Positions 1 through 35,125 of a DNA stretch of 35,125 bases are shown piece after piece. The stretch spans positions 1 to 35,125 of the forward strand of contig JAGGYQ010000026.1 in the NCBI GenBank assembly GCA_021162425.1, in the 5' to 3' direction. Each line of letters starts with the position of its first letter. Within the stretch, counting starts at the first letter, position 1. A program made the translations under genes and the position numbers. The DNA is from Candidatus Aenigmatarchaeota archaeon. GTDB taxonomy: Archaea > Aenigmatarchaeota > Aenigmatarchaeia > QMZP01 > QMZT01. The notes under the pieces were generated by a model. That model ran no database searches, was not told the DNA's origin, and worked only from the letters and a program-made list of their open reading frames with translations.

Positions 1-1
1 C

Positions 2-244
2 GTTAATTATGGGTACATACCAGGAACTAAAGCTCCCGATGGAGAAGAAATAGATGTATATATATTGGGTTTAGAAAAACCTGTCCGAACATTTGAAGGA
101 TTATGTATAGCTGTTTTACATAGGAAAAATGATAATAATGATAAATTGATAGTTGTACCTGAAGGCGTGAACCTCACAGATGAAGAAATTTTAGAAAAAA
201 CTGAATTCCAGGAGAAGTATTTCGAGGTTGAGATGATCCGTTAG
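2..244 (+). CDS. Inorganic pyrophosphatase, C-terminal part (cut by window edge)
   Basis: This is an open frame entering from the left edge, about 80 residues to a TAG stop; its start lies outside the window, so the ORF track missed it. The translation begins NYGYIPGTKAPDGEEIDVYILG and continues with IAVLHRKND and FQEKYFE. This pattern is typical of the small soluble family I inorganic pyrophosphatase-like proteins (PPi to 2 Pi), where the NYGYIPGT and DGEExDVY segments carry acidic metal-binding residues. The stop codon overlaps the stop of the convergent DUF1512 gene by 4 bp. Family assignment rests on motif recall; the missing N-terminus prevents checking the complete active site. Confidence 0.8.
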   Translation, partial: VNYGYIPGTKAPDGEEIDVYILGLEKPVRTFEGLCIAVLHRKNDNNDKLIVVPEGVNLTDEEILEKTEFQEKYFEVEMIR

Positions 245-1422
245 AAGAATTTTGATTTCTTTTTCTTCTTTTTCTCTTTTTTAGCCTGCTCATCTACCCA
301 TTTCTCGACTTTTTCTGCATCTTTACTTGTGTTACCAACACCTGAAGTGTTACCAACACCAACTATTATAACTCTTTCGCCTTTCTTTGATCTCCCAACA
401 GCTTCCTTCACTTTTTCTATTACTTTTGGGACAGCATCTTTTATTTCTTTCTTCATGGGTGTTATTGCCTCTTCTGATCTCATCTTAACTATGATAGAAT
501 CCAGAGGTATTTTGTTTTTCACAGCCACTTCTTCTATATAGGTTTTCTCAACACCTGGACCGCCCATCGCGACACCAACACCTTCTGCAATACTTCCTGT
601 CTTTTCTCCCTCAAGTTTGGCTGCGGCATCTATCGTTATTATTCTGGATATTTTGTATTTCTTAACAAGCTTCTCTACTGCCTTTCCAGGTCTTCCGAGC
701 CTACCACCTGGTCCTTTTGCCTTGATGACAAAACATTTCCTTCCATTCATATCAACCTCTGCCATAACCACATCTTCTTCTATTTCTTTGGTTTTTTTGT
801 TTCCTATGAGTTTTGCGGCCACCAGCGGACCGAATCCATCTCCTACTGGTTCACCTTTGGTTAATGCTTTCGTTCCCTTGAATATGGCTTTTGCGATTCG
901 TTCTATCAACGGGAGCTGCATCTGCAAAACCAGTGCTATTTGATATGATTTTGTCTGTTTTATCAATTCGACGTAATGCCTTACGATTTTCGCTATTGTA
1001 TGCAGCTCTATGCCGCCTGCCAACCCCATCTGTATATTTGCTTTCCTTTCCTCGTCCATTTTCGGGGCGATCTGGTTGACAAAATACTTGAACCTCTGTT
1101 TCTCGTTCTGTATTATGAAGTCGAGTTTTTTCACGATGCCGAAGGGGTCAAGGCTTACAGGCTCTATTACAAAAAACTCAAAGAAGTTTGACACCGAATC
1201 CTTTAGTTTCTTGTCATGATTTGATGATATTTTCTTTGTTATAAAAATCTTTGCCTCGTTAGACATATTCTCCAAATCTTCTGCAATCCTTTCTATCTTC
1301 CACATTATTTGCGAGAGCATCAACCTTGGATAGAAAAAGAAGAATCCACCCCAGAATATTAAAAAGAATAACCACGAAAGCCAGTTGTCCCCTGCCCCGA
1401 GCTGAAATAGAACGTATACCAT
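241..1422 (-). CDS. DUF1512 family membrane-anchored protein
   Basis: The 393-residue protein has one clear N-terminal membrane segment (about residues 14-36, rich in W and F), then a helical region and a glycine-rich soluble C-terminal half (for example VKAKGPGGRLGRPGKAVEKLVKKY and GVGVAMGGPGVE). This layout and length match the archaeal DUF1512 family, whose function is unknown to me. The tail is lysine-rich (KKEKKKKKKSKFF). Near the C-terminus GVGNTS is repeated in tandem, encoded by an 18-bp DNA duplication. The gene is transcribed away from the exported-protein gene at 1486 across a short AT-rich divergent promoter region and converges on the pyrophosphatase gene with overlapping stops. 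Confidence 0.75.
   Translation of the reverse strand: MVYVLFQLGAGDNWLSWLFFLIFWGGFFFFYPRLMLSQIMWKIERIAEDLENMSNEAKIFITKKISSNHDKKLKDSVSNFFEFFVIEPVSLDPFGIVKKLDFIIQNEKQRFKYFVNQIAPKMDEERKANIQMGLAGGIELHTIAKIVRHYVELIKQTKSYQIALVLQMQLPLIERIAKAIFKGTKALTKGEPVGDGFGPLVAAKLIGNKKTKEIEEDVVMAEVDMNGRKCFVIKAKGPGGRLGRPGKAVEKLVKKYKISRIITIDAAAKLEGEKTGSIAEGVGVAMGGPGVEKTYIEEVAVKNKIPLDSIIVKMRSEEAITPMKKEIKDAVPKVIEKVKEAVGRSKKGERVIIVGVGNTSGVGNTSKDAEKVEKWVDEQAKKEKKKKKKSKFF
329..360 (-). repeat. 18-bp tandem repeat inside the DUF1512 gene
   Basis: The string GTGTTACCAACACC occurs at 329-342 and again at 347-360, an 18-bp period that preserves frame and gives the repeat GVGNTS-GVGNTS in the protein. The repeat unit is itself close to palindromic (GTGTTxxxAACAC), which could favour replication slippage. 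Confidence 0.85.
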
Positions 1423-1453
1423 ATCATCACGAAGTTTATCTTTTAGTTATTCA

Positions 1454-1466
1454 ATTTATATTTTTA
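1454..1466 (+). promoter_or_regulatory. TATA-like box for exported-protein gene
   Basis: An AT-rich ATTTATATTTTTA stretch is centred about 27 nt before the ATG at 1486, the spacing expected for a leaderless archaeal transcript. It sits in the divergent intergenic region shared with the DUF1512 gene. Confidence 0.5.
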
Positions 1467-1485
1467 TTTGTGCGTATAGTTAAAT

Positions 1486-2022
1486 ATGAAGAGGGTTCTA
1501 ATATTCATGGTAACGTTGTTGATAGTCACATCCATACTTCCCACGCATGCAAGAGCAGAAGGACTTCTGTCTGATTTTTTCAAGATGATAAAGAGATGGT
1601 TTGAGTCATCTCCGCTTGGAAATATATTTTCCATGCCTGTTAAGAGGGTCGAGGAGATAAAGCTTGTATTCTATCCCAAGAACTTTACCATCGCGGCTAA
1701 TAACTACGTAAACATCACATCAAATACTACCGAAATCATAAACTTTGAAGGAAAGGTTTACATGGACATGGCAAACAAATATATGCTTTTGTCATCAAAC
1801 TCTCCCTTGAAAATAAAGCAGAAATTAGGCGAAATACGCATGTCAGGTGTAAATATTGGCTCAATGGAAATAAGTAACATGAAACTCGTGCTTATGTCAG
1901 GTAATTGGAACGAAACGACAGAAAACGGTTCTTTAACCATAAAAGATTTCCTCGGTGAATGCATAATCAAGACCGACCACATCGAACTTCACGGGAACGC
2001 GTCCAAAATAATAAAGAAATAG
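1486..2022 (+). CDS. Exported, sequon-rich protein of unknown function
   Basis: The 178-residue protein begins with a Sec-type signal peptide (MKRVLIFMVTLLIVTSILPTHARA, probable cleavage near residue 24). The mature part is predicted to be beta-rich and carries at least six N-x-S/T sequons (NFT, NIT, NTT, NET, NGS, NAS), so it is a plausible substrate of the AglB encoded at 10040. I recognise no domain; the alternating pattern EGKVYMDMANKYML ... LHGNASKI is loosely reminiscent of stacked-beta extracytoplasmic proteins, but this is not enough to name a family. It converges on secD with a 3-bp gap. A TATA-like box lies about 27 nt upstream of the ATG. Confidence 0.7.
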   Translation: MKRVLIFMVTLLIVTSILPTHARAEGLLSDFFKMIKRWFESSPLGNIFSMPVKRVEEIKLVFYPKNFTIAANNYVNITSNTTEIINFEGKVYMDMANKYMLLSSNSPLKIKQKLGEIRMSGVNIGSMEISNMKLVLMSGNWNETTENGSLTIKDFLGECIIKTDHIELHGNASKIIKK

Positions 2023-2025
2023 TGG

Positions 2026-3828
2026 CTACCTTCTCCCTGCACTCATTTCTATTATTTTTGCGTATGCAGGTCTTGTTATAAGTATACCCACTAAAACACC
2101 AACTATCGTTGTTATGGCAAATCCTCGAACCAGTCCGACACCTATCAACATCATCGGAAACATCGCCGCAATTGTTGTGCTTGCGGATCCAAATATGATA
2201 AAGAATGCGCGCTTTATCTTGTCCTTTATCGTATAGATTATCTTTTCTTCTTTTCTGCCAGAGAGTGTCTCATCAGCGATTATTATCATATTATCCATCC
2301 CTGTTCCTATTGCTGCAATTATACCGCCTATTGCCGGCAAATCGATTGTCCAAGAAAGCAGCCCGAGAATCGGTATGAGCATCGAACCTATCCACGCCGT
2401 AACATCTATTTCCTCTTTTTTCCACCAAGCCAGTAACAGTAAAAAGACCCCACCGAACAATGCACCCATCCAAATGAACCAGTCGTTTGTTGCCGCCACG
2501 CCGAGTATTATTATGACTTCTGATAATCCCGTTAGTATGAGCGGAACCGCGACCCTTAAGCTTCTGTATCTTACGAATGTTATCATTACAACAACTAATG
2601 CAGCTAGGGCAGCCGCTACTATAGCTGATGCAATAAAACCTCTGCCAAGATTCGGTGATATCACGCCTACAGAGACCGTCTCGAGGCTTACAGGTAATGC
2701 ACCAGACCTTAAAATTGTCTGGAGTCTGAGTTTTTCCTGCAACGCATCATCTCTTGTTTCTCTTCCGCCTGTAATCTGTGGTGTGGTGTAAACCTTTCCA
2801 CCAAGAGTTGATGCTATTCTTAAACCAGAAACAAGCTGTTTGTCCAAATAAAGCAATATTTTTGAGTCTTTGAGATAGTACTCGCCTGAATTCAGGTCAA
2901 GCTGCGATGGTATTCCAGATGTTATCTTGGCGAAACGTTTCGCCCCATCCTCTGAAACCAAAATACCGAAGTAAAACTCGAAATAGTTTTTTCTGGGGAT
3001 GAGACCTGAATGCTGTGCATCTGTATACACGAGTTGTATATCATCTCCACGATACGCTGTTCCCATAAATATAAGCGTATTTTCATCAGCTGTTACATTA
3101 ATGAATTCAAATTCTATATCATCGAGATTGAATGTCTCGTTCGTGTGTATTGTCATATTTGCAAGTCTTATTGTTTCGTTGCCAAGGTATTCAATAGTGT
3201 ATTTGTTTTCGCCGAGGTCGAATATTCCCTTACCATTATCCAGATAAACAGGCTTGACGATCTTTGCCTCAAAGTTTCCTTGTTTTGATAATAATTCATC
3301 AACAACCTCCCTTCCCAAACCAGCTGCCTCTATCTGAACGAAATAATTCCCGCCAAGTCCTTTCACTGGAATAAATCTTATCTCCTTCAGCCCGTATATA
3401 TTGGCTCTGGTCTGCAATGTTGCTATTATCTGTTCAAGCATTTGGGAAGATGCATTCTCCTTCGGCTTCAGAAGTATTCTCGTTCCGCCCTTTATATCCA
3501 AGCCGAACTCGAGATTTGTCATGTCAAGGTCTATAACATCTATCCCTATGGTCTCGTTAACGTGAAATTTATAAACTCTCCCGTTGACCTTTAGGGTCAC
3601 GTTTCCGCTGTATTCCTTCATTATCCTGTTCCACTCGTCGGCCGACTCTACGCGTTTTCCGTTGACCTCAGATATTATCATTCCCTGCTGAAGGACGTTT
3701 TTTGCGGGAGAGATATCTGAAACATACGCTATCTGAACACCTCGATAGTGTGGTTTCAAACCGATAGCTAACAAAGCACTAACAACCATTATTAACAGCA
3801 GCCATAGCCTCCAATATTTCAACATCAT
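2026..3828 (-). CDS. secD: Protein-export membrane protein SecD with a PDZ-like insertion
   Basis: This is the SecD subunit of the SecDF complex, which assists protein translocation through SecYEG. It is 600 residues: TM1 at about 5-23; a PDZ-like domain at about 28-95 (GVQIAYVSD, GMIISEVNGKRVESADEW); the conserved LEFGLDIKGGTRILL motif that opens the large extracytoplasmic domain; then a C-terminal bundle of membrane helices with IGTGMDNMIIIADE, the SecD signature region. It is long for an archaeal SecD, and the extra length is mostly the N-terminal PDZ-like segment. The start overlaps the secF stop by 4 bp (ATGA), so the two are translationally coupled in the order secF-secD. Confidence 0.93.
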   Translation of the reverse strand: MMLKYWRLWLLLIMVVSALLAIGLKPHYRGVQIAYVSDISPAKNVLQQGMIISEVNGKRVESADEWNRIMKEYSGNVTLKVNGRVYKFHVNETIGIDVIDLDMTNLEFGLDIKGGTRILLKPKENASSQMLEQIIATLQTRANIYGLKEIRFIPVKGLGGNYFVQIEAAGLGREVVDELLSKQGNFEAKIVKPVYLDNGKGIFDLGENKYTIEYLGNETIRLANMTIHTNETFNLDDIEFEFINVTADENTLIFMGTAYRGDDIQLVYTDAQHSGLIPRKNYFEFYFGILVSEDGAKRFAKITSGIPSQLDLNSGEYYLKDSKILLYLDKQLVSGLRIASTLGGKVYTTPQITGGRETRDDALQEKLRLQTILRSGALPVSLETVSVGVISPNLGRGFIASAIVAAALAALVVVMITFVRYRSLRVAVPLILTGLSEVIIILGVAATNDWFIWMGALFGGVFLLLLAWWKKEEIDVTAWIGSMLIPILGLLSWTIDLPAIGGIIAAIGTGMDNMIIIADETLSGRKEEKIIYTIKDKIKRAFFIIFGSASTTIAAMFPMMLIGVGLVRGFAITTIVGVLVGILITRPAYAKIIEMSAGRR

Positions 3829-4697
3829 ACCATGCCCTTCCTTTTACAATACCACTTAAGCACAACTGAGTTCATGAGCCATGTGTTCATTATATCAAAT
3901 ACCAAACCCATGAGGAGAACAGATGCTATCTGTGAGAGAACTGGTGATATCGCTGATAGTAACAACGCTGTCAAAGCGCCTATGGTTGTCAATGTCATTG
4001 TCAATCCTGTCTTCAATGCATTTGCGAGCTTCTCGTTCAGGTTTCTGGATTCATATTCCTTAAGCAGTCGTGTTGTCAGCATTATATCGGTGTCAACAGA
4101 ATAACCTATAAGCATGAGTAACGCAGCAAGGCCCGCGAGCGAAAGCTCGATGCCAAAAATTTGCATAAATGCCAGTGTCATCAAAATATCCGACATCGCC
4201 GACATTATAACAGCGATTGATGGAACAAAACTCCTGAATATAATGAAAACTATTATACCCATGAAAATGAACGCCACAACAACGGCTATTTGAGCCTGAT
4301 GCCAGAAAGAGCTGCCAAGAGATGGTCCTATTCTTTCGATAGAATAATCAGTTATTTCCACGCCGAGCTTTTCCAACTCTGCTATAACCCTTTCTGTATC
4401 TGCATCAGAAGACAGCTCTATCGTGAGACCATATCCTTCCAAGCTCCTCACCTCTCTCACGCGAACATCCTTAAACATCTTGACGAGGAGCGATTCTATT
4501 ACTGGGACATTTACTCTCTTTTGTGTGGTTAGTGTTATCATGGTTCCACCTCTCAGTTCTATTGACCTCTGGAACCATTCCCCAGTTTGTGTGTATTGAT
4601 TTACGAGAACAAAAACAGAGAGTAAAAGCATAGCTATGGGAACAAGAAGCAGAAACCTGTAATCAAACGGCAACATCTCGAAAATTTTCATACCCAT
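3825..4697 (-). CDS. secF: Protein-export membrane protein SecF
   Basis: The 290-residue protein has the SecF layout: TM1 (about 14-33), the RSIELRGGTMITL motif, a periplasm-equivalent domain (about 50-125), then five membrane helices including IGYSVDTDIMLTTRL, the conserved SecD/SecF TM4 motif, and TLTTIGALTALL. It forms a complex with the downstream-encoded SecD and is the first gene of the pair. The 5' region faces the geranylgeranyl reductase promoter in a roughly 50-bp divergent gap. Length and motif order are normal for archaeal SecF. Confidence 0.93.
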   Translation of the reverse strand: MGMKIFEMLPFDYRFLLLVPIAMLLLSVFVLVNQYTQTGEWFQRSIELRGGTMITLTTQKRVNVPVIESLLVKMFKDVRVREVRSLEGYGLTIELSSDADTERVIAELEKLGVEITDYSIERIGPSLGSSFWHQAQIAVVVAFIFMGIIVFIIFRSFVPSIAVIMSAMSDILMTLAFMQIFGIELSLAGLAALLMLIGYSVDTDIMLTTRLLKEYESRNLNEKLANALKTGLTMTLTTIGALTALLLSAISPVLSQIASVLLMGLVFDIMNTWLMNSVVLKWYCKRKGMV

Positions 4698-4721
4698 AAT
4701 ATCATCTAAAGTAGGTCATGG

Positions 4722-4729
4722 TTTAAATT
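4722..4729 (+). promoter_or_regulatory. TATA box for geranylgeranyl reductase gene
   Basis: TTTAAATT is centred about 25 nt upstream of the ATG at 4751, implying a leaderless or nearly leaderless transcript. Confidence 0.55.
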
Positions 4730-4750
4730 AGTAGTGTTTAAAACTTTAAT

Positions 4751-5779
4751 ATGTTTGATGTCCTCGTGGTCGGCGCAGGTCCTGTGGGTCTGTATTCAGC
4801 CAAATTATGCGAATCTCTCGGATTGAACGTCGCAATTCTGGAAGAACATAAAGAAATAGGCAGACCCAAACACTGTTCAGGTCTCGTGTCGACAAATATA
4901 AATAAGTTCTTCCCTGATATAGAATCGTGGGGCGTGATTGAAAATAAAGTAAATTATGCGGTTCTTCATGCCAACGGAATCAAGCTAAAGCTCGATAAGA
5001 GACATGTCGCAGCGTATGTCATAGACCGTGTAAAATTCGATAAAAAAATACACAGCATGGTAACCTCGAAAGTCTTTATGAAACATAAAGTGATGAGTAT
5101 TGGGAAAAAAGATGACCATATCTTCGTGAATACAAACAGAGAAAGACTTGAAGGGAAAATTCTTCTGGCATGTGATGGTTCATATTCAACCATAGCCAGA
5201 ATATTAGGCATTTCACCGAAAGAACGCATAAGAGGATTAATAGGGATAACCAACGAGCAATCGCGCGAAAATCATGTTGATTTGTTTTTCGACCTCTCGA
5301 GGCTGAAAGACGGTTTTTTTTGGAGAATACCTAGAGGTGAAACAACAGAATATGGTGTGTTTGGCAGGGATGTTAAGCTAAATGAGTTGAAAGGTTTTTT
5401 CAAAAAGAAACCCAAGGAAATTTATGGCGGCACCATACCCATTGGTCTCAGCAATAAACTATATCTTGATCGTATCCTTCTACTCGGAGATGCAGCTGGG
5501 ACGGTCAAACCATGGTCTGGTGGCGGTGTGATTTATGGATTGATATCGGCAAGAATTGCATATAAAATTATAAAAAAATCGTTCGATAAAAACGATTTTT
5601 CAGAGAGTACGTTGAAAGATTATGAGCACTTGCTTAAAGTTGCAATAGGGAAGCAAATAAATATTGGCTTGATGTTAAGGAATTTAATGAAAGTTATGAA
5701 CAATGGTATGTTATCATTTTTATTCAAATATTCATCTCTTCTTCCATTGAGCTGGCTCGATATGGATTTTATATTTTAA
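4751..5779 (+). CDS. Geranylgeranyl reductase family FAD-dependent oxidoreductase
   Basis: The N-terminus has the Rossmann dinucleotide motif VVGAGPVGLYSAKLCESLG (about residues 6-24) followed by the LEEHKEIGRPKHCSGLVS region typical of the archaeal geranylgeranyl reductase (GGR) family. The second FAD motif is LLLGDAAGTVKPWSGGGV (about residues 243-260). GGR-type enzymes reduce the isoprenoid chains of archaeal lipids or related polyprenols at the membrane. At 342 residues it is on the short side of the family, with a trimmed C-terminus ending in hydrophobic residues. The DUF4443 gene follows on the same strand 18 bp later and is probably cotranscribed. The exact substrate (archaeol precursor, polyprenol or quinone side chain) cannot be told from sequence. 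Confidence 0.88.
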   Translation: MFDVLVVGAGPVGLYSAKLCESLGLNVAILEEHKEIGRPKHCSGLVSTNINKFFPDIESWGVIENKVNYAVLHANGIKLKLDKRHVAAYVIDRVKFDKKIHSMVTSKVFMKHKVMSIGKKDDHIFVNTNRERLEGKILLACDGSYSTIARILGISPKERIRGLIGITNEQSRENHVDLFFDLSRLKDGFFWRIPRGETTEYGVFGRDVKLNELKGFFKKKPKEIYGGTIPIGLSNKLYLDRILLLGDAAGTVKPWSGGGVIYGLISARIAYKIIKKSFDKNDFSESTLKDYEHLLKVAIGKQINIGLMLRNLMKVMNNGMLSFLFKYSSLLPLSWLDMDFIF

Positions 5780-5797
5780 AAAATCAAGATATTTTTG

Positions 5798-6364
5798 ATG
5801 TTGTTGAAAAAAATGATAAAGGCGTTCGAAATCGATAAAAGATCTGATTATTCTATTGTTGATGTTCTATACGCACTCTATCTGCTTTATGAAAAACCGA
5901 TGGGGAGATTTTCTTTAATGAACGAACTTGGATTGAATGAGGCAAGCATAAAGACTTTGTTGAAAAGAATGAAATCTTATGGCTTGGTTGAAAAAACAAC
6001 GAAAGGTCACGCCTTAACAGGAATCGGAAAAAACATTGCAGGTGCGTTAAGAAAGAAGATAGCATTGATTTATCCATATAGACATGAAATTTTTGATGGT
6101 AAGAATGTTGTGCTTGCTGTTGTTAAAAATGCGTGTAAAAAGGTTAAAACTGGCATAGAGCAAAGAGACGCTGCAATGAGGTATGATTCATTCATCGTTA
6201 CTCTTATTTTCAATAAAAAGGTGAAATTCCCGGACACGGACAAAGTCGTTAAAGGTTTTGATGATGTCGTGTTAGAAGATAACGACGTGTTGCTATTATC
6301 CAACGCCAAAAACAGGCATGATATGATAAAAGGTGTTTTTTCCGCTTTTCTCACCTTGATATAA
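5798..6364 (+). CDS. Winged-helix DUF4443 family protein, probable regulator
   Basis: The 188-residue protein has an N-terminal winged helix-turn-helix (about 20-75, with GLNEASIKTLLKRMKSYGLVEKTTKGHALT) and a C-terminal domain containing GIEQRDAAMRYDS, which I associate with the archaeal DUF4443 family. No effector is known to me. The ORF track starts at a TTG at 5795; the adjacent ATG at 5798 is the better start. It follows the GGR gene by 18 bp on the same strand. Its last 69 bp overlap the 3' end of the convergent gene at 6296-7261. DNA binding is inferred from the HTH only. Confidence 0.7.
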   Translation: MLLKKMIKAFEIDKRSDYSIVDVLYALYLLYEKPMGRFSLMNELGLNEASIKTLLKRMKSYGLVEKTTKGHALTGIGKNIAGALRKKIALIYPYRHEIFDGKNVVLAVVKNACKKVKTGIEQRDAAMRYDSFIVTLIFNKKVKFPDTDKVVKGFDDVVLEDNDVLLLSNAKNRHDMIKGVFSAFLTLI

Positions 6365-7261
6365 AGATGGGAAACCATCATAAAAACCATTGCCTACAGC
6401 TAATTGCATGTATGAGGGTAGTTTTGATCTGTTCAATATACCTTTTTGTACCATCGATATCATTGCATATTCATCCAGACTCCCGCCACATGATGTTTCA
6501 TCCGTCTCTGTTTTTAATCTAAATTCGACGACATCGCCTTCTTTTATCTTCATCTGATCTATGGGTCTATCTGCAAATTCGCCATTTATCAAAACTTCCC
6601 AATATGTGTTCGTCCCTTTTTTATATGTAACTTCTTCACCTTCCAGCAAGGCATCCCTTTTCCCGTCTAAGCTTTCGATGTATTTGACTTTTTGGCCGTT
6701 GAAGGTTTTTTCTGTTATTTCAACATCTACTCCTTTTTCATTTTTGAGATTTTTCAACAAATCGTAAACCGTTTTATGCCTGTGCTCGCTCTCCACAAAA
6801 ATTTGCTGATAAACTTTATGGTTGCCTGATTCAAGAGGTTTTCTGTACTCAATGTTTGCAAAATTTTCATCGATGTGTTTTATTTCCAAATCATTTCTTC
6901 TAAATTCTTTTTCAATAGTTTCGTAGTTTACATGTTCGTCTTCGCGTACGTTTTTTTCCACTTTTTTCTCTTTTGTGTCTTCAGCGTATTTCTCTTTGAT
7001 TTTCTCCTTTGATTGTTTATTTTGTGAAAAAACATTCTCATATGTTTCTTCTTCCTCATCGTTTTCTTCTGAATACTTGCCTTTTTTCTTTTTTCTTTCC
7101 TCTGCTTTTTTCAAAAATTCTTCTACCATTTCTTTAAAGTTTATTTTAATCTCTGAATTGAACTTTTTCATTTCCTCTTGAATTTCGAAAAACATTACGG
7201 ATTCTGAAAATGAAATTTCTCTGAAATCTTCGCTGCCCCAAAACCTGGATAAATTATCCAT
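6296..7261 (-). CDS. Charged coiled-coil-like protein with DUF4430-like domain
   Basis: The 321-residue protein has no signal peptide or membrane segment. Residues about 25-130 are extremely rich in K and E (FLKKAEERKKKKGKYSEENDEEEE), probably helical or disordered. Residues about 165-255 resemble the DUF4430/transcobalamin-C-like fold: KTVYDLLKNL, then NTYWEVLINGEFADRPIDQMKIKEGDVVEFRL, matching the usual YWxYYVNGxxA...GDxxxLKxGDxVEWRY pattern. A short tail of about 65 residues follows (DETSCGGSLDEYAMISMVQ...). DUF4430 domains are usually exported, so a cytosolic version on a charged stalk is odd. A TATA box lies about 25 nt upstream. The 3' end overlaps the DUF4443 gene by 69 bp. Function unknown. 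Confidence 0.65.
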   Translation of the reverse strand: MDNLSRFWGSEDFREISFSESVMFFEIQEEMKKFNSEIKINFKEMVEEFLKKAEERKKKKGKYSEENDEEEETYENVFSQNKQSKEKIKEKYAEDTKEKKVEKNVREDEHVNYETIEKEFRRNDLEIKHIDENFANIEYRKPLESGNHKVYQQIFVESEHRHKTVYDLLKNLKNEKGVDVEITEKTFNGQKVKYIESLDGKRDALLEGEEVTYKKGTNTYWEVLINGEFADRPIDQMKIKEGDVVEFRLKTETDETSCGGSLDEYAMISMVQKGILNRSKLPSYMQLAVGNGFYDGFPSLYQGEKSGKNTFYHIMPVFGVG

Positions 7262-7281
7262 ATTGTTAATGTGACCGAATC

Positions 7282-7290
7282 ATATAAATA
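7282..7290 (-). promoter_or_regulatory. TATA box for the DUF4430-like gene
   Basis: On the minus strand TATTTATAT is centred about 25 nt before the ATG at 7261. It separates this gene transcriptionally from the DUF35 gene just upstream. Confidence 0.5.
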
Positions 7291-7299
7291 CTTTTGGTT

Positions 7300-7710
7300 T
7301 TATTTTTTCACCGGTCTGAATTTGAATCCGTACAGAATAAGACCAGAATCATTTTCGCTTCTTATTCTTCTGAAGCAGACCTCAACAGGCATGCCTATCC
7401 TCACTTCATCCACCTCGCAATCAACAATCTGGGAAAGAACTTTTGCGCCCTCGCTAAGCTCGACTATCGCTATGATATATGGAACAAACTCCCTAAAGCC
7501 TTCAGGCGGAACGCGTATCACAGTATACGAATACACCTTGCCCTTGCCCGAAAATTTAACATCCCTGATTTTGCCTGCACGTCTGCATTTAGGGCATATT
7601 GTGCGTCTTGGATAAAAATATTCCCCACAATGCTCACATTTTGAGCCGAGGAGCATATATCGTTCTTTAAACCTTCTCCAATGAAACGGGACAGCGAATT
7701 CTTTTGTCAC
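7300..7710 (-). CDS. DUF35 OB-fold/zinc-ribbon acyl-CoA-binding protein
   Basis: This is the third subunit of the archaeal thiolase/HMG-CoA synthase complex, in which the DUF35 protein shares the CoA-binding channel between the two enzymes. The zinc ribbon is visible as CEHCG...CPKC, followed by an OB-fold beta domain (GKGKVYSYTVIRVPPEGF...PYIIAIVELSEG). The ORF track begins at 7770, well inside thiolase; I prefer the GTG at 7710 (VTKEFAVPFHWRRF), which gives 136 residues, the usual size. It is preceded by AAAGGTGAT, a good Shine-Dalgarno sequence that overlaps the thiolase stop region. Confidence 0.88.
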   Translation of the reverse strand: MTKEFAVPFHWRRFKERYMLLGSKCEHCGEYFYPRRTICPKCRRAGKIRDVKFSGKGKVYSYTVIRVPPEGFREFVPYIIAIVELSEGAKVLSQIVDCEVDEVRIGMPVEVCFRRIRSENDSGLILYGFKFRPVKK

Positions 7711-7714
7711 AACA

Positions 7715-8902
7715 TCACCTTTTGTTTGAGAGTATATGAACAGTAGCGGTCGCCCCAGAACCGCCGACATTATGAGCCAATCCTACTTCAGCTCCACTCA
7801 CCTGTCGTTTACCTGCCTCTCCTCTCAGTTGTTTAACAATCTCTACTATTTGGGCGATACCTGTCGCTCCCACAGGATGACCTTTTGCCTTCAACCCGCC
7901 TGACGTGTTTACAGGAATTTTGCCGCCGATCTCTGTCTGACCCTCTTGTATAAGTTTTCCGCCCTCGCCTTTCTTTGCGAAGCCAAGGTCTTCGTATGCG
8001 CATATCTCGGCGATGGTGAAGCAATCGTGAACCTCCGCGAGGTCAATATCATTCGGCGATACTCTCGCCTGTTTATAAGCGGATTTAGCAGCCATGACAG
8101 TCGCATCCAGTGTTGTGATATCCCTTCTTGCAAACAGGCTCAACGTGTCAGATGCCTGTGCCGACGCCTTTATATAGATTGGTGTATCCGTGTATTTTTT
8201 AGCGATGTCCGCTGATGTTAAAATCACGGCAGCTGCGCCATCTGTTATAGGTGAACAATCCAGCAGTCTCAATGGATCCGCCACCAACGGCGAGTTCAGC
8301 ACATCGTCAACAGTTATGGGTCTTCTGTATTGTGCGAATGGATTTTCAAGTGCGTTTTTATGATTTTTGACTGAAACCATCGCAAGTTGCTCGCGAGTTG
8401 TTCCGTATTGATACATATGCCTCTGCGCAATCAATGCGTATATGCATGGGAACGTTGCCCCGAAATACGCCTCTGTTTCGTAGTCCATTGCCCCTGCTAA
8501 TGCCGTCGTGGCCTGTGGTCCGTAAACATCTGTCATCTTCTCAACACCACCTGCAACAACAATGTCGTAAAGTCCAGATGCAACCGCAAGATAACCAACA
8601 CGAACAGCCAAACCACCCGAAGAGCATGCCGCTTCTGTTCTTATTGCAGGAGTTGGTGTCAGTCCAAGGTAATCCGCCAATAATCCTGCCCCATGCTCCT
8701 GTCCTACAAACAATCCGCCAGACATATTCCCCCCGACAACGAGCTGTATATCTTTACCTGATATGCCAGCATCGTCAACCGCTTTCATACCAGCTTCAAC
8801 AGCGAGGTCACGCAGTCCTAGCTTCCAATGTTCGCCGAACTTTGTTATTCCTATTCCTATGATCGCCACTTCTCTTTTTGGCTTCAGCTTCTCGAGATTC
8901 AT
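7715..8902 (-). CDS. Acetyl-CoA C-acetyltransferase (archaeal thiolase)
   Basis: The 395-residue thiolase condenses two acetyl-CoA to acetoacetyl-CoA, the first step of the mevalonate pathway. The acylated cysteine is Cys93 in [11 protein letters not shown]; the other conserved blocks are [24 protein letters not shown] and [15 protein letters not shown]. As in other archaeal members of the DUF35-associated type, the bacterial C-terminal CxG cysteine motif is replaced by the HNVGGSG block. The start overlaps the HMG-CoA synthase stop by 4 bp and the gene is followed immediately by DUF35, which supports a physical complex that pulls the unfavourable thiolase reaction forward. Confidence 0.93.
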
Positions 8903-9942
8903 ATTCTAACACCCTTTATTTTTCTTCTATACTTTGCGTATTGCGCATAGCCTATGTATTTTTTACGCTCTATATATGATTTGACTGGGAGCGACTTCTT
9001 TCTTTTGTTTTCAATCGCATCTTTGACAAGGATTGAAAATGAATCCGAACCCGCACCAGACCCGAATGATGTGATGAGAATTCTTTCATCGGGTTTTGCC
9101 ACGTCAAGGATATTTGCCAGTCCCATGAGACTTGACGCCGAATACGTATTGCCTATATAGGGGACAACGAGCCCATGTAATACCTTATCTTTCGGTATGT
9201 CGAGCATTTTGGCAACTCTCAGCGGGAACTTTTCATTCGGTTGATGGAACACAAAATAATCATAGTCTTCAGGTGTTCTTCCGAGTTTTTCAAGAAGACC
9301 TTTTGTTGCAGATAAGACATGTCTGAAATATGCAGGTTCCCCCGTGAAGCGACCTGCGTGTCTTGGAAATTCCTCCCCCTCCCTCCTCCAGAAATCAGGA
9401 GTATCGGTTGTGAAGGAATACGTATCCTCTATTTCTGCTATTATGTCTTTTTTTCCTATTATAAATGCGGCAGCACCTGCCGCTGCCGTGTACTCAAGTT
9501 CGTCGCCCGGTCTTCCCTGGGCAGTATCAGAACCTATTGCAATGCCATATTTTATTATATCCGACTTAACCAAGCCTAATAACATTTGAATTCCAGCAGT
9601 CCCGGCTTTGCACGCGAACTCGAGGTCAGCTGCTGTCATCTCAGGCGTTGCCCCTATTGCCTCTGCAACGATAGACGATGTTGACTTGACGGCGTATGGA
9701 TGTGATTCGGACCCAACATAAACAGCTCCTATATCTTTTGCATTCACACCTGACATTTTTAAGGCGTTTCTGGCAGACTCGACCGCCATAGTTACGCTGT
9801 CTTCATCTAAATCAGGCACACTTTTCTCGTGCAAAAGTTTTTTCAAACGCTCAACATCAGAACCCCATATACTTGCTATCTCCTGCGCCTTTATACGAAG
9901 TCTCGGTATGTATACGCCGTAACCAACGATGCCTACTGTCAT
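8899..9942 (-). CDS. Hydroxymethylglutaryl-CoA synthase
   Basis: The 347-residue enzyme condenses acetoacetyl-CoA with acetyl-CoA to HMG-CoA, feeding mevalonate and archaeal lipid synthesis. The catalytic triad is complete: Glu79 in VGSESHP, Cys111 in [11 protein letters not shown] and His233 in [10 protein letters not shown], the numbering expected for the short microbial HMGCS type. The C-terminus [13 protein letters not shown] is also family-like. It is first in an overlapping operon with thiolase and DUF35. The minus-strand leader has a TATA-like TTTTATG about 25 nt upstream of the ATG. HMG-CoA reductase is not in this window. Confidence 0.95.
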
Positions 9943-10010
9943 AAGTATTATAGGGTCATAAAACGTTTTTAAATGTTCGCGGCGGAATTCGTCAATCGTT
10001 TAATCTCAAA

Positions 10011-10018
10011 TTTAAATA
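10011..10018 (+). promoter_or_regulatory. TATA box for aglB
   Basis: TTTAAATA preceded by TCTCAAA is centred about 25 nt upstream of the ATG at 10040, consistent with leaderless transcription. Confidence 0.6.
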
Positions 10019-10039
10019 CACTTCATACTATAAGAGATT

Positions 10040-12319
10040 ATGGAGCTGCCAAAGTTAAGCGACTGGGTTCTAAAAAATTATTGGGTGTTCCTGCTTGCGT
10101 TTATATTTTTGATAGGGCTTTATCTTAGATGCATACCCGGGACCAAGCTGACATATCCGAAACTTCAAGCAATAGACCCATATTTCATCTACAGGATGGG
10201 TGAAAACATAATACAAAATGGGACAGTCCCGAAGCACGACTCTTTGGCTGCATGGGGGACAATTCCAGGCGGGCCTGACAGGACAAAGGAGCATCTTGTA
10301 GTTTTCTGGGCATATCCTGTGATGTATTTCCTTCTGCATCCCTTGTTCGGCGTGTCTTTCTATTGGATAGCTGTATGGGTGCCTGCGTTTTTCGGGGCGA
10401 TACAAGTTTTACTGACATATTTTCTCGCAAAAGCGCTTTTCGATGATAGAAGAATTGCTCTTCTTTCCGCATTCTTTGTCGCCATCGTGCCGGGCATACT
10501 CTACAGGGTCGCGGCAGGATTCATAGAAAAAGAACCTGTCGCGGGGATATTCATGCTGCTTGGTCTGTATTTCTTTATCAAATCCGTAAAAACTGAATAT
10601 CGAGAAAAAAAGTTTGCCCTGTTCAGGCTGCCAAAAGGCAGGGAAAATTTATTTGTAAGCGTTATTTACGCGGTTTTTTCTGGTCTATCCCTCGCATTGA
10701 TGGCTGGTGCATGGGGCGGTGTGAGGATTCCGCTTATAATAATAGGTGTTTTCGTGTTTTTGATTTCGTTTTTAAACAGGCACGTAAACCGTCTTCTTGT
10801 TTCGCACATCTCAATGTTTGTTGTTTTCTTCGTTACGTCCAGAGTATTCCATGTCTCTCCTAATCTTTCGTCAGCCTCTGTCGTGCTTAACACAGGTGTC
10901 GCTTCGCTTCTCATTATAAGATATGCCGTTGAGAAACTGTCTTTGGTTCAAAAGGAGAATTTGAAGTATGTCATGCCAGCGATAGCCATATTCAGTCTGA
11001 TTTGTGTCTTTACAGTCGCATATATCGAACCAGATATCGGCAGGTGGATCGGAGACAATATAGCAAGAGTAACGAACCCTATATCATTGGGCGTAATACC
11101 ATCAACAGTAGCTGAATCCCAGCCTGCTGGTCAATTTCTCCGCAACACCCTGACAACGTTTGGTACAGGTTACGCTGTAACTGTCTTCAAGCTGCCTGAA
11201 TTCATTACATTTCTCTCGATAATATATTTCGCTTTCCTTGGCGTGTTTCTGATGGTTTATGAATTCTTGTATCGGAAATTTGGGTTTGAGTATGTTTTCG
11301 GTGTAATATTTTTCATTCTGTGTATGGCCCTCGCTATGGGGGCAATAAGGCTCAACTATGTTTTTGCATTCCCTGTTTCGATATCTGCCGGCTATTTCTT
11401 TGTAAGGGCAGGTTCATATGTTATGCAGATTCTCAAGAAGACAGAAAATAGAAATATTGCAAAATACGTGAAAATAACAGGCATTGTTCTTGTATTTGTT
11501 GTGTGCTCTGTGAATTTTCTTTCTGGTTTTGTAATGGCAAGTAACATATATCCTTCGCTCGACGATTCGTGGTATAATGCGTTGATTTGGTTGAGGGATA
11601 ACACATCCAAGGATTCTGTCATACTTGAATGGTGGGATTTTGGGTGGTGGTTCCACGAAATAGCAGAAAGAAGAACGCTCGTTGACGGGGGTTATCATAG
11701 CAATATCCCAACAAGGGATGTTGCAAAGTTTTTCACAACCCCGCTGTCAAATAAAAGCCTGAATTTTTTGAAAAATTTCTCAGTAACATATGTGATGGTC
11801 TCGCCTGACCTCATACCGAAGTTCGGGGCAATGTCGAAGATAGCGAATTGGGGCACAAAAGTCGATGTTTTACCTGTTTTCACGTTATCAAATACGTATC
11901 AGGAGGGTAATAAGGTGCTTCTCGAATATTCTGCAGGCGGACAAAAAATCATTGTTGCATATTCCATTGTCAAAGAAGGCAACATGACGGGCATGGCAAA
12001 TATCACAGCGCTCGTTAAGACAGGATATGGGCAGGCATATATAAGAGATATTGGCGTCAACGGAGAAAGGGTAATAAGAACGGACAAACCAAACGCCATA
12101 AATGCGATGGTCTATCTGGCAGGGAACAATGTCATATTCATTCCGGGTGCAGTAGAAGATTGCGTATTTGTTAGACTTTACTTATTCAACGGCAAGGGGC
12201 TGGAAAATTTGTTTGAAAAGGTATACGACAGCGCTGGGATAAAAATTTACAGAGTCAGATATGAAAACTTCCCCGATAGCGTAACAGGCGAGTACACGCC
12301 GTATGGAACTGCTACATGA
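10040..12319 (+). CDS. aglB: STT3/AglB dolichyl-(di)phosphooligosaccharide-protein glycotransferase
   Basis: This 759-residue membrane enzyme transfers lipid-linked glycan to Asn in N-x-S/T sequons on the outer face of the membrane. The N-terminal half has about a dozen helices with the first acidic motif in LQAIDPYFIYRMGE (Asp46). The soluble C-terminal domain carries the sequon-recognition motif WWDFGWW (residues 531-537, variant of WWDYG), followed by a helix segment SPDLIPKFGAMSKI that may be the archaeal DK-type motif. Many genes in this window encode exported proteins with sequons. It converges on the GT4 gene with an 8-bp overlap; that enzyme probably makes the lipid-linked sugar precursor. 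Confidence 0.93.
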   Translation: MELPKLSDWVLKNYWVFLLAFIFLIGLYLRCIPGTKLTYPKLQAIDPYFIYRMGENIIQNGTVPKHDSLAAWGTIPGGPDRTKEHLVVFWAYPVMYFLLHPLFGVSFYWIAVWVPAFFGAIQVLLTYFLAKALFDDRRIALLSAFFVAIVPGILYRVAAGFIEKEPVAGIFMLLGLYFFIKSVKTEYREKKFALFRLPKGRENLFVSVIYAVFSGLSLALMAGAWGGVRIPLIIIGVFVFLISFLNRHVNRLLVSHISMFVVFFVTSRVFHVSPNLSSASVVLNTGVASLLIIRYAVEKLSLVQKENLKYVMPAIAIFSLICVFTVAYIEPDIGRWIGDNIARVTNPISLGVIPSTVAESQPAGQFLRNTLTTFGTGYAVTVFKLPEFITFLSIIYFAFLGVFLMVYEFLYRKFGFEYVFGVIFFILCMALAMGAIRLNYVFAFPVSISAGYFFVRAGSYVMQILKKTENRNIAKYVKITGIVLVFVVCSVNFLSGFVMASNIYPSLDDSWYNALIWLRDNTSKDSVILEWWDFGWWFHEIAERRTLVDGGYHSNIPTRDVAKFFTTPLSNKSLNFLKNFSVTYVMVSPDLIPKFGAMSKIANWGTKVDVLPVFTLSNTYQEGNKVLLEYSAGGQKIIVAYSIVKEGNMTGMANITALVKTGYGQAYIRDIGVNGERVIRTDKPNAINAMVYLAGNNVIFIPGAVEDCVFVRLYLFNGKGLENLFEKVYDSAGIKIYRVRYENFPDSVTGEYTPYGTAT

Positions 12320-13334
12320 GCAGAAATGCAATCGCACCTATTGTAAACTCAAAAAATATTATGCACAGGGTGATTTCGTATTCTTTCATGGGTTTAATCT
12401 TCATGAAAACGTGAGTAAGTGAGTATATTTTTTTGTAAGGTGCCTTTAGCGTCCCGTCTGTCCGCAGGTCACCCAGGCTTCTCGCTCTGAACCTCGAACG
12501 GAGCTTCAGGAACGCCTCTATCATCCAAGGCGTGAAAAGCACTATCCCAAATTTTTCAATATTCCCTATTATAACAACAGATGCATACGTAGCACCTATC
12601 AGGTATGTTAACGAATCACCTGGCAAGAACTTTGCCGGATACCAATTCCACTTAAGAAATGCCAGCAGCGAGAATGACGTTATGAACGCGAGAATGCACG
12701 CATCTATCCTGCCTGCAAAGAATGTGTAAATACCCAAAAAAAAGAGACTGATTGACCCAAGCCCTGCCTCCAGTCCGTTCATGCCTGCGAGCATGTTAGT
12801 TGCATTGCTCACCACAACGACTCCTACGGGAACGAGGAGAAGCGGGTAGAGTAAACCGAAGTTCACAGTCCCGATAAACGGTAGTGACATGCTGGACGTT
12901 CCAGCCATCACAGACATAAGGGGAACAGCAGCAGGTAATGTGAGAAGTGGTTTCTGCCATTGCTTGAGCCCGACTCTCAAATCACTAACCCCTTTGTTCT
13001 TCTTCGGGCGCCTGGCAACATGAATATCGTCTAGAAACCCTATAAATGTTATTATCAGTATCGAGCAATATGCCGCCAGCAGATATGTCATATCAACATG
13101 CAATGGTGTCAAAAATGTGTTCACCGCTATGAAGAAAAAACCACCAAGAAGCACTCCTGTCATCACGAGGACACCGCCAGATGTTGCCATCTTTGGTCTT
13201 TCATGTTTCTGCTGGTCAATGCCCACTATTTTTACTTTCTCCATGAATTTTTTCATCGAGGGTGCAAGAAATGCGACTGCAAAAAATGATATCATTGATG
13301 ACAAGACTATCAGTATCACTAACATATATTCCAT
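12312..13334 (-). CDS. GT4/MraY-like polyprenyl-phosphate GlcNAc-1-phosphate transferase
   Basis: The 340-residue polytopic protein of the MraY/WecA/Alg7 family moves a sugar-1-phosphate from UDP-sugar to a polyprenyl or dolichyl phosphate. Visible signatures are KHERPKMATSGGVLVM, the acidic FIGFLDDIHV, NATNMLAGMNGLEAGLG, FLPGDSLTYLIGATYA and the cytosolic SLTHVFMKI loop. MATSGG and the overall spacing favour the eukaryote/archaeal Alg7 (AglH-like) branch over bacterial MraY, and its neighbour is aglB, so N-glycan initiation is the likely role. A minus-strand ATATAAATA at 13346-13354 lies about 25 nt from the second Met (13325), which could be the real start. Confidence 0.87.
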   Translation of the reverse strand: MEYMLVILIVLSSMISFFAVAFLAPSMKKFMEKVKIVGIDQQKHERPKMATSGGVLVMTGVLLGGFFFIAVNTFLTPLHVDMTYLLAAYCSILIITFIGFLDDIHVARRPKKNKGVSDLRVGLKQWQKPLLTLPAAVPLMSVMAGTSSMSLPFIGTVNFGLLYPLLLVPVGVVVVSNATNMLAGMNGLEAGLGSISLFFLGIYTFFAGRIDACILAFITSFSLLAFLKWNWYPAKFLPGDSLTYLIGATYASVVIIGNIEKFGIVLFTPWMIEAFLKLRSRFRARSLGDLRTDGTLKAPYKKIYSLTHVFMKIKPMKEYEITLCIIFFEFTIGAIAFLLM

Positions 13335-13345
13335 ATTAACATCGT

Positions 13346-13354
13346 TATTTATAT
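13346..13354 (-). promoter_or_regulatory. TATA box for the GT4 gene, overlapping the ATPase stop
   Basis: On the minus strand ATATAAATA overlaps the last codons of the upstream Ca2+ ATPase gene. Its spacing to the first ATG (13334) is only about 16 nt, but it is about 25 nt from the in-frame ATG at 13325 (MLVILIVLSSM), suggesting that the later ATG is used. Confidence 0.5.
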
Positions 13355-16030
13355 GGATTTTAGTTTCACGGCGACCCGGTCTTTTATCATTATAATCACA
13401 AACATAAGCAAAGATATTGCTGAAATTTCAATCCAATCCACCGTATTAAGCGGGACTGTCCCGAATGCTGTCTGAAGTAACGGGATATACAGGACAACTA
13501 ACTGAAGCAGAAGGCTCGCAGTAATTGCGTATATCAACTTCATATTTGAGAAAACACCAACCTTATATTTCAATCTGACGCTCTGAACCCTGACCATTTC
13601 AAGGACCACAAGCAACGTAAATGCAACCGTTCTCGCCTTCTGTGAACCCTCTGGTATATTTATCACAAACAAAAAAAGCGTGCCTATGCACATCAGTATG
13701 CCAATAAAGAATATATCAAAAAGCATTGACCTGTTGAGTATGTCCTCCTTTGGGTCTCTCGGTTTCCTTTTCATTATATCCTTGGCAGGTGGGTCAACCC
13801 CGAGCGCGACTGCGGGCAGCCCGTCTGTAAGCAGGTTTATCCAGAGCAGTTGTATAGCACTCACGGGTATAATCACCAACCCTGTTGTTTGGTCTCTGAA
13901 CCCTATCATCATCGCGATAAACACGACAAGCACCTCGCCAAGATTGCTCGAGAGAAGATATTGTATGAATTTCACAATGTTATCGTATATTGCTCTTCCA
14001 CTTTCGACAGCTTTGACGATGGTCGAAAAATTATCATCTTTCAGTATCATGTCCGATGATTCTTTGGCTACATCTGTCCCTTTTATTCCCATCGCAACCC
14101 CTATATCGGCGCTTTTCAATGCGGGTGAATCATTGACTCCGTCGCCTGTCATCGCAACAACATGGCCTTTTCTTTTGAGCGCTTTCAGTATCTTGACTTT
14201 GTGAAGAGGATTCACACGGGCGTAAACCTTTACAGATTCTATAACTTCGAGCAGGTCGTCTTCGCTCATCCTGTCGAGCTCTTCTCCTGTGAGAACATGC
14301 TGGTTTTTCTTTTCTATTATTTTAAGCTCCTTTGCTATGGCAACTGCCGTGTCTTTATGGTCGCCTGTAATCATAATGACATCTATACCTGCCTTTTTGC
14401 AGGTTGCAATATCCTCTTTAACACCTTCTCTTGGCTGGTCTATCATCCCCTGAAGACCAAGGAACACAAGCCCTTTTTCGAGCTCTGATTTATCTGCGTC
14501 ACTCGTTTCTTTAAACGCGAAGGCGAGGACACGTAAAGCTTTGCCTGTCATCGACTTGTTCGCATTCCTTATTTTTTCTACATCCGCCCTTGTTAGTTTA
14601 TACACTCTGCCTCTTTTCATTATATGGGTGCACAAGCCGAGTATTACCTCGACCGCACCCTTTGAAAAAACATATTTTTTCCCGTTTTTATCCGAAACCA
14701 AGACAGACATCATCTTCCTCTCCGAGCTGAACGGTATTTCTTTCAGTCTTTTATATTCACTAACGAGCCTGTGTATATCCATCGCCTTCGCAGCCGAAAC
14801 GAGCAGAGCGCCCTCTGTTGGGTCTCCTATTATTTCCCATTGGTGCTCGCCTCTCCTCAATTCAGCATTGTTGCAGAGCGCGCCGTTTATCAAGGTCAGT
14901 TTCAATGCCTCGTCTTCTCTTGGGTCTATTTTCTTTCCTTTCGCAATAAAAGTCCCCTTTGGTGTGTATCCGCTCCCGGAAACAGATACACGTTGCTCAT
15001 TTGCGTATATTTCGCTTACAGTCATTTCGTTTCTTGTGAGCGTCCCTGTCTTGTCTGTGCATATCACTGTCGTGCATCCAAGTGTTTCAACCGCGCTCAA
15101 CTTTCTTACTATCGCGTTTCTGTTAGCCATTATTTTCAGACCGACAGCCAATGTTATGGTCACAACCGCGGGCAGACCTTCTGGTATTGCCGCAACTGCT
15201 AGAGCTATACCTGTCATGAACATTGTCATAAAAGGTTCACCTCGTATAAGACCGACGACTATTATCACCGCGCATATAGCAAGTATCAAAACACCGAGCT
15301 TCCTTCCGAACTCCCCAAGCTTCTTTTGCAGTGGTGTCTCTTCCTTCTTCTCTGTCTGAACCATTCTTGCTATCTTGCCGATTTCTGTTTCCATGCCTGT
15401 CGTGACGACCACTCCAATTCCGCGTCCGCTGGTCACCACTGTCCCCGTAAACGCCATGTTTTTTCTGTCAGCAATCTGTGTTTCTTCTGGGAGAGTGCAT
15501 GCCTCTTTGCTTACAGGAATGGATTCTCCTGTGAGACTCGCCTCGTCTATCCTTAGGTCAGATGTCTCGATGAGTCTTATGTCTGCGGGAACTTTTGTTC
15601 CCTCTTCGAGAACGACAACATCACCGGGAACAAGCAACCTGCTGTCTATTTCGGTTTTTCTGCCGTCCCTCAAGACTATGCTTGTTGGGTTAGTGAGTTT
15701 TTTCAATGCTTCCATTGCCTTCTCCGCGTTGTATTCCTCTCTGAAACCCAAAACCGCGTTTAGCACGATTATGACAAAGATGACAACTGAATCTATCCAG
15801 TTTTCTATAAAAATCGATATGACAGCCGCGACCAAAAGTATTGCTATAAGGATGCTTTTGAATTGCTCGAGAAATAGTTTCCATTTGTTTATTTTTTTTG
15901 TTTGGGTCAGTTCGTTGTGTCCGTATATCCTGAGTCTTTCTCTTGCCTCCCCACTCGATATACCGTCTTTCGTTGTCTTCAGTTTTTTGAAAACATCTCC
16001 TGTTTTTAACGAGTGCCATGGAATGGACAT
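13349..16030 (-). CDS. P2A-type Ca2+-transporting P-type ATPase
   Basis: The 893-residue SERCA/PMR1-like pump exports Ca2+ using ATP. Domain order is complete: cation-ATPase N-terminal domain (about 1-75), actuator with SLTGES (167-170), M4 with PEGLPAVV (283-290), phosphorylation site CTDKTGTLT (Asp326), nucleotide-binding domain with FSSERKMMSVL and FSKGAVE, the TGDGVND hinge, and M6 with NLLTDGLPAVALGVDPP. The PEGLP and NLLTDGLPA helices hold the expected calcium ligands, which is why I favour Ca2+ over Na+/K+. The gene has its own TATA box and lies between NAC and the GT4 gene. Confidence 0.93.
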   Translation of the reverse strand: MSIPWHSLKTGDVFKKLKTTKDGISSGEARERLRIYGHNELTQTKKINKWKLFLEQFKSILIAILLVAAVISIFIENWIDSVVIFVIIVLNAVLGFREEYNAEKAMEALKKLTNPTSIVLRDGRKTEIDSRLLVPGDVVVLEEGTKVPADIRLIETSDLRIDEASLTGESIPVSKEACTLPEETQIADRKNMAFTGTVVTSGRGIGVVVTTGMETEIGKIARMVQTEKKEETPLQKKLGEFGRKLGVLILAICAVIIVVGLIRGEPFMTMFMTGIALAVAAIPEGLPAVVTITLAVGLKIMANRNAIVRKLSAVETLGCTTVICTDKTGTLTRNEMTVSEIYANEQRVSVSGSGYTPKGTFIAKGKKIDPREDEALKLTLINGALCNNAELRRGEHQWEIIGDPTEGALLVSAAKAMDIHRLVSEYKRLKEIPFSSERKMMSVLVSDKNGKKYVFSKGAVEVILGLCTHIMKRGRVYKLTRADVEKIRNANKSMTGKALRVLAFAFKETSDADKSELEKGLVFLGLQGMIDQPREGVKEDIATCKKAGIDVIMITGDHKDTAVAIAKELKIIEKKNQHVLTGEELDRMSEDDLLEVIESVKVYARVNPLHKVKILKALKRKGHVVAMTGDGVNDSPALKSADIGVAMGIKGTDVAKESSDMILKDDNFSTIVKAVESGRAIYDNIVKFIQYLLSSNLGEVLVVFIAMMIGFRDQTTGLVIIPVSAIQLLWINLLTDGLPAVALGVDPPAKDIMKRKPRDPKEDILNRSMLFDIFFIGILMCIGTLFLFVINIPEGSQKARTVAFTLLVVLEMVRVQSVRLKYKVGVFSNMKLIYAITASLLLQLVVLYIPLLQTAFGTVPLNTVDWIEISAISLLMFVIIMIKDRVAVKLKSI

Positions 16031-16047
16031 AATATTAAATTGGAGGG

Positions 16048-16056
16048 TTATATAGA
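16048..16056 (-). promoter_or_regulatory. TATA box for the Ca2+ ATPase gene
   Basis: Minus-strand TCTATATAA is centred about 22 nt upstream of the ATG at 16030, in the 30-bp gap after the NAC gene. Confidence 0.5.
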
Positions 16057-16060
16057 AAAT

Positions 16061-16384
16061 CTATTTATCTTTCAGTTTCATTATTGCCTCTGCTATGTCT
16101 TTGGTTTGGGTAAGGGTCTGCTTCGCCTCTTCAAATGAAACCCCAGCCTGCTCAGCGACCATTTCAATGTCTTCGTCTGTGAACTCGCTTCTTGGCTTCT
16201 CAGAAACGTCGCCTGTTATCTGGAATGTTTCCTTGCCCATTATGTTGACCTTCGAGACCTGAGGATTTTTTATTATTATGTCTTTATCAGGTGTGCGTAT
16301 TATAACTTCCTCTGCGTCTATATTCGCCATGCTCATGCCCATTTGCCGCATCATTCGTTCGAGTTGCTTGGGATTTATTTTCAT
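16061..16384 (-). CDS. nac: Nascent polypeptide-associated complex protein (archaeal NAC)
   Basis: The 107-residue protein matches archaeal NAC: an N-terminal MNP-type start (MKINPKQLERMMRQMGM), the NAC domain (VIIRTPDKDIIIKNPQVSKVNIMGKETFQITG, about 27-60) and a C-terminal UBA domain (FTDEDIEMVAEQAGVSFEEAKQTLTQTKDIAEAIMKL). It binds emerging nascent chains at the ribosome, and in archaea it works as a homodimer. Length is normal. A TTTTTAAAA box sits about 25 nt upstream, so it probably has its own leaderless promoter. Confidence 0.95.
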   Translation of the reverse strand: MKINPKQLERMMRQMGMSMANIDAEEVIIRTPDKDIIIKNPQVSKVNIMGKETFQITGDVSEKPRSEFTDEDIEMVAEQAGVSFEEAKQTLTQTKDIAEAIMKLKDK

Positions 16385-16404
16385 ATATCATATTTCTGGT
16401 TCTG

Positions 16405-16413
16405 TTTTAAAAA
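16405..16413 (-). promoter_or_regulatory. TATA box for nac
   Basis: Minus-strand TTTTTAAAA is centred 25 nt upstream of the ATG at 16384, immediately after the end of the frameshifted gene upstream. Confidence 0.55.
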
Positions 16414-16423
16414 CTTGCGTTCT

Positions 16424-16753
16424 CTACTTTTCGTCTGTCTGTTCTATGAATTCCAAAATTTTTTCGTATGAATTCAAAGAGAAAACGGAATTTCTCCCTC
16501 CGTGTAATCTTCTTCCAAAAACGTCACAATAGCAATTTTCTTCTCCGGGTGTCTGAGCGCTAATTGTATAACATCCCTTTGCTGATCAATACCCGGGTGA
16601 ACAAGAAGAACATCCAGCTCTTGAATATCAACTTGCGATTCCAGTTCATCCAACCGACGCGCATAATACAGTTTATACCCCCCTATGGAACAACTTCAGA
16701 TATATTTCTGATATATAATCTGTGTAGTCAACCAGCCCTATTTTCTTAACCAT
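16424..16753 (-). pseudogene. Frameshifted small alpha/beta protein gene
   Basis: Reading the minus strand from the ATG at 16753 gives MVKKIGLVDYTDYISEIYLKLFHRG and then a stop just after a run of six G (16678-16683). Dropping one base at that run restores a long coherent reading, YKLYYARRLDELE... DVLLVHPGIDQQRDVIQLALRHPEKKIAIVTFLEEDYTEGEIPFS. A second compensating shift near TTTTCTCTTT restores LNSYEKILEFIEQTDEK and a TAG at 16424. The total is about 109 residues with a beta-alpha-beta pattern resembling a degenerate receiver or Rossmann-like domain (KIGLVDY, DVLLVHP, KIAIVTF). It may be a pseudogene or a real gene hit by homopolymer errors. This fills most of the 480-bp interval between NAC and polB, which otherwise holds only promoters. 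Confidence 0.5.
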
Positions 16754-16775
16754 TATTCATTGTTTGGTAGTGAAA

Positions 16776-16784
16776 TTTAAATAT
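16776..16784 (+). promoter_or_regulatory. TATA box upstream of polB
   Basis: TTTAAATAT occurs within AAATTTAAATATTTATCG. It would start transcription near 16802, leaving a leader of about 65 nt before the preferred polB ATG at 16869; a weaker TTTTATTG near 16843 could serve a leaderless start. Confidence 0.45.
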
Positions 16785-16868
16785 TTATCGCCATATGAAT
16801 CTTAAGTTTTCCAAACTATAGATTTGGGTAACGAAATGGTTTTATTGTTTGGTGTGATAAATCTCTAT

Positions 16869-19508
16869 ATGCTCCTTCAGGTCTTGGATGTGGACTATGC
16901 CTTGGTGAACGAGAAACCAATAATCAGAATATTCGGCAGGACCGAAGCAGGAGAAACAGTATGCGTATTCTACGAGAATTTCATGCCTTACTTCTATGTC
17001 ATGGGGGACAACGTAGAAGATACTCTCAAAAACGAAGGAAATGTCCTTGCTGTTGAAAAAGTAAAACGCTTCATGCCAATTGGTTATCAAACAAAGATGA
17101 CCGAGCTTTATAGAATAACGCTTAAAAACCCTGCCCGCACGCCAGAGTTGAGGGACCGCTTGATACTGAAAGGGTTCAAGGTTTTTGAGGCAGATATCCC
17201 GTTTAAATACAGGTTCATGGCTGACCATGATGTCGGGGGTATGGGCTGGATTGACGTCGAAGTGCTGAAAAGCGTGAACACAAACACGGTAAAAACCAAA
17301 CTCAAAGTCCATGCAAAAAACATTAAAAACATCAATAAAGACGAAATGTGCAAACTGAAATACCTTGCAGTGGATATTGAGTGTATACCGAGAAAGGGCA
17401 TCGGCATACCTGATAGCAAGAGCGACCCCATAATAATGATATCGCTCGCCTTCAGCGAACCATATAAAGGCAAAGACTCTATTGTTCTTGCGACGAGGCC
17501 GGACAATGATGTTATGTATTTTGAACAAGAAAAGGAAATGCTTGAAAAATTCATAGACATTGTGACAGACTATGACCCGGATATAATCACCGGCTACAAC
17601 GTGAACAATTTCGACATGCCTTATATAATAGACAGGCTTCAGGAGAACGGTATACCTCCGCTTTTCGGGAGGTGCAACAAAGCTGTGATGAAGAAGCAAT
17701 TGATGGGCAGGTTCAAAATCAACATAACAGGAAGGGCAATAATCGATACATATGAAATAATAAAAAGGGACTTCTCTTTCAAGCGATATGACCTAAACAC
17801 CGTATCCGAAGGGCTTCTGAACGAACAAAAGGAACCCGTCAAAAAATCGCAGATTGCAAAATACTGGAACGGGACACAAAACGAATATAAAATGCTCATC
17901 AAATACTCGATAAAAGACGCTGTTCTCGCGTTGAAACTTCTGCTGGAAAAAAATCTCCTTGACAAATATATCGGATTATCCAAGGTATCTGGTCTGCTGC
18001 TTCAGGACGTGCTTGATTCGGGCGAGACTTCGAGAATAGAGTTTCTCTTGCTAAAAGAATTCAACAGACAGGGTTTCATCCTGCCGTGCAAACCCACCCA
18101 GGTCGAAGTGAAAAAAAGGGAGAAAGAGAAGGTCTTGGAAGGGGGTTTTGTTGTTGAGCCAGAAAAGGGTCTCCACAAATCTGTAATTGTTCTCGACTTC
18201 AAATCAATGTACCCATCGCTTATACGGACTTACAACATATGCCCAACAACTCTTATTGTTGACGGCGGCGAAACCAAACACATCGTGTCACCCTCGGGCG
18301 CGAAATTCGTTTCGGAAAATGTGAGAAAAGGTATAATACCGCGAATATTAGAAAAACTCATGGCAGAGCGACAAAAAGTCAAGAAACAGATGAAAACCGA
18401 AAAAAATATAGAAAAAGTAAGGGAGCTGTCCGCAAAGCAGCTCGCGCTCAAAATAATGTCAAATGCATTTTATGGTTATTTCGGTTACACACGAGCAAAG
18501 GTATACTCTGTTGACATAGCCAACAGCATAACCTCGTTTGGCAGGGAAACCATTAAAAAAACTAAGAAATATATAGAGAGCAAATTCGGTTATAAAGTCG
18601 TTTATGGCGACACAGACTCTGTAATGGTGAAAATCGGCAAGAACGATATTGAAGATATAAGAAAAATTGGGATTGAAATATCAAAGGACGTCACAAATAT
18701 TCTGCCCGGTGTCATGGAACTGGAATTCGAAAAAATCTTTATGAGGTTTCTTCCGCTGACAAAAAAGAGATACGCTGCATGGTCTTTTGAATGGGATGGG
18801 GAAAAGTGGGTCGAAAAAATAGAGACCAAGGGAATCGAGACTGTTAGAAGGGACTGGTGCGATTTGACATCCGAGACCATTGAACAAATCTTGAACATTA
18901 TCCTCAGACGTGATGACATCAAAGCAGCGGTTGAATACTTCAAAAAAGTTGCAAACGAAGTTGCAAAAAACAAAATTCCTATAGAGAAACTCGTAATAAC
19001 AAAAACCATGACAAAAAGCGCTGATGGCTACGCCGGTGTTCAACCACATGCCGAACTTGTGAAAAAAATAAAAAAAAGGAACCCAGCCGAAGCACCGGGT
19101 ATAGGCGATAGGATCGGTTATGTCATAATAAAAGGACTAGAAATGATTTCCAAGCGGGCAGAGGACCCATCGTATGTATTGGAAAAGGGACTTGAGATTG
19201 ACTCAAAATATTACATAGAAAACCAATTGCTCCCCCCTCTGGAGAGAATATTCAACGCACTTGGTATATCCAAGAACGAGTTATTGGGCAAGGGAAAACA
19301 AATAAATCTCATTGGCGCGATAGCCAATGGTCAATCAAACAATGTTAACATTGTCGATGAAATATCATCAGATGAATTTACAGGGTTTGTGTGTCTGAAA
19401 TGCCACAAGACGTATGATATTCCACCATTATCCGGTTCGTGTGTCTGTGGAAATGAGCTTCTCTTCTCTTCACCAAAAGGTCCTGCAAAGAAGATAAAGT
19501 TTGCGTAA
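16869..19508 (+). CDS. polB: Family B DNA polymerase with C-terminal four-Cys ribbon
   Basis: Replicative or repair DNA polymerase with 3'-5' proofreading. The N-terminal domain starts LLQVLDVDYALVNEKPIIRIFGR. Exonuclease motifs are LAVDIECIP (Asp about 169), YNVNNFDMPYI and YSIKDAVL. Polymerase motifs are LDFKSMYPSLIRTYNICP (A), KIMSNAFYGYFGYTRAK (B), VYGDTDSVMV (C) and KKRYAAW. The C-terminus has CLKC-x12-CVCG, a likely zinc ribbon. The ORF track uses a TTG at 16824; the ATG at 16869 aligns with the usual PolB N-terminus and yields 879 residues. It converges on the permease gene, and the 187-bp gap after it holds origin-box-like repeats. Confidence 0.92.
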   Translation: MLLQVLDVDYALVNEKPIIRIFGRTEAGETVCVFYENFMPYFYVMGDNVEDTLKNEGNVLAVEKVKRFMPIGYQTKMTELYRITLKNPARTPELRDRLILKGFKVFEADIPFKYRFMADHDVGGMGWIDVEVLKSVNTNTVKTKLKVHAKNIKNINKDEMCKLKYLAVDIECIPRKGIGIPDSKSDPIIMISLAFSEPYKGKDSIVLATRPDNDVMYFEQEKEMLEKFIDIVTDYDPDIITGYNVNNFDMPYIIDRLQENGIPPLFGRCNKAVMKKQLMGRFKINITGRAIIDTYEIIKRDFSFKRYDLNTVSEGLLNEQKEPVKKSQIAKYWNGTQNEYKMLIKYSIKDAVLALKLLLEKNLLDKYIGLSKVSGLLLQDVLDSGETSRIEFLLLKEFNRQGFILPCKPTQVEVKKREKEKVLEGGFVVEPEKGLHKSVIVLDFKSMYPSLIRTYNICPTTLIVDGGETKHIVSPSGAKFVSENVRKGIIPRILEKLMAERQKVKKQMKTEKNIEKVRELSAKQLALKIMSNAFYGYFGYTRAKVYSVDIANSITSFGRETIKKTKKYIESKFGYKVVYGDTDSVMVKIGKNDIEDIRKIGIEISKDVTNILPGVMELEFEKIFMRFLPLTKKRYAAWSFEWDGEKWVEKIETKGIETVRRDWCDLTSETIEQILNIILRRDDIKAAVEYFKKVANEVAKNKIPIEKLVITKTMTKSADGYAGVQPHAELVKKIKKRNPAEAPGIGDRIGYVIIKGLEMISKRAEDPSYVLEKGLEIDSKYYIENQLLPPLERIFNALGISKNELLGKGKQINLIGAIANGQSNNVNIVDEISSDEFTGFVCLKCHKTYDIPPLSGSCVCGNELLFSSPKGPAKKIKFA

Positions 19509-19525
19509 GTTCACATACTTTTACA

Positions 19526-19550
19526 CACCCCTTCATTTCATGTGGAAATA
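19526..19550 (-). repeat. ORB-like element A1
   Basis: The minus strand reads ATTTCC-ACAT-GAAAT-GAAGGGGTG: an imperfect dyad followed by a G tract, the organisation of archaeal origin recognition boxes bound by Orc1/Cdc6. It is the best G-tract match of the six elements in the window. Confidence 0.55.
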
Positions 19551-19613
19551 CGTGAATTTCGAACCTGCACCCGCGAAAAAAGTAATCTGCGATTAACGTG
19601 AAATAAACGTGAA
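19550..19613 (+). repeat. Three ACGTGAA direct repeats
   Basis: ACGTGAA occurs three times on the plus strand, within TACGTGAATTT, TTAACGTGAAATAA and AAACGTGAACC, between ORB-like elements A1 and A2. No coding frame explains them. Confidence 0.5.
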
Positions 19614-19618
19614 CCATC

Positions 19619-19640
19619 ATTTCCTGTGGAAAAATAAAGG
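19619..19640 (+). repeat. ORB-like element A2
   Basis: ATTTCC-TGTG-GAAAAATAAAGG on the plus strand: the dyad TTTCCtgtgGAAA is the closest in the window to the TTCCAGTGGAAA core recalled from Pyrococcus and Sulfolobus boxes, followed by an AAAGG tract. Confidence 0.55.
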
Positions 19641-19672
19641 CTTAACATAATCTACGTATGCTTGTTTTTGTC

Positions 19673-19694
19673 TTCTCCATGTGAAATAATGGGG
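19673..19694 (+). repeat. ORB-like element A3
   Basis: TTCTCC-ATGT-GAAAT-AATGGGG on the plus strand. It keeps the TCC-N4-GAAAT core and a four-G tract and abuts the stop codon of the permease gene. Confidence 0.5.
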
Positions 19695-19695
19695 T

Positions 19696-20904
19696 TCATA
19701 TGAACATATAGCCAGACAAACCGGAGAAATAAACAATCGTAGGTATAAGCAGGAACCCCATCATATACGCGCGCCTGACGCCAAATGATATTGTCACCAA
19801 TCCTATGGACAAGCCGCATATCATCGTAATCAGACCCACGATCCCTGTCTGCAAAGTTATCGTTAACACAAGGAATATCATCACCATAAATGTGAGTCTT
19901 GAATAATTTATATTCGCCATTCTAATCGAGATTCGTTTCGCTATGTACAGGGTAGCGGCAGCCGAAAGTAGCGATGCTGCAATCGAAGATATTATAACAA
20001 GAAACATTAATCGCATACTAATCTCCCCAAACACCTGAGATATAAACCATGCAGCACCAGAACGTGTCTTACCGATTAAATAAAGACACATAAATGTAAA
20101 GAAAATATTTGATGTGTTTATACCGCCAAGGGCTATCATGAACTCTTTTATATCCGCCCTTAATATTTGGGAAGCTATAACACCTGCCTGCGATGAACCT
20201 ATTCCTGGCAGCAATGCAGAAAATACCCCAGCCAGCCATCCCGCTACACTCCCTTTAAACCAGTCACATTTGATATTCACATTATGTGTTTGTTTTGGTA
20301 TGTTTACACGTGAATACATACTAACAACAAGCGCGCTCATACCAAACATTCCCGTAAGCGAAGGGAAGAGTAATGTTTGAGAATTTGTGTTCAAAGCAAT
20401 TATCCCAAACAAGCCTGACATCACCAACACGAGCAATGCCTTCTTTCTTTTGCCCTTCTCGAAAAGCAACATCCATATAATAACTGCAATCAAAACAATG
20501 TGGATTATCGGCCTGATCGCACCATATACAATAGGCAGTATGAAGAATAAAAACGGCAAGCCTGTCACAACCAGTACCATACTACCAAGTCCTCCGACTA
20601 CTGTTAAAAAAACTGCCTCGTAACCCCTTCCATTCAAAAGCATTCTGTGCCCTGGCAAAATTGAGAGTATAGAATCCTCTTCTGGTGCGCCGAACAAAAT
20701 GGACGGGATAAAATCAACAAAAGTGTTCGCAACTGCCAAAGAAACTGCAAAGACAAGCAACGCTTCATTTCCCAATCCTTGAAAAAGAAATACACTCATC
20801 GCAACAAGGGTAAACACAGTATTCGGATGAAAGCCCGGGATAAGTCCTGTCGCTATCCCTACCAACACGCCCGATAAAAGACAGAGCAACAATACCGGAA
20901 ACAT
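19696..20904 (-). CDS. TctA-like (DUF112/COG1784-type) membrane permease
   Basis: The 402-residue hydrophobic protein has about ten to twelve helices. The N-terminal GIATGLIPGFHPNTV and the mid-protein repeat LAGVFSALLPGIGSSQAGVIASQ are the duplicated GxxxGxxPGxxP/Q motifs of the tripartite tricarboxylate transporter TctA/DUF112 superfamily; this short archaeal form is of the COG1784 type. Bacterial TctA works with a periplasmic binding protein and TctB, and none is seen here, so the substrate is unknown. It converges on polB with a 187-bp gap and diverges from the COG1709-type regulator gene, which could control it. Confidence 0.8.
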   Translation of the reverse strand: MFPVLLLCLLSGVLVGIATGLIPGFHPNTVFTLVAMSVFLFQGLGNEALLVFAVSLAVANTFVDFIPSILFGAPEEDSILSILPGHRMLLNGRGYEAVFLTVVGGLGSMVLVVTGLPFLFFILPIVYGAIRPIIHIVLIAVIIWMLLFEKGKRKKALLVLVMSGLFGIIALNTNSQTLLFPSLTGMFGMSALVVSMYSRVNIPKQTHNVNIKCDWFKGSVAGWLAGVFSALLPGIGSSQAGVIASQILRADIKEFMIALGGINTSNIFFTFMCLYLIGKTRSGAAWFISQVFGEISMRLMFLVIISSIAASLLSAAATLYIAKRISIRMANINYSRLTFMVMIFLVLTITLQTGIVGLITMICGLSIGLVTISFGVRRAYMMGFLLIPTIVYFSGLSGYMFI

Positions 20905-20949
20905 TTATTTAATTTTAAGGTTTTGAACTTATTTTTTGCATGGATTGTA

Positions 20950-20957
20950 TTTAAATA
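20950..20957 (+). promoter_or_regulatory. TATA box for the HTH regulator gene
   Basis: TTTAAATA is centred about 24 nt upstream of the ATG at 20977 in the 72-bp divergent gap shared with the permease gene. Confidence 0.55.
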
Positions 20958-20976
20958 ATTAACGTATATTTATACT

Positions 20977-21699
20977 ATGGTTGACGAAATCGGGATTTCA
21001 CGTGAAAGGCTTGCGAAGGAGATTGTGAGTGAAATAGTCCTCTCAGATACACCTGAAAAGGTTATGAAAAAATGGAGGGAAATTTTCAATTTCTCTCAGA
21101 AAAAACTTGCGAACCATATGGGTATCACGTCGTCCGTAATCTCTGATTATGAGTCAGGTAGAAGGAAATCTCCGGGTATAAGCATAATAAAAAGGTATGT
21201 CAACTCTCTTTTAAATCTGGATATAAAAAGAGGCGGTAGTGTTATAAAGACGTTCGTGCAGTCAAATACCCGTATCCCGCTCGCGAAAGCTGTGATAGAT
21301 ATAAGAGAATTCTCAAACGGTGTCAGTGTTTCAGACTTCTGTAAAGTTGTTAATGCATATGTTTTAACAAGAAAAGTTCCCGCGCTTGAGCGGAAAATAT
21401 ATGGATACACCATCATAGATTCTGTGAGGGCGATATCTGAATTGTCGTTTCACCAGCTAATCAGCCTTTACGGCTCAACCACGCAGAGAGCCCTGATTTT
21501 TACAGGCGTTACAACAGGGAAAACACCAATGGTTGCAATAAAGCTAACTAATCTCCAGCCTGGGCTGGTTGTTCTTCATGGAATAAGCAGGGTAGATGAA
21601 GTTGCAATGAACATAGCCGAAGCCGAAGGTATTCCTCTTGCTGTGACACGTTTGGAATCGATTGATGACGTTGCTCTATCGTTAAAGAAATTCACATAA
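20977..21699 (+). CDS. XRE-type HTH transcriptional regulator (COG1709-type)
   Basis: The 240-residue protein has a helix-turn-helix of the Cro/XRE class at about residues 37-75 (FNFSQKKLANHMGITSSVISDYESGRRKSPG) and a larger C-terminal domain with alternating beta strands (ALIFTGVTTGKTPMVAIKLTNLQPGLVVLHG, then VDEVAMNIAEAEGIPLAVTR). The arrangement fits the archaeal predicted regulators of COG1709. The ligand is unknown. The gene is divergent from the permease gene and converges on the phosphoesterase gene with an 8-bp overlap. Confidence 0.8.
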   Translation: MVDEIGISRERLAKEIVSEIVLSDTPEKVMKKWREIFNFSQKKLANHMGITSSVISDYESGRRKSPGISIIKRYVNSLLNLDIKRGGSVIKTFVQSNTRIPLAKAVIDIREFSNGVSVSDFCKVVNAYVLTRKVPALERKIYGYTIIDSVRAISELSFHQLISLYGSTTQRALIFTGVTTGKTPMVAIKLTNLQPGLVVLHGISRVDEVAMNIAEAEGIPLAVTRLESIDDVALSLKKFT

Positions 21700-22369
21700 T
21701 TTTTTTTATTTCACATTTTATGTCTTTATCTATGGTAACCAGTCCATAATACCCTTCGTAGGAAACACCTGGGTAAAATATCACAGTATCACCCACCCTA
21801 TCCGTGCCGCTTGATTCGTGTATGTGAGCGGATATTGACAAAAGCGGCTGCGTCTTCTCTATGAATTCGCGAATGGCTTTCGACCCAACATGTTTGCCTG
21901 CTTCAATTCTGTCAACATTCGTTCCATAAGGTGGATTGTGTGTAACGAGAATGAACTTCCCACTCGTCTTCCTATGCAAACGCTCAAGGTTTGTTTTGAT
22001 TTCTTCCTCTGTTGGCTCGAACTTTGTATTGAATGGTGTAAGTGCTCCTCCAAAACCCATTATTTCAAATTTCCCTATTTTTTTTATCGTTCCGTGAATA
22101 TTCACGTTATACTCATCGAAGAGCTCCAAAATATCATACGGGTCGTGATTGCCCGGGACGCAGAAAACAGGTTTCTTGAAAGACAAAAGTTTTTGCAGGA
22201 TTATCTCGGCTATATCTACCTGTGAAAATCCTTCAGGGACATTGAACATATCACTAAAATCTCCAGGTGAAACAACAGCATCGAATCTTTCTTTCGATAA
22301 TTTTTCTATAACCTTGGATATCAACTCTACCTCACCATGCATATCCGCTATAACAAGCAGCCTCAACAT
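21692..22369 (-). CDS. Icc-like metallophosphoesterase (COG2129-type)
   Basis: A calcineurin-like phosphoesterase of 225 residues with the full metal-binding set: IADMHGEVE (DxH), SPGDFSD (GDxxD), VPGNHDPYD (GNHD), VTHNPPYGT and SAHIHESSG. The ORF track starts at 22444 inside the upstream gene; the ATG at 22369 (MLRLLVIADMHG) places the first catalytic strand at the N-terminus and has a TATA box 27 nt upstream. Substrate unknown. It lies 25 bp downstream of the DP1-like gene that has lost its own phosphodiesterase domain, but the motif spacing is that of stand-alone Icc-like enzymes, so a split DP1 is unlikely. Confidence 0.85.
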   Translation of the reverse strand: MLRLLVIADMHGEVELISKVIEKLSKERFDAVVSPGDFSDMFNVPEGFSQVDIAEIILQKLLSFKKPVFCVPGNHDPYDILELFDEYNVNIHGTIKKIGKFEIMGFGGALTPFNTKFEPTEEEIKTNLERLHRKTSGKFILVTHNPPYGTNVDRIEAGKHVGSKAIREFIEKTQPLLSISAHIHESSGTDRVGDTVIFYPGVSYEGYYGLVTIDKDIKCEIKKIM

Positions 22370-22390
22370 AATATAATACTGTACTTGTGA

Positions 22391-22400
22391 TAATTTAAAT
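22391..22400 (-). promoter_or_regulatory. TATA box for the phosphoesterase gene
   Basis: Minus-strand ATTTAAATTA overlaps the stop codon of the DP1-like gene and is centred 27 nt upstream of the ATG at 22369, which supports that start over the upstream Met of the ORF track. Confidence 0.55.
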
Positions 22401-23267
22401 TTTCTCGAGTAACACTTCTCCTTTCTTTGTTTTGTATATTGCATGCGTTCCTGGTGCTGTTGATATCACAACAACCCCTTTGTAATTTGCTGACCAGTTA
22501 TCCGTTCGGTTGAAAAGCCATATAAAATTAGGTATCTCCTTTATCAATGTTGTTTTCATATCGTTAATTTTAATTGTCCTTTTCTTTAGGAAATTTATGA
22601 CCTTCTCTTTGTCTGCGTTTGTTTTCAGCGCAATTGCCTTTATTTCTTCGTCACCCGCCCTTACTAACAGTTCTGCGAGGTCTGCTGTTATTTTTTTGCG
22701 GATATCTTGTATTGAAATTTCTGGCTCTTTCTTGTCCAATAGATGAATAGTAATGTCGCCGGTGCGTCTACCAACCTCTGTTAATGGTATGTCTGGCCAT
22801 ATTATTTTTTTCGCAAAAAAAATTCCATCTCGCGTGAAACCTGAGACCCCTAATACATCCCCTTTTTCTATATCATCGTCATTTGTGATGACAGGCACGC
22901 TTCCTGTCACATCCTCTATAACAAATCCGTTGTTTGTGATTTCGGCGACTCTTCCTATTATTGTTGATGATGGGAGTTTTTTTGCCTTGTCTATGGAGAC
23001 TGCGTTGATTTTTTTTAGTATGATTTCTTTAAGGGTGTTGTAGTTGTTTATTGTTTCCTCTATGAATTCATTTACATCCATTGTCTCTCTCTGCTTGTTG
23101 TTGACTACTATCTCGATTTTCTTTGGCATTTGTTTTTTTGTTTTTTTGTTAAGATGTTTGCTTAGAAATTCCATGTAGTTTTGTTCGTTTATGGTTTCGA
23201 GCTCTTCGGGGGAAAGAAGTATGTTGTGTTTCAAAAACTCCATTACTATACTCTTTTTGTCGACCAT
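22395..23267 (-). CDS. PolD small subunit (DP1)-like protein lacking the phosphodiesterase domain
   Basis: The 290-residue protein follows the DP1 plan at its N-terminus: a helical start (IVMEFLKHNILLSPEELETI), a linker with IEIVVNNKQRETMDVNEFIEETINNYNTLKEII, then the OB fold (about 98-165: SSTIIGRVAEITNNGFVIEDVTGSVPVI...KGDVLGVSGFTRDGIFFAKKIIWPDIPL). In normal DP1 the ISDxHxGS phosphodiesterase domain follows (total about 450-600 residues). Here only about 120 unrelated-looking residues follow, with no D-H, GNHD or GHxH motif; the end NYKGVVVISTAPG may be a remnant. It lies 21 bp after cdc6 on the same strand, the classical cdc6-DP1 neighbourhood. Loss of the nuclease is seen; the role of the remnant is inference. 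Confidence 0.7.
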   Translation of the reverse strand: MVDKKSIVMEFLKHNILLSPEELETINEQNYMEFLSKHLNKKTKKQMPKKIEIVVNNKQRETMDVNEFIEETINNYNTLKEIILKKINAVSIDKAKKLPSSTIIGRVAEITNNGFVIEDVTGSVPVITNDDDIEKGDVLGVSGFTRDGIFFAKKIIWPDIPLTEVGRRTGDITIHLLDKKEPEISIQDIRKKITADLAELLVRAGDEEIKAIALKTNADKEKVINFLKKRTIKINDMKTTLIKEIPNFIWLFNRTDNWSANYKGVVVISTAPGTHAIYKTKKGEVLLEKI

Positions 23268-23288
23268 AAGGTTAATTTTCTGTAAAAC

Positions 23289-24506
23289 TTAAAAAAACCA
23301 TGTGCTGAAAATGTTTTTGATTCTCTCCTTCACGTCCTTCGAAAGGTCAAGGTTTATTTCTCTTGTTCTTCCATATCTCCCTTTTGATATGACCTTGGCG
23401 TTAACCACACCGAACATATCAAGTTCTGATATGAGGTCTGAAACCCTTCGTTGCGTTAATGGTTTGAGATTATTTTTCTTACACAATCTTATATAGAAAT
23501 CGTACACGTCTCCTGTCTGTATATTTCTGTGTCCATCCTCTGCCAACATTAATATGGAGAGAAAGACACATTGAGATTGTTTCGGTTGGTTTTTTATTAT
23601 TTCGATTGTCTTGTCTGTGTCGAGCTTTTTCTCTGCCATATCAACATGTTCTTCGAGGACTTTATTGCTCCCCATTCTCTCTGCTATCTCACCTGACACC
23701 CTCAACAAATCCAGCGCTTTCCTTGCGTCACCGTGCTCCTGTGCAGCGAGCGCAGCACATTTGGCAACAACTGACTGCGTTACAGCACCAGGGAAAAAAG
23801 CCATTGCCACTCGCTCTGATAATATGTCTCGGAGCTCTGCTGCATTGTATGGCGGGAAAATCATCTCCTCTTCTGACAATGATGACTTGACACGTGGATC
23901 CAGTGTGTTTACGAATGATATGTTGTTTGAGATTCCTATCAATGTAAGTTTTGTTTCTTTTAGTTCTTGGTTTATTCTTGTTAGGTTGTACAGCACGCTG
24001 TCGCCTATCTTCTGGACAAGTGCGTCTATCTCATCCAAAACCAAGACTAAGTTGTATGCGTTTTCATTTAATATGTGGAAGAATTTTTTGTATACTTGCT
24101 CTGTCGGAAGACCTGTATATGGAACATCGACCCCAAAAGCTGAAATTATCTGTGAAACCATTCTGTATTCTGTATCGGCTACCCTGCTCATTTTACAGTT
24201 GATGTATATTGTTTTTATTTTGTTGTTTTTGTTTCTTTTTGCCACGTTTAACAATGTGTTGAGTGTGTGTTTTATACATAGTGTTTTTCCTGTTCCGGGT
24301 TTCCCATATATAAATATATTAGATGGCTTCTCGTCTCGCAAAATCGGCGCCAATATAAGGCCTAATTGTTTTATTTGATGTTCTCTGTGTGGTATGTTTT
24401 CGGGTGTGAATTGGATTGATAATATATCCTTGTTTTTGAATATTGTCTTCTTATTAATATAATTCTCAAAAATTTCATTTAAGGATATTTGGGTCATAAT
24501 TTCCAT
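23289..24506 (-). CDS. cdc6: Orc1/Cdc6 replication initiator
   Basis: The 405-residue AAA+ initiator has Walker A GKPGTGKT (68-75), Walker B LVLDEIDALV, sensor regions (LTLIGISNN, LDPRVKSSL) and a C-terminal winged helix (QRRVSDLISELDMFGVVNAKVISKGRYGRTREI). It binds origin boxes and loads the MCM helicase. Two starts are possible, ATG at 24506 and ATG at 24497 (MTQISLNEIF); both fall inside ORB-like element B1, so Cdc6 binding there could repress its own gene. It is first in a same-strand series with the DP1-like and phosphoesterase genes and is adjacent to the proposed origin. Confidence 0.93.
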   Translation of the reverse strand: MEIMTQISLNEIFENYINKKTIFKNKDILSIQFTPENIPHREHQIKQLGLILAPILRDEKPSNIFIYGKPGTGKTLCIKHTLNTLLNVAKRNKNNKIKTIYINCKMSRVADTEYRMVSQIISAFGVDVPYTGLPTEQVYKKFFHILNENAYNLVLVLDEIDALVQKIGDSVLYNLTRINQELKETKLTLIGISNNISFVNTLDPRVKSSLSEEEMIFPPYNAAELRDILSERVAMAFFPGAVTQSVVAKCAALAAQEHGDARKALDLLRVSGEIAERMGSNKVLEEHVDMAEKKLDTDKTIEIIKNQPKQSQCVFLSILMLAEDGHRNIQTGDVYDFYIRLCKKNNLKPLTQRRVSDLISELDMFGVVNAKVISKGRYGRTREINLDLSKDVKERIKNIFSTWFF

Positions 24507-24518
24507 ATGAAATAAAGG
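24498..24518 (+). repeat. ORB-like element B1, overlapping the cdc6 start
   Basis: AATTTCC-ATAT-GAAAT-AAAGG on the plus strand; it covers one candidate cdc6 start codon (24504-24506) and abuts the other (24495-24497). Confidence 0.55.
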
Positions 24519-24537
24519 TTTAAATTCTTAACACCCT

Positions 24538-24561
24538 CACCCTTCTATTTCGTTTGGAATG
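24538..24561 (-). repeat. ORB-like element B2
   Basis: The minus strand reads CATTCC-AAAC-GAAAT-AGAAGGGTG, with the core and a GGG tract in inverted orientation relative to B1 and B5. It is the weakest dyad of the set. Confidence 0.45.
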
Positions 24562-24588
24562 ATTTCTTATGGAACTTCCATAAGAAAT
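24562..24588. repeat. Perfect 13-bp inverted repeat with 1-nt centre
   Basis: ATTTCTTATGGAA-C-TTCCATAAGAAAT. Each arm contains TTCC-ATAA-GAAAT, the ORB-like core without the G tract, so it presents the core on both strands. Confidence 0.9.
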
Positions 24589-24592
24589 TTTA

Positions 24593-24613
24593 TATTATAA
24601 CAGTGTTATAATA
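24593..24613. repeat. Perfect 10-bp inverted repeat with 1-nt centre
   Basis: TATTATAACA-G-TGTTATAATA, lying between the 27-bp palindrome and element B5. It does not contain the ORB-like core and is very AT-rich, so it may be an operator or an unwinding site. Confidence 0.9.
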
Positions 24614-24643
24614 ATTATGATAGTTCAAAAAGACGAATTTTAT

Positions 24644-24663
24644 ATTTCCATAGGAAATTAAGG
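24644..24663 (+). repeat. ORB-like element B5
   Basis: ATTTCC-ATAG-GAAAT-TAAGG, with a perfect 6-bp dyad (ATTTCC/GGAAAT) around ATA. Confidence 0.55.
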
Positions 24664-24711
24664 TCTGTGTGTTAAATCATTTGAATCTACACCCAAAAAT
24701 CAAACCACATG

Positions 24712-25890
24712 TCAAAGTCGATGGAATTCTTTATTTAAATATTTTTCAATTCGCTCAAATGCTTCAACTATCTTCTCATAAGATGTTGCATATGAGCATC
24801 TTATATAACCCTCACCATGTTTTCCAAACTCAGTTCCAGGAACAACAGCAACCTTTGCTTTTTCAAGAAGCAATTTTGAAAACTTAAACGAAGACATACC
24901 AAAACTTTTTATATTCGGGAAAACGTAAAAAGCACCTTTTGGCTCAATACATGAAAAACCTTGAATCTCATTCAACCGTTTAACTACATATTTCCGCCGT
25001 CTGTTGTATTCGCAAACCATTTCTTTGACCGCTCTCTGCGAACCCTTCAACGCTTTCAACGCGGCAAACTGCGAGACTGTGGGGGCGCATATTGTAGAGT
25101 AAATATGTATTTTTTTCATGGATTTGATCAACCATTCAGGTCCAGCTGCATATCCTATTCTGAAACCAGGCATTGCGTATGTCTTAGAGAATGTGTGCAA
25201 TGTCAATACTCTGTCTTCAAGGCCGTTCAACGAACCTATAGATACGTGTTTCACATCGTCGTAGATAAGTTTTTCATACGCTTCGTCCGATATTATTAGA
25301 AGATCATACTCGTTCGCAAAGTCAGCAATTTCTTCAAGTGTCCTCCGATCGAAAACAACCCCAGTAGGATTCGATGGCGTATTTATTATCATAACATTTG
25401 TTTTTTCAGGTATTATGACCTTTTTCGCTTTATCAATGTTGAACTGGAAACCATCGGACTCATGATGTGGTATTGGAAGAGGCATACCATTCAACAATTC
25501 AATGGTTGGTTTGTACCCAAGAAAACCAGGGTCAGGGAGCAACACACCCTCGCCTGGGTCTATTGTGGAGAGCAACGCAAGCAGAATAGCCTCTGTCGAA
25601 CCTGTCGTCACAATTATTTGTTCAGGCGAGACATCTATTTTATTTTCTTTTTTAAGTTTCTTACATATCACCTCTCGTAACTCCTCCCTGCCCTCTGGGG
25701 GCGAATAATGTGTAAAACCTTCCTTCAGTTTTTTACATGCAAAATTCACGATGGCAGGCGGTGAATCGAAATCAGGTTCACCCGGACCGAGTGATATGAT
25801 GTCTTTGCTCTCTTCTGCAATTCTAATAAGTTCACCTATTGTGGAAATGGGAAGCTCATCTCCACGCTCAGACATCAGACATCTTCTCAT
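24712..25890 (-). CDS. Class I/II PLP-dependent aminotransferase
   Basis: The 392-residue fold-type I aminotransferase shows PGEPDFDSPP near the N-terminus, NTPSNPTGVV, SDEAYEKLIYDD, the PLP lysine in HTFSKTYAMPGFRIGY and the substrate-binding arginine region EGYIRCSYAT. It is of the archaeal aspartate/aromatic aminotransferase type; the amino donor cannot be told from sequence. The ORF track starts at 25932, but the ATG at 25890 has a TATA box 27 nt upstream and removes an unconserved MRWGFKLCYDNFYI leader. The next possible start is MSERGDELPIS five codons later. Confidence 0.88.
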   Translation of the reverse strand: MRRCLMSERGDELPISTIGELIRIAEESKDIISLGPGEPDFDSPPAIVNFACKKLKEGFTHYSPPEGREELREVICKKLKKENKIDVSPEQIIVTTGSTEAILLALLSTIDPGEGVLLPDPGFLGYKPTIELLNGMPLPIPHHESDGFQFNIDKAKKVIIPEKTNVMIINTPSNPTGVVFDRRTLEEIADFANEYDLLIISDEAYEKLIYDDVKHVSIGSLNGLEDRVLTLHTFSKTYAMPGFRIGYAAGPEWLIKSMKKIHIYSTICAPTVSQFAALKALKGSQRAVKEMVCEYNRRRKYVVKRLNEIQGFSCIEPKGAFYVFPNIKSFGMSSFKFSKLLLEKAKVAVVPGTEFGKHGEGYIRCSYATSYEKIVEAFERIEKYLNKEFHRL

Positions 25891-25912
25891 AATATAAAAA
25901 TTATCATAACAC

Positions 25913-25921
25913 AATTTAAAT
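25913..25921 (-). promoter_or_regulatory. TATA box for the aminotransferase gene
   Basis: Minus-strand ATTTAAATT is centred about 27 nt upstream of the ATG at 25890 and argues against the longer ORF-track start. Confidence 0.55.
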
Positions 25922-25995
25922 CCCCACCGCATACAAAATCACAACCACACCGAAAAGCGCAATAAAAATTAATATCAAACACACAAATATTCTTT

Positions 25996-27372
25996 ATGCA
26001 AAAAATGGATTATTTCTTCAAACCAAAGAACGTTGCGATTATTGGGGCGTCGCGCGACCAAACAAAGGTTGGGCATGTTATATTCAGAAATTTTATAGAA
26101 GGCGGGTTTAAGGGGAAGGTCTTTCCCGTGAATGTTAAAGCAAATAAGATTCTCGGACGAAGATGCTATTCAAGCGTATTGGATATAAACGAGAGGATCG
26201 ATCTTGCAGTTGTTTGTATCCCGTCAAAAGTTGTACCGAACGTAATGGAGGAATGCGGTAAAAAGGGGGTTCATGCCGTCATAATAATAAGTGGGGGATT
26301 CAAAGAAGTAGGCAACAACGAGCTTGAGGAGAACACACGAGACATAGCCAAAAAACACCATATGAGGGTGATAGGGCCAAATTGCCTCGGGGTTTTTGAT
26401 TCACGGACAGGCGTTGACACAATATTCCTCCCGAGGTATAAGCTTGAAAGACCTGAAAAAGGTGAAATAGCGTTCATCACCCAATCAGGAGCGGTTGGCT
26501 CGGTTGTCCTTGACTGGATGGCGAAAAGAGGGTATAAGGTTTCGAAATTTATATCATACGGGAACGCGGTGGATGTAGACGAGGCAGACCTTATAGAATA
26601 CCTATCCAAAGACGACGAGACAAAGGTTATATGCGCGTATTTCGAAGGGGTCAAAGAGGGACGGAAATTCCTCAATGTATCAAAAAAAGTTACAAAAAGA
26701 AAACCGATAATTGTTCTAAAAGGCGGGACAACTAATGCGGGAACAAAGGCAGTTTCCTCACACACAGGTTCGCTTGCAGGGTCATTTGAAATCTACACAG
26801 CCGCGTTCAGACAATCGGGAATTATACAAGCTGATAACATGGAAGAGATTTTTGATTTCGCAAGGACCCTCTCCAAGCAACCGCTCCCGAAAGGTAGGCA
26901 CGTCCAAATAATAACGGACGGCGGAGGATTTGGGGTTCTGCTCGCGGACGAGATAATAAAAAACGGACTGGAACTAGCGGAAATGAGCAAAGAGAGTATA
27001 GAAAGAATGAGAAAAGAAATGCCGCCGTATGTTGTTCTAAAAAACCCGATAGATTTGACAGGCGACGCCGACACAGAGATGTATAGAAGGGTGTTGGAGT
27101 CCGCAATAAGCGACAGAAACGTTGATATGATAGGGTTAATAGTCCTGCTTCAGGTACCAAGACTTGGGGGAGATGTTGTAGAAACTGTAATAAACGCCTT
27201 CAAATCGAGCAACAAACCAATTTTTGTTATATCGGCTGGGGGTGAATACACCGAAGTACTGAAGAAATCACTTGAGGATTTTGGTGTGCCGACGTTTTCC
27301 TACCCTGAAAGCGCAGCAAGGTCAATGAAGATTTTATATGACTTTGCGCAAAAAAACAAGGCGAACAAATGA
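25996..27372 (+). CDS. acdA: ADP-forming acetyl/acyl-CoA synthetase, alpha subunit
   Basis: The 458-residue protein resembles the alpha subunit of archaeal NDP-forming acyl-CoA synthetase (acyl-CoA + ADP + Pi to acid + CoA + ATP), the fermentative ATP-yielding step. It has a CoA-binding Rossmann domain (FKPKNVAIIGASRDQTKVGHVIFRN), succinyl-CoA synthetase-like domains (GPNCLGVFD, ITQSGAVGSVVLDWM) and the phosphohistidine His256 in SSHTGSLAGS. The ATP-grasp beta subunit is neither fused nor adjacent, so it must lie elsewhere. It overlaps the COG2403 gene by 4 bp. A second Met (26005) is an alternative start. Confidence 0.88.
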   Translation: MQKMDYFFKPKNVAIIGASRDQTKVGHVIFRNFIEGGFKGKVFPVNVKANKILGRRCYSSVLDINERIDLAVVCIPSKVVPNVMEECGKKGVHAVIIISGGFKEVGNNELEENTRDIAKKHHMRVIGPNCLGVFDSRTGVDTIFLPRYKLERPEKGEIAFITQSGAVGSVVLDWMAKRGYKVSKFISYGNAVDVDEADLIEYLSKDDETKVICAYFEGVKEGRKFLNVSKKVTKRKPIIVLKGGTTNAGTKAVSSHTGSLAGSFEIYTAAFRQSGIIQADNMEEIFDFARTLSKQPLPKGRHVQIITDGGGFGVLLADEIIKNGLELAEMSKESIERMRKEMPPYVVLKNPIDLTGDADTEMYRRVLESAISDRNVDMIGLIVLLQVPRLGGDVVETVINAFKSSNKPIFVISAGGEYTEVLKKSLEDFGVPTFSYPESAARSMKILYDFAQKNKANK

Positions 27373-28688
27373 GGAAAAATGTTTTAATAATGGGCGCTGC
27401 CGGAAGAGATTTTCACAACTTCAACATACTCTTCAGAAACAACAGAGAATACAACGTTGTTTGCTTCACAGCAGGACAGATACCAAACATAGCGAACAGG
27501 AGATATCCAAAAGAACTTACAGGTTACAAAAAAGGCATACCAATATACCCTGAAAAAAACATAAAAACAATTATAAAAAAATACAATATTCACGTCTGTA
27601 TCCTGTCCTATTCTGACCTCTCGTACAACGAAGTTATGAACAAGGCAAGTGATGTGAATTCTGCAGGATCGGATTTCCTCTTGGTAAGCCCATACAAGAC
27701 AATGATAAAGAGCAAAAGACCTACAATATCCGTTTGTGCCATTAGAACAGGCTGTGGAAAATCACAAACAACAAGAAAGATATGTTCGATTCTCAGAAAA
27801 ATGGGAATAAAAGCAGTCGTCATTCGACACCCAATGCCGTACGGTGATCTAAAAAAACAGATTGTCCAGAAATTCGCGAAAGAGGAAGACATGGAAAGAT
27901 ATAATTGCACAATAGAGGAAAGAGAGGAATATGAACAACACATAAAAAACGGGTTCACGGTGTTCGCTGGTGTGGATTATGAAAAAGTTTTAAAAGCAGC
28001 TGAAAAAGAGGCAGATGTTATTATATGGGACGGCGGGAACAACGACACACCTTTCATCAAACCAGACCTTCATATAGTCGTTGCAGACCCGTTCAGGCCA
28101 GAACATGCCATAAAATATTATCCAAGCGAGACAAACGTTGCAATGGCAGACGTCATCGTTATAAACAAAGAAAATACAGCAAAAAAACGCGAAATAAACA
28201 AGACGGTCGCGGTTGTTAAAAAAATAAATAAAAAAGCGATACTTATTCATGCTGACTCCGTTATAGAGGCAGAAGAACCATCTTTAATAAAGGGTAAGAA
28301 GGTCTTGGTCATCGAAGACGGTCCGACATTAACACACGGCGAAATGAGTTTTGGTGCTGGTTTTATAGCTGCAAAAAAATACAAAGCAAAGGCGATAGTT
28401 CAGCCAAAAAAATATGCGTGCGGCTCAATAAGGAAATTGTATGAGAAGTATCCGCATCTTCGGAATGTCTTGCCTGCAATGGGTTACAGCAAAGAACAGA
28501 TAAAAGATATGGAGAAAACCATAAATAGATCGCCATGCGATACGGTCGTTGTGGCAACGCCAGCCGACATCACAAAATTAATGAACATAAGAAAACCTGT
28601 TGTGAGGGTAAGTTATCATCTCAAAGAGAAGGGGGCTCCCAACCTCGAAGATGTTGTGAAGAGTTTTTTGAGGAGAATGAAAATCTAA
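27369..28688 (+). CDS. COG2403 protein, cyclic 2,3-diphosphoglycerate synthetase-like
   Basis: The 439-residue protein begins VLIMGAAGRDFHNFN and has the P-loop-like AIRTGCGKSQTTRKI (about 124-138), VIRHPMPYGDL, CTIEEREEYEQHIKNG, GVDYEKVLKAAEKEADVIIWDGGNND and DPFRPEHAIKYYPSETNV. These are the hallmarks of the COG2403 family, whose named member makes cyclic 2,3-diphosphoglycerate in methanogens; most members have no proven role. Start and acdA stop overlap (ATGA), indicating coupling with acyl-CoA synthetase, a context that suggests a role in energy or CoA/acyl-phosphate metabolism. It converges on the TrkA gene with a 4-bp overlap. Confidence 0.85.
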   Translation: MRKNVLIMGAAGRDFHNFNILFRNNREYNVVCFTAGQIPNIANRRYPKELTGYKKGIPIYPEKNIKTIIKKYNIHVCILSYSDLSYNEVMNKASDVNSAGSDFLLVSPYKTMIKSKRPTISVCAIRTGCGKSQTTRKICSILRKMGIKAVVIRHPMPYGDLKKQIVQKFAKEEDMERYNCTIEEREEYEQHIKNGFTVFAGVDYEKVLKAAEKEADVIIWDGGNNDTPFIKPDLHIVVADPFRPEHAIKYYPSETNVAMADVIVINKENTAKKREINKTVAVVKKINKKAILIHADSVIEAEEPSLIKGKKVLVIEDGPTLTHGEMSFGAGFIAAKKYKAKAIVQPKKYACGSIRKLYEKYPHLRNVLPAMGYSKEQIKDMEKTINRSPCDTVVVATPADITKLMNIRKPVVRVSYHLKEKGAPNLEDVVKSFLRRMKI

Positions 28689-29326
28689 AGCAGTTTCTCT
28701 ATTTTTCTTACCTCTTCAACAGGAGAGAAAATCGTGAGTATATCACCTTCTTTTACTTTCGTGTCAGGCTTTGGTATGAAACATTTGTCATCTCTGTACA
28801 CGAAGGCTACAACAAAATTTTTGGCAAATTCAGATATCTTCTTTCCTATAATTTTTGAGTCTTCTCTGACACTAACCTCAAAAACCTCTCCTTTACCACC
28901 CGCCACGATATTGCTCAACTGTTTCCCCGGCCTTTCAAGTGCCTGTTTGAAAGCAAGTACAGATAAACGAGTTGTATCTATTATGTTGCTGATGCCAATT
29001 TTTGTGAATATCGTTTCGTTCTCCGAGTTGTTGATTCTGGTTATGATGGTCGGGACATTTGCATTTTTTGCTATTTCGCAGACCATCAAGTTTGTTTTGT
29101 CATCTCCTGTTACTGCGACAACAGCGTCTACGTCCTGTATATTGGCATCTTTAAGTATATTTTTATTCGAGCCATCCCCATGAAGCACAAGGGCATCAAG
29201 TTTTTCAGCAAGTTCTTCCGCAAGCTTTTCATTTTTTTCAATAACAACAACATCGTGCTTTTCCTTTATCAGCAGCTGTGCCAATGCTTCTCCCAGCTTT
29301 CCACCACCAATTATCACAACTTTCAT
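28685..29326 (-). CDS. TrkA/RCK-type potassium transport regulatory protein
   Basis: The 213-residue protein has an N-terminal RCK/TrkA-N Rossmann domain (VVIIGGGKLGEALAQLL, VLHGDGSNKNILKDANIQDVDAVVAVTGDD, TIITRINN) and a C-terminal TrkA-C domain (about 135-213: GKGEVFEVSVREDSKIIGKKISEF...VKEGDILTIFSP). It binds NAD(H) or ATP and gates a Trk/Ktr-type K+ channel. The membrane partner is not in the window. A TTTAAATTT box and a GGGAG ribosome-binding sequence precede the ATG. Confidence 0.92.
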   Translation of the reverse strand: MKVVIIGGGKLGEALAQLLIKEKHDVVVIEKNEKLAEELAEKLDALVLHGDGSNKNILKDANIQDVDAVVAVTGDDKTNLMVCEIAKNANVPTIITRINNSENETIFTKIGISNIIDTTRLSVLAFKQALERPGKQLSNIVAGGKGEVFEVSVREDSKIIGKKISEFAKNFVVAFVYRDDKCFIPKPDTKVKEGDILTIFSPVEEVRKIEKLL

Positions 29327-29362
29327 ATTCTCCCTTTAATTTATGCAATACATCTTTAAATT

Positions 29363-29827
29363 TTACCATACAGTAACAGTTAATTTGCTTATTTTACCGT
29401 TAAGCAGACCTAACCGTTCGATACTTGCACTCGGTAGAGCCGGGGTTTTGCCACATGTAAATATCGTGTTGTTTGATGTGTTCAAGGTTATACTGATATC
29501 ATGCATCACCAATCCATACTCCCTTTTTTCATGCAAACCAAAATCATTTATCATTTTTGCGTAGCCGTTCCCGTTGCAGTAAATGTTCTGGAAATCCTGT
29601 ATTTTTGTTTGATTGAATACGTTCGCGTCTGATACCAGTGAGACAGGCGAATGTTCATTCATAAGCATTTCGGATATTTGCACGACCTTGTCATTAAGCC
29701 AGTCCTGATAAAAGTTAGCCGAAAACATACGAACATTCGTGTTCATATAGTTTATGGAATATAACACGACCGCAAAAAACAAAAGCCCCGCAACAAGGAA
29801 TTCGAATATAAATTGTCCTTTCATCAT
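29363..29827 (-). CDS. Type IV pilin-like protein with class III signal peptide
   Basis: Restarting the 230-residue track ORF at the ATG at 29827 gives 154 residues beginning MMKGQFIFEFLVAGLLFFAVVLYSINYMN. KG|QFIFE fits the archaeal prepilin peptidase motif (cleavage after Gly, Gln at +1, Glu at +5) followed by a hydrophobic assembly helix. The rest is extracytoplasmic with sequons NQT, NTS and NNT and a short beta-rich end. It may be a pilin, archaellin-like minor subunit or pseudopilin. It is divergent from the first lipoprotein gene with a shared AT-rich promoter at about 29851-29862. The upstream 76 codons of the track ORF are antisense to lipoprotein 1. Confidence 0.78.
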   Translation of the reverse strand: MMKGQFIFEFLVAGLLFFAVVLYSINYMNTNVRMFSANFYQDWLNDKVVQISEMLMNEHSPVSLVSDANVFNQTKIQDFQNIYCNGNGYAKMINDFGLHEKREYGLVMHDISITLNTSNNTIFTCGKTPALPSASIERLGLLNGKISKLTVTVW

Positions 29828-29850
29828 ATAGAAATACTTTGTTCGGAACG

Positions 29851-29862
29851 AATAAAAATAAA
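29851..29862. promoter_or_regulatory. Possible shared bidirectional TATA region
   Basis: AATAAAAATAAA (plus strand) lies about 28 nt from both the pilin-like start at 29827 and the lipoprotein start at 29886, reading as a TATA-like box in each direction. Confidence 0.4.
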
Positions 29863-29885
29863 TGGTTGACCAACAATTTATAATT

Positions 29886-30920
29886 ATGAAGGAAATGCTC
29901 ATCATTCTTCTTGTTGCCACAGGGCTTGTTTTCGTCTCTGGCTGCACAATACCTGGACTTGACGTTGATATACCCTTTCTCCCAGACATTTTCCCGGGAA
30001 CGCAGATGAAAGAAGAACGGCATGACATCGTAGCAATAGAGGCTTTGAGGGCCATACCGTCAACAATCGTGAGGTCTGGTCAAACAATAAGGCTACAATC
30101 ATTAATCAAGGACCTGCAAAAACCAGAATACGAACCTGTAAATGTTCGAGTTAACCTATACAACGATTGTGGGTTGTTTGATACAAGGCTAGAGCTGTGT
30201 TCAGGTGGATTAAAAAAGGGGGATACATGGTGTGAATTCAAAATGTACCCGCAATCAACAAATATAGTTGAATGGGTGATGAAGGCAAAAGATGTGAATG
30301 TTGAGACGCCATGTGATGTTGGAGTCATGGTTGAGTATTATTACAAGACACCCACCACGAGCTCTGCTACATTTGTCAACAAGCAGGAACTTGAAAGACT
30401 TGTCTCGAGCGGAAAGGGTGTAAAAGAGATAGGAAAGGCAGTAATAGGTGAAGGTCCGATTAAAACATACATTGAGGTCAAACCACAACCAATTGTGGTC
30501 GGCCCGGATGAAGAAGGCAGCGCTGTTTTAACATTCTGGGCTGAAAACAAAGGGGGCGGCTTGATAGATTCGATACCATACGAAAACGGTAACCTTGAAT
30601 TCGGTAATGTACCCGAAATGAATAGCCTTGGTTTCGACGTGAAGAAAAAGGTCTATATCACAATAAACGGAGATAATATAAAGACAGTCAGCGGAAAATC
30701 CATCGAAGAATGCGTAAAAGAGAAAATGAAAAGCAACGGTGATAAATATTCATTCTATTTAATAGGCAGAAAGACACCCAGATATTCGTGTTCAATCACA
30801 GCGAAAGATGCAACGCGCATAAAACAGGAAAAGACATATCAAATAACATCCGAAATAGGCTACTGGTATAAATTTACAAGAGAAATAAAACTGACAGTCC
30901 GGCCAAAAATACGACTGTAA
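29886..30920 (+). CDS. Tandem lipoprotein 1 (two-domain Ig-like family)
   Basis: The 344-residue protein begins MKEMLIILLVATGLVFVSGC, a lipoprotein signal with Cys20. The track start at 29862 is replaced by the ATG at 29886. The mature part has two beta-sandwich-like halves. Half one includes STIVRSGQTIRL and VMVEYYYKTPTTSSATFVNKQELERL; half two starts GPIKTYIEVKPQPIVVG and ends EIGYWYKFTREIKLTV. The same landmarks recur in the next three genes. It is the most divergent of the four. Function unknown; CARDB/Ig-like surface adhesion or envelope scaffolding is inference. Confidence 0.75.
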   Translation: MKEMLIILLVATGLVFVSGCTIPGLDVDIPFLPDIFPGTQMKEERHDIVAIEALRAIPSTIVRSGQTIRLQSLIKDLQKPEYEPVNVRVNLYNDCGLFDTRLELCSGGLKKGDTWCEFKMYPQSTNIVEWVMKAKDVNVETPCDVGVMVEYYYKTPTTSSATFVNKQELERLVSSGKGVKEIGKAVIGEGPIKTYIEVKPQPIVVGPDEEGSAVLTFWAENKGGGLIDSIPYENGNLEFGNVPEMNSLGFDVKKKVYITINGDNIKTVSGKSIEECVKEKMKSNGDKYSFYLIGRKTPRYSCSITAKDATRIKQEKTYQITSEIGYWYKFTREIKLTVRPKIRL

Positions 30921-30922
30921 AA

Positions 30923-30932
30923 GAATATAAAA
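30923..30932 (+). promoter_or_regulatory. TATA box for lipoprotein 2
   Basis: GAATATAAAA is centred about 27 nt upstream of the ATG at 30954. Confidence 0.45.
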
Positions 30933-30953
30933 CATTGCCTACAATAGTTTTTT

Positions 30954-31904
30954 ATGAAGCAAGCGTTGGATGGCATAAAATTCCTTTTGCTGTTATCTAC
31001 AGTATTCCTAGTTATCTTCTCTTCAGGATGTGTGACAACTGGGAAAGAGAGGACAGGCGGACCAGGTATAGTCATAGAGAAATTCGAGCCTAGCTTGTCG
31101 ATGATAGAGTCAGGGGAGCCCGTATCGTTGAGACTCGAAGTGAGAAATGTCGGCGGTTACAATAATGCGCCTGTGGTGGCGGAGATAATGGATATTGACC
31201 CGACAGAATGGCAGGTAAGTGGAGGGACAATACGAAGTTTAGGAACATTGCTCATGCCGGACCCAGAGTCAAACACACAGGGACAAAAAGCATCTGCAAC
31301 ATGGGATTTAATAGCGCCGTATCTTAAAAGAGGACAGGAACTTCCATATCAAGCGCGGGCAAGGGTATATTACTATTACGAAACTATAGCAACAAAGCCC
31401 GTGTGGTTTGTAACAACAGATGAACTCAGAAGAATTGTCAGGATGGGCGAGGCGCTTCCGAGCGAACCAACCATTTACACCAATGGTCCTTTGAGTGTGA
31501 CGATAGACGCTGGTCAATTCGTCAAGGCAAGAGAGTGGAGAGAATCAAAATTCCAGCTGCAGATAAGAATCGACAACAACGGCAACGGTCAGGTATTAGG
31601 TAGGAATTATCCGGTCGGTATTGAGGTGAAGTGGCCATCTTGGGTGACACCTGTCGGCGGCATGTGCCCGGCCCAGACAGTTACGCCGTTGTTTCAGGAT
31701 GTACCACCAGGATTACCACAACCGACAACAAGCAGATATATATTACTCTGGAATGGAAGATATGCAGACATCACATGTGAATTTATGATAACACAGCCGC
31801 CATCAAGCAGAACCAAAGGAAACTTTGAAGTGAAACTTGCCTACGATTATTTCACAGACGCGACGACCCAAATAACAGTAAAAGGAACAGAGGAGTATAT
31901 GTAA
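30954..31904 (+). CDS. Tandem lipoprotein 2 (two-domain Ig-like family)
   Basis: The 316-residue protein has a lipobox at FSSGC (Cys26). Family landmarks are GIVIEKFEPSLSMIESGEPVSLRLEVRNVGG, RVYYYYETIATKPVWFVTTDELRRI, GPLSVTIDAG and AYDYFTDATTQITVKG. The first half has the form of a CARDB/COG1361-like beta-sandwich (SGEPVSLRLEVRNVG). It lies 33 bp after lipoprotein 1 with its own TATA box. No catalytic motif is seen. It is followed by a T-rich stretch (CCCTTTTTTATTTGTTTTTT) that could terminate transcription. Confidence 0.78.
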   Translation: MKQALDGIKFLLLLSTVFLVIFSSGCVTTGKERTGGPGIVIEKFEPSLSMIESGEPVSLRLEVRNVGGYNNAPVVAEIMDIDPTEWQVSGGTIRSLGTLLMPDPESNTQGQKASATWDLIAPYLKRGQELPYQARARVYYYYETIATKPVWFVTTDELRRIVRMGEALPSEPTIYTNGPLSVTIDAGQFVKAREWRESKFQLQIRIDNNGNGQVLGRNYPVGIEVKWPSWVTPVGGMCPAQTVTPLFQDVPPGLPQPTTSRYILLWNGRYADITCEFMITQPPSSRTKGNFEVKLAYDYFTDATTQITVKGTEEYM

Positions 31905-31927
31905 ACCCTTTTTTATTTGTTTTTTCT
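31905..31927 (+). terminator. T-rich stretch after lipoprotein 2
   Basis: AACCCTTTTTTATTTGTTTTTTC immediately follows the stop codon. Archaeal termination needs only T runs, so it may act as a terminator; its AT-rich part also sits about 27 nt before the next ATG and may double as a TATA element. Confidence 0.35.
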
Positions 31928-31940
31928 CAATTATATAAAC

Positions 31941-32903
31941 ATGAGTAGGCGAATCTCTTTTTATGCAACGGCGTCTATCCTGTTATCTCTGATTCTCGTT
32001 TCTGGATGTGTTATACCTTCGCAGGAACCATTCGAAAGCAACACGCCGGTAGGCAGCGGTTTGGTGATAGAGTCATTCGGGTCTGATTTTCAAGAGGTTT
32101 ACGGAGGAGAAGAGGTCACGTTCAGGGTGAAATTCAAAAACACGGGGTCTGTGAAAGCGGAGGATGTATTTGCAGAACTGCTTGGGCTTGACCAGCTGTG
32201 GGAACCGGGAGAGAACACAATAGTGTATAACGGTGAGGTTTTGCCAGATGAACCGGAATGCAGATATACAATCCGAAAAGTAATGCTTTCCCCGCCAGAC
32301 CCCGAAAAGGGAATAGAGGGTGGGGAGAAGATTTGCACATGGCGTTACATCGCGCCACAAGTAAAGCTGTCGATTGTGGCTGAACCGCATGTGAGACTTT
32401 ATTACACATACAAAACACTTCTCTCAAAAGCCATAACTATAGTCCCGCAAAAAGAGCTTATTGACATGCAAAACCAAGGAGTCCCACTACCAACAGAGAC
32501 AGTAAGTGTGACAAAATCACCGATATCTTTTGATGTGACTGCGGATACGCCGATAAGGGCGTATGGTTCGAGTGTAACATTCCCAATAGTGATAAGAATA
32601 AATAACATAGGCGGCGGAACAGTATGCGGGAGTGATGGTTACTCATGCAAAAAACCAGGGCAAGAATGGAACCATTTCACGCTAGATATAAAACTTCCTG
32701 ACGGCTGGTCTTTTGAAACATGTAAAAACAAAGAGGAGATTTACCTTGCGCATGGGAAATCACAGACCATTACATGCAAGGTCCGTGTATCCACGCCTGT
32801 GACAGGTCTGCGCCAAGACATCGTTAAGGTTAGTGCGAGATATGGATATTTCATAGACAAGACCGGTTATGTCAAGGTTTTGCCATCTATAGCAAATCAA
32901 TAA
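31941..32903 (+). CDS. Tandem lipoprotein 3 (two-domain Ig-like family)
   Basis: The 320-residue protein begins MSRRISFYATASILLSLILVSGC (lipid Cys23); the track start at 31917 adds eight residues and lacks promoter support. Shared landmarks: GLVIESFGSDFQEVYGGEEVTFRVKFKNTGSVKAEDVFAELLGL, RLYYTYKTLLSKAITIVPQKELIDM, SPISFDVTADTPIRAYGS and RYGYFIDKTGYVKVLP. Extra cysteines (CGSDGYSC, FETC, ITC) may form disulfides outside the cell, a pattern shared with lipoprotein 4. Confidence 0.78.
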   Translation: MSRRISFYATASILLSLILVSGCVIPSQEPFESNTPVGSGLVIESFGSDFQEVYGGEEVTFRVKFKNTGSVKAEDVFAELLGLDQLWEPGENTIVYNGEVLPDEPECRYTIRKVMLSPPDPEKGIEGGEKICTWRYIAPQVKLSIVAEPHVRLYYTYKTLLSKAITIVPQKELIDMQNQGVPLPTETVSVTKSPISFDVTADTPIRAYGSSVTFPIVIRINNIGGGTVCGSDGYSCKKPGQEWNHFTLDIKLPDGWSFETCKNKEEIYLAHGKSQTITCKVRVSTPVTGLRQDIVKVSARYGYFIDKTGYVKVLPSIANQ

Positions 32904-32927
32904 AAATGTCATTAAGATAATTTAAAG

Positions 32928-33833
32928 ATGAGAAATATCTGTGCAGTTTTAATTACCATACTTCTTGCATTTTCTGTGTCAGGGTGTATAGCGCAAAAAG
33001 GAGCAGAACACAACGGGGTCATCATCGAGAAATTCGAGCCGGATTTAAAGGATGTCTTCTCAGGCGAAGATTTTCAAATGCTACTTATGGTGAGGAACAC
33101 AGGGTCATCGGTTGCGAGGAATGTTTACCCAGAGCTTTATAATGTTGGTGGTGTTCAGTCAGAGACCAGAATATCATGTGTAAAAAAGTCATGCGCATCT
33201 CCTTTTAACCTCTACCCACCAGACCAAGAAATAGGGACCACAGGCGAATCGCGCGTATGCGTCTGGCAATGCTCAGCACCCCCTGTCGAGAGAGGAATAT
33301 CTATGACATTTAACCCTGTTGTCCGTGTTTATTATGCATACGAGACAGATACAGTCAAAACCATAAATCTCGTGCTGCGTGATGAAATAAGAAATGTCAA
33401 TCTCGATAAACTTGAGCTGCCACCCGAAACAGCAACATCGACGAAAGGACCAATAAAGATAACGATTGTCACATCTGGCCCTATGAGATTCGCTAAAAAA
33501 CAGTCAGAGCTTATTTTTCCTGTTGAAATACTTGTGGAGAATGTTGGTCATGGAGTTGCATGCATCTCGGATTGTAAAACCTCACAGACGAACGAAAGAA
33601 ACAAAATAAGGCTCTATTTATCATCAAAAAGCATGAAATTTTACGACTGTGACTTGGAGAGAGGAGAGGCTGCCGTTGATTTATGGGAGGGAAAGACAAG
33701 CAAACTCACGTGCAGCGCTCATGTGTATGTCAATCCGAAATCAAAAATAATACAGAAGAGTATTGAGATAAAAGCGGAGTATGGATACTATATTGATAAA
33801 ACAACATCCATCCTTGTGAGAGGAATACAATGA
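32928..33833 (+). CDS. Tandem lipoprotein 4 (two-domain Ig-like family)
   Basis: The 301-residue protein has a lipobox at FSVSGC (Cys20). Shared landmarks: GVIIEKFEPDLKDVFSGEDFQMLLMVRNTGSSVARNVYPELYNV, RVYYAYETDTVKTINLVLRDEI, GPIKITIVTSGPMRF and EYGYYIDKTTSILVRG. It is cysteine-rich (ISCVKKSC, VCVWQC, ACISDC, YDC, TCSA), again pointing to extracellular disulfides. A TATA-like AATCAATAAAAA overlapping the previous stop codon lies about 25 nt upstream. It converges on the endonuclease Q gene with a 7-bp gap. Confidence 0.78.
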   Translation: MRNICAVLITILLAFSVSGCIAQKGAEHNGVIIEKFEPDLKDVFSGEDFQMLLMVRNTGSSVARNVYPELYNVGGVQSETRISCVKKSCASPFNLYPPDQEIGTTGESRVCVWQCSAPPVERGISMTFNPVVRVYYAYETDTVKTINLVLRDEIRNVNLDKLELPPETATSTKGPIKITIVTSGPMRFAKKQSELIFPVEILVENVGHGVACISDCKTSQTNERNKIRLYLSSKSMKFYDCDLERGEAAVDLWEGKTSKLTCSAHVYVNPKSKIIQKSIEIKAEYGYYIDKTTSILVRGIQ

Positions 33834-33840
33834 GCATTAG

Positions 33841-35037
33841 TCAACGCAAAACGAGTTTGCCGTAAACACCGTCGTAGCCTGGTTTTATTTCGATTCGCCC
33901 TTTCCTCATTTCATCAATGATTTGTGCGATTTTTTTGTTTGCTATATCTTCTATCTTACTTATGTCGTATGTCAAGAGAACGCAAAGTTCTGAGCCAGCC
34001 GCCGATATAAGACGGTTGTATATTTGCCATACAGTTTGCGATGTTATCCCTCTATTCATAACAGAAGATATGATTTCAGATAATGGAAGCAATCTTATGA
34101 ACATTTTTGCGTTCTTTGGCCTGTATCCTTCTGGTCTGTCCGCAAGCTCCTCTACTCTGTGAAGCACACCTATGGTTAACGGCTTGCCACAGACAGGGCA
34201 TACGTTGTGGTATTTCTTGGACAATTTCGGGGGCAAACACACACCGCATTCCCTATGCCCGTCATAGTGATATTTTCCGTAGTTTGGGTCAACTTCTATT
34301 GTTCCAATAAGGCCGTTCTTCGTTATTATGGCATTCGTCAGATTTTCGTATGTGAGCCTTTCGAGCTCGAATATTGTTGCCTCTCTACCGATTCGCCACG
34401 GCCAAAACGAATGTGCGTCAGAGAATGAAACCAAGGCAAATCCATCCCACTTACTCACCCGCCATATCATTGGTGGGTCAGCACTTAACCCTGTTTCCAA
34501 CGCATAGATATGCTTGGCTTGGTCATGAAAACATTCCTCTACGCTGTCAAAACCAGATTTGCTACCAAACACAGAAAACCACGGGGTGAGACAATGCGAA
34601 GGTATTATCATTATTCGTTTTGAAATCCCTATCAAATTTTCAACCAGTTCAGGGCAACTGAAACCAAAAACAGGCCGACCATCATAGTCGAGTCTTCCTT
34701 TTTTGGACAACCAAGAGTTTATCTGTTCAACTGTCTCGAAATCAGGCGCAAGAATGATATTATGTATCTTTCTTATCTTACCTTTCTCCTTGTATATATT
34801 GGAGACTTCGGTTGACAATATGAAATTGAAACCTTCCCTGCTTTTAAGAATTCCACAACCCTCATCTCTCAAATTTTCTTTTAAAATTTTCAGCCATACA
34901 GGATGTGTAAAGTCACCAGTTCCTATTATGTCCAATCCCTTAATTTTTGCATATTTTACAAGGTTGTTGATTGTGATATTTTTACTTGTTGCACGAGAGA
35001 ATCGGGAGTGTATATGGAGATCAGCGATGAATCTCAT
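33841..35037 (-). CDS. Endonuclease Q-like PHP-domain DNA repair nuclease
   Basis: The 398-residue PHP-family protein has HxH in IADLHIHSRFSRATS, IIGTGDFTHP, LSTEVSNIY, IIPSHCLTPWFSVFGSKSG and SFSDAHSFWPWRIG, then a zinc ribbon with CGVCLPP...CPVCGKPL and a C-terminal domain. This order matches archaeal endonuclease Q (COG1379), which nicks DNA 5' to deaminated bases (uracil, hypoxanthine) and abasic sites. Length is close to characterised members (about 420). It begins 33 nt after the end of the tRNA gene on the same strand, with a TTTTTAACC box at about -27. Confidence 0.88.
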   Translation of the reverse strand: MRFIADLHIHSRFSRATSKNITINNLVKYAKIKGLDIIGTGDFTHPVWLKILKENLRDEGCGILKSREGFNFILSTEVSNIYKEKGKIRKIHNIILAPDFETVEQINSWLSKKGRLDYDGRPVFGFSCPELVENLIGISKRIMIIPSHCLTPWFSVFGSKSGFDSVEECFHDQAKHIYALETGLSADPPMIWRVSKWDGFALVSFSDAHSFWPWRIGREATIFELERLTYENLTNAIITKNGLIGTIEVDPNYGKYHYDGHRECGVCLPPKLSKKYHNVCPVCGKPLTIGVLHRVEELADRPEGYRPKNAKMFIRLLPLSEIISSVMNRGITSQTVWQIYNRLISAAGSELCVLLTYDISKIEDIANKKIAQIIDEMRKGRIEIKPGYDGVYGKLVLR

Positions 35038-35070
35038 ATTATACTTTCCATGGCGGAGGTTAAAAATGAG

Positions 35071-35125
35071 TGGGCTCGAGGGGAATTTCGAAATTTCGAA
35101 CCCCTGACCTCCGGCTGTCTCATTC
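35071..35125 (-). tRNA. 3' part of a tRNA gene with an enlarged T-loop (cut by window edge)
   Basis: On the minus strand the order is GCCGG (anticodon-stem 3' strand), AGGTC (class I variable loop), AGGGG / CCCCT (T stem), CGAGCCC (acceptor 3' strand) and discriminator A; no CCA is encoded. The T loop is TTCGAAATTTCGAAATT, 17 nt instead of 7, produced by a TTCGAAAT tandem duplication. The bases before the stem (GAATGAGACA) do not give a loop with U33, which may mean an anticodon-loop intron. Isotype cannot be assigned without the 5' half. Confidence 0.65.

Follow-up and report, generated by a model that had tools for sequence, protein, structure and literature searches.

Four tandem lipoprotein genes in a 35,125-nt stretch of a Candidatus Aenigmatarchaeota archaeon (the window; contig JAGGYQ010000026.1 of GCA_021162425.1, forward-strand coordinates throughout) belong, by sequence comparison, to an old and nearly universal family of the phylum, whose more constant partners are a multi-transmembrane protein (TMLP) and a DUF63 protein rather than the adjoining pilin-like gene. 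The anatomy of the system is well supported; as to function, we infer, with a probability of about 0.45, that the lipoproteins, TMLP and DUF63 make up a complex of the envelope or for cell contact, which probably serves a pilus. The lipoprotein (LP) family is found in 56 of 61 relatives (it is missing in the other 5), in 100 of 115 sampled genomes of the phylum and in 37 of the 39 best genomes, so that the "lineage-specific" system of a first-pass annotation is far more widespread than supposed, and close relatives have the same genes at the locus, not the unrelated ones that would have told against it. The constant four-copy state is the only feature peculiar to the window's family. A single scan beyond the sampled genomes, with strict patterns, yielded two loci, one (L036) on a contig apparently identical to G006:C175 and the other (L037) in an archaeon with four tandem LP copies. 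The array occurs once in its own genome; the sole extra match, considered as a fifth copy (G000:C35, E 0.015), proved to be a general CARDB-type surface protein.

The four genes lie back to back on the + strand and encode predicted lipoproteins with a lipobox of VSGC or SSGC in each: LP1, first of the array (344 aa, 29886..30920), LP2 (316 aa, 30954..31904), LP3 (320 aa, 31941..32903, with one marginal NPCBM_assoc/NEW3 match) and LP4 (301 aa, 32928..33833). Lipobox and N-terminal signal are present in all four and in 113 of 124 cluster members, and most of the 11 members that lack a lipobox are TMLPs or proteins with a miscalled start. The paralogy of LP2-LP4 extends through their full length, with 27-29% identity in BLAST local alignments (E 1e-27 to 1e-39), 29-31% identity of LP2 and LP3 to LP4 in a multiple alignment, and Smith-Waterman z of 37-57 against shuffles. 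Pairwise, LP1 is barely related to the others (best E 5e-5, z 4-8) and has only degenerate versions of the landmarks by which four tandem paralogues had been recognized; that description is clear for LP2-LP4, and LP1 is a remote member, whose homology becomes secure only when profiles built from the orthologue alignments are compared with each other (prob 99.5, E 1e-22 against the LP2-4 type). Local duplication was correctly proposed as the origin of the array but it is not recent, since the split between the LP1 and LP2-4 types predates the class (SH-aLRT 99). The paralogues are orthologous by position, with order-wide clades of LP1 (SH-aLRT 97) and LP2 (SH-aLRT 98), and their sequence in the array and identity are retained throughout the taxonomic order. 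The TATA-like box attributed to each gene is found at the expected distance only for LP2 (TATAAAA, 30926..30932, + strand, 28 bp upstream of its start), where it is kept in 7/9 members of the window's family, as compared to 1/9, 2/9 and 1/9 for LP1, LP3 and LP4 and a baseline of 5% among all windows of equal length. The two domains anticipated by the first-pass annotation are seen in the AlphaFold2 model of LP4 as two beta-sandwich, predicted Ig-like domains (residues ~31-150 and 176-298, mean pLDDT 82), for which Foldseek returned generic tandem Ig matches only, at low TM-scores. An origin of domain 2 as an internal copy of domain 1 is not supported (hhalign prob 19.5), and sequence searches gave no solved homologue for LP or for TMLP.

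TMLP carries the LP two-domain module at its C-terminal side (prob 97.7, E 2e-12 against LP), and its profile has matches in 51 of 61 relatives, some of these being of LP1 type; the copy of the window's own genome is at G000:C49. The usual neighbour of TMLP is DUF63 (PF01889), a 6-TM protein (215.1 bits against a cut-off of 25 for the G000:C49 copy) that occurs once per genome in nearly all relatives (54/61) and, among 14 control genomes, in three archaea only; it was not matched in six LP-bearing relatives, two of them at least 90% complete. With linkage defined as a distance within 10 kb and observed genome counts compared to expected ones, LP and TMLP are linked in 15 of 45 genomes from 8 families (1.0 expected), LP and DUF63 in 16 of 50 from 7 families (1.1 expected), and TMLP and DUF63 in 28 of 40 from 9 families (0.9 expected). 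DUF63 is the divergent neighbour of the LP array in several families. TMLPs of seven genomes in two families (f4 and f6) end, in the same open frame, in an SLT lytic-transglycosylase domain (PF01464; 32-60 bits against a cut-off of 21.3 in the four TMLPs scanned); the own-genome TMLP is without this domain, and archaeal control genomes have none.

The divergent neighbour in the window, the type IV pilin-like protein PIL (29363..29827, - strand), is separated from LP1 by a 58-bp gap (29828..29885) and begins MMKGQFIFEF, a class III signal of the form [KR][GA]/Q...E with predicted cleavage at KG/Q, Glu at +5 and a following hydrophobic stretch; Q5 and E9 are invariant and K3 nearly so among 13 orthologues. 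Its AlphaFold2 model has a pilin-type architecture, with a helix at 2-55 followed mainly by strands (pLDDT 75). No pilin was among the Foldseek matches in the PDB, which were uninformative, and no pilin profile of Pfam or NCBIfam exceeded its cut-off (best DUF7287, 16.2 against 27; none in NCBIfam). PIL is the orthologue of the last gene in a class-wide pilus operon (pilins-ATPase-TadC-TadC-PIL) and lies right behind the second TadC in seven families (f5, f6, f7, f8, f12, f15 and f16). DUF63 takes up this place in f1 and f2, and the own genome has on C49 an archaeal type IV pilus operon of two pilin-like genes, T2SSE and two T2SSF, followed by DUF63. In f5 the order is contiguous, TMLP-DUF63-LP-PHP-thermosome-pilins-ATPase-TadC-TadC and finally PIL, and outgroup gene order marks this arrangement as ancestral. 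A single inversion of the block from DUF63 and LP through the pilus operon to PIL would yield the window's order, with one end point predicted from gene orders in the PIL/LP1 gap; the position of PIL here is derived, the gene being the displaced last one of the pilus operon. Trees instead group f5 with f2 (SH-aLRT 95-99), and a tree uniting f1, f2 and f4, in which some proteins such as that of G005 are misassigned, narrowly escapes rejection (AU p 0.053); f5 may have inverted back, or inversions may have occurred in parallel. The PIL-LP1 adjacency is retained in f1 and f4, and in f2 with small genes between. A pilus association of the array, as first proposed, is still plausible, but because PIL is a displaced operon gene its adjacency is no ground for it. 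An inversion can produce a misleading "pilin beside lipoproteins" neighbourhood, and this locus is a case in point. Two further neighbours are kept outside the proposed system: a TrkA-type NAD-binding protein on the left in f1 and f2 (28685..29326, - strand), and a TIGR00375-like PHP-domain protein on the right (33841..35037, - strand; 224.9 bits, under the model cut-off of 326.6) that adjoins the array in 25 of 41 neighbourhoods.

In the proposed complex LP1-LP4 would be lipid-anchored, outward-facing subunits of an ancient Aenigmatarchaeota envelope structure, and the lipoproteins and the TMLP ectodomain, side by side, may form a surface stalk or collar built of several paralogues. This could surround or flank the type IV pilus and serve attachment to another cell, with DUF63 possibly acting in insertion or maturation of the lipoproteins and TMLP; depending on lineage, a complex with an SLT-bearing TMLP might cut murein if the partner is a bacterium. 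For Aenigmatarchaeota, DPANN archaea with small genomes, little is known of the partners or of how contact is made. The lipoproteins are good candidates for contact machinery because they are near-universal in the phylum and ancestrally beside pilus genes, and a surface complex of this kind, uncharacterised and tied to pilus genes, offers a concrete and testable candidate for such contact. The "cell-contact apparatus" of the first-pass annotation is still a reasonable inference, strengthened by TMLP and by the transglycosylase domains fused to it, which suggest that some partners might be bacteria. A more specific version, a contact apparatus common to the phylum in which a collar of at most four lipid-anchored Ig-like proteins rings TMLP as a membrane channel or sensor, acts with the pilus and in several lineages bears an outward murein-cutting domain for opening a bacterial wall, is a speculative and rather unlikely one.

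The lipoproteins and TMLP could instead be a general envelope scaffold, tethering or spacing the S-layer and not particularly connected to the pilus, in which case the neighbourhood would reflect inherited order in small genomes. The near-universal occurrence of the lipoproteins and the Ig-like folds typical of structural surface proteins fit such a role, and proximity of the array to the pilus operon is limited to f5 and f8, within 10 kb of the pilus ATPase to f5 (5 genomes against 3.0 expected). Thermosome, PHP and eRF1 housekeeping genes move within the same block, which speaks against a pilus-linked complex, the conserved order being possibly passive; so do the five relatives without LP and the six LP-bearing ones without a DUF63 match. 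The scaffold is nonetheless the less probable reading, as DUF63 stands at the pilus operon end in f1 and f2, several TMLPs have an enzyme domain that is needless for the scaffold of a murein-free cell, and a plain coat does not need fixed paralogue identities.

A lipoprotein-maturation locus, with DUF63 as the processing membrane enzyme, the lipoproteins as its main substrates and the array's own job a separate matter, agrees with the single-copy occurrence of DUF63, its scarcity among controls and its divergent position next to the array. The Haloferax paralogues AliA and AliB may be DUF63 proteins, a tentative assignment that leaves the case weaker. Archaea are without homologues of the bacterial lipoprotein enzymes, AliA and AliB being crucial for lipidation in Haloferax (PMC12186497), and one Haloferax protein, HVO_2859, belongs to DUF63 (PMC9426492). 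Against this, DUF63 also occurs in genomes without detected lipoproteins (G044 and G055), and the explanation is judged improbable. That pilin and lipoproteins form a lineage-specific unit made by local duplication, one apparatus encoded by divergent neighbours, draws on the f1, f2 and f4 adjacencies but is already refuted on age and on adjacency as ancestral state, given a phylum-wide LP family, PIL at the pilus operon end in seven families and DUF63 beside the array in most of them.

The LP proteins are not covered by any family of Pfam or NCBIfam: CARDB (PF07705) reaches at best 13.9 bits against a cut-off of 22.7, and 3 of 12 members show traces of it (E 0.1 or less), which argues against the generic CARDB expansion considered earlier, and NPCBM_assoc/NEW3 (PF10633) is passed by LP3 alone (25.2 against 24.4; 1/12 members). 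Solute- or glycan-binding lipoproteins supplying a transporter, which these resemblances might suggest, are hardly credible when no transporter-like cluster recurs near the array, the LP4 model lacks a binding-protein fold and the multi-TM TMLP contains the same module.

CARDB and NEW3 share with the lipoproteins the character of extracellular beta-sandwich, Ig-like domains and match them sporadically and weakly, but neither family includes lipoproteins of two domains whose paralogues hold fixed positions and that have a TMLP relative. RbmA, integrin alpha legs and other tandem Ig/FnIII adhesins have, as LP4, two successive beta-sandwich domains; TM-scores of ~0.1-0.25 over the query indicate a common fold class only. 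The array-linked operon resembles the haloarchaeal PilB3-PilC3 type IV pilus locus in its ATPase (T2SSE, PF00437), two T2SSF (PF00482) and small pilin-like proteins, the latter weakly similar to DUF7266 and DUF7287 of that locus; PilB3_C (PF23989) is likewise a weak match, and all three stay below their cut-offs. Lipoproteins, TMLP and DUF63 are not known as components of the haloarchaeal locus. For the murein transglycosylases reported from Woesearchaeota (PMC9723730) and the bacteria-killing peptidoglycan hydrolases of archaea (PMC12352652), the available passages of these papers mention neither a lipoprotein array nor fusion to a TMLP-like membrane protein. The same passages portray enzymes that, like the TMLP-SLT fusions, place murein-cutting domains in murein-free archaea, with attack on bacteria proposed or shown.

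The four lipoproteins LP1 to LP4, each with a lipobox (344, 316, 320 and 301 residues), stand in tandem on the plus strand at 29886-33833 of the window, contig C65 in an archaeal genome that measures 0.95 Mb and is 92.6% complete. To the left of LP1, divergent and 58 bp apart, is the type IV pilin-like protein PIL (29363..29827, minus strand; 154 residues, N-terminus MMKGQFIFEF). LP2, LP3 and LP4 are paralogues along their full length; LP1 is so divergent as to be barely detectable by pairwise comparison, and orthologue alignments match at E 1e-22. The landmarks that the first-pass annotation took to be shared by all four are present in LP2-LP4 and degenerate in LP1, and the TATA-like box that it gave to each gene is found for LP2 and not for LP1, LP3 or LP4. 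Adjacent genes of the array are separated by 24-36 bp, a spacing consistent with co-transcription of LP2-LP4.

The duplication had been read as lineage-specific, but the LP family is a conserved phylum trait: a profile built from LP2-LP4 finds it in 56 of 61 relatives, and one including LP1 in 100/115 genomes sampled across the phylum, all from one class, and in 37 of the 39 most complete. Four copies are present in 9/9 genomes of the window's family (f1), mostly three in the order's other families, and mostly one to four in the remaining class. In the tree, the order's first-position LPs cluster (SH-aLRT 97), as do its second-position LPs (98), and third- and fourth-position LPs cluster together (76); at the deepest split (99), first-position types part from all others across families of the class. 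The paralogues are thus old and faithful to position, not the product of a recent local burst. A homologue also occurs in a Candidatus Aenigmatarchaeota MAG (L036). The sole match in the named collection lacking the Aenigmatarchaeota label is archaeon CSMAG_334, with four homologues in tandem on a 4-kb contig (L037:292-4000). The largest expansion observed is that of a class relative, G091, with seven LP-family matches, several of which share contig C38 and lie in open frames of at most 612 aa.

AlphaFold2, run on 12 sequences, models LP4 (pLDDT 82, pTM 0.75) with an N-terminal signal helix followed by two beta-sandwich domains, residues ~31-150 and 176-298, for which Foldseek returns generic tandem Ig/FnIII proteins alone, with low TM-scores. 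No Pfam or NCBIfam family covers LP1-LP4; CARDB falls under its cut-off, and that of NEW3 is passed marginally, by LP3 alone.

PIL has orthologues in 56/61 relatives, and in f5, f6, f7, f8, f12, f15 and f16 the DNA has the same-strand order pilin-like genes, ATPase, T2SSF, T2SSF, PIL. PIL thus closes the pilus operon, and its adjacency to the LPs is secondary. In most cases, class-wide, an unexpected constant neighbour, a thermosome gene with a small coiled-coil gene, precedes the operon (L101-L109, L116, L117). The f5 order is TMLP> DUF63< LP> LP> LP> PHP< thermosome> ... ATPase> T2SSF> T2SSF> PIL>, with the LP array contiguous with the operon; in f8 the two are more loosely placed (~13-20 kb). 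A single inversion with ends at DUF63/LP1 and at the second T2SSF/PIL would turn this into the f1 order, although the number of events may differ. The predicted outcome is matched exactly, with DUF63 adjoining T2SSF and PIL divergent from LP1. Contig C49 of the window's own genome reads pilin-like, pilin-like, T2SSE ATPase, T2SSF, T2SSF, DUF63, then convergent TMLP. Since outgroups have both f5 adjacencies, the window's gene order is derived.

Comparison with neighbourhoods in 39 other genomes shows that the site of PIL in f1, f2 and f4 is occupied in f5, f6, f8, f12, f13 and f15 by the membrane protein DUF63 (PF01889, 162.6 bits), past which, in several families, stands the large multi-TM TMLP. 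The C-terminal part of TMLP is an LP-type two-domain module (prob 97.7, E 2e-12). The own-genome TMLP (L078:7919-11572, on C49) has 1217 aa, ~seven TM segments and CxxC pairs in its N-terminal region; matches occur in 51/61 relatives, a minority being merely weak matches to LP1-type genes. Pairs lie within 10 kb in 15/45 genomes for LP-TMLP, 16/50 for LP-DUF63 and 28/40 for TMLP-DUF63, each against about one expected by a simple uniform-placement estimate, with seven to nine families of related, non-independent genomes feeding each count. In f4, f5, f8 and f12 a one-TM protein of ~380 aa (cluster 7; L050:16581-17840 and relatives), for which no family match was found, often has an eRF1-like gene on one side and TMLP or DUF63 on the other.

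The LPs and the TMLP ectodomain may pack at the cell surface into a stalk or collar of several paralogues, serving attachment, most likely together with the pilus, and DUF63 would act in maturation or membrane assembly of the LPs and TMLP. The observations behind this proposed function are the lipid-anchor signals, the modelled Ig-like double domains, the module-sharing membrane protein, the DUF63 and TMLP linkage far above chance and the contiguity with the pilus operon in f5, looser in f8. The fidelity of the paralogues to position argues that each has its own place in a single structure, as opposed to their being coat proteins that could stand in for one another. The original observation was largely right, and the adjacent pilin that prompted its reading is the weakest piece of evidence; as a conserved phylum trait with unexplained partner proteins, the feature is of more interest than a lineage-specific duplication.

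In seven genomes (f4, f6) the TMLP frame runs on into an SLT lytic-transglycosylase domain; proteins of this kind include L092:7777-12153, L096:1618-6255, L084:5515-9426, L123:500-2926 and L074:1468-6300. SLT is found in 23/61 relatives and is absent from all archaeal control genomes. The own-genome TMLP is without it; a separate SLT protein, whose N-terminus is hydrophobic and resembles that of a pilin, is encoded elsewhere in that genome (contig C2, L118:6166-7206). With L119:4971-5978, L120:4913-5869, L125:2576-3481, L126:3402-4367 and L127:1248-2345 it belongs to a distinct gene group of f1 and f4, which may form a second system, similar to a pilus or secretion apparatus and including a part that cuts cell walls. 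Because archaea are without murein, the target of SLT would be a bacterial wall. The excerpts available of PMC9723730 and PMC12352652 do not mention a fusion of the TMLP-SLT type; those of the former report murein transglycosylases in Woesearchaeota, and those of the latter describe, in other archaea, peptidoglycan hydrolases that kill bacteria.
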